DNA of 36,504 bases from Kribbia dieselivorans NBRC 106261 (GCF_001552435.1 NZ_BCRE01000060.1:1-36504); one strand, 5' to 3'; shown: positions 1 to 36,504, counted from the stretch's first letter. Program-made: numbers and translations. Notes: generated by a model from the letters alone, not told the origin.

Positions 1-33
1 ACTCCTGAGGCGGCCCGAATCCATCACTCGGCG
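1..33. repeat. Family B palindromic repeat, right part only (cut by window edge)
   Basis: The arm at 14-30 matches the right arm of the two complete family B copies at 33734-33790 and 34333-34389 with one change (CCCGAATCC for CCCGAAACC). The preceding CTGAGGCGG resembles their loop, and the trailing GGCG is shared. The left arm must lie before base 1. It sits just upstream of the acyl-CoA synthetase start at 52. Confidence 0.75.
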
Positions 34-51
34 GGTTGGCAGGATGGACCC

Positions 52-1476
52 ATGAGTCAACTGCTGCTTGATCTGCGCGCGCCCCGTCGACCGGACGAGC
101 CCGCCGCGGTGATCATCGACGACGTCGCCTGCACACGGGCGGAGCTTCGCGCGGCTGGGTTGTCCTTCGCCGCCACCATTGCGGGCGACGGACCCGTCGC
201 CGTGTGCGCGACACCGACGATGTCGACCGTCGTGGCGGTGGTCGGTTGCATCCTGGCCGGGGTCCCGGTCGTGCCCGTGCCCCCCGACGCCGGCCACGCC
301 GAGGTCGAACACATCCTGCGGGACTCCGCCTCGACCCACTGGGTCGGGGACGCGCGCGACGACGTGCCCCTGCCGGTGCTGCCGGTCCCGCCTGTCGGCG
401 CGACCGCCAGGCCCGACGCGGTGCCCGCCGTCGAGTCGGATCCGGCCGCGGTCGCGATGATCCTCTACACCTCGGGCACGACGGGTGCGCCCAAGGGCGT
501 GCTGCTCAGTCATGGCGCGATCGCGGCGGGCCTCGAGGCGCTCGCGGAGGCGTGGGACTGGACGGACGCCGACACGGTCGTCCACGGGCTGCCGCTCTTC
601 CACGTGCATGGGCTGATCCTCGGCGTCCTCGGTGCGCTGCATCTGGGGTCGCGCGTGATCCACACCGGCAAGCCGAGGCCGGAGCGGTACGCGGCCGCCG
701 GGGGCACGATGTACTTCGGTGTGCCCACCGTCTGGAGCCGCGTGGTGGCCGACGAGCCGTCGGCGCGGGCGTTGTCGTCGGCCCGGCTGCTCGTCTCCGG
801 GAGCGCCGCGCTGCCGGTGCCCGTCTTCGACCGTCTGCGTGAACTCACCGGCCACGCGCCCATCGAGCGGTACGGCATGAGCGAGACCATGATCACCCTG
901 AGCACGCGGGCCGGTGGGGAGCGTCGTCCGGGCTGGGTCGGTCTGCCCGTCGCGGGCGTCGAGACGCGGCTGCGCACGGAGGACGGCTCACCCGTCCTGC
1001 CCGACGGAGAAAGCATCGGTCGGCTCGAGGTGCGAGGCCCCATGCTGTTCTCCGGCTATCTCAACCGCCCCGAGGTGACGGCCGATTCGTGGACCGACGA
1101 CGGATGGTTCATCACCGGGGACATCGCCGCGGTCGACGGCGGCGGCTTCCACCGGATCGTCGGGCGGGAGTCGGTCGACCTCATCAAGTCCGGTGGGTAC
1201 CGGGTGGGTGCCGGCGAGATCGAGTCCTCGTTGTTGGCTCGTCCCGAGGTCGGCGAGGTGGCCGTGGTCGGGGTGCCCGATGACGATCTCGGGCAGCGCA
1301 TCGTCGCGTTCGTCGTCACCGCGCCGGGCGTCGCGTCGCCGGAGTTGGCGGAGACGTTGATCGCGCATGTCGCCGAGGACCTCTCGTGGCACAAGCGACC
1401 GCGCGAGATCCGGTTCGTCGAGGCGCTGCCGCGCAACGCGATGAGCAAGGTGCAGAAGAAGCTGCTGATGAGTTGA
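52..1476 (+). CDS. matB: MatB-like acyl-CoA synthetase (probable malonyl-CoA synthetase)
   Basis: This is a class I adenylate-forming enzyme, expected to activate a carboxylic acid (malonate or methylmalonate in MatB) to its CoA thioester through an acyl-AMP in the cytoplasm. The 474 residues fit the short MatB group (about 485) better than 540-residue fatty acyl-CoA ligases. Visible motifs are the P-loop YTSGTTGAPKG (139-149), LPLFHVHG, ERYGMSET (272-279), WFITGD, the hinge VGRESVDLIKSGGYRVGAGEIE and the catalytic lysine in NAMSKVQKK (K466). The arginine in the TRAGGERRPG segment after the ERYGMSET motif corresponds to the malonate-carboxylate-binding arginine of Streptomyces MatB, which argues for a dicarboxylate substrate. 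The ATG at 52 follows a purine-rich AGGATGG. The gene stands alone and converges on the oxidoreductase at 1561 across a family A hairpin. Substrate identity is inferred. Confidence 0.85.
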   Translation: MSQLLLDLRAPRRPDEPAAVIIDDVACTRAELRAAGLSFAATIAGDGPVAVCATPTMSTVVAVVGCILAGVPVVPVPPDAGHAEVEHILRDSASTHWVGDARDDVPLPVLPVPPVGATARPDAVPAVESDPAAVAMILYTSGTTGAPKGVLLSHGAIAAGLEALAEAWDWTDADTVVHGLPLFHVHGLILGVLGALHLGSRVIHTGKPRPERYAAAGGTMYFGVPTVWSRVVADEPSARALSSARLLVSGSAALPVPVFDRLRELTGHAPIERYGMSETMITLSTRAGGERRPGWVGLPVAGVETRLRTEDGSPVLPDGESIGRLEVRGPMLFSGYLNRPEVTADSWTDDGWFITGDIAAVDGGGFHRIVGRESVDLIKSGGYRVGAGEIESSLLARPEVGEVAVVGVPDDDLGQRIVAFVVTAPGVASPELAETLIAHVAEDLSWHKRPREIRFVEALPRNAMSKVQKKLLMS

Positions 1477-1486
1477 CCGCCCCTCC

Positions 1487-1536
1487 CGGTTCGAGGTATG
1501 ACGCGGCGGGAATCCGCCGCGTCATACCTCGAACCG
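1487..1536. repeat. Family A palindrome; likely bidirectional terminator
   Basis: Perfect 23-bp arms (1487-1509 and 1514-1536) enclose a 4-nt loop GAAT. The outer arm is the family A core CGGTTCGAGGTAT; the inner stem GACGCGGCGG is unique to this copy but fully paired. It lies between convergent genes ending at 1476 and 1561. There is no U-tract, so termination by hairpin alone is inferred. Confidence 0.9.
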
Positions 1537-1560
1537 CGTGAGGAAGTGGCAGGGTCGCGC

Positions 1561-2538
1561 TCAGCTGCCGGGGGTCGTCAGGACGATCTTGCCGAACGCG
1601 GATCCGTCGGCGATCTTGGCGAACCCCTCGGCGGCGCGTTCCATCGGGAGCACCGAGTCGATCGCCGGCGTGATCCCCAGCGAGTGCACGAGGTTGACCA
1701 GGCGCTCCAACTCGTCGCGGTTGCCCATGGTCGAGCCCACAATGCGCAACTGCTTGAAGAACACGTGCGTGAGTTCGGTGCGGTCCGGGTTGTCGCCGGA
1801 GGTCGCGCCGGAGATGACGATGGTGCCGCCGGGCTTGAGCGACTTGACCGAGTGCGACCACGTGGCCGCGCCGACGGTCTCCATGACCGCGTCCATCTTC
1901 TCGGGCAACCGCGCTCCGCTCTCGAAGACCGCCTCGGCGCCGAGGGCGAGAGCCTTCTCACGCTTCTCCGCATCGCGCGAGGTGGCGAAGACGCGGAACC
2001 CGGCCGCGGCGCCCAACTGGATCAACGCGGTCGCGACCCCGCCGCCGGCCCCCTGGACGAGGATTGTGCCGCCGGGCTGCACACCCGAGTTGGTGAAGAG
2101 CATGCGGTAGGCGGTCAGCCAGGCGGTGCTCAGGCAGGCCGCGGTCTCCCACGGCATGTCGGCCGGCTTGCGCACCCAGTTGCGCGCTGGCACGAGCACC
2201 TGCTCGGCGAGCGTGCCGGGGTGGTGTTCGGAGAAGAGTGACCGCTTCGGGTCGAGCGTCTCGTCGCCCTGCCACCCCTCGCTGGCCACGACCGCGTGGA
2301 CGATGACCTCGGTACCGTCGTCGAGCACGCCCGCGGCGTCGCAGCCAAGGATCATCGGGAGTTGGTCCTCGCGCAGACCCACGCCCTTGAGTGACCAGAG
2401 GTCGTGGTGGTTGAGGGCGGCGGCCTTGACGTGCACGCGCACCCAGCCCGGCTGGTCCTCCGGGGCGGGCACATCGCCGACGACAAGGCCGGAGAGCGGA
2501 TCGGTCGTGGACTGGGATGAGGCGTAGACGGCGAGCAT
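1561..2538 (-). CDS. MDR-superfamily NADPH:quinone-type oxidoreductase
   Basis: A medium-chain dehydrogenase/reductase of 325 residues: N-terminal GroES-like fold (LGCDAAGVLDDGTEV near 64-78) and Rossmann domain with the glycine-rich GAGGG at 163-167. The structural-zinc cysteine cluster of alcohol dehydrogenases is not visible, so a zinc-free quinone oxidoreductase or enoyl-reductase-like activity on a reactive carbonyl or alkene, using NAD(P)H, is more likely than alcohol oxidation. Substrate is unknown. It is divergently arranged with the DUF3352 gene (150-bp gap) and convergent with the synthetase at 52. The name 'zinc-binding dehydrogenase' often attached to this family would be misleading here. 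Confidence 0.88.
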   Translation of the reverse strand: MLAVYASSQSTTDPLSGLVVGDVPAPEDQPGWVRVHVKAAALNHHDLWSLKGVGLREDQLPMILGCDAAGVLDDGTEVIVHAVVASEGWQGDETLDPKRSLFSEHHPGTLAEQVLVPARNWVRKPADMPWETAACLSTAWLTAYRMLFTNSGVQPGGTILVQGAGGGVATALIQLGAAAGFRVFATSRDAEKREKALALGAEAVFESGARLPEKMDAVMETVGAATWSHSVKSLKPGGTIVISGATSGDNPDRTELTHVFFKQLRIVGSTMGNRDELERLVNLVHSLGITPAIDSVLPMERAAEGFAKIADGSAFGKIVLTTPGS

Positions 2539-2688
2539 GGAGACACCTTATGGGCACTCGTCCACATGGGTAATGCTCCCCAGTGCGGGAATCGCGCCGG
2601 ACCACTAGCGTCCTGTGCAGACATGGCGTCGGGAATGCGGCGCTGGGTGGGCCTTAGGCCTGCCACCACGACACGGGGGAGATGTGAC

Positions 2689-4569
2689 ATGACATCCGAC
2701 GACTACTGGGGCACCGGCGGCGGCCAGCCGCAGCAACCGGCCCAGAGCCAGCCGCAGCAGCCCGCTTACGGCCAGCCGCAGCAGCCTGCCTACGGCCAGC
2801 CGCAGCAGCCCGCGTACGGCCAGCAGCAGCAGCCGGTTCACGGTCAGTCGGCGTTCGGCCAACCGGCCCACCAGGGCTGGGGCGAAACGCCGGCGTACGC
2901 GGTCGAGGCTCCGGGCGCGTACGGCGGAGCGCCGCAACGCAATCGCGGCAAGATCGTGACCGCGGGTGTGGCCGGCGCCGCCGCCCTGGCCCTTGTCGGT
3001 GGCGCGACGGTGTTCGCCTTCGACCGCCTCGGCGGTGGCGGAGCGCAGCCCGAGGCCGCGATGCCGGCGACGACCATCGCGTTCGCCAAGGTGGACCTCG
3101 ATCCGTCGAGCAGCCAGAAGGTCGACGCGATCCGGTTCCTGAAGAAGTTCCCGAACACGGACAGCCTTCGTGAGGACATGGACCTGCGCAAATGGTTCTT
3201 CGAGGAGGCGTCGAAGAACTCCGACCACAAGAACGACTGGAGCGAGGTCGAGCAGTGGCTCGGCGACCGGGCCGGCGCCGGTTTGGTGCCGGGCACGGAG
3301 GGGGCGTCGCCGCGCTACGCCGTCGTGCTCGCTGTCACGGACAAGGAGAAGGCGCAGGCCTACCTCCCGAAGATGACCGACTCCAACGGCCAGAGCTGTG
3401 AGGTCGGAGACGAGTGGATGACCTGCTCGGACTCCAGTGAGAACCTGCGCGCGGTCGTCGACGCCACCGCCGCCGGCACGCTCGCCGACTCCGAGACCTA
3501 CCAGGCCGACCTCGACGAGCTCGGCGAAGCCGGCATCGCGTCGGCGTGGATGGACCTGACCCAGGTCGCCGAGGTCGCGAAGTCCATGCCCGGGTCGGCC
3601 GGCCTCGTCAACCCCGGCCTGACAAAGCCCGGTACGACCCTGCCGGGGGGCACGACGGGTGGGCTGCCGGGAGCCGCCTCGAACGTCGCGCTCGCCACGA
3701 CTGCAGGTGTGTCCGCGGCGCCGGCCAGCACCGAGCAGGAGCTCTGGAACCAGATGCAGGGGCGCCTGGCGACGACGCTCCGCTTCGACGGCCCGAACCT
3801 CGAGCTCGTGGGCAAGGTCAAGGACCTCTCCGAGACGTACTCGCGCAACGCCGACGCCGGCACCGACATCGGCCGTCTGCCGGCCGACACCATCGGAGCG
3901 GTGAGCGCCAACGGTCTGGGATCCCAGCTGACGAAGTCCTGGCCCGAGATCGAGAAGCAGATCACCAGCACGACGGACGCGCTCGGGTCCTCCGGGAGCG
4001 CCTCGACCGACCCGCTGGCGGCGTTCGAGAAGCAGACCGGTCTGAAACTGCCGGAGGACCTGGCCAAGGCGCTCGGTGAGCGCACTACGCTCGCGGTCGC
4101 CAGCGACGGCAAGCAGCCCAAGGTGGCCCTGATGACCGATGGGGATCGCGGTGTGCTGCAGAAGGTCGTCGACCTCACCCAGAAGTCGCAGACGCCGCCG
4201 AAGCGCACGCCGTCCGGCCCGGGGATCACGCTCCAGCCGCGGGTCGCGCAGCCGCAGATCAAGCTGGAGCTCACGGAGGGCAACGACCGCGCCGTGGTCG
4301 GGTACGGCAAGGGGTACGCGCAGGCCGTCGCCGACGGCAGCGGGCTGGCTGACCAGGAGGCGTTCAAGGCCGCGGTGCCGAATGCCGGTGACGCCGACGC
4401 CGTCGTGTACGTCGACATCGAGAAGGCGATGGAGCTGGCGGGGACCACTGCTGGGACCGCCCCGGTGGAGGGGGCCGTAAAGTACTTCGACCAGCTCCGC
4501 GCGCTGGGGGTGTCGAGCCACCAGAACGGCACCGAGGGTGACTTCACGCTGCGCTTGACGACGAAGTAG
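2689..4569 (+). CDS. DUF3352 membrane-anchored protein with QPQQPAYG repeats
   Basis: A 626-residue protein. Residues 13-52 are five 8-residue QPQQPAYG-type repeats, a disordered cytoplasmic tail common in actinobacterial envelope proteins. One transmembrane segment follows (about 89-111, IVTAGVAGAAALALVGGA), then a long extracytoplasmic region starting ATTIAFAKVDLDPS, characteristic of DUF3352. It contains a Pro/Gly/Thr-rich insertion near 300-330 (PGTTLPGGTTGGLPG). The family function is unknown. The ATG at 2689 is chosen because GGGGGAG lies 6-12 nt upstream; upstream in-frame codons have no ribosome site and would add an unrelated extension. The gene ends 15 bp before a perfect palindrome shared with the convergent MATE gene. 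Confidence 0.88.
   Translation: MTSDDYWGTGGGQPQQPAQSQPQQPAYGQPQQPAYGQPQQPAYGQQQQPVHGQSAFGQPAHQGWGETPAYAVEAPGAYGGAPQRNRGKIVTAGVAGAAALALVGGATVFAFDRLGGGGAQPEAAMPATTIAFAKVDLDPSSSQKVDAIRFLKKFPNTDSLREDMDLRKWFFEEASKNSDHKNDWSEVEQWLGDRAGAGLVPGTEGASPRYAVVLAVTDKEKAQAYLPKMTDSNGQSCEVGDEWMTCSDSSENLRAVVDATAAGTLADSETYQADLDELGEAGIASAWMDLTQVAEVAKSMPGSAGLVNPGLTKPGTTLPGGTTGGLPGAASNVALATTAGVSAAPASTEQELWNQMQGRLATTLRFDGPNLELVGKVKDLSETYSRNADAGTDIGRLPADTIGAVSANGLGSQLTKSWPEIEKQITSTTDALGSSGSASTDPLAAFEKQTGLKLPEDLAKALGERTTLAVASDGKQPKVALMTDGDRGVLQKVVDLTQKSQTPPKRTPSGPGITLQPRVAQPQIKLELTEGNDRAVVGYGKGYAQAVADGSGLADQEAFKAAVPNAGDADAVVYVDIEKAMELAGTTAGTAPVEGAVKYFDQLRALGVSSHQNGTEGDFTLRLTTK
2725..2844 (+). repeat. In-frame 24-bp tandem repeat (five units)
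   Basis: Five consecutive 24-bp units start at 2725, 2749, 2773, 2797 and 2821. The three central copies are nearly identical; the first and last are diverged. They encode the QPQQPAYG tail of the DUF3352 protein, and copy number is likely to vary between strains. Confidence 0.9.
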
Positions 4570-4583
4570 GGGTCCACTCCGCC

Positions 4584-4638
4584 GAGGGAACAATTGTGGC
4601 GACCTATCCACGGGTTAGGTCGCCACAATTGTTCCCTC
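4584..4638. terminator. Family C perfect palindrome between convergent genes
   Basis: Arms 4584-4606 and 4616-4638 are perfectly complementary over 23 bp, with a 9-nt loop that can add two further G-C pairs. The arm includes AACAATTGTGGCGACC and shares nothing with families A or B. It occupies almost the whole gap between the DUF3352 stop (4569) and the MATE stop (4652), so a bidirectional intrinsic terminator is the simplest reading. Confidence 0.85.
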
Positions 4639-4651
4639 GTCGCGTCGTTGG

Positions 4652-6007
4652 TCAGCGGGTGGCGCCGGTGACCATCCACGCGTTGCCGCGGATCCGCTGG
4701 CGGAAGAACCCGCCGCGGATGAGCATGAAGACCCCGAACGCGGCCCACAGCGCCGCCGCCCCGACTGCGGCGGCGCTGACCGGGTCGCGTCCGGCCAGCA
4801 GCCGCGGCGCCGCGTGGTACAGCCCGAGGATCACCGGCAGGTAGCACACGAGGATCGCGACCATCGAGCGCGCCAACCAGCGCCCGTCACCGGCTCCCAT
4901 CAGCACCCCGTCGACGACGAACACGTACCCCGACAGGGGCTGGATCAACGCGACGACGACGAGCGCGGCGGCGATCCCGGCACGCACGGCGGGGTCGGTG
5001 GTGAAGAGCATCGGCAGCACGCGATGGAGCGCGAGCACGCCCAGCCCGAGCGTGACTCCGCCCCAGACACCCCAGCGCAGCATGAGATCGGTCGCGCTGC
5101 GGGCCGCGGCCGCGTCGCCGGCGCCGAGCGCCTTGCCGGTCAGCGCCTGCGCGGCGATGGCCAGGGCGTCGAGCGCGAACGTCAGGAACGTCCAGATCGT
5201 CGCGGTGACCTGGTACGCCGCGAGCGGAGCGTCACCCATCGACGCGGCGGCCCAGACCGTCACGAGGAGGATCGCGCGCAGAGCGAGCGTGCGCACGAGC
5301 AGGGGCACCCCGGTCACCGCCGCCGCGAGAACCCCACCCAGATGCACCCGCCACGACGCGGCCGCGCGTCGGGCATGGCGCAGCAGCACGCCGAGGAGAC
5401 CGGCGGCCATGCCCCATTGCGCGAGGACCGTGCCCCACGCCGCTCCGGCAATGCCCATGTCGAGGCCGATGACGAACCAGAGGTTGAGGGCGATGTTGGC
5501 GCTGAAACCGGCAGTTGAGGCGATCAGTGGCGTGCGGGTGTCCTGCATGCCGCGTAGCGCGCCGGTCGCGGCGAGGGCGATGAGCATGGCCGGCAGGCCG
5601 ATCGCGGAGATCCGCAGATAGATGACGGCCTGGTCGAGGGCGGCGGGGGAGGCACCGAAGACTCGGCTCAGTGGTTCGGCGCCCAGGCCCACGAGGAGCG
5701 CGGTGGGCACGCCGATGAGGGTCGCGAGCCAGACTCCGTCCATGCCGCCCTCGGCCGCGGCCCGTTCGTCTCCGGCGCCGACGCGGCGGGCGACGATGGC
5801 GGTCGTGCCGTAGGCGAGGAAGATGAAGACGTTCGCCGCGGTGAGCAGCACGGCGCTCGCGACCCCGAGGCCGGCCAGGGGTGCGGTGCCGAGGTGGCCG
5901 ATCACGGCCGAGTCGACGAGCAGGAACAGCGGTTCGGCGATGAGGGCGACGAAGGCCGGGACCGCCAGGGCGAGGATTTCGCGGGACTGGCTGGGCGGCT
6001 GGCTCAC
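4652..6007 (-). CDS. MATE-family multidrug/metabolite exporter
   Basis: A polytopic inner-membrane antiporter of 451 residues, the usual MATE length, with about 12 hydrophobic segments. The N-terminus (LAVPAFVALIAEPLFLLVDS, then AVIGHLGTAPLAGLGV) is diagnostic of the DinF-like branch. Expected role is Na+ or H+ driven export of cationic or aromatic compounds; substrate unknown. I choose the GTG at 6007 because TACCCT sits exactly 6 nt upstream, the leaderless pattern seen repeatedly in this window. An ATG at 6040 (MPQILPYYPAR) is in frame but would overlap the divergent rhodanese start, and longer versions are antisense to that gene. MATE genes near dnaB are common in Micrococcales. Confidence 0.92.
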   Translation of the reverse strand: MSQPPSQSREILALAVPAFVALIAEPLFLLVDSAVIGHLGTAPLAGLGVASAVLLTAANVFIFLAYGTTAIVARRVGAGDERAAAEGGMDGVWLATLIGVPTALLVGLGAEPLSRVFGASPAALDQAVIYLRISAIGLPAMLIALAATGALRGMQDTRTPLIASTAGFSANIALNLWFVIGLDMGIAGAAWGTVLAQWGMAAGLLGVLLRHARRAAASWRVHLGGVLAAAVTGVPLLVRTLALRAILLVTVWAAASMGDAPLAAYQVTATIWTFLTFALDALAIAAQALTGKALGAGDAAAARSATDLMLRWGVWGGVTLGLGVLALHRVLPMLFTTDPAVRAGIAAALVVVALIQPLSGYVFVVDGVLMGAGDGRWLARSMVAILVCYLPVILGLYHAAPRLLAGRDPVSAAAVGAAALWAAFGVFMLIRGGFFRQRIRGNAWMVTGATR

Positions 6008-6013
6008 GCGGGC

Positions 6014-6019
6014 AGGGTA
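6014..6019 (-). promoter_or_regulatory. -10 hexamer TACCCT for leaderless MATE mRNA
   Basis: On the minus strand TACCCT is followed by six bases and then the GTG at 6007, so transcription would start at the initiation codon. No convincing -35 was identified. Confidence 0.55.
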
Positions 6020-6038
6020 GTACGGCAAGATCTGCGGC

Positions 6039-6563
6039 ATGTTGCGCCCCGTGTTGCCCGTCGGAGTCCTGGCCGCCTGCGTGCTCGTGTTGGCCGGCTG
6101 CGGTGGTGGGGATGGGTCGTCGGCGTCGAGTGCCACGTCGTCCACCTCGACCTCCGCCACCTCGTCCTCCACCGCGTCCTCCACCTCGACCTCCGCCACC
6201 TCGAGTCCGGTCGATGACCACGCCCATGGCGAGTTTCCCGAGCCGGGGTCGACCGTCGGTCCGGGCACGTTCAAGGACGCCATCACCGCCGGAGCGGTGA
6301 TCATCGACGTGCGCACGCCGCAGGAGTTCGCTCAGGGCCACATCGCGGGCGCGGTGAACCATGACATCGAGTCGGCGCGGGGTCGCGCTGCCCTGGCGGC
6401 CCTCGATCCGTCGAAGCACTACGCGGTGTACTGCCGCTCGGGCAACCGTTCCCGGACGGCGCTGGAGATCATGAACGACGCTGGGGTGGAGCAGGCGTTC
6501 GACCTCGACGGCGGAGTCGAGCTCTGGCAGCAGGTGGGCAACGAACTGGTGACCGGCGACTGA
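6039..6563 (+). CDS. Rhodanese-domain lipoprotein
   Basis: A 174-residue exported protein. The signal peptide ends in the lipobox LVLAGC with lipidation cysteine C21. Residues 27-56 are a Ser/Thr/Ala linker encoded by a partly duplicated tract (24-bp unit at 6141-6164 and again at 6180-6203). A single rhodanese domain follows, with VIIDVRTPQEFAQGHI and the active-site loop CRSGNRS (C132). It could transfer sulfur or handle sulfane or redox species at the outer face of the membrane; the acceptor is unknown. The ATG at 6039 has no clear ribosome site; a weak CAAGAT lies 7 nt upstream. It is divergent from the MATE gene with only 31 bp between starts. Confidence 0.92.
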   Translation: MLRPVLPVGVLAACVLVLAGCGGGDGSSASSATSSTSTSATSSSTASSTSTSATSSPVDDHAHGEFPEPGSTVGPGTFKDAITAGAVIIDVRTPQEFAQGHIAGAVNHDIESARGRAALAALDPSKHYAVYCRSGNRSRTALEIMNDAGVEQAFDLDGGVELWQQVGNELVTGD

Positions 6564-6586
6564 GCTGTTGGGCGGTGCGCGGCTCC

Positions 6587-6592
6587 TACGCT
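6587..6592 (+). promoter_or_regulatory. -10 hexamer TACGCT for the DUF2277 gene
   Basis: TACGCT ends 6 nt before the ATG at 6599. The GGAGG in between is one base from the ATG, too close to act as a ribosome site, so leaderless initiation explains the start better. Confidence 0.55.
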
Positions 6593-6598
6593 GGAGGC

Positions 6599-6880
6599 AT
6601 GTGCCGCAACATCCGTCCCCTGAACAACTTCGAACCCCCGGCCACGCCCGATGAGGTGCACGCCGCCGCGCTGCAGTTCGTGCGCAAGGTCAGCGGGTCG
6701 ACGAAGCCGTCACAGGCGAACCAGGCCGCCTTCGACGAGGCCGTTGACGAGATCGCCGCGGTCACGGCGCGGCTGTTGGAGCGGCTGGTGACGACGGCCC
6801 CGCCGAAGGACCGCGAGGCCGAGGCGGCCAAGGCGAGGGAGCGCTCTCGCGCGCGCTTCGGCGCTCCGGCGTCGGCGTGA
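6599..6880 (+). CDS. DUF2277 family protein
   Basis: A 93-residue cytoplasmic protein opening with MCRNIRPLNNFEPPAT, the hallmark of DUF2277. A helical middle follows (EVHAAALQFVRKVSGSTKPS), then a charged, Arg-rich C-terminus. The family is widespread in actinobacteria and has no assigned function; many members are annotated only by this domain. A GTG at 6575 would add eight residues before the conserved MCRNI and is less likely. It stands alone, 36 bp after the rhodanese gene, and is followed by the DnaA-box tract. Confidence 0.92.
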   Translation: MCRNIRPLNNFEPPATPDEVHAAALQFVRKVSGSTKPSQANQAAFDEAVDEIAAVTARLLERLVTTAPPKDREAEAAKARERSRARFGAPASA

Positions 6881-6904
6881 CGTGCGCGCCCCGGCGCGGC
6901 GAAG

Positions 6905-6920
6905 TGAGTACCCGTACTCA
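6905..6920. promoter_or_regulatory. 16-bp inverted repeat TGAGTACCCGTACTCA
   Basis: Perfect 7-bp arms separated by CC, placed 25 bp after the DUF2277 stop at the left edge of the non-coding tract before dnaB. It is too short for an efficient hairpin terminator and looks like a dimer-binding site. No cognate regulator is apparent. Confidence 0.5.
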
Positions 6921-6936
6921 GGACTTCTACCCGGGG

Positions 6937-7131
6937 GTATCCACGGTCGTTACGGTTGTGAGATGTGGATGACGGGGTGCAAAAGTTTCTTTCGTCCACA
7001 CCACGTGGATCATGAAACTGCAGGTCAGCGGGGCGGGTGCGTGCACATGTCGTGAACTCCCACAAGGTTGTCCACCGATTGTGCACAGTCCGGCGCGGCG
7101 CGCTCCACCGATGGTCCACAAGTTATCCACA
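6937..7131. promoter_or_regulatory. Cluster of DnaA-box-like 9-mers upstream of dnaB
   Basis: The 360 bp between 6881 and the dnaB start hold no gene but many copies of a 9-mer resembling DnaA boxes (TTATCCACA / TTGTCCACA). One is perfect: TTATCCACA at 7123-7131. One-mismatch copies are TCATCCACA (minus, 6964-6972), TCGTCCACA (6992-7000), TTGTCCACC (7068-7076), TTGTGCACA (7079-7087) and TGGTCCACA (7112-7120). Weaker ones lie at 6937-6945 and 7004-7012 (minus). The four right-hand boxes start at 7068, 7079, 7112 and 7123, all multiples of 11 bp apart. A short A/T-rich run lies at 6981-6993. DnaA binding is inferred. Confidence 0.7.
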
Positions 7132-7244
7132 GGGGTCGTTTGGGGTTGTCGGTGGCCGGTGACACCATCGGTGAAGGTCGGGCTGAGTTGCCGATCGTGG
7201 GCGGGTCAAACCGCCGCCGAAACGACGTGATGAGGGGTGGCGGG

Positions 7245-8630
7245 TTGTCCATCGAGGAGTTGGATACCGCGTGGCAGGCCAGTGCCCCGGAGCCGTCGGG
7301 GCCCGATCGGTTGCCCCCGCAGGATCTGATCGCCGAGCAGTCCGTGCTCGGCGGCATGCTCCTGAGCAAGGATGCAATCGCCGACGTCGTCGAGGAGCTT
7401 CGTGGCCCGGACTTCTACCGGCCCAACCACGAGCTGATCTACGACGCGATCCTCGATCTGTACTCCCGTGGTGAACCGGCCGACGCGATCACGGTGGCCG
7501 ACGAACTCACCAAGCGCGGCGACCTGCAGCGCGTCGGTGGGCAGGCGTACCTGCACCAACTCATCCAGTCGGTGCCGACCGCGGCCAATGCGGGCTACTA
7601 CGCCCAGATCGTCGCCGAGCGTGCCGTGCTCCGCCGGCTCGTCGAGGCCGGGACGAAGATCGTCCAACTCGGGTACCAGCAGGGTGGCGGCGACGTCGAG
7701 GAACTGGTCAACGCCGCCCAGGCCGAGGTCTACGCCGTCAGCGAGAAGCGCGGTGGCGAGGACTACGTGCCGATCATGGAGACCCTCCAGGAGACGCTGA
7801 CGGAGATCGAGGTCGCCGCCGGGCGCACCGACGAGATGACCGGCGTGCCGACCGGGTTCATCGAACTCGACAAGCTCACCAACGGGTTGCACCCGGGGCA
7901 GATGATCGTCGTGGCGGCGCGACCGGCCGTCGGCAAGTCGACGCTCGGGGTCGACATCGCCCGGGCCGCGGCGATCAAGCACAAGATGGCCACGGCGATC
8001 TTCAGCCTCGAGATGAGCCGCACCGAGATCACCATGCGTGTGCTCGCGGCCGAGGCGACGATCCAGTTGCAGGATCTGCGCAAGGGGTCGCTCGGCGATC
8101 CGGGGTGGCAGAAGCTCGCCCGCGTCATGGGTGGAATCTCGGAGAGCCCGCTGTTCATCGACGACTCGCCGAACATGTCGCTGATGGAGATCCGGGCCAA
8201 GGCGCGCCGGCTCAAGCAGCAGCACAACCTCAAGCTCATCGTCATCGACTATCTGCAGCTGATGAGCTCGGGCAAAAAGGTCGAGAGCCGTCAGCAGGAG
8301 GTCGCCGAGTTCTCGCGTGCCCTCAAGCTCTTGGCCAAGGAGCTCGAGGTGCCGGTCATCGCGATCTCGCAGTTGAACCGTGGGCCGGAGCAGCGCACGG
8401 ACAAGCGGCCGCAGATGTCGGATCTTCGTGAGTCGGGCTCGATCGAACAAGATGCGGACGTCGTGATCCTGCTGCACCGCGACCGCTCCGACCCCGAGCG
8501 GGAGGGCGAGGCCGACATCATCGTGGCCAAGCACCGTAACGGCCCGACCGCGGACATCGTGCTGGCCTGGCAGGGTCACTACGCCCGGTTCGCGAACATG
8601 GACAACTCCGGCGGCGCCGGCGGGTTCTAG
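7245..8630 (+). CDS. dnaB: Replicative DNA helicase DnaB
   Basis: The hexameric replicative helicase that unwinds DNA 5'-3' at the fork. The product is 461 residues from the TTG at 7245. The N-terminal domain starts at PPQDLIAEQSVLGGML. The RecA-like domain has Walker A ARPAVGKST (K231), Walker B LIVIDYLQL (about 331-339), SQLNRGPEQRTDKRP, DLRESGSIEQDADVV and KHRNGPT. No intein interrupts these motifs, unlike in some mycobacteria. TTG 7245 (MSIEELDTAW) has GAGGGG 7 nt upstream; ATG 7230 (MRGGGLSIEEL) is the alternative, and longer starts would translate the DnaA-box tract. Genes for ribosomal protein L9 and Ssb, frequent neighbours, are not adjacent. Confidence 0.97.
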   Translation: MSIEELDTAWQASAPEPSGPDRLPPQDLIAEQSVLGGMLLSKDAIADVVEELRGPDFYRPNHELIYDAILDLYSRGEPADAITVADELTKRGDLQRVGGQAYLHQLIQSVPTAANAGYYAQIVAERAVLRRLVEAGTKIVQLGYQQGGGDVEELVNAAQAEVYAVSEKRGGEDYVPIMETLQETLTEIEVAAGRTDEMTGVPTGFIELDKLTNGLHPGQMIVVAARPAVGKSTLGVDIARAAAIKHKMATAIFSLEMSRTEITMRVLAAEATIQLQDLRKGSLGDPGWQKLARVMGGISESPLFIDDSPNMSLMEIRAKARRLKQQHNLKLIVIDYLQLMSSGKKVESRQQEVAEFSRALKLLAKELEVPVIAISQLNRGPEQRTDKRPQMSDLRESGSIEQDADVVILLHRDRSDPEREGEADIIVAKHRNGPTADIVLAWQGHYARFANMDNSGGAGGF

Positions 8631-8668
8631 GCGTTGCCCACCGTCCTGTGGTGTGTGAGCGTTGGTAT

Positions 8669-9058
8669 GTGAAGAGTCGTCACATCAGCCGCGTCATCGC
8701 CACCTCGCCCCAGGCCGTCTACGACTTTGCGTCTGAGCCCGGCAACCTGTCGAAGTGGGCTGAGGGCTTGGCGAAGGCCGAGGTCACCCGAGATGGAGAT
8801 GACCTGTTGGTCGACTCCCCAATGGGGCAGATCAGGGTGCGCTTTGTTGCGCGTAACGCCCACGGGGTGATGGATCACGATGTGACTCTGCCGTCGGGGA
8901 CAACGGTCAACAACCCGCTGCGCGTGATCGCGCATCCGGAGGGTGCCGAGGTGATCTTCACCGTGCGACAGATCGAGCTGACGGACGACGAGTTCGACCG
9001 CGACTGCCGGATGGTGGCGGACGATCTAACGCAGCTCAAGCGCATCATGGAGGGCTGA
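8669..9058 (+). CDS. SRPBCC (START/Bet v1-like) small protein
   Basis: A 129-residue single-domain protein of the SRPBCC/polyketide-cyclase superfamily. It has the typical opening RVIATSPQAVYDFASEPGN, with NLSKWAEGLAKAEV after it, a beta-rich middle and a C-terminal helix (FDRDCRMVADDLTQLKRIM). These folds hold a hydrophobic ligand; no catalytic residues or partner can be named. GTG 8669 is preferred; GTG codons at 8648 and 8651 are also in frame. It follows dnaB by 38 bp and might share its transcript. Confidence 0.8.
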   Translation: MKSRHISRVIATSPQAVYDFASEPGNLSKWAEGLAKAEVTRDGDDLLVDSPMGQIRVRFVARNAHGVMDHDVTLPSGTTVNNPLRVIAHPEGAEVIFTVRQIELTDDEFDRDCRMVADDLTQLKRIMEG

Positions 9059-9183
9059 CCCCAGGAACGTCGCATTTGCACAGGCGCTCCCGCAGGCCCT
9101 GATCGTGGAAGATTGGCGACCGAGAGGTTCGCCTCGTCCCAGACCCAGCTGGAGCTGGGGCAGACCGCGAGGACGTTGGTAGG

Positions 9184-9198
9184 CAGCGTTCGACGCTG
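9184..9198. terminator. Small hairpin between convergent genes (weak)
   Basis: CAGCGT and ACGCTG (6-bp arms, 3-nt loop) lie in the 154-bp gap between the SRPBCC stop (9058) and the SDR stop (9213). There is no U-tract. Nothing else was recognised in the gap apart from a short CCCAG/CTGGG pair near 9148. Confidence 0.35.
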
Positions 9199-9212
9199 TG
9201 GCGCCTCGTTAT

Positions 9213-10073
9213 TCACGGCTTCTGCTGTTTCTGCTCCCGCACCTCGGCGGGACGACCCGTGAAGTCGTCCATCGTGTGGTAGATCCCGAGCACCCGCCCG
9301 CCGATGAAATCCCGAATGCTCGTCGGCACGAAGCCCTTCATCATCTCGCTCAACTTGACGGTGATCGGCAACACCACCATCGGATCTCCGTACAGCATCG
9401 CCTTCCACGTGTCCCGCACTACGTCCTTCGGGTCCAACAACGGCAGGAGCGGCGCGGCCTTGGCCCCGTCGAACATGCCCGTCTTGATGTAGTACGGGCA
9501 GACCGTTGTCACTTTCACGGTCTTGTGGCCGGCCTGCTCCAGTTCGAGTCGCACCGAGTCCGACCAGCCGATCACGGCCCATTTCGAGGCCGCATACGCT
9601 GCCATTCGGGGATTCGACGTCAAGCCCGCCGCCGACGCCATGTTGACCACACGACACTCCTCGTTCGTGGCGATCATGTCGGGCAGGAATTCATGCGCGA
9701 CATACATCGGGGCGAGGGTGTTCACCTCGAGGGTGAATCTCGCGTCGCGCTCGACGTCGCTCTCCCAGAAATAGCTGTTGCCCCGCACGACGCCGGCGTT
9801 GTTGATCAGCACGTGTACCGGGCCGACCTCGTCGCGCACCCGCGCCGCCGCCTCGCGAATCCGCGCCAGGTCCCGCACGTCGACGACGTCGGAGATGATC
9901 GTCGTGTCGCCGCCGGAGAGTTCGTTCACGGTCTCGCCCAACGCCGCTTCGTTGACGTCCCACAACACCACCGCGGCGGCCTGCTCTGCGATGGCGCGCT
10001 CGACGAACAGGCGGCCCATCCCCATGGCCGCGCCCGTCACGAGAACGTTCTTGCCCTTGACCGACCTCATCAT
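9213..10073 (-). CDS. Classical SDR oxidoreductase, partner of the AAR-like gene
   Basis: A 286-residue short-chain dehydrogenase/reductase. It has the nucleotide loop TGAAMGMG (13-20), an acidic residue after beta 2 (LWDVNE, favouring NAD(H)), NNAG (91-94), and catalytic S147, Y160 and K164 (YAASK). The long C-terminal part (KGFVPTSIRDFIGGR) resembles lipid-type SDRs related to retinol dehydrogenase 10 or 17-beta-HSD11, which act on long-chain or steroid alcohols. Start ATG 10073 is preceded by GAGGAG at good spacing; a second ATG follows directly. It lies 28 bp downstream of the AAR-like gene on the same strand, so reduction of the fatty aldehyde made there, or its reverse, is a reasonable inference. 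Confidence 0.88.
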   Translation of the reverse strand: MMRSVKGKNVLVTGAAMGMGRLFVERAIAEQAAAVVLWDVNEAALGETVNELSGGDTTIISDVVDVRDLARIREAAARVRDEVGPVHVLINNAGVVRGNSYFWESDVERDARFTLEVNTLAPMYVAHEFLPDMIATNEECRVVNMASAAGLTSNPRMAAYAASKWAVIGWSDSVRLELEQAGHKTVKVTTVCPYYIKTGMFDGAKAAPLLPLLDPKDVVRDTWKAMLYGDPMVVLPITVKLSEMMKGFVPTSIRDFIGGRVLGIYHTMDDFTGRPAEVREQKQQKP

Positions 10074-10101
10074 GCTGCGCTCCTCTACCCGTCGGTCTTT
10101 G

Positions 10102-12165
10102 TCACCCGTCGGCCTGTGTCGTGGCGGCCCGGCTCGCCAATGCGGCCTCACGCACCCGCGCGAAGTCGTCTTCGGTGAACACTCCGTTGACCCCGGAGAT
10201 CGTTGCCAACTTCATCCCGTGTTTGAGCCCGAGCTGGTAGATCTCCTTGACCTTCTCCCATTCGATGTTTCGCCCCACGGTGAATGTCTCGTACCGCCCC
10301 TCCAACGCCAGGACCACCGTCTCGGCCAGGCAGGCGTAGGCCACCTTCGGGGGCAATCCGATGTTCCCCATCCGCACCAGGCCGGGCAATTCGATCTCCC
10401 CGGATTCGATGACCAGCACGTCGGGGCGCTTGGCGACGTCCTCGGCCGACAGGTCGAGCGGGCGCGCGACGTCGGTGATGACACAGCCGGGCTTGACGTT
10501 CATGATGTCGAGCACCTTCTGCCCGGCGGCCGAGGTCGCGGTGACGATGAGGTCCATGTCCGCCAGATGTTCACCGGGCGTTTCGGCGAGATGAATCTCG
10601 GCCCGGGGATTCTCGGCGAGGATCGACGTCTTCAGCGCCAGCAGTTTTGCCGTTTCCGGTGAGACCATCCACAGTTCATCCGTCGCCAGCGCCAACAGCC
10701 GCGCGCAGACCGAGCCGATCGCCCCGGTCGCGCCGACGACCATCGCCTTCCCCCGGAGCCGCCCGTGCTCGTCGGCCTCCGCGAGCCCGAGCTTGCGCAC
10801 GGCATCGTGCGCGGCCCACAGGGCGCCGGACGCGCTGTAGCTGTTGCCCGTGGTCACCGGCAGCGGCGCCTTGCGGGCGACGGTCACGCCGGCATCTCCG
10901 ACGACCTTGGTGAACGCGCCCAGACCCATGATCTGCGCTCCGAGCTTGGTGGCCATGTCGGCCGCGCGCAGGAGCTTGTCGTACGTGAACTCCGGGGAGT
11001 GCGAGAGCAACTGCTTGGGCGTGCCGCCGACCGTGATCAGCCACCCCTCGGCCTCGGCGCCCGTCGGTGAGGTGATCCCGGTGACATGGCTGTAGACGAA
11101 CGGAGGAACGTACGCGACGGCCTTCTCGACGACGCTCCCCATGCCCGGGGGTTTGGTCAGCAGACCGAGCGGTTCCTGCATGGCGATGAACTCGCGCGAC
11201 AGTGGATGGATGACGAACACGAAACGCGACTTGCGCTTCGGCCCGTTTGGGTGAAGCACACGCGGTTCCAGACCGGAGGCCTCGAACATGGCCAGCCGTT
11301 CATCGTTCGACGGCTCGTGTCCGTCGTCGCTCGTGGCCAGCATCATCGCCTCGAGCGTGGCCGCCACGATCGTGACGGAGAACGGTTGGGGCGTGGCGTC
11401 GATGACCATGTCGACACCGCGACTGGCCAACTCCTCGAGCCGTTCGTCCGAGATCGCGTTGGACACCAGGGTCTTCCCGGCCAGGTCCTCCACACCGAAC
11501 TCCGCCACCTCGGTGTAGCTGCCCACGAGGACGTCGCAATCGCGCGCGGCCCGGCGGGCCAGGGCGCGGCTGGCCCAGTGGGTCGGTGCCTCCACCTGTT
11601 GTTTGATCAGGCCGGGGACGAACCTGTAGGGCAGCAGGCTCAGCTTCACCGCGGTGCTCACCGCCGGGTTCGACGTGAGCACGGTGGGCACCTCGAAGCG
11701 CTGGTGCGGATCGGCGAACTCGATGTTCTGGGTGTGCTCGCGCAGCACCTGCACGGTGCGGGCGTGATCGTCGTGGTCGCCGAGCACGACCGTGCGCGCG
11801 TTGCTGAAGTAGCCCGGCATGTCGGTGTGCACGTGCCGGATTGCCCACTCCTGCAACACGTCGTCCATGCGTGTCCCGTCGGTCACAGGAGTGGCGCCCG
11901 CAGCGCGGCGGACGCGATCGATGGCGCCGTCATCGCGGTCGCCGAGCAGACCCGCGGCCTGGGCCTCGCGCAGACCCGTGATGGCGAAGGCCTGCACTTC
12001 GGGCAGCCACTCCCGGACGGTCTCGACGGCGTGCTCGACGTCCCCGCTCGTGCCGATCCGGACGATCCGGAACGACTGCCCCACGAACGTCACTTGCTCG
12101 TCGTAGTCCAGCTCCGGGCCGGCGAGGCTGACATTGACCACGGTGTGAAGGGTGTTTCGCGGCAT
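10102..12165 (-). CDS. Acyl-ACP reductase (AAR)-like protein with extra N-terminal region
   Basis: A 687-residue protein. Its C-terminal half (about 330-680) resembles cyanobacterial long-chain acyl-[acyl-carrier-protein] reductases, which make fatty aldehydes with NADPH. Shared features are LGAFTKVVGDAGVTVA, TTGNSYSASGAL, the Rossmann loop GATGAIG (478-484), and YACLAETVVLALEG with C612 aligned to the active-site cysteine of the Synechococcus enzyme (FACFAEAMLLEFEG), then TFTVGRNIEWEKV. Cyanobacterial AAR is about 340 residues; the first ~330 residues here have no counterpart I recognise, although DVLVGSYTEVAEFGVEDL looks Rossmann-like. No aldehyde-deformylating oxygenase lies nearby; the downstream partner is an SDR. 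The ATG at 12165 has GAGAAG upstream. Activity is inferred by family. Confidence 0.72.
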   Translation of the reverse strand: MPRNTLHTVVNVSLAGPELDYDEQVTFVGQSFRIVRIGTSGDVEHAVETVREWLPEVQAFAITGLREAQAAGLLGDRDDGAIDRVRRAAGATPVTDGTRMDDVLQEWAIRHVHTDMPGYFSNARTVVLGDHDDHARTVQVLREHTQNIEFADPHQRFEVPTVLTSNPAVSTAVKLSLLPYRFVPGLIKQQVEAPTHWASRALARRAARDCDVLVGSYTEVAEFGVEDLAGKTLVSNAISDERLEELASRGVDMVIDATPQPFSVTIVAATLEAMMLATSDDGHEPSNDERLAMFEASGLEPRVLHPNGPKRKSRFVFVIHPLSREFIAMQEPLGLLTKPPGMGSVVEKAVAYVPPFVYSHVTGITSPTGAEAEGWLITVGGTPKQLLSHSPEFTYDKLLRAADMATKLGAQIMGLGAFTKVVGDAGVTVARKAPLPVTTGNSYSASGALWAAHDAVRKLGLAEADEHGRLRGKAMVVGATGAIGSVCARLLALATDELWMVSPETAKLLALKTSILAENPRAEIHLAETPGEHLADMDLIVTATSAAGQKVLDIMNVKPGCVITDVARPLDLSAEDVAKRPDVLVIESGEIELPGLVRMGNIGLPPKVAYACLAETVVLALEGRYETFTVGRNIEWEKVKEIYQLGLKHGMKLATISGVNGVFTEDDFARVREAALASRAATTQADG

Positions 12166-12365
12166 CCGTCTTCTCGACTCCGTTCTGGCCGTGCGCTCGA
12201 CGCGCCTTCACCTCATTCTCCCGCGGTCGTGGCGCGTTCACCTTCGTCTTTGCCGAATTGGCGGAGGATCGAATGGTCCCGGGGCGTCGTTCGCGCGGGT
12301 GGGCGCGTGGCGGCGACGCCCGCCGCTGTAGCGCGCGTCGAGGCCGCCTGAGAGAGCGCCGGCCC

Positions 12366-12396
12366 GTAGACGATCCCGTCTACACGCCGGTACTCT
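12366..12396 (+). promoter_or_regulatory. mazEF promoter with palindromic operator
   Basis: The perfect inverted repeat GTAGACGATCCCGTCTAC (12366-12383) covers a -35-like TAGACG (12367-12372). A -10 TACTCT (12391-12396) follows, and the ATG at 12403 comes 6 nt later, giving a leaderless transcript. A ribbon-helix-helix antitoxin binding this palindrome would repress its own operon; that is inference from the TA family. Confidence 0.65.
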
Positions 12397-12402
12397 GGAG
12401 AT

Positions 12403-12600
12403 ATGGCCGAGACCACGACGATCCGGATCAGCCGGGCCACCCACGCGCAGGTGACGCGGCTGGCGGCCGAGCGTCACGAGACGATCGATGAAACGGTGCG
12501 CCGGGCGATTCGTGCGCTCCGGCAGGACGGCATCGGGCACGACCTCGCGGCGGACCTCACCGATGATGAGAAGGCGTGGCTGGATGCTGATGCCGGGTGA
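12403..12600 (+). CDS. Antitoxin of MazEF-like module (ribbon-helix-helix type)
   Basis: A 65-residue protein. The N-terminal TTTIRISRATHAQVTRLA has the beta-strand plus helix pattern of a ribbon-helix-helix DNA-binding domain, followed by helix ETIDETVRRAIRALRQD. The acidic tail DLTDDEKAWLDADAG is the likely toxin-neutralising segment. The stop overlaps the toxin start by 11 nt, so the two are translationally coupled. No ribosome site is present; the -10 element 6 nt upstream implies leaderless translation. It is expected to bind the palindrome upstream as a dimer or as a toxin complex. Confidence 0.85.
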   Translation: MAETTTIRISRATHAQVTRLAAERHETIDETVRRAIRALRQDGIGHDLAADLTDDEKAWLDADAG

Positions 12601-12922
12601 CGTCGTCGAGGTGGACCTGGGGATGCCGGCCGGGAGCGAGGCCGGATTGCGGCGCCCCGCCGTGGTCGTGACCGCCGGACGGGTGCTTCGAGGTGGGCCG
12701 AGCGTCGTTCAGGTGGTGCCCTTGACCCGAACACTTCGCCCCAGCGGCGCCGAGGTCATCATCGAGGCCGACGGGGACAACGGTCTGAAGGTTCGCTCCT
12801 CCGCGCAGTGTCAGCATGTGCGCTCCGTGGCGACGTCGCGGATCCGCGCCCGGACCGGCAACGTCGGCCCGGCCGTCCTGAGCGAGGTGTGCGAGGTACT
12901 GGCCCTTCTGCTTGACGTGTAG
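12590..12922 (+). CDS. MazF/PemK-family endoribonuclease toxin
   Basis: A 110-residue toxin of the MazF/PemK/CcdB fold. It opens with PGDVVEVDLGMPAGSEAG and RRPAVVVT, the conserved substrate loop and RP strand, followed by VVQVVPLTRTLRP and CQHVRSVATSRI, where the conserved serine/threonine and arginine sit. MazF enzymes cut single-stranded mRNA at short motifs when free of antitoxin. Start ATG 12590 lies inside the antitoxin gene; ATG 12584 is two codons longer. The cleavage motif cannot be read from sequence. Confidence 0.93.
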   Translation: MPGDVVEVDLGMPAGSEAGLRRPAVVVTAGRVLRGGPSVVQVVPLTRTLRPSGAEVIIEADGDNGLKVRSSAQCQHVRSVATSRIRARTGNVGPAVLSEVCEVLALLLDV

Positions 12923-13002
12923 TACAGCGCAGATGTCAGCCCAATCATCGGCGGGTGTGTGTAAGTCTCCGGGTGCGTTGTCGGATCTGGTGGGATGGGT
13001 CC

Positions 13003-14772
13003 ATGGCCAAGAAGAAGGATCGCCGTCCGGGCAAGTCCGCTGCACGTCGTTCGGCGACGCGAAAGGCGCCGGAATCGCGCCCCGAAAGCCAGGACCCCGC
13101 GGGTCAGGACCCGGCGACGCAAGACCTCATCGTCGGCCTGCGTGCCGCGCTCCGTTCTGACGACTTCACCGAGTTCCCCGTCGTGGGAACGATGTTGGCG
13201 CAGCAGGCGCGAGACCTCGATGCTCGCTCACGGCCACCCGGGTGGGTGTCGTTCACCGAGTCGATGATCGAGGTCGATCTCGCCGAGACCACGGCGCTGC
13301 TTCATGTCATGGGTGCCACGACCTCCGACGACATCGAGCGACGACGCATTCAGCGAGAGCTGGCGACGCGCCGGCAGCCCATGCCCACGTCGGTGACCGG
13401 CCTGGCCGAGGCCGTCATCGACGAGGCCTGGTTCATGGGCGACGAGCTCGGCGACGGTGACAACGTCATCCTGGGTGTGACTTGGCCCTCGGGGGAGCGT
13501 GCCACGGTGGTGGCGTACATCGACCACAACATGGGCACGATCGTCAAGGATGGCTTCTTCATCGGGCAGCCGGTCGGGTCGGTCGTCGACCGATACATCG
13601 AGATGATCGAGGATTCGGGGGAGCGCTCCACTCACCCCGTGCCGACCGATCTGGCCGACGCTCGGGCCCGAGTCGAGCAGGGTTTGGTCAATCTCGATGT
13701 CCTGCACCCCGATTGGGAGCAGGAGTTGTGGCCGATGTCGCGTCCCCTGTTGGAGTTCCTGCTTCGTACCCTCCCGACCGGCGGGGTTGGCTATCGCGGC
13801 CTCGGAGCGCCGGAGGTCGATGTGTCGCCCGTGATCGACGCCTTTCTTGGCTCGACGGAGGCCCGTGCGCTCGCCGGGCGCGCGGGAGTGCGCGATGCGA
13901 CCTCGGCCTTGCTGCAGTTCGCCGTGGACCACTCGGGCGACCCCCTGCGGTGGAGCCCGGTCACGGTCGAGGTGTGCCTTCGCAGTCTGCCGTTCGACCT
14001 CGAGGTCTCTGAGGAAGCACTCGACGCCGTCGAGGAGACACTCCCAGCGCTGATCCGCTTCGCCCATCGCGAACTGGCGATATCGCCCACCGCGACCACC
14101 GACACCCTTGACGCCGTGCCGCGGTGGCTGACCTTCTTCGATGACGTGCGTGGGCACGTGGTGACGCAGGTGGAGCGAGCGCATCACGCGCAGTTGGAGG
14201 CCGCCATGGCCGGGGACTTCCGTCCGCTGATGCAGGCGGCCCTGGTGAGTCGTGTCGGCTCGGCTGAAGCACTGGAAGCACTCACCGAAGACCCCCTGCC
14301 CGACGAGGCGTTGGGAATTCAGGGAATCGACGATCTGCCGACACACACCCGGGAGGCCATCGACTCCATTTCGATGAGCATCGACCGCGTCATCGGTCGG
14401 TTCCCGGGCTTGGACACCGAGTTCCGCACCGCGTGCCGTCGTTTTCTGCGAGGAGTTGCCCACCGAGAGCCGGAGGTGCTCACGCAGCGCCGTGCCAAGC
14501 CAGAGAACACGGCCGCGGCGATCATCGGGTTGATCGGGCGCGAGAACCAACTCGTGGGCCAGCAGGGCATCGTGCGGGGTCAAGATATCTGGGGGTTCCT
14601 GTCCGTCAACACTCCGAGCCCAACCAGAATGGAGAGTCTGGCCAAGGCCTACACCGATGGCGAGCGAGATGGGCGCGACCGGGGGCTCGCCGATCCGTCC
14701 GTGCTCGTCAGTCGATACCGGAGCTCACTGATGCGGCGACGAGAGGAGCTCAGGGAGGAGCCGCAGGCCTGA
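13003..14772 (+). CDS. Unrecognised 589-residue protein with DUF6398-like C-terminus
   Basis: The N-terminus is a basic, disordered tail (MAKKKDRRPGKSAARRS, then a PESQDPAGQDPATQ stretch). The body is mostly helical, with Asp/Glu-rich segments (AWFMGDELGDGDNVILGVTW, YIDHNMGTIVKDGFFIG) and no enzyme signature I know. The last ~90 residues (AAAIIGLIGRENQLVG, then QDIWGFLSVNTPSPTRMESL) recall DUF6398, a helical domain with a winged-helix-like end found in SEC-C and pRiA4b-type proteins; this match is by eye. ATG 13003 is chosen over upstream codons because the basic MAKKKD start is typical; the ribosome site is weak. It is 80 bp after mazF, inside the toxin-antitoxin block. Confidence 0.6.
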   Translation: MAKKKDRRPGKSAARRSATRKAPESRPESQDPAGQDPATQDLIVGLRAALRSDDFTEFPVVGTMLAQQARDLDARSRPPGWVSFTESMIEVDLAETTALLHVMGATTSDDIERRRIQRELATRRQPMPTSVTGLAEAVIDEAWFMGDELGDGDNVILGVTWPSGERATVVAYIDHNMGTIVKDGFFIGQPVGSVVDRYIEMIEDSGERSTHPVPTDLADARARVEQGLVNLDVLHPDWEQELWPMSRPLLEFLLRTLPTGGVGYRGLGAPEVDVSPVIDAFLGSTEARALAGRAGVRDATSALLQFAVDHSGDPLRWSPVTVEVCLRSLPFDLEVSEEALDAVEETLPALIRFAHRELAISPTATTDTLDAVPRWLTFFDDVRGHVVTQVERAHHAQLEAAMAGDFRPLMQAALVSRVGSAEALEALTEDPLPDEALGIQGIDDLPTHTREAIDSISMSIDRVIGRFPGLDTEFRTACRRFLRGVAHREPEVLTQRRAKPENTAAAIIGLIGRENQLVGQQGIVRGQDIWGFLSVNTPSPTRMESLAKAYTDGERDGRDRGLADPSVLVSRYRSSLMRRREELREEPQA

Positions 14773-14781
14773 ACCCAACGT

Positions 14782-15174
14782 CTACGACGTTCGGCCATGC
14801 CACCGAACGTCAGCGTCGTGCCCGTGGGTGAGGAGCTTCGCATCGCAGGTGTGCAGCGGAGCCCCGGTCGCCTCGCTCAGGGCCAGATACGTCGCGTCGT
14901 AGCTGGTGAATTGATGTCGCAGCGTCCAGATCCGCTCGGCCAGGGGAGCGGTGCTGAACCGCTGGATGGAAAGTTCGAAGTAGAGCGCCCGTGCGCTGTC
15001 GGCATGGTTCGGGTCCAGTTTCCGCGCCAGCGTCAGGCCGCGAAGTACGGAGAGGACCTCGACGTCGAGCAGGTGTGGGGCGGCGATCTCACCAGCCAGT
15101 GCAGCCAGAAGGGTGGCGTCGGCATCGCGTCCGACCAGCGCCTCGATCATCGCCGAGGCGTCGATGACGATCAT
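14782..15174 (-). CDS. vapC: VapC-type PIN-domain toxin
   Basis: A 130-residue PIN nuclease. The four acidic metal-binding residues are visible: D5 (MIVIDASAMIEAL), E39 (DVEVLSVLRG), D93 (SYDATYLALSEA) and D111 (HTCDAKLL). VapC toxins cleave tRNA or rRNA with Mg2+ when not bound by antitoxin. Its ATG overlaps the antitoxin stop in an ATGA (15171-15174), so the two are translationally coupled. The 3' end converges on the large hypothetical gene with a 9-bp gap and no visible terminator. Confidence 0.94.
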   Translation of the reverse strand: MIVIDASAMIEALVGRDADATLLAALAGEIAAPHLLDVEVLSVLRGLTLARKLDPNHADSARALYFELSIQRFSTAPLAERIWTLRHQFTSYDATYLALSEATGAPLHTCDAKLLTHGHDADVRWHGRTS

Positions 15175-15398
15175 GGGCGGGAGTCGCTCAGGGCAGCGAG
15201 AATCTCATCGGTGCTCGGCCCGTTCCGGCGGTCCAGGTCCTGCAGCCGGGCGACGATCTCCTCATTCGTCGGTCGCTCGGCGATCCTGCGCAGCTCCCCG
15301 ACGACATAGGCCGACAGCGACATCCCCGTGGCGGAGGCGCGTTCCTTGAGCGTCTCCACCACGTCCGGGGGAACATCGCGAACGTAGAGTGTGGGCAT
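15171..15398 (-). CDS. vapB: FitA/VapB-like ribbon-helix-helix antitoxin
   Basis: A 75-residue antitoxin. MPTLYVRDVPPDVVETLKER with ASATGMSLSAYVVGELRRIA is the RHH domain of FitA-like antitoxins. The C-terminal ERPTNEEIVARLQDLDRR and following residues form the amphipathic toxin-binding tail. The stop overlaps the vapC start by 4 nt. A -10 TAGCAT sits 6 nt before the ATG. It is divergent from the leader of the ABC-F gene. Confidence 0.93.
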   Translation of the reverse strand: MPTLYVRDVPPDVVETLKERASATGMSLSAYVVGELRRIAERPTNEEIVARLQDLDRRNGPSTDEILAALSDSRP

Positions 15399-15404
15399 CG
15401 CTCC

Positions 15405-15410
15405 ATGCTA
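15405..15410 (-). promoter_or_regulatory. -10 hexamer TAGCAT of the vapBC operon
   Basis: On the minus strand TAGCAT lies 6 nt before the antitoxin ATG (15398), implying a leaderless mRNA. No good -35 is visible. Confidence 0.5.
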
Positions 15411-15475
15411 GCAGTGTGCAAGCGCTCCGGGTGGAGGATGGCGATGGCAAACCGCGGCCACCCCGACGAGTCGCG

Positions 15476-15481
15476 TATGGT
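15476..15481 (+). promoter_or_regulatory. -10 hexamer TATGGT for the ABC-F leader
   Basis: TATGGT ends 7 nt before the ATG of a 14-codon leader ORF at 15489, so the leader peptide would be translated from the very 5' end of the transcript. No clear -35 is seen. Confidence 0.45.
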
Positions 15482-15488
15482 GAATGGC

Positions 15489-15533
15489 ATGCACCTCGGC
15501 ATTGCCTCGATGAGGCTGCGTCCCGGCCACTGA
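15489..15533 (+). CDS. Candidate 14-residue leader peptide upstream of ABC-F gene
   Basis: ATG to TGA encodes MHLGIASMRLRPGH. It lies 99 nt before the ABC-F start and is followed at once by inverted repeats. Short upstream ORFs ending in Arg/Pro-rich residues are a known feature of ribosome-protection and drug-resistance genes controlled by attenuation. Whether it is translated is inference; nothing but position, the -10 hexamer and the downstream hairpins supports it. Confidence 0.45.
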   Translation: MHLGIASMRLRPGH

Positions 15534-15621
15534 CGGCGGCGGGACAGCACTGATCTCTCGTTCGCCGTCCTGGCACCACGCCGGGCGGCCTGCTCACGTT
15601 GCCCGGCTCCACGACGAGCCG
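15532..15621 (+). promoter_or_regulatory. Candidate attenuator with mutually exclusive hairpins
   Basis: Three stems can form. GACGGCG (15532-15538) pairs with CGCCGTC (15563-15569). GCCGGGC (15580-15586) pairs with GCCCGGC (15601-15607). CGGCTC (15604-15609) pairs with GAGCCG (15616-15621). The last two share 15604-15607 and cannot coexist. The third ends at the GAGAGA ribosome site (15621-15626) of the ABC-F gene (ATG 15632), so it could hide it. Ribosome stalling in the leader ORF would disturb the first stem. The mechanism is a hypothesis. Confidence 0.5.
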
Positions 15622-15631
15622 AGAGAACGAC

Positions 15632-17307
<1,676 letters not shown>

Positions 17308-17311
<4 letters not shown>

Positions 17312-17733
17312 ACCTTGATGACGGTGAGGGTGCCGAGCTCCGCGAGGGGGTCGAAGTCGTCGTCCTGGGTGACGAGCGGCAGGTCGTTCGCCACCGCGAT
17401 GGCGGCGATCCACAGGTCGTTGACGTTGAGGCGCCGCCCAGCCTCGTGCAGGAGCACCCGCATCTCGGCCCACACCTGTGCCGCCCGTACGTCGACGGGT
17501 AGCACCTCTGCGTCCATGGCCACCGCCAGCGTGTCCAGTCGGCGCGAACGAGACACACTGCTCGGCGCGGCCAGAACTCCGGCCTGAAGTTCGGCGATGG
17601 TGATCACGCAGACGAGCGATTCCTCCGGAAGCCGTGCGCGGTCGAGCGTGCGACCGAGTTCGCCGGAGATCCACACGCTGGTGTCGACGAGGGCTCGTCG
17701 CGCTGTTGGATCAATCGAGGGGATCGAGGTCAT
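17308..17733 (-). CDS. vapC: PIN-domain toxin of Phd/VapC module
   Basis: A 141-residue PIN nuclease. Putative metal ligands are D17 (ALVDTSVWI), E48 (TIAELQAG), D106 (NVNDLWIAA) and the Asp run at 124-126 (TQDDDFD). The [20 protein letters not shown] stretch is typical of VapC. Expected activity is RNA cleavage when free. The ATG at 17733 lies 23 nt inside the upstream antitoxin gene; an internal GTG at the ALVDTSVW motif is less likely because it would remove strand 1. Its TAA (17308-17310) overlaps the TAG of the convergent ABC-F gene, leaving no room for a terminator. Confidence 0.93.
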
Positions 17734-17971
17734 CCGTCGTGCCCTCGCTGATCCACGCCATGTCAGCCGCGAGGGTGGGGTCGGGGCGCTGCCGATCCAG
17801 CAGGGCCAGAAGGTCTGCCTTGGGGACCGCGGGTCGGCGCTGGCTCGCCACGCGGCGCAACTCAGCCACCGGGCGGCCGTGCACGGTCACGGTGTAGATC
17901 TCGCCGCGACTCACCCCTTCGAGAACCTTCGCGGTGTGGTTCCGCAGGTCTCGTGACGCAATCGTGGGCAT
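17711..17971 (-). CDS. Phd/YefM-family antitoxin
   Basis: An 86-residue antitoxin. MPTIASRDLRNHTAKVLEGV and the strand pair EIYTVTVHGRPVAELRRV define the Phd/YefM DNA-binding fold. The C-terminal tail ([18 protein letters not shown]) should wrap the toxin. The start ATG 17971 has a -10 element 7 nt upstream; a longer start at 18007 would read through the operator. The gene overlaps its toxin by 23 nt. Confidence 0.92.
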   Translation of the reverse strand: MPTIASRDLRNHTAKVLEGVSRGEIYTVTVHGRPVAELRRVASQRRPAVPKADLLALLDRQRPDPTLAADMAWISEGTTDDLDPLD

Positions 17972-17997
17972 GTGCACAACTGTAGCACCTTGCGCAC
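17972..17997 (-). promoter_or_regulatory. Operator and -10 of the Phd/VapC operon
   Basis: An imperfect inverted repeat, GTGCACAA (17972-17979) and TTGCGCAC (17990-17997), has 8-bp arms with one mismatch and a 10-bp spacer. The minus-strand -10 TACAGT (17979-17984) lies within it, 7 nt before the antitoxin ATG. Phd-type autorepression through this site is expected from the family. Confidence 0.6.
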
Positions 17998-18120
17998 ATG
18001 TGAACACGGGCTGAGGGCCGGGAGGTCGGTTGAGTCCCGATGCCTATGGCGCGCGGGGCTGGTGTGGCGGATGATACGAAGGATCACCCCAATGTGCGGG
18101 TCGCAGCGAGGAGGTCACCG

Positions 18121-18657
18121 ATGACTGATCGAGACGATCACCCGATCGAGGTCGCCCCGATGCAACGCGCCGGTGAACTGGCCGGCTTTGCGCTGCTGGG
18201 TCGCTGGCCCGGCGACACCTTGGAATGGGCGCAGGTGCTGCTGCTTGCCGTGCGCTTCGCCGCCGTGCCCGGCATGTTGCCCCGCGGGAGCACCGTGTTC
18301 CGCGTCAGCGACGACCTGCCCGACCGCCCGTTGCCCGGCACCGTGGGGCTGGTGCTGTCCATCGGACCGGTGCTCGGCGGCGAACCGCTCGAGCCGGGGC
18401 GCTTCGCCGAGCACACCCCACCCGGTCTGGCCGTGCTGCACCCGCCGCGCAGCACCGTGGCCTCGGTCCCGGAGTACGACAACGCCTCGGGCTGCCTGCT
18501 GCTGCCGGGCCTGCCCGATCTGGGCCTCGACCATCGCGCGGCATGGGTCGAGGCCGACGCGCATGGGCATGTGACCCGCCTGGCCAGCAAGGCGAGCGTC
18601 GATCCCGAGGCCGACGTCGACACCGCGACCTTGGCGCTGCTGCTCGCCGCCGCTTGA
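18121..18657 (+). CDS. Hypothetical protein, 178 residues
   Basis: I do not recognise a family. The protein is soluble-looking, with an amphipathic N-terminal helical part (AGELAGFALLGRWPGDTLEW, AQVLLLAVRFAAV) and a Pro/Gly-rich beta-like middle (GTVGLVLSIGPVLGGEPLEP). The C-terminal segment (HVTRLASKASVDPEADVDTA) ends in LALLLAAA. No Cys pairs, nucleotide-binding motifs or signal peptide are visible. The ATG at 18121 has a strong GAGGAGG ribosome site 8 nt upstream. It precedes the phosphotransferase/ACAD operon by 106 bp but is separated from it by a TetR-type palindrome. Confidence 0.75.
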   Translation: MTDRDDHPIEVAPMQRAGELAGFALLGRWPGDTLEWAQVLLLAVRFAAVPGMLPRGSTVFRVSDDLPDRPLPGTVGLVLSIGPVLGGEPLEPGRFAEHTPPGLAVLHPPRSTVASVPEYDNASGCLLLPGLPDLGLDHRAAWVEADAHGHVTRLASKASVDPEADVDTATLALLLAAA

Positions 18658-18685
18658 GGTGCAGTTCGGGGCCAGGACTAGCGCA

Positions 18686-18703
18686 ACCGATCGATCGTTC
18701 GGT
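18686..18703. promoter_or_regulatory. TetR-type palindromic operator upstream of the kinase/ACAD operon
   Basis: ACCGATCGATCGTTCGGT is an 18-bp near-perfect inverted repeat (ACCGA...TCGGT, 8 of 9 base pairs symmetric) 60 bp before the phosphotransferase ATG. ACCGA...TCGGT sites are typical for TetR-family regulators of lipid genes in actinobacteria. No TetR gene is in this window. Confidence 0.55.
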
Positions 18704-18763
18704 AACGTGTCCTCAGATCACCGCGGCCCACGCTCGAGCCGCCCGACCCGAAGGACGCCAACG

Positions 18764-19780
18764 ATGGAGCCCGACGAGCTTGTCCGCACCGACCGCCTCG
18801 GCCCCGCACTGGCCGAGATCACCGGCGACGACGCCTGGCGCGACGTCCATGCTGAACTGATCAGCGGCGGCAAGTCCAACCTGACGTTCTTCCTGCGCTC
18901 CGACGCCGGCGAGCTCGTCCTGCGCCGCCCGCCCACCGGCGAACTCCTCCCCAGCGCACACGACATGATGCGCGAGGCCCGCGTGCAGCAGGCGCTCGCC
19001 GACACACCGGTGCCGACCGCCCCGATCATCCTGGCCGACTCCGGCGACCTGATCGGCGTGCAGGCCTACGTCATGGCCAAGGTCCCCGGGCACATCATCC
19101 GCGGCGAACTGCCCGCCGACTACGCCACCACCGACGCCGAACGCGTCGCGATGAGCGAGGTCTTCGTCGACACGATGGCCGCCATCCATGCCGTCGACAC
19201 CGACGCCGTGGGGTTGAGCGACTACGGCCGCCCGGCCGGGTTCATGGAACGCCAGATCCGCCGCTGGGGCGGCCAGTGGGAGAAGTCGAAGTCCCACGAC
19301 GTCGCCGAGATCGACGAGCTCGGCCGCCGGCTGGCCGCCGCGATCCCGCCGCAACGACGCTCCGGCATCGTGCACGGCGACTTCAAGATCGACAACGTCG
19401 TCTATGACGAGACCAACCCCGGCCGGATCGCCGCGGTGCTCGACTGGGAGCTGTCGACGCTCGGCGACCCGATGGTCGACGTCGGCATGCTGCAGCTGTA
19501 CTGGCGCAACGCCGTCGACGGACCACTGCCGCTCGTGCCGGGGGTGACCCACCTGCCCGGTTTCCCCGACAGCGACACGCTCATCAAGCGTTATGCCGCT
19601 GCCTCGGGCGCGGACCTCTCCGACCTCGGCTTCTACCGCGCGTTCGCCCACTTCAAGTTCGCCATCATCGCCCAGGGTGTCTCGGCGCGCTTCAAGGCCG
19701 GCGTCATGGGCGACCAGCACCTCGACAACCTCGACGACGACATCAAGGCCCTCGCCGCCGACGGCCTGAACTACATCTGA
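18764..19780 (+). CDS. ACAD11-type aminoglycoside-phosphotransferase-like kinase
   Basis: A 338-residue APH-fold kinase. It has the N-terminal lobe ISGGKSNLTFFL and VLRRPP, the catalytic loop HGDFKIDNVV (near 204-213) and the metal-binding LDWELSTLGDP (near 226-236). In animals the same kinase is fused to an acyl-CoA dehydrogenase (ACAD10/11); in Pseudomonas the separate pair LvaA/LvaC converts 4-hydroxyacyl-CoA through a 4-phospho intermediate. The next gene here, 26 bp downstream, is the matching dehydrogenase, so a role in 4-hydroxy fatty acid catabolism is likely and antibiotic resistance is not. Start ATG 18764 follows AAGGA by about 8 nt. Confidence 0.9.
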   Translation: MEPDELVRTDRLGPALAEITGDDAWRDVHAELISGGKSNLTFFLRSDAGELVLRRPPTGELLPSAHDMMREARVQQALADTPVPTAPIILADSGDLIGVQAYVMAKVPGHIIRGELPADYATTDAERVAMSEVFVDTMAAIHAVDTDAVGLSDYGRPAGFMERQIRRWGGQWEKSKSHDVAEIDELGRRLAAAIPPQRRSGIVHGDFKIDNVVYDETNPGRIAAVLDWELSTLGDPMVDVGMLQLYWRNAVDGPLPLVPGVTHLPGFPDSDTLIKRYAAASGADLSDLGFYRAFAHFKFAIIAQGVSARFKAGVMGDQHLDNLDDDIKALAADGLNYI

Positions 19781-19806
19781 CCCAACCCCACCCAGGAGAG
19801 ACAGCA

Positions 19807-21009
19807 ATGGATTTCGAACAGTCGGCCAAGGCCACCGAATACTCCGAGAACATGTGGGACTTCATGCGTTCCCACATCTTCCCGGCCGAAGCGCCGTACG
19901 CCGCGGCGCTCAAGGAGGACCCGCACACCGTCCCGCCGATCATGGAGGACCTCAAGGCCGAGGCCCGCCGGCGCGGCCTGTGGAACCTCTTCCTGCCCAA
20001 GCTCTCCGGCCTGAGCAACCTCGAGTACGCGGCCATCGCCGAGATCTCCGGCTGGTCGCCGGTCATCGCGCCCGAGGCGATCAACTGCCAGGCCCCCGAC
20101 ACCGGCAACATGGAGACCCTCGAACTCTTCGCCACTCCGGAGCAGCGTGAACGCTGGCTCGACCCGCTGCTCGACGGCACGATTCGCTCGGCCTTCGTCA
20201 TGACCGAACCCGACGTCGCCAGCTCGGACGCCACGAACATCACCACGTCGATCACCCGCGACGGCGACGAATACGTCATCAACGGCCGCAAGTGGTTCAT
20301 CTCGGGTGCCGCCGACGAGCGGTGCAAGGTCTTCATCGTCATGGGCAAGACCGACACCAGCGCCGAGGTGCACCGCCAGCAGTCGATGGTGCTCGTGCCG
20401 CGCGACACGCCGGGCATCACCGTCGTGCGCGACCTGACCCTGTTCGGGTACACCGACCAGCACGGTCACTGCGAGGTGGTCTTCCGCGACGTGCGCGTGC
20501 CGGTGACGAACATCCTCAGCGAGGAGGGCGACGGCTTCAACATCGCCCAGGCGCGCCTGGGGCCGGGCCGTATCCACCACGCGATGCGTGCGATCGGGAT
20601 GGCGGAACGTGCGCACGCCCTCATGGTCGACCGGGCCAAGTCCCGGGTCGCGTTCGGCAAGCACCTCTCCGAGCAGGCCAACGTCCAGGACCTCATCGCC
20701 CAGTCGCGCATCGAGATCGACCAGGCCCGGTTGCTCGTGCAGGAGGCCGCCTGGCTCATCGACAAGGTCGGCGCCAAGGGCGCGAAGACGAACATCTCGG
20801 CGATCAAGATCGCGGCGCCGGCCGCGGCGCTGAACACGATCGACCGCGCGATCGAGATCTTCGGCGGCGCGGGCATCTCGCAGGACACCCCGCTGGCGTA
20901 CTTCTACGCCTGGGCTCGTGCGCTGCGGATCGTCGATGGGCCGGACGCGGTGCACCGTCGCACCATCGCGAAGCTCGAGTTGAAGAAGGAGCGGCCGTTC
21001 GTCGGCTGA
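19807..21009 (+). CDS. Acyl-CoA dehydrogenase, ACAD10/11 type
   Basis: A 400-residue FAD enzyme. It has the N-terminal helical domain (FMRSHIFPAEAPYAAALKED), the middle beta domain with FVMTEPDVASSDATNI and NGRKWFISGA, and a C-terminal helical domain with FGKHLSEQANVQDLIAQSRI. The flavin-contact segment EIFGGAGISQDTPLAYFYAW precedes the closing RALRIVDGPDAVHRRTIAKL. These features match the ACAD11/LvaC group. It probably removes phosphate from, or rearranges, the 4-phosphoacyl-CoA made by the preceding kinase to give a beta-oxidation intermediate. GGAGAG lies 7 nt before the ATG. A family A palindrome follows the stop. Confidence 0.93.
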   Translation: MDFEQSAKATEYSENMWDFMRSHIFPAEAPYAAALKEDPHTVPPIMEDLKAEARRRGLWNLFLPKLSGLSNLEYAAIAEISGWSPVIAPEAINCQAPDTGNMETLELFATPEQRERWLDPLLDGTIRSAFVMTEPDVASSDATNITTSITRDGDEYVINGRKWFISGAADERCKVFIVMGKTDTSAEVHRQQSMVLVPRDTPGITVVRDLTLFGYTDQHGHCEVVFRDVRVPVTNILSEEGDGFNIAQARLGPGRIHHAMRAIGMAERAHALMVDRAKSRVAFGKHLSEQANVQDLIAQSRIEIDQARLLVQEAAWLIDKVGAKGAKTNISAIKIAAPAAALNTIDRAIEIFGGAGISQDTPLAYFYAWARALRIVDGPDAVHRRTIAKLELKKERPFVG

Positions 21010-21027
21010 CCCCACGCCGCCCCCACG

Positions 21028-21077
21028 CGGTTCGAGGTATTAGCGACCGTTGCAGCGGTCGCTAATACCTCGAACCG
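21028..21077. repeat. Family A palindrome; likely bidirectional terminator
   Basis: Perfect 22-bp arms (21028-21049 and 21056-21077) with loop TTGCAG. The outer CGGTTCGAGGTATTA is conserved; the inner GCGACCG is specific to this copy and paired. It lies between convergent stops at 21009 and 21092. Confidence 0.9.
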
Positions 21078-21091
21078 GGGGAGGTACTGGA

Positions 21092-21709
21092 TCAGACGGC
21101 GGCGACGACCTCGTCGTACGGCAGACGTGGCAGGCGGTCGAACCACGCGTTCTCGGCGGGGCGGCCGATGTTGACCACAACGAGCGCCTGGTGGCGACCG
21201 TCGGGGAAGAACTCCTTCGAGACGGCGTCGGCGTCGAACCCGGTCATCGGGCCGGCCGCCAGCCCGGCGGCGCGAATGCCGACGATGGCGTAACCGATCT
21301 GCAGACCCGAGTTGAGGAGCGCCGTGTCGCGGCGGGCGTCCTCGTTGCCGGCGAACAGGTCACGCGCCCCCTCGAAGTGCGGGAACGTGCGCGGCAGCTC
21401 GTCGTGGAAGTCGACGTCGGCCGCGAGGATCGCCACGACCGGGGCGGTGGCGGTCTTGGCTCGGTTGCCCTCGGACATCAGCGGCAGCAGGCGCTCGCGG
21501 GCCTCGTCGCTGCGCACGAGCACCACGCGCAGCGGCTGAATGTTCATCGACGTGGGCCCGAACTTCACGAGTTCGTAGATGGCCTCGAGCTGCTCGTCGG
21601 TGACGGGCTCGTCGGTGAAGGCGTTGGCGGTACGGGCCTCGCGGAAGAGGAGATCCTGGGCCTCGGAATCGAGGGCGAGGGCGTCGGTCACGGTTGCGGT
21701 ATCAGTCAC
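21092..21709 (-). CDS. Nitroreductase-family FMN enzyme, RutE/HadB-like
   Basis: A 205-residue nitroreductase fold. The N-terminal FREARTANAFTDEPVTDEQL and ELVKFGPTSMNIQPLRVVLV are close to the RutE/HadB group, whose E. coli member reduces malonic semialdehyde to 3-hydroxypropionate. The FMN-contact region near GIRAAGLAAGPMTGFDADAV is also typical. Actual substrate is uncertain: many members reduce quinones or nitro compounds. I choose GTG 21709 (MTDTATVTDALALD); a TTG at 21721 adds four residues and cannot be excluded. It is divergent from a small AraC gene. Confidence 0.88.
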   Translation of the reverse strand: MTDTATVTDALALDSEAQDLLFREARTANAFTDEPVTDEQLEAIYELVKFGPTSMNIQPLRVVLVRSDEARERLLPLMSEGNRAKTATAPVVAILAADVDFHDELPRTFPHFEGARDLFAGNEDARRDTALLNSGLQIGYAIVGIRAAGLAAGPMTGFDADAVSKEFFPDGRHQALVVVNIGRPAENAWFDRLPRLPYDEVVAAV

Positions 21710-21816
21710 GGGATCGTTCAACGCTCAACCAACCCGACCCATTCCATCGGTTCGCCATCCGAGAACACCGAGGTCACCGCGCTCCGTCATGGTGACGCAC
21801 GGGCGCGGGCTCGCCG

Positions 21817-21822
21817 TACGCT
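21817..21822 (+). promoter_or_regulatory. -10 hexamer TACGCT for the AraC gene
   Basis: TACGCT ends 6 nt before the GTG at 21829, the same arrangement as at the DUF2277 gene. Leaderless transcription is inferred. Confidence 0.5.
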
Positions 21823-21828
21823 GAGCGG

Positions 21829-22224
21829 GTGGACCATGCCGACCTCGTCCGACTGCGCCGCGCCCGCGACCGCATGGACCGCGACTTCGCCGAACCTCTC
21901 GACGTGCCGACCCTAGCCCGCGAGGCGCTGATGTCGACCGGCCACTTCTCCCGCTCGTTCAAGGCCGCGTTCGGCGAGACTCCGCATGCGTGGCTCATGA
22001 CGCGACGCATCGAGCGGGCCATGGCCCTGCTGCGCAACACCGACCTGTCGGTGACGGAGGTGTGCATGGCCGTCGGAGCGACGTCCCTCGGGTCATTCTC
22101 GAGCCGGTTCACCGAGTTGGTGGGCGAGCCGCCGTCGGCCTACCGGCAACGCAGTCACGCCGATCTCGTGGCCATCCCCGGCTGCTTCGCCAAGCACCTC
22201 ACCCGCCCGCGCCGGGTGCGCTGA
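21829..22224 (+). CDS. Small AraC-family regulator (DNA-binding domain only)
   Basis: A 131-residue protein made only of the AraC double helix-turn-helix domain. HTH1 is around LDVPTLAREALMSTGHFSRS, with FKAAFGETPHAWLMTRRIER after it; HTH2 is around LSVTEVCMAVGATSLGSFSS, ending in the conserved FTELVGEPPSAYR. There is no ligand-binding domain. Such short AraC proteins are often encoded next to a VOC-family gene, as here (57 bp downstream), and probably control it. It starts with GTG and has no ribosome site; the -10 element 6 nt upstream supports leaderless expression. Confidence 0.92.
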   Translation: MDHADLVRLRRARDRMDRDFAEPLDVPTLAREALMSTGHFSRSFKAAFGETPHAWLMTRRIERAMALLRNTDLSVTEVCMAVGATSLGSFSSRFTELVGEPPSAYRQRSHADLVAIPGCFAKHLTRPRRVR

Positions 22225-22267
22225 GAACCGGTCACGTTTGAAGAAGCCGGAGCACGGTGGCGGGCCC

Positions 22268-22273
22268 TAGCGT
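22268..22273 (+). promoter_or_regulatory. -10 hexamer TAGCGT for the VOC gene
   Basis: TAGCGT ends 7 nt before the ATG at 22281 and there is no ribosome site in between, so the VOC gene may have its own leaderless promoter in addition to read-through from araC. Confidence 0.5.
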
Positions 22274-22280
22274 TCCTCAC

Positions 22281-22727
22281 ATGACCACCGAGAACATCCC
22301 CTCCCTGACCCTGACCAACTGCTTCGTCTACGTCGACGATGCCCAGGCGGCGCACGACTTCTACTCCGGTGTGCTGGGCCTGACCAAGCACACCGACGTC
22401 GAGAACGAAGGCTTCCGCTGGCTGACGTTCACCACCCCGAACCAGCCCGAACTGGAGATCGTCGTCCAGCAGATCGGCATCGGCGGGCTGCCGATGACCG
22501 ACGAGGACGTCCAGGCCCAGCGGGATCTGCTCGCCAAGGGCCTGCTCTCGGCGCTGATCTTCACCGTCGACGACGTCGACGCGGTGTTCGAGCACGTCAG
22601 CGGTGCCGGTGCCGAGGTGCTGCAGGAGCCGACCGACCAGTTCTACGGCGTGCGCGACTGCGCGTTCCGCGATCCGGCCGGCAACATGTTGCGGTTCAAC
22701 CAGCCGCTCGCCGGCCAGCCCGCCTGA
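22281..22727 (+). CDS. VOC (glyoxalase/bleomycin-resistance) family protein
   Basis: A 148-residue protein with two beta-alpha-beta-beta-beta modules. The first opens LTNCFVYVDDAQAAHDFYSG; the second is ALIFTVDDVDAVFEHVSGAG and ends GVRDCAFRDPAGNMLRFNQP. Potential metal ligands are not complete by eye, so lyase, dioxygenase or binding-protein roles remain open. It pairs with the preceding AraC regulator. A duplicated 17-bp GC-rich segment (22726-22742, 22743-22759) follows the stop and leads into a family A palindrome. Confidence 0.88.
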   Translation: MTTENIPSLTLTNCFVYVDDAQAAHDFYSGVLGLTKHTDVENEGFRWLTFTTPNQPELEIVVQQIGIGGLPMTDEDVQAQRDLLAKGLLSALIFTVDDVDAVFEHVSGAGAEVLQEPTDQFYGVRDCAFRDPAGNMLRFNQPLAGQPA

Positions 22728-22758
22728 CGCCCACCCCCGCGCGACGCCCACCCCCGCA

Positions 22759-22808
22759 CGGTTCGAGGTATTGACCGTCGAGATTCCGACGGTTATTACC
22801 TCGAACCG
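22759..22808. repeat. Family A palindrome (slightly imperfect)
   Basis: Arms 22759-22780 and 22787-22808 pair over 22 bp with one G-T wobble and one T-T mismatch; the loop is AGATTC. The outer GGTTCGAGGTATT is conserved and the inner GACCGTCG differs from other copies. It lies between convergent stops at 22727 and 22847. Confidence 0.88.
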
Positions 22809-22846
22809 GGCGGAGGGTGGAGGGCGGACGCTCAGCTCAGCTCAGT

Positions 22847-24598
22847 TCAGCGCACGCGGGTGCGGAACAGTCTCGTCTCGCGAGCGCAGCTCAGCCCGGT
22901 CGGGGTCTGGGCGGTCCGCAGGTACTCCTCGACCTTGGCCCCGGCGCACCGGTTGGTGTAGGTCGCCGTGTGCCCGAACTCGTTGACCTTGAGCAGGGCG
23001 CTGTTGGGCAGCAGACGGCGGGCGGCCTGGGCTCCGGAGAACGGTGTGGCCGGGTCGTACGTGTTGCCGATGAGCAGGATCGGGGCCGAGGTCTGCGCGG
23101 TGAACGGGCCGGTCCACGCATCCTCGTCGACGGCCTTCCAGTTCGTGCCGGCGCAGACCATCGACTGCCAACCCCACACCCCGGCGTAGTCGGCGGAGTT
23201 CGCGGCGGCCGCATCGACGGCGTGCCGCCACGTGCCGGAGTTGGTCGGGTTCAGGCTGTCGGTGCACAGGGTGGCGTAGAAGGCGTCCGTGCCCTGGTTG
23301 TAGCCGGCCAGATCCTTGGAGGCACCCGGCAGCGGCACCGTCGGCACGTCGAACGGCGAGTACTGCGGCGTGCCGGAGGTGCGGGCCCGCTTGAGCAGCT
23401 CACCGGTCTGTCGGCTGACGCGGTAGGGGGCGGCATCGGCCGTGGCCGAGGCCTTCTGCTTCTTCTTGATCGCGCGGTAGACGTCCTCGACCACCCAGGC
23501 GATGGCCTCGGGCGCGCTGGCGTCGTAGCTGGCCATCGTGACGGTATTCATGAACATTTCGTAGTCCACGAGGAAGCCGAAGTTCTCATACGTGACCGTG
23601 ACCGGGCGGCGCTTGAGCTGTGCCACGGCCTCGTCGTAGTGCTTGCGCGGCACCGAGTAGCCGAGGCAGTAGGCACGACCGGCTTGGCGGCACAGGCGCA
23701 GCCCCTCCTGCACGGCCTTGTGGGTGCCCACGTCGGAGCCCAGTCGCAGCGTCACCGGCGTGGTCCGGGTGGCGGCCGTGCCGCGCCACGCCTGCGGGTC
23801 GAGCACGCCGTCGAGCGCCATCGCCCGGATCCGGTCGGGGAACATGTTCGCGTAGACCTGACCGAGGTAGGTGCCGTAACTGAAGCCGAGGTAGGTCAGC
23901 TGCTCGTCGCCGAAGACGCGGCGGAGCACGTCGAGGTCACGGGCGACCTCGGCTGTGGACATCGCCGAGGCCATCTCCTTGCCGGTCGTGCTGCAGGCCT
24001 TGGCGTAGGCGCGGGCGGAGGCGTTGTAGCTCGCACGTTGCGTCGCGGTACGCGGGAGTTTCGTCAGGCCGGCCGTGACCTTCAACTGCGCTGCCGTCGA
24101 GGTGAAGCACCGCAGCGGCGTGCTGCGCCCGACACCGCGAGGGTCGAAGCCGATGAGGTCGAACCGGTCGCGGGTGGCGTCGTCGACGAGCATCGCCAGG
24201 TCCGAGGCCATGTCGGAGCCGGGGGCGCCGGGGCCGCCGGGGTTGATGAACAGCGAACCGAGGCGCTGGGACGGCTTGCGCGCGGGCACCCGCGTCACGT
24301 GCAGGTTGATCTGCTTGCCGCCCACGACGTCGTAGTCGAGGGGGACCTTGACCGTGCCGCACTGCATGTTGGGCGGCGTCGTCGGCAGCCCCCTGCGCGG
24401 CTTCGGGCAGGTGCCCCACTTCACCGACGTGGCCACCCGGTCGGTCTTGGTCGCCTCGGAGCTGGGTGCGGAGACCGCGGTGGTGCCGGCCACCGCCGCG
24501 TCGGCGTGGGCCGTGGGTGCGCTCGCCGCCACGGCGAGCGAGGCTGTCAGCGCACCCGCGACCGCCATCGCGGACAGGCGCAGCGGGACACGAAGCAT
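22847..24598 (-). CDS. Secreted TAP-like alpha/beta hydrolase (peptidase S33 type)
   Basis: A 583-residue exported enzyme. The Sec signal peptide is MLRVPLRLSAMAVAGALTAS with an AHA-type cleavage region near 31-33. The catalytic domain begins KWGTCPKP and VKVPLDYD, has the oxyanion-side SLFINPGGPGAPGSD and the nucleophile elbow GFSYG (S240). The C-terminal TAP domain has ILLIGNTYDPATPFSGAQAA with the acid residue and VNEFGHTA with the histidine. It resembles Streptomyces tripeptidyl aminopeptidases and mycobacterial cell-wall hydrolases; peptide or ester substrates are both possible. GGGGGAA upstream of ATG 24598 is the ribosome site. CTCAG is repeated at 22831-22849 by its stop. Confidence 0.92.
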   Translation of the reverse strand: MLRVPLRLSAMAVAGALTASLAVAASAPTAHADAAVAGTTAVSAPSSEATKTDRVATSVKWGTCPKPRRGLPTTPPNMQCGTVKVPLDYDVVGGKQINLHVTRVPARKPSQRLGSLFINPGGPGAPGSDMASDLAMLVDDATRDRFDLIGFDPRGVGRSTPLRCFTSTAAQLKVTAGLTKLPRTATQRASYNASARAYAKACSTTGKEMASAMSTAEVARDLDVLRRVFGDEQLTYLGFSYGTYLGQVYANMFPDRIRAMALDGVLDPQAWRGTAATRTTPVTLRLGSDVGTHKAVQEGLRLCRQAGRAYCLGYSVPRKHYDEAVAQLKRRPVTVTYENFGFLVDYEMFMNTVTMASYDASAPEAIAWVVEDVYRAIKKKQKASATADAAPYRVSRQTGELLKRARTSGTPQYSPFDVPTVPLPGASKDLAGYNQGTDAFYATLCTDSLNPTNSGTWRHAVDAAAANSADYAGVWGWQSMVCAGTNWKAVDEDAWTGPFTAQTSAPILLIGNTYDPATPFSGAQAARRLLPNSALLKVNEFGHTATYTNRCAGAKVEEYLRTAQTPTGLSCARETRLFRTRVR

Positions 24599-24819
24599 GG
24601 TTCCCCCAGGGGTGTGGACCAGACCACGCGCACCCCTGACAGGACAGTCGTGGGCCGACCACCCGGCCGGCGAACCCGACCCTAGCGGCTGGGGTCGACG
24701 CCGGGGGATTCGCCTCCCCGCGAGCCGCCACTCTGCTCAAGATTCATCACTGCGGCACAGGTTCTGACGTGCGCACCGGTGACGCACGATGAGCAAGGTC
24801 GGCGTTCCCGGCCGATGTT

Positions 24820-25449
24820 TCAGGTCCGGCGCAACACCACCAGCGAGTCCAACGCCTGACGCGGGCCCTCATCGGTGTCGACGGCGCGCGAGACGAGTTC
24901 GGACCGTTGGACCGCCACGGGCAACCCCACGGCGCTCCGTTGAATGGCTGCCGGGTCGTGGAGGAGATCGGCATCCTGTGGGCCACCGAACCCGCACATG
25001 AGGTTCTCGCGCGCATGCAACACCACGAGAATCCTCCCGCCGGCCTTCGTTGCCTCGACCGCGCGTTGCAACACGATCTGCCAGCGGTCAAGTGGGAGTT
25101 GCAGGTAGCACAGCAGCGTCAGGTCGTACGGCCCGCCCGGCGCGGGCGCGGTGGCGTCGGCCACGGCGGCCTGGATGCGCCCCTCGGCCTCACTGCCCAA
25201 GCGCTGGCGGGCCTGCTGTCGCAGTCGCGCCACGGCCGCGCTGGCGAAGTCGGTGGCGGTGACATGCCACCCGCGGTCGGCCAGCCAGATGGCGTGGCGC
25301 CCTTCGCCGGCGGCGATGTCCAGGGCCTGTCCGGGTAGCAGCGACGCGCACACCTCCACCACCCAGCGGTTCGGCGCGCTCGACCAGACGAGGTCGGTGC
25401 CGGAGTATCGATCGTTCCAGAACTGGGCTTCGCGCGGCGTTGCGGTCAT
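24820..25449 (-). CDS. Class I SAM-dependent methyltransferase
   Basis: A 209-residue methyltransferase of the TehB/thiopurine-type group. It begins FWNDRYSGTDLVWSSAPNRW, with motif I ALDIAAGEGRHAIWLADRG, an acidic residue at the end of beta 2 (VTATDFAS) and post-motif PYDLTLLCYLQLPLDRWQIV. It transfers a methyl group to a small acceptor that the sequence does not reveal (tellurite, thiols and halides are known in relatives). TACCCT 7 nt before the ATG suggests leaderless expression. The 220-bp gap on its 3' side contains only GC-rich imperfect repeats. Confidence 0.92.
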   Translation of the reverse strand: MTATPREAQFWNDRYSGTDLVWSSAPNRWVVEVCASLLPGQALDIAAGEGRHAIWLADRGWHVTATDFASAAVARLRQQARQRLGSEAEGRIQAAVADATAPAPGGPYDLTLLCYLQLPLDRWQIVLQRAVEATKAGGRILVVLHARENLMCGFGGPQDADLLHDPAAIQRSAVGLPVAVQRSELVSRAVDTDEGPRQALDSLVVLRRT

Positions 25450-25456
25450 GCTCGGA

Positions 25457-25462
25457 AGGGTA
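25457..25462 (-). promoter_or_regulatory. -10 hexamer TACCCT for the methyltransferase gene
   Basis: On the minus strand TACCCT ends 7 nt before the ATG at 25449. It lies in the 119-bp gap shared with the divergent padR promoter. Confidence 0.5.
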
Positions 25463-25511
25463 CCGGCGGGGGTATCGGCGCGTGACCGGTTTGAGGCAAA
25501 CAGCCAGCAGA

Positions 25512-25566
25512 CTAGATCGACACGATATCTAGATAGACAACCAACCTAGATAGCCGTACGATCTAG
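25512..25566 (+). promoter_or_regulatory. padR promoter overlapped by CTAGAT operator boxes at 17-bp spacing
   Basis: CTAGAT occurs at 25512, 25529 and 25546, exactly 17 bp apart, and inverted as ATCTAG at 25527 and 25561. The middle site is a perfect 10-bp palindrome TATCTAGATA (25526-25535). The promoter runs through them: -35 TAGACA (25534-25539), 17-bp spacer, -10 TACGAT (25557-25562), 6 nt, ATG 25569. Autorepression by PadR is the natural reading because family members bind short AT-rich palindromes over their own promoters. Confidence 0.75.
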
Positions 25567-25568
25567 CC

Positions 25569-25922
25569 ATGAGCACTCTTCCCTGGCCCAGTGAGTGGCT
25601 GCGCGGGCTCCTCAGCCTCGCCGTCATGCGCGTGCTGGCCGCTGGCCCGACCTACGGCTACGCCATCTCGGCAACGTTGGAGGACAACGGATTCGGCACG
25701 ATCAAGGGCGGCACCCTCTACCCCCTGCTCGGTCGCCTCGAGAGCGCCGGGCTCGTCACCACCCAGTGGCGCGCCGGCGAGGGTGGCCCGGGCCGCAAGT
25801 ACTTCCGATTGACGGAGGACGGTATGGCCGAGTTCGAGCGCCAGGCCGCCTTGTGGGGCGAATTCGCCGCGCACACCTCCGCCTTCCTGGGCAACACGAT
25901 CATCGAAACGAAGGAGTCCTGA
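25569..25922 (+). CDS. PadR-family transcriptional regulator
   Basis: A 117-residue winged-helix protein. The N-terminal domain has SLAVMRVLAAGPTYGYAISA, then TIKGGTLYPLLGRLESAGLV (recognition helix region) and the wing GRKYFRLTEDG. A short C-terminal dimerisation helix follows. It probably represses its own operon from the CTAGAT boxes upstream and is released by an unknown signal. Its stop is one base from the next ATG, so it is co-transcribed with a HAAS-domain membrane protein, a pairing found widely in actinobacteria and Firmicutes. Confidence 0.95.
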   Translation: MSTLPWPSEWLRGLLSLAVMRVLAAGPTYGYAISATLEDNGFGTIKGGTLYPLLGRLESAGLVTTQWRAGEGGPGRKYFRLTEDGMAEFERQAALWGEFAAHTSAFLGNTIIETKES

Positions 25923-25923
25923 C

Positions 25924-26523
25924 ATGGCCGACGAGACCACCACCGACCGCCAGTGGTACGACGAGTTCACCCTGTCGCTGCGCTACCGCGACGTGCCCGG
26001 AACCGAGATCGGCGACGCCGTCGCGCAAGTCGAGTCGCACTGCTCCGACAGTGGAGAGTCGCCCGCGGCGGCCTTCGGTGACCCCCGTGCCTACGCCGAC
26101 TCCCTGGAGTTCCCGCGGGACGACGCGGCCGGCGCCGGCCACTGGCTGCCCGTGCTTGGTCCGATCGTGGCGTTCCTGGTGGCGCTGCAGCTCGGCATTC
26201 CGATCCCGCGGGCGGCGGTCGAGGGCACCACCGTGCCGGTCACCTGGGGCTCGCTCGGGGCGACCGTCGTCATCGTGCTCATGATGACGATGCTGTGGTT
26301 CCGCACGCGTCTGGTCCTCGAGAACCGCCTGGTCGGGGGCGTCACGATCATCGGCGGGACGGTGCTCGCGGTCCTGTCGGCTGCGTTGCTACGCGAGTCC
26401 GCGTTCGACGCTCCGGTGCTCGTCATGACCGTGCTCGTGGTGGCGTTGTTCGCCTACGCGGCCGTCGGGATGTGGCGCCAACGCGCAACGCTCAATGACC
26501 CGATCGTCGATCCGCGCGGCTGA
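25924..26523 (+). CDS. HAAS-domain integral membrane protein
   Basis: A 199-residue protein. Residues about 10-60 (WYDEFTLSLRYRDVPGTEIG, then SPAAAFGDPRAYADSL) are the HAAS signalling domain that accompanies PadR regulators. Four or five transmembrane helices follow (VLGPIVAFLVALQLGIPI, LGATVVIVLMMTMLWF, GGVTIIGGTVLAVLSAALL, VLVMTVLVVALFAYAAVGM). It may sense membrane or envelope state and influence PadR; that is family-level inference. AGGAG inside the end of padR is its ribosome site. Confidence 0.92.
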   Translation: MADETTTDRQWYDEFTLSLRYRDVPGTEIGDAVAQVESHCSDSGESPAAAFGDPRAYADSLEFPRDDAAGAGHWLPVLGPIVAFLVALQLGIPIPRAAVEGTTVPVTWGSLGATVVIVLMMTMLWFRTRLVLENRLVGGVTIIGGTVLAVLSAALLRESAFDAPVLVMTVLVVALFAYAAVGMWRQRATLNDPIVDPRG

Positions 26524-26541
26524 CGGGCGGCACGGGGTCGG

Positions 26542-27252
26542 TCACAGCGGCTCCGGGCCGGCGGCCGTCTCCAGCGCGACGGAGTCGAGCACGATGACCT
26601 CGCGCGGACCGTCGAGTTCGACGACACCCCGGCGCTGTAGATCGGCCAGCCGCCGGCTGAGGGTCTCCGGCGTCGTGCCCAGCAACGAGGCGACGTCCTT
26701 TTTCGGTACCGGGAAGTGCACGCGCATCCGGCCCTGCGTGTCGCGCGTGACCGGCAGGTCGAGCAGGTACGCCGCCACGCGCGTGCCGACATCGGCCGAG
26801 GTAATGGCCGCCAGGAGACGCTCGGCGGCGACGAGCCGTTCGGTGGTCGTGCGCAGCATCGCCAGGCCGACCTGGGGGTGACGGGCGAGGATCCCCTCGA
26901 TCGCGGCGGCGTCGAACACGCACGCGGTGACCTCGCCCATCGCGGTGACGTCGTCGGTGGCGGGGCGCCCGGTCAGCAACGCGGACTCGCCGACCACGTC
27001 CCCCTCGCCGAGAAAGCGCAAGGTGTGTTCGCGCCCCTCCGCCGAGGTGCGGGCGACCTTCAACCGGCCGGAGTGGAGCACCCCGATGACCCCGGCGTTC
27101 GATCCCGCGGCGATGAGGCGCTCGCCGTCGGCCAGGTGCGTTTCACGGGCGAACCCGGCGACCTGGAGCTGCTGTTCGGCGCTGAGCGAGCGGAACATCG
27201 GGACCTTGGCGACACAGGTGTCCGGGGCGGGGTCGTTCTTGGGACCGGGCAT
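26542..27252 (-). CDS. Crp/Fnr-family transcriptional regulator
   Basis: A 236-residue protein. The N-terminal cyclic-nucleotide-binding-like beta barrel (FRSLSAEQQLQVAGFARETH, GVIGVLHSGRLKVAR, LGEGDVVGESALLTGRPATD) joins through a long dimer helix to a C-terminal winged helix (KKDVASLLGTTPETLSRRLA). The barrel lacks the full cAMP phosphate-binding RxS motif, and there is no FNR four-cysteine cluster (only C13 and one other Cys), so the effector is unknown. It starts at ATG 27252 with TAGCCT 6 nt upstream and is divergent from an esterase gene that it might control. Confidence 0.93.
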   Translation of the reverse strand: MPGPKNDPAPDTCVAKVPMFRSLSAEQQLQVAGFARETHLADGERLIAAGSNAGVIGVLHSGRLKVARTSAEGREHTLRFLGEGDVVGESALLTGRPATDDVTAMGEVTACVFDAAAIEGILARHPQVGLAMLRTTTERLVAAERLLAAITSADVGTRVAAYLLDLPVTRDTQGRMRVHFPVPKKDVASLLGTTPETLSRRLADLQRRGVVELDGPREVIVLDSVALETAAGPEPL

Positions 27253-27258
27253 GCGGGC

Positions 27259-27264
27259 AGGCTA
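27259..27264 (-). promoter_or_regulatory. -10 hexamer TAGCCT for the crp-like gene
   Basis: On the minus strand TAGCCT ends 6 nt before ATG 27252, implying leaderless expression. The whole divergent gap to the esterase GTG at 27287 is only 34 bp. Confidence 0.5.
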
Positions 27265-27286
27265 CGCGTCTTGGCACCATGGTGGC

Positions 27287-28198
27287 GTGGAGATCGATGT
27301 CCCTCGCCCACTGGTGAACGCCGTCGTTCGCCGGATGGGCATGAAACGTGAAGCCGCCATGCCCGACCCCGAGGCGTACGCGCTGTGGGAGTCGCGCCGC
27401 GGCACCGTCACGCCGCACACCCCGCCGCGCGCGGCCGTGCGGGGGTGCACGGTGAACGTGCGCGAGCATGCCGGCTGGCCGAGCTACGACGTGCGACCGC
27501 GGCGGCGGGTGTCGCGCGCGGCGATCGTGTACATCCACGGCGGCGGATACATCGGTGAGATCAGCCCGTTCCACTGGTACCTCATCGGCGCGCTCCTGCG
27601 GCCCACCGGCGCGACCGCGATCGTGCCGATCTACCCGTTGGCGCCGACCGGTTCGGCGGAGTCGACGGTGCCCGAGGTGGCCGACCTCATCGCCGACGTC
27701 ATTGCGGAGCGCGGTGCCGAGCACGTCATCGTCATGGGCGACTCGGCCGGGGGTGGGCTGGCGGTGGCGGCGGCGATGCACCTGCGCGACAGCGGCCGCG
27801 TGTTGCCGCATCGCCTCGTGCTCATCTCGCCCTGGCTGGACGTCACGTCGAGCGATCCGCGGATCCGGGAGATCGAGCCGCGTGACGCGATGCTCGCCTA
27901 CCCGGGGCTGATTCGGGCGGGCAAGGGCTGGGCCGGCGGGATCGAGGTGACCGACCCGCGGGTCAGCCCGCTGTACGGGGAGTTGGCTGGGCTGCCGCCG
28001 ATGACGGTGTTCACGGGCACGAACGACCTGCTGCACCCGGACGCGTTGAACTTCGCCGACAAGGCCGCCGCGGTCGGGTCGCTCGACGTCGATCTGCACA
28101 TCGAGCCCGGAGCGCAGCACGTGTACCCGCTCATGCCGGTGCGCGAGGGCCGCCGGGCGCGGCGGCTCATGTTGGAGTTGCTGCGCTCCGCCGGGTGA
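27287..28198 (+). CDS. HSL-family alpha/beta hydrolase (esterase/lipase)
   Basis: A 303-residue hydrolase of the hormone-sensitive-lipase group. It has the oxyanion motif HGGGY (about 84-88), the nucleophile elbow GDSAGGG (about 151-157, Ser 153), the acid in FTGTNDLLHPDAL and the histidine in EPGAQHVYPLMP. It hydrolyses acyl esters or related substrates in the cytoplasm; no signal peptide is present. GTG 27287 is chosen; a weak CACCAT lies 6 nt upstream. An ATG at 27341 (MGMKREAAMPD) is the alternative. Two tandem family A palindromes follow the stop. Confidence 0.9.
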   Translation: MEIDVPRPLVNAVVRRMGMKREAAMPDPEAYALWESRRGTVTPHTPPRAAVRGCTVNVREHAGWPSYDVRPRRRVSRAAIVYIHGGGYIGEISPFHWYLIGALLRPTGATAIVPIYPLAPTGSAESTVPEVADLIADVIAERGAEHVIVMGDSAGGGLAVAAAMHLRDSGRVLPHRLVLISPWLDVTSSDPRIREIEPRDAMLAYPGLIRAGKGWAGGIEVTDPRVSPLYGELAGLPPMTVFTGTNDLLHPDALNFADKAAAVGSLDVDLHIEPGAQHVYPLMPVREGRRARRLMLELLRSAG

Positions 28199-28200
28199 CG

Positions 28201-28259
28201 CCCCCTCGGGGTTCGAGGTATTAAGGGGCGTTGTAACGCCCTCTATTACCTCGAACCGG
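28201..28259. repeat. Family A palindrome, first of a tandem pair
   Basis: Arms 28210-28232 and 28235-28257 pair with three inner deviations (one wobble, two mismatches). The 59-bp unit is identical to the one at 28266-28324, so this is a recent 65-bp-period tandem duplication. It lies between convergent stops at 28198 and 28351. Confidence 0.9.
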
Positions 28260-28265
28260 CCGCGC

Positions 28266-28324
28266 CCCCCTCGGGGTTCGAGGTATTAAGGGGCGTTGTA
28301 ACGCCCTCTATTACCTCGAACCGG
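28266..28324. repeat. Family A palindrome, second of a tandem pair
   Basis: Exact copy of the unit at 28201-28259; arms 28275-28297 and 28300-28322. The right arm is also identical to that of the copy at 29592-29641. Confidence 0.9.
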
Positions 28325-28350
28325 TGGGGTGGCGGGGTGCGCTGACCAGG

Positions 28351-28722
28351 TCAGCCCCAGTTCGCGGCGTCGGTGACACAGAACGGATGACCAGCGGGGT
28401 CGAGCAGGACGATCCACGTCTCGCCCGGCTGAACCTCGGGTCGCGTCGCACCGAGCTCCACCAGCGCGGCCGCGGCGGCCTCGACGTCCGGCGCGCTGAG
28501 ATCGAAGTGGAACTGCTTGTGGCCGGAGTCGGGCCAGGTCGGTGCCTGGTAGTCCGGAATCCGACCGATGCCCAGCGCGTTGCTCGGGCCCTGCAGCATC
28601 GCGTAGTCGTCCGTCGCGACGACGGTGGGCCACCCGAGCGCGGCCGACCAGAAGTCCGCCAGGGGCGCGACCTCCGCGGCATCGAGAGTGACCATGGCCA
28701 GAGATACGGGTGAAGGCGTCAT
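28351..28722 (-). CDS. VOC-family protein (glyoxalase-like)
   Basis: A 123-residue single-chain VOC protein: PVSLAMVTLDAAEVAPLADF, WSAALGWPTVV, QFHFDLSAPDVEAAAAALVE, ending VLLDPAGHPFCVTDAANW. It matches the common actinobacterial group of small glyoxalase-like proteins with no proven activity. ATG 28722 is preferred because AGGATGG precedes it; ATG 28731 would add MAD. It is divergent from an AraC regulator starting 18 bp away, so the two probably share regulation, repeating the AraC/VOC arrangement at 21.8-22.7 kb. Confidence 0.87.
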   Translation of the reverse strand: MTPSPVSLAMVTLDAAEVAPLADFWSAALGWPTVVATDDYAMLQGPSNALGIGRIPDYQAPTWPDSGHKQFHFDLSAPDVEAAAAALVELGATRPEVQPGETWIVLLDPAGHPFCVTDAANWG

Positions 28723-28740
28723 GTCTGCCATCCTGACCAG

Positions 28741-29604
28741 ATGGTCCGCACCTCGGATAGGACAAACGCGACACCCGACCACATGCTCGGGCACGTTCTG
28801 CGACCCGAGGACCTGCTCACCCGCACGACCTACTCCTCGGCGCAACCGGCCGCCGAACTGAGCCGGTGGGTCGAGCGGTACTGGTCCGTGGAGTGGCGTT
28901 TTGCCGACGGTGAGGAGTTCCGTTCGGTGACCCTCGATGATCCGTCGACGAACCTGACCCACGAGCGCGGTGGGATTCACCGCAAGGGCATCAGCGGCCC
29001 CGGCGTGTGGTTCACCGGCCCGGGGACAGCCGGGCGATTCGACGCGTATCTGACCGGGGAGGGGTCGGTGGTGGGCGTGAAGTTTCGTCCCGCCGGCCAT
29101 CACCCCTTCATGACCGGACCCGCCGAGATCACGGCCAATTCGACCTATCCGGCAGCGCGGTTCTTCGACCTGGCCGACGATTTGGCGACGTTGCCCCACA
29201 ATGCGGAGAACGCGGCTCCGCTGCTCGATCGGTGGTTGCTCGATCGTTCCCCGGAGGATTCAGCGGAACTGGCGCACCTGCGGGCGATGCTCGCCGATCT
29301 GGAGGCCCATCCACTCGACCCACTCGAAATGCTCGCCGAACGGGCCGGGTGCAGTCTGCGCACGATGCAGCGTCAATTTCGTCGCCTCATCGGGGTGAGT
29401 CCGAAACGCATTCGCATGCGCGCCCGGGTGTTCGCCGCCGCGGCCGAGATCGACTGTGGCTGGAACCGGACAATGGGGGAATTGGCCATGGAACTGGGGT
29501 GGTTCGACCAGGCCCACTTCGTGCGCGACTTCCGGGCGGTCACGGGCAGCACGCCAGCGGCCTACGCGGGCCGTCGGCCCGGTCCTCCTCCCGGTTCGAG
29601 GTAA
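28741..29604 (+). CDS. AraC-family regulator with DUF6597 N-terminal domain
   Basis: A 287-residue regulator. The N-terminal half (about 25-150: WVERYWSVEWRF, VWFTGPGTAGRFDAYL, VVGVKFRPAGHHPF) is the DUF6597 sensory domain. The C-terminal AraC domain has AERAGCSLRTMQRQFRRLIG and MELGWFDQAHFVRDFRAVTG. The last residues (PPPGSR) and the TAA stop are read from a family A palindrome, so the repeat has replaced or trimmed the native end. No ribosome site precedes ATG 28741; ATG 28783 (MLGHVLRPEDLL) is a possible alternative start that would give the divergent promoters more room. Confidence 0.9.
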   Translation: MVRTSDRTNATPDHMLGHVLRPEDLLTRTTYSSAQPAAELSRWVERYWSVEWRFADGEEFRSVTLDDPSTNLTHERGGIHRKGISGPGVWFTGPGTAGRFDAYLTGEGSVVGVKFRPAGHHPFMTGPAEITANSTYPAARFFDLADDLATLPHNAENAAPLLDRWLLDRSPEDSAELAHLRAMLADLEAHPLDPLEMLAERAGCSLRTMQRQFRRLIGVSPKRIRMRARVFAAAAEIDCGWNRTMGELAMELGWFDQAHFVRDFRAVTGSTPAAYAGRRPGPPPGSR

Positions 29605-29641
29605 TAGGGGGCGCTGTAACGCCCTCTATTACCTCGAACCG
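29592..29641. repeat. Family A palindrome overlapping the AraC stop codon
   Basis: Arms 29592-29613 and 29620-29641, 22 bp with a single G-T wobble; loop CTGTAA. The TAA at 29602-29604 inside the left arm is the stop of the AraC gene. Convergent gene on the other side ends at 29655. Confidence 0.9.
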
Positions 29642-29654
29642 CGGGGGTGGTCGG

Positions 29655-30290
29655 CTACTTGATGACGGCCAGTGAGAAGTAGCTGTCGGTCGGGGCGCCG
29701 GCCGCGTTCGAGCAGAGGACGTTCACCACACTCGTCCCCCACGAGCCGACGTTGCACCGCAAGCCGTAGGTGCCGTAGCCGGAGACCTGCACGTTGCCGG
29801 GGTAGAAGTTGAGCCCGGCGAAGGTGACGGTGTAGTTGCCCGTGCCATTGCGCACCGACGTGATCGGGCCCCCGGAACTGTTGAACGCGTATCCCGAACC
29901 GATGGCCACCGTTGTGCCCACGGGGGAACTCGGCTGGTCGTTCCACACGTAGCCGCGCACGAATCCGTGCGGGGCCGAACTGAGGTTCTTGCTCGTGATG
30001 GTGTTGAGCGCGATCTTGGATCCGTTCAGCGACCGGCTCTTGACGTCGGAACCGGTCAGCGATCCGTTCTTGATGTCGGTGCCGGTCAGGGAGGAGTCCT
30101 TGACGTCGGCGCCCGTCAGGGTGTTGTCCTTGATGTCCGCGCCGATCAGGGAATTGTTCTTGACCTGGGCCGAACCGACCGAGTTGTTGGGCAGGGTCGC
30201 GGCCAGGGCGACTCCGCCCCCGCCGACGGCGACGACCAGGGCGAGTGTGCTGGCGACATTGGCGTAACTGAGGTGCTGCAGAACCTTCAT
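29655..30290 (-). CDS. Exported protein with ten-residue SLTGxDIKxG repeats
   Basis: A 211-residue protein. A hydrophobic N-terminus (SYANVASTLALVVAVGGGG) serves as signal peptide. Residues about 40-95 contain five or six ten-residue repeats (DNTLTGADVK, DSSLTGTDIK, NGSLTGSDVK), a pentapeptide-like or trimeric-coil pattern. The C-terminal part (SGYAFNSSGGPITSVRNGTG, TVTFAGLNFYPGNV) is beta-rich. The opening matches a large actinobacterial family of unknown function whose members start LSYANVxATLAL and have SVGxxQVKNxS. A surface or spore-coat-like role is speculation. GGAGG lies 7 nt before the ATG. Confidence 0.8.
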   Translation of the reverse strand: MKVLQHLSYANVASTLALVVAVGGGGVALAATLPNNSVGSAQVKNNSLIGADIKDNTLTGADVKDSSLTGTDIKNGSLTGSDVKSRSLNGSKIALNTITSKNLSSAPHGFVRGYVWNDQPSSPVGTTVAIGSGYAFNSSGGPITSVRNGTGNYTVTFAGLNFYPGNVQVSGYGTYGLRCNVGSWGTSVVNVLCSNAAGAPTDSYFSLAVIK

Positions 30291-30384
30291 CGGAAGCCTC
30301 CGAGATAGACCTTCCCGTTGTGACGGACGTCACAACCCGTCAAGTACAGCAGCGCCGCGGTCGGACTCGCCAGAGTCAGGGTGC

Positions 30385-31725
30385 TCACCGCCCGTGGGTC
30401 AGGGCACCGACCAGATCCACCATCCCGAGCTGCGTGTCGTCGAGATCGGGGCTGAACCCCATGCGCACCACCACGAGGTTGCGCGACGGCACGACGACGA
30501 CGCGCTGCCCGTCATGCCCCGAGGCCCAGTAGGTGTCGGCCGGCATCGCGGAGTACTGCGTCGATCCATCGGCCAGTCGGTTGACCCACCACCCGGCGCC
30601 GTACCCGACCTCCTCGCCGTCGCCGCGGTGCACCTGCGTCGACCAGGACATCCAGTTCGGCGGGAGCAGTCGCTGGCCGTCCCACTGCCCCTGCTGCAGC
30701 GCGAACTGCCCCATCGCGGCCCAGTCGCGCGGCGTGGCCCACAGCGACGACGAGCACACCGGAGTACCGACGGCATCGGTCTCGAGCACCGCGCTGGACA
30801 TCCCCAACGGCGCCAGCAGCGTGCGCCCGGGCAGCGTCGCGGCGGGGGAGCCATCACGCTCGGCAAGGACCGCGCACAGCAGGTTCGTCGACCCGGAGGA
30901 GTACTGCTGATACCGACCCGGCGGGTGCGCCAGCGGCTGTTCGGCGACGAATCCGGCCATGTCGGCCCGGTCGTAGAGCATGGTGGTGATGGTCGAGCCC
31001 AGCACGTACTCCTCGTCCCAGACCAGGCCGCTGGTCATGCGCAGCAGGTCCTCGACGGTGATGTTGCGCCGGTCGTCGGTCCATTCCGGTCGCAGCGCGT
31101 CGGCGGTGACGTCGAGCTTGCCCTCGCGCACGAGTCGGCCGGCCATGAGGTTGGCCACCGACTTCGTCATCGACCAGCCGACCTGCCGCGTCGAGGCGGA
31201 GAACCCGTCGGCGTACCGTTCGCCGACGATCTGCCCGTCGCGGATGACGAGCACGGCCCGCGTGCCGAGACCCTCGCCGAACGCCACTCCGATGGCCTTC
31301 TCGACGGCCGGGTCGGGGTCGACCTTCTGGGCGGAGAACGGATTGCGGGCTGCGTCGGCGACGACCGGGGCGGGCAGCGCGGGTGCCGATGAGCCCAGCG
31401 TGCAGCCGTAGCCCTCGGTGTACCAGGCGCGTTGCTTCGCCAGCACGCCGAGGATCGTCGTGGTCGACCCGGTGTCGGAGGTGTCGCTTCGCAGGTAGGG
31501 CACGAGCGGGTTCGACGGCAGATCGGAGCTCGGATCGTCGCGGTGGGCGAGCAGCCGGACGCCGCATTCGTTTAGCGCCGCGTACCCCGTGCCGGTGCGC
31601 AGCATGGGGCGTTGCCACCAGTACCCAGCGGTCGCGGCGATGACCAGCAGCGCCGCGACGACGAGCAACGCCGTCAGGACGCGGCGCCGGCGGCGGGGTC
31701 GGTGGGCTCGGGCTGCCTCGGACAT
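30385..31725 (-). CDS. Membrane-anchored serine hydrolase, beta-lactamase/class C fold
   Basis: A 446-residue protein. An Arg-rich cytoplasmic start (HRPRRRRR) is followed by one transmembrane helix (16-36) and an extracytoplasmic penicillin-binding-like domain. The nucleophile motif is SMTK (S185, K188), the second motif YSS (Y275) stands for YxN, and GHDGQ near the C-terminus takes the place of KTG/HxG. These are features of beta-lactamase-family esterases and DD-peptidases, with esterase or amidase activity at least as likely as beta-lactam resistance. It is last in an MFS-Nudix-hydrolase run (25 bp after the Nudix gene). Confidence 0.9.
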   Translation of the reverse strand: MSEAARAHRPRRRRRVLTALLVVAALLVIAATAGYWWQRPMLRTGTGYAALNECGVRLLAHRDDPSSDLPSNPLVPYLRSDTSDTGSTTTILGVLAKQRAWYTEGYGCTLGSSAPALPAPVVADAARNPFSAQKVDPDPAVEKAIGVAFGEGLGTRAVLVIRDGQIVGERYADGFSASTRQVGWSMTKSVANLMAGRLVREGKLDVTADALRPEWTDDRRNITVEDLLRMTSGLVWDEEYVLGSTITTMLYDRADMAGFVAEQPLAHPPGRYQQYSSGSTNLLCAVLAERDGSPAATLPGRTLLAPLGMSSAVLETDAVGTPVCSSSLWATPRDWAAMGQFALQQGQWDGQRLLPPNWMSWSTQVHRGDGEEVGYGAGWWVNRLADGSTQYSAMPADTYWASGHDGQRVVVVPSRNLVVVRMGFSPDLDDTQLGMVDLVGALTHGR

Positions 31726-31750
31726 GACCCGAGCGTGCCACGAACCGGAG

Positions 31751-32173
31751 TCAGATGGAGCGCAGTTCGCGCAGCAGCGGCGCGAGGTCGTCGGCCTCCT
31801 CGTCGGGGGCGAGCCAGCGCAGCTCCGCGATCTCGGCGGCGACGGTCAGCTCGTGCTCGATCGGTCGCGGCAGCCGATACACCGTCGAGCGCAGCTCATG
31901 GCCCGCCTCGTTCGCCGCCGCGGTGACCCACTGACCGACGAACTCGAGTTCGGCCGGGTCGACGTGCAACCCGACCTCCTCGCCGAGTTCACGCGCGCCG
32001 GTGACGTCGGGCGTCTCACCGGGCTCCGGCTTGCCACCGGGGTTCATGAACAGGCGCGTGCCGCGTTTGCGCACGGTCAGCATGCGGCCGGCGGTGTCCG
32101 TGACGATGACGGCCGTCACGACGATGACCGGAGCGTCGTTCACCCGAGTCTCGGGTGCCGGAGTCCCGTTCAC
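31751..32173 (-). CDS. Nudix hydrolase
   Basis: A 140-residue Nudix protein with a complete Nudix box at residues 46-69 (GGKPEPGETPDVTGARELGE and EVGL), including the catalytic REL-GEE acidic residues. It should cleave a nucleoside diphosphate linked to another group; the MutT-like size suggests housecleaning, but the substrate is open. The ATG at 32173 overlaps the MFS stop in ATGA, so translation is coupled. An internal GTG (VNDAPVIV) is a possible shorter start. Confidence 0.93.
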   Translation of the reverse strand: MNGTPAPETRVNDAPVIVVTAVIVTDTAGRMLTVRKRGTRLFMNPGGKPEPGETPDVTGARELGEEVGLHVDPAELEFVGQWVTAAANEAGHELRSTVYRLPRPIEHELTVAAEIAELRWLAPDEEADDLAPLLRELRSI

Positions 32174-33711
32174 ACCGCCTCCGCCGCACCATCGCCCGAG
32201 CCCGCCGCAGCCGCCGCCGGCTCGCGCAGATGCTGCGCCTGCTCCAACGTCAGCGCCGCCAGGAATCCGAGCAGCACCACCGCCGCCGGCAACAGCATCG
32301 ACTCGGACAGGGCCGAGCTGATCGCGTCCCGCACGATCGGCGGTAGGGCGTGACCACCGGCGGTGGCGAGCATCCCCTCAGCGCTGCCGCTCGGCGCTCC
32401 GCCACTCGCCCCGGCGGGCAGGTTCGCCGTGATGCGCGCCTGCATCAGCGCGGTGATCGCGGCCGAACCGATGACCGCGCCCATCTGCCGCGTCGTGTTG
32501 TACACGCCCGATCCGGCGCCGGTGAGGTGCGGCGGCAGGTTGCGGTTGGCCGACGTCGCCAGCGGGCCCCAGATGAACGAGCTCGCCGCTCCCATGAAGA
32601 TCGCTAGCACCGACATCTGCCACAGCGGAGCGGTCGGGGTCATCCGCCACGACATCAGCGCGATCGTCACGGCGAACCCGAGCAGGCCACTGCACGCCAG
32701 GATGCGCGGGTGCACCGAGTCGACGAGCTTGCCGACCGGACGCGCCAACAGGATCGACATGACCGCCTGCGGCGCCACGAGCAGCGCCGCCTGCGTCGGC
32801 GACAACCCACGCACCAGTTGCGCCCACACGAACAGCGGGAACATCATCGCCGTGATGGCGAACCCGACCGTGGTGATCGCCGCGTTGGACGCCGAGAAGT
32901 TGCGATCGCGGAACAACCCCAGCGGAACCAAGGGTTCGGTGCGAACACGCGACTGCCACCAGACGAACACGACGAGCATGAGCACGCCGAAGCCGAGCAG
33001 CAGCGGCACCGAGATGAACCCGGTGATCGTGCCCCAGTTGTACGTCTCGCCCTCCTGGATCGCGAACGTCGCCGCGAGCAGGCCGATCGCGGACAGCGCC
33101 ACGCCGATCCAATCGAAGCTGTGGGCATGCGTCTCGAGGTTCGGCACGAGCCGCAGCGCCAGGGCGAACGCGATGACGCCGACGGGCACGTTGATGAAGA
33201 AGATCCACTCCCAACCGGGCCCGTCGATGAGCACGCCGCCGAGCAGCGGTCCGACGAGCGTGGCGACGCCCGCGGTGGCGCCCCACAACGCCATCGCGCT
33301 GCCACGACGCTCCGGCGGGAACGTGCGGGTGATGACGGTCATCGTCTGCGGCGTCATCATGGCCGCGCCCAGACCCTGCACGACGCGCGCGATGATTAGG
33401 CTGTCGATGGACCCGGCCAAGCCGCACCACAGTGACGCGAGCGTGAACACGACCAGGCCGATGAGGTAGACGCGTTTCGGCCCGATGCGGTCACCCAGGC
33501 GCCCGGTGATGAGCAGCGGCACGGCGTAGGCGAGCAGGAACGCGCTGGTCACCCACATGACCTCGGTGATCGTCGCGTCGAACGCGCTCAGCAGCGCCGG
33601 GGTCGCGATCGACACGATCGTCGAGTCGACGAGGATCATGAAGAACCCGAGCACGAGCGCCCACAGCGCCGGCCATGGATTGTCGGGCAGGCGGTGGCGT
33701 GATTCGGTCAT
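32170..33711 (-). CDS. DHA2-family (EmrB/QacA-like) MFS multidrug exporter
   Basis: A 513-residue transporter with about 14 membrane helices, the DHA2 layout. Helix 1 has the typical FFMILVDSTIVSIATPAL; motif A is ITGRLGDRIGPKRVY, motif C is TLVGPLLGGVLIDG, and the helix-1 aspartate (VDST) is the expected proton or substrate residue. It exports cationic or hydrophobic drugs with protons. CAGGAG precedes ATG 33711. It is the first of three coupled genes and follows the DHFR-like gene, from which a family B palindrome separates it. Confidence 0.94.
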   Translation of the reverse strand: MTESRHRLPDNPWPALWALVLGFFMILVDSTIVSIATPALLSAFDATITEVMWVTSAFLLAYAVPLLITGRLGDRIGPKRVYLIGLVVFTLASLWCGLAGSIDSLIIARVVQGLGAAMMTPQTMTVITRTFPPERRGSAMALWGATAGVATLVGPLLGGVLIDGPGWEWIFFINVPVGVIAFALALRLVPNLETHAHSFDWIGVALSAIGLLAATFAIQEGETYNWGTITGFISVPLLLGFGVLMLVVFVWWQSRVRTEPLVPLGLFRDRNFSASNAAITTVGFAITAMMFPLFVWAQLVRGLSPTQAALLVAPQAVMSILLARPVGKLVDSVHPRILACSGLLGFAVTIALMSWRMTPTAPLWQMSVLAIFMGAASSFIWGPLATSANRNLPPHLTGAGSGVYNTTRQMGAVIGSAAITALMQARITANLPAGASGGAPSGSAEGMLATAGGHALPPIVRDAISSALSESMLLPAAVVLLGFLAALTLEQAQHLREPAAAAAGSGDGAAEAV

Positions 33712-33733
33712 CGTGGCTCCTGGGTGACTTCGT

Positions 33734-33790
33734 CGAGTGATGGTTTCGGGCCGCCTCAGGCGCGCTGACGCGACCCGAAACCATCACTCG
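33734..33790. repeat. Family B palindrome overlapping the DHFR-like stop codon
   Basis: Perfect 17-bp arms CGAGTGATGGTTTCGGG (33734-33750) and complement (33774-33790) flank a 23-nt GC-rich loop. The last ten residues (SDGFGSRQRA) and stop of the DHFR-like gene are encoded within it. It stands between two co-directional minus-strand genes. Confidence 0.9.
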
Positions 33791-34316
33791 GCGAGGGGGT
33801 GACGGCGTAATGGGTACAGGCGAAGTCGCCGTTGCGCACGACCTCGAGCAGGGTCAGGTCGAGCGGGGCCGGCATGAACGGCTTGCCGGAGCCGAGTATG
33901 ACCGGGGCGAATTGGATCCACACCTCGTCGATGAGCCCGGCCCGCGCGAACTGCGCCGCCAGATCGCCGCCGCCGACGAGCCAGACGTCGCGTCCACCGG
34001 CCGAGGCGCGGATGGCGTCGATGTGTGTTGTCGGGTCACCGGCGACCTGGTGCAGATCGGCGCCGGGCAGGAGCTCGGTCGTCGACCGGCTGAACAGCCA
34101 CGTCGGCTGGGCGTACGGCCAGCGGCCCTGTTCGTGCTCGACCACCCAGCGGTACGTGACTCCGCCCATGACCAGCGCGCCCATGCCCGCGAGGAACGCG
34201 TTGTACCCATGCGGACCATCGGCGTCGACGTTGCGCGACAGCAGCCAGTCGAGGCTGTCGTCGTGGGTTGCCAAGAACCCGTCGAGGGTCGAGGCGGTGA
34301 AGTAGTGCACGGTCAT
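33756..34316 (-). CDS. Dihydrofolate reductase-fold protein (RibD C-terminal type)
   Basis: A 186-residue protein. MTVHYFTASTLDGFLATHDD, GALVMGGVTYRWVV, DVWLVGGGDLAAQFARAGLI and the end IQFAPVILGSGKPFM mark the RibD-C/DHFR family of NADPH-dependent reductases. Physiological substrates of these stand-alone members are unknown; folate reduction is unlikely. GGAAGGAG precedes ATG 34316. The C-terminal tail SDGFGSRQRA is translated from a family B palindrome, so the native end has been altered. A second family B copy lies just upstream, so the gene is bracketed by direct copies of the element. Confidence 0.9.
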   Translation of the reverse strand: MTVHYFTASTLDGFLATHDDSLDWLLSRNVDADGPHGYNAFLAGMGALVMGGVTYRWVVEHEQGRWPYAQPTWLFSRSTTELLPGADLHQVAGDPTTHIDAIRASAGGRDVWLVGGGDLAAQFARAGLIDEVWIQFAPVILGSGKPFMPAPLDLTLLEVVRNGDFACTHYAVTPSPSDGFGSRQRA

Positions 34317-34332
34317 GGCAACTCCTTCCCGT

Positions 34333-34389
34333 CGAGTGATGGTTTCGGGTCGCCTCACGCGCGCTGGAGCGGCCCGAAACCATCACTCG
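34333..34389. repeat. Family B palindrome upstream of the DHFR-like gene
   Basis: Perfect 17-bp arms (34333-34349 and 34373-34389), extended by a wobble and three more pairs; 23-nt loop identical at 18 of 23 positions to the copy at 33734-33790 and in the same orientation. It lies in the divergent gap between 34316 and 34519. Confidence 0.9.
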
Positions 34390-34431
34390 GCGAAGGTGTG
34401 GGGCGACTCGTGCAACGATACGCGCACGCCA

Positions 34432-34495
34432 CCCCACCCGGTTCGAGGTAATAGGGAGCGTTGCAACGGTCGTTCATACCTCGAACCGGGTGGGG
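34432..34495. repeat. Family A palindrome, chimeric copy in a divergent promoter region
   Basis: The outer stem is long and perfect (34432-34450 with 34477-34495, 19 bp including flanking CCCCACC). The inner halves do not match each other: the left resembles the 29592 type (AATAGGG), while the right (GGTCGTTCATACC) resembles the other types. A central CGTTGCAACG is self-complementary. It is the only family A copy not between convergent genes. Confidence 0.82.
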
Positions 34496-34518
34496 GCCTC
34501 GCCGACGATGGAGGAACC

Positions 34519-35280
34519 ATGACGGACCAGCCCACCGACACCCGCCGACCGGTCGCCGTGGTGACCGGAGCCTCGTCCGGCATCGGCGCCGCGACGGCCC
34601 GCCGCCTCGCCGCCGAGGGTTTCGACGTCATCTGCGCCGCACGACGCTCCGAGCGCATCGTGGCGCTCGCGGCCGAGATCGGCGGCCGCGCGGTGACCTG
34701 CGACATCACCAACCCCGAGGACGTCGCGGCGCTCGCGCAGGCCGCCGGCCCGGTCGTCGACGTGCTCGTCAACAACGCCGGAGGAGCGCTGGGCCTGGAC
34801 CCGATCGAGAACGCCGACCTGGACGGGTGGCGGCGCAGGTACGACATCAACGTCATCGGCACGGTGGCGGTGACGAAGGCGTTGCTGCCCGCACTGCGCT
34901 CCGCCGATGCCGGGATGGTCGTCGTCGTCACCTCGACCGCGGCGCTCGCCGTGTACGAGGGCGGGGCCGGCTACACCGCCGCCAAGCACGCCGAGCGCGC
35001 GCTGGCCGAGACGCTGCGCCTCGAGGTCGTCGACGACGGGGTGCGGGTCTGCGAGATCAACCCGGGCATGGTCCACACCGAGGAGTTCTCGCTCGTGCGC
35101 TTCGGTGGTGACCAGGCCGCCGCCGATCGCGTCTACGCCGGGGTGGCCGAGCCGCTCGTGGCCGACGACATCGCCGACGCGATCGGGTTCATGGCCACCC
35201 GCCCGCGGCACGTCAACATCGATCGGCTCGTCATCAAGCCGCAGGCGCAGGCGGCCAACCACAAGGTCCGTCGGGGCTGA
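34519..35280 (+). CDS. SDR oxidoreductase, YdfG-like
   Basis: A 253-residue classical SDR: TGASSGIG (16-23), NNAG (85-88), catalytic S139 region (VTSTAAL), Y152 and K156 (YTAAK). The segment CAARRSERIVAL after beta 2 carries arginines that favour NADP(H). It resembles YdfG-type 3-hydroxy acid dehydrogenases, which also reduce malonic semialdehyde; the link is by motif only. GGAGGAA lies 4 nt before ATG 34519; upstream codons would run into the palindromes. The next gene, 89 bp away, is on the same strand. Confidence 0.9.
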   Translation: MTDQPTDTRRPVAVVTGASSGIGAATARRLAAEGFDVICAARRSERIVALAAEIGGRAVTCDITNPEDVAALAQAAGPVVDVLVNNAGGALGLDPIENADLDGWRRRYDINVIGTVAVTKALLPALRSADAGMVVVVTSTAALAVYEGGAGYTAAKHAERALAETLRLEVVDDGVRVCEINPGMVHTEEFSLVRFGGDQAAADRVYAGVAEPLVADDIADAIGFMATRPRHVNIDRLVIKPQAQAANHKVRRG

Positions 35281-35369
35281 GGCGCTCGTCACCCTTGGCG
35301 TGTGGCGGCGTCGTCGTTTGGGAGACTGCCTCCCAGCCAGCACACATCACCGCCGGGAGGCACACGGGC

Positions 35370-36431
35370 ATGTCCACCAAGACCGAGCAGGGCAACTACT
35401 TCGAGGACTTCACGGTCGGTCAGGAGATCGTCCACGCGACGCCGCGGACGGTCACCGAGGGCGACATCGCGTTGTACACCGGGCTGTACGGCACGCGATT
35501 CGCCGCGACCTCCGCCGCGACGTTCGCCGCCCAGATCGGGTTCGAGCGCATGCCGGTCGACTCGCTGCTCGCGTTCCACCTCGTGTTCGGCAAGTCCGTG
35601 CCCGACATCTCGCTCAACGCGGTGGCCAACCTCGGCTACGCGGGGGGCGTGTTCGGCGCTCCGGTGTACCCCGGCGACACGATCACGACCACGTCGAGCG
35701 TCATCGGCCTCAAGCCGAATTCGTCGGGCAAGAACGGCAACGTGTACGTGCGCTCGGTCGGGCGCAACCAGAACGACGAGATCGTGCTCGAGTACATCCG
35801 CTGGGTCATGGTCAACCGTCGCGAGGCCGTGACGGAGGTCGGTGAGGCGCAGATCCCCGAGCTGCCGTCGGCGGTCGCGGCGGAGGACCTGATCGTGCCC
35901 TTCTCCCTGCCCGGCGCCTATGACGAGCGCCTGCAGACCCTCGCCGGCAGCCCGTACCTGTGGGACGACTACGAGGTCGGCGAGAAGATCGACCACGTCG
36001 ACGGCATGACGATCGAGGAGAGCGACCACATGCTCGCCACGCGTCTGTACCAGAACACCGCCAAGGTGCACTTCAACCAGTTCGCCCAGAAGGACACGAC
36101 AAACGGGCGTCGCCTGATCTACGGCGGGCACATCATCAGCCTGGCGCGGTCGCTGTCGTTCAACGGCCTGGCCAACGCGCAGATGATCGCGGCGATCAAC
36201 GCCGGTTCGCACACGAACCCGACCTTTGCCGGAGACACGATCCACGCCTGGTCGGAGGTGCTCGAGCGCATCGAGGTGCCCGGCCGCAGCGACATCGGTG
36301 CCCTGCGGGTGCGGACCGTGGCCACCAAGGACCTGCCCTGCGCCGACTTCCCGTACAAGGGCGAGGACGGCAAGTACCTGCCGAACGTCGTGCTCGACTT
36401 CGACTACACGGTGCTCATTCCCCGCCGCTGA
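35370..36431 (+). CDS. mch: Mesaconyl-CoA hydratase (beta-methylmalyl-CoA dehydratase)
   Basis: A 353-residue double-hotdog MaoC-type enzyme. It closely follows the Mch family of the ethylmalonyl-CoA pathway: GNYFEDFTVGQEIVHATPRT, FGKSVPDISLNAVANLGYAG, GLKPNSSGKNG, DHVDGMTIEESDHMLATRLY, QNTAKVHFNQFAQKDT, GRRLIYGGHIISLARSLSFN and VATKDLPCADFPYKGEDGKY. Mch interconverts mesaconyl-CoA and beta-methylmalyl-CoA during acetyl-CoA assimilation. No other pathway gene (ccr, mcl, ecm) is visible in this window, so neighbours beyond 36504 should be checked. GGGAGG lies 9 nt before ATG 35370. Confidence 0.88.
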   Translation: MSTKTEQGNYFEDFTVGQEIVHATPRTVTEGDIALYTGLYGTRFAATSAATFAAQIGFERMPVDSLLAFHLVFGKSVPDISLNAVANLGYAGGVFGAPVYPGDTITTTSSVIGLKPNSSGKNGNVYVRSVGRNQNDEIVLEYIRWVMVNRREAVTEVGEAQIPELPSAVAAEDLIVPFSLPGAYDERLQTLAGSPYLWDDYEVGEKIDHVDGMTIEESDHMLATRLYQNTAKVHFNQFAQKDTTNGRRLIYGGHIISLARSLSFNGLANAQMIAAINAGSHTNPTFAGDTIHAWSEVLERIEVPGRSDIGALRVRTVATKDLPCADFPYKGEDGKYLPNVVLDFDYTVLIPRR

Positions 36432-36433
36432 CC

Positions 36434-36504
36434 GCGGTGCGCCTCCCCCTCGCGGAGCGCCGCCCCCTCGCGGTGCGCCACCCCCTCGCGGTGCGCCACC
36501 CCCT
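36434..36504. repeat. 18-bp GC-rich tandem repeat running off the window
   Basis: Units begin at 36434, 36452, 36470 and 36488, each GCGG(T/A)GCGCC followed by NCCCCCTC; the fourth is cut at the window end. It starts two bases after the mch stop. The last two units are identical over the visible 17 bases, so the array may be expanding. Confidence 0.88.

Follow-up and report, generated by a model that had tools for sequence, protein, structure and literature searches.

Palindromic repeats that supply stop codons and C-terminal residues to genes in Kribbia dieselivorans

Two families of short palindromic repeats, which we refer to as A and B, supply the stop codons and last residues of some genes in Kribbia dieselivorans NBRC 106261. 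We analyzed a stretch of 36,504 nt (hereafter the window, which is contig C60 of a 3.29-Mb genome in 310 contigs), in which the gene for an AraC-family regulator stops inside a family A arm and a DHFR/RibD-like gene stops inside a family B element. We consider A and B to be non-autonomous hairpin repeats of ~63 bp that have been copied around the genome and kept mostly as two-way hairpins at gene 3′ ends, a reading to which we assign a probability of roughly two in three. The spread of a sequence is real, and we infer insertion as its route.

The family A consensus is GGTTCGAGGTA-N26-TACCTCGAACC, with copies of 47-48 bp, and that of family B is GTGATGGTTTCGG-N25-CCGAAACCATCAC, within a 63-bp unit with the ends CGCCGAG...CTCGGCG. 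Exact-pattern searching recovered at least 66 exact-arm copies of A and at least 21 of B in the genome (23 of B in a relaxed search with shorter arms), while the control for both families, the search pattern read backwards, gave 0. Identical 48-bp A cores are found at unlinked sites with unrelated flanks. The palindromes of the window have folding energy z values of -7.4 to -9.1, and the inner stems vary by compensatory changes, position 17 of the A core being G-C in 27 copies and A-T in 19. The A and B repeats are not due to chance. Family B had 0 copies in the 395 further genomes of the order that were searched; family A has named carriers in Intrasporangium, Knoellia, Phycicoccus, Terrabacter, Janibacter and Pseudactinotalea, and the family sample that we searched contained no second Kribbia genome. 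A search of Rfam gave no match for the palindromes, and the literature searched, covering Intrasporangium and other actinobacteria, contained nothing relevant on repeats of this kind. Family A has a C-rich left foot and a G-rich right foot, and its tandem copies are 63-65 bp apart. In K. dieselivorans, a C-rich tract on the left and a G-rich tract on the right extend for ~8-12 bases outside the palindromes of both families, including a copy within an MFS gene that is described below; the tracts may reflect a target preference or belong to the element. In Intrasporangium chromatireducens contig96 (L039:1859-2347), eight A cores stand in tandem with a 63-bp period.

Several genera share the 11-nt A arm exactly but differ in the inner 26 nt, which suggests selection on the arm and would be consistent with a role in DNA uptake or protein binding combined with termination, like that of inverted DUS pairs in Neisseria. 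However, the invariance of the outer arm is partly imposed, since our search pattern fixed the arm sequence. Uptake sequences are mainly single, whereas 132 of the 162 exact single A arms in the genome belong to the 66 pairs; those of the others that were read, in part of the genome, were mostly degenerate pairs or contig ends, with some lone matches. We regard this explanation as very improbable. Contigs C5, C13, C71, C73, C76 and C88 terminate exactly 5 bases beyond an A arm (GGTTCGAGGTATTACC), which implies that the assembly breaks in the hairpins and that the true copy number is higher.

The AraC-family regulator (28741-29604, plus strand; DUF6597 and HTH_18 domain matches) ends in PGPPPGSR, with the closing codons GGT TCG AGG TAA. 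The first 12 nt of a 48-bp family A core (29593-29640) are the last 12 nt of this coding sequence; the left arm of the palindrome encodes the final GSR, and the TAA (29602-29604) lies in the same arm. The core occupies a gap of ~50 bp with convergent stops on both sides, and the hairpin together with its C-rich/G-rich foot spans about 29584-29650. The convergent gene (29655-30290, minus strand), whose stop is 14 bp from the core, has no Pfam or NCBIfam match. Short Leu-Thr-Gly-x-Asp-(Ile/Val)-Lys-like repeat units were seen in this ORF at 30010-30170.

The DHFR/RibD_C-like gene (33756-34316, minus strand; RibD_C domain) takes its stop and its last codons from a family B palindrome with a 63-bp unit at 33731-33793 and a core at 33737-33787. 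The protein ends in YAVTPSPSDGFGSRQRA, of which SPSDGFGSRQRA is encoded by 10-12 codons running through the palindrome, and the stop codon (33758-33756) is inside the core, just beyond the palindrome center in the inner stem of the far half. An earlier note on this DNA had located the AraC end, GSR and stop, within a family A arm and the DHFR-like stop within a family B element, and the coordinates that it gave are exact for both. The element at 33731-33793 sits between the end of the DHFR-like gene and the RBS of an MFS gene (32170-33711), and a second family B palindrome (34330-34392, core 34336-34386) lies just upstream of the DHFR-like gene's own RBS, with 90% identity between the two over 71 nt (33731-33801 vs 34330-34400). 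The DHFR-like gene is bracketed by these two elements, each of them immediately upstream of the next RBS.

The earlier note had proposed that alignment with repeat-free homologues would show C-termini differing exactly from the repeat boundary. For the DHFR-like protein this is about what we found. Its eight closest homologues (43-54% identity), from genomes without family B, stop 2 to 7 residues past a conserved YxV, whereas the window protein continues with TP and then 12 residues from the B element. The tail is thus an addition relative to the homologues, and it begins at about the element boundary. For AraC the alignment was not decisive, as the tails of the homologues differ by 0-8 residues and the element boundary is unreadable from them.

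One family B copy lies within a coding sequence. It was found on contig C74 (G000:C74:7291-7342; L027:1495-1558), where a 52-bp core is in frame within the gene of a 566-aa MFS transporter and the linker reads ...SRPQTPP-SDGFGPPQGPPRRPETIT-RRRAVARG.... None of the 29 aligned MFS orthologues (64-71% identity) carries a B copy. Compact orthologues have ~8 residues in the linker, a figure that gives the ancestral length inexactly, since linker length is variable. This in-frame copy is the strongest single argument that the element has spread, as there is no reason for a terminator to arise within a gene.

Gene ends written by the elements were also found elsewhere. Twelve gene ends in the genome face an A arm that, read in the frame for GSR, has a stop at bases 10-12. 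Five of them use it, namely AraC, L149, L150 and the gene pair at L276; of the 63 ends that face the remaining A arms, none overlaps its element. Taking the stop from the arm is the minority situation, applying to 5 of the 75 ends that face one in the DNA that we analyzed. In other genera, 4 of 24 stop-bearing A arms are used, by genes for Tpx (L032), a threonine-dehydratase-like protein (L041), F420-G6P dehydrogenase (L048) and IspF (L058), so that GSR and a stop from an A arm close nine genes in all, in several genera. Also in other genera, the genes at L051 and L072 end deeper in an A element, the former with the tail GSRYSADTTDR and the latter in another frame. In addition to the DHFR-like gene, those at L022, L030 and L165 end inside a B element. 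For both IspF and Tpx, the family model or a solved chain stops within about 1-3 residues of the start of GSR, so that the A arm replaces the last residues and adds no long tail. In Knoellia, the F420-G6P dehydrogenase with an A element runs on as EPGVPAGSR; ten Knoellia-group FGD orthologues stop 1-2 residues past REL, and the A-bearing copy ends in RELEPGVPAGSR. The downstream neighborhood of this carrier is different, and it may represent a separate gene lineage. At L276:5234-5283 (G000:C51), a single A-type palindrome with GGTTCGAGGTGA arms closes two convergent genes with GSR and a stop, one per arm, namely those for an MFS transporter and treZ, the latter identified by a TIGR02402 match.

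We analyzed the placement of the copies using gene calls from a simple codon-usage gene model. Copies of A and B lie mostly 5-40 bp past stop codons, and A is chiefly between convergent genes: 29 of 47 classified A copies and 8 of 21 B copies in this genome are in 3′-3′ gaps. The preference of A is similar in other genera (22 of 50 sites), where the flanking genes are mostly different from those at the A and B copies here. The median distance from stop to A core was 22 bp for the 75 3′ ends that face an A arm. In 264 kb picked without regard to the elements, some contigs of the selection being short or masked as N, 14 of the 23 convergent gaps contained a strong palindrome, as did 12 of the 112 remaining ones (Fisher P = 8e-7). 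Insertion at or just before native stops, as the earlier note had put it, does not describe most copies, which are off the stop. Nor does its argument that repeats overlapping gene ends speak against local terminator evolution hold by itself: single-copy hairpins of similar size occupy convergent gaps too, and since 2 of 18 of these overlap a stop, overlap alone cannot tell insertion from terminators evolving locally.

The same observations could be accounted for if bidirectional terminators had evolved in place and been homogenized by gene conversion, with stop overlap arising from tight 3′ spacing. The single-copy hairpins in the same gaps and the many A and B copies that lie clear of the stop agree with this, as do palindrome groups that have common CGCCGAG...CTCGGCG ends and differing interiors, although such groups fit insertion as well as mosaic conversion. 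Against it are the B copy within the MFS gene, where no terminator would be expected, the clean addition of the DHFR-like tail from the element boundary, and the absence of B from all 395 other genomes of the order vs its 23 relaxed copies here. We consider evolution in place unlikely and favor repeats that were copied around the genome.

With terminators, A and B share a stable G+C-rich hairpin just past the stop. There is no U-run after the hairpins, which are followed by G-rich sequence instead, and a terminator scan did not have them among those listed. It is their position that suggests two-way termination. With MITEs they share inverted-repeat ends, many copies and lack of transposase coding capacity. 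Classical MITEs, which are deletion derivatives of IS elements, are mobilized in trans and have terminal inverted repeats as well as target duplications, would also explain the in-frame coding insertion, and the 3′-end insertions resemble those of the Coxiella QMITEs (PMC5896051). However, when 48 A and 20 B copies were compared with re-paired flanks, no excess of direct repeats was present at any offset in either family, and among the single A arms read in part of the genome none was seen to bracket a longer element. We consider this origin improbable. Short, imperfect extragenic palindromes, sometimes in tandem at a period of 63-65 bp, also bring to mind REP/BIME elements moved by a RAYT (TnpA-REP, Y1 transposase). 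Neither the K. dieselivorans genome nor any A-bearing genome of the family sample has the Y1 domain PF01797; the domain is present in 4 of the 149 genomes of that sample, none of which has exact A copies, and we give this origin hardly any weight. Membership of A and B in either the MITE or the REP/RAYT class is not established, one defining feature of each having been looked for and found missing. No A copies were present in viral contigs. The earlier note's suggestion of real mobility is upheld in that both families have many dispersed copies, the extra DHFR-like tail starts from an element boundary, GSR and a stop from A arms close unrelated genes in several genera, and B stands in frame in an MFS gene; it is not upheld as regards insertion as the copying route, for which neither target duplications nor a Y1 transposase were found.

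In the reading that we prefer, that of hairpin repeats copied around the genome, A and B hairpins lying between genes that are convergent or in tandem would serve as transcription terminators or as 3′ RNA barriers. Where a copy falls on a gene end or directly beside it, translation would enter the arm. In the family A frame GGT-TCG-AGG-TAA/TAG/TGA this would yield GSR and a stop, and in the family B frame GAG-TGA a terminal E and a stop; the other B frame is open and would yield SDGFG..., with a stop in the far half (as in the DHFR-like gene) or none (as in the MFS gene). The gene would survive such an event if a few added residues do no harm at a C-terminus or in a linker loop. Copying would proceed by insertion and not by ectopic gene conversion between terminators, through an enzyme that, like the insertion itself, we infer. 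Much more tentatively, families of palindromes whose outer arm is sequence-specific and retained across genera might constitute portable gene ends that spread without a transposase of known type, one unit providing stops, last residues and a terminator for two convergent genes.

The principle of elements rewriting gene ends has already been described in Coxiella and Rickettsia, and A and B are a fresh example. In Coxiella burnetii, QMITE1 and QMITE2 are reported to provide functional genes with stop codons and short C-terminal peptides and to be sometimes in frame within ORFs (PMC5896051). They are the closest published precedent, being alike in gene 3′-end insertions that give stops and tails and in occasional in-frame internal copies. 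They differ in sequence and organism and are described as MITEs, whereas most A and B copies are in intergenic gaps where two genes converge, and neither family shows target duplications. Rickettsia palindromic elements, of about 150 bp and with a conserved peptide, insert in frame inside genes, nearly half of them being in ORFs (PMC10969869). The MFS copy on C74 matches this pattern of short palindromic repeats in frame in unrelated genes, but only 1 of about 70 A and B copies is internal to a gene, the others being at ends or between genes. REP/BIME elements with RAYTs are similar in being short extragenic palindromes, in tandem pairs and near gene 3′ ends, and differ in that the genome with A and B has no Y1 transposase. 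The SPRITE elements of Streptococcus pneumoniae are dispersed repeats resembling intrinsic terminators (PMC10969869). A and B are likewise dispersed and terminator-like, and are set apart from SPRITEs as described by the lack of a U-run and by long G+C-rich hairpins. With dozens of copies in several families and several Micrococcales genera, these repeats provide a countable system for palindrome spread and the rewriting of C-termini. For annotators, tails of GSR and stop or of SDGFG in the clade bearing A and B are repeat-derived.

The window contains further palindromes. Family A copies lie between convergent genes at 1488-1535 (11 and 25 bp from the stops), 21029-21076 (19 and 15 bp) and 22760-22807 (32 and 39 bp); two identical A cores are in tandem between convergent genes at 28210-28322 (28210-28257 and 28275-28322, period 65), and one A palindrome lies in a divergent gap (34440-34487). 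A palindrome of similar size with a CGAGGG...CCCTCG foot, which we place in a group C, is located between convergent genes at 4583-4639. As a repeat family in its own right it was rejected, since its exact arms give one copy; relatives with diverged arms occur in the wider sample. Groups B2, C and D, of ~63 bp, have the same CGCCGAG...CTCGGCG outer ends as B with other middle and inner modules, in an exchange-like pattern; loci of these further groups are window 4583-4639 and L257, L261, L262, L264, L268, L270, L271, L272, L274 and L275. The contig starts with the right half of a B-like element (1-33; CTGAGGCGGCCCGAATCCATCACTCGGCG), and tandem 18-bp repeats (CGCGGTGCGCCNCCCCCT-like) run from 36433 to the end of the window at 36504.
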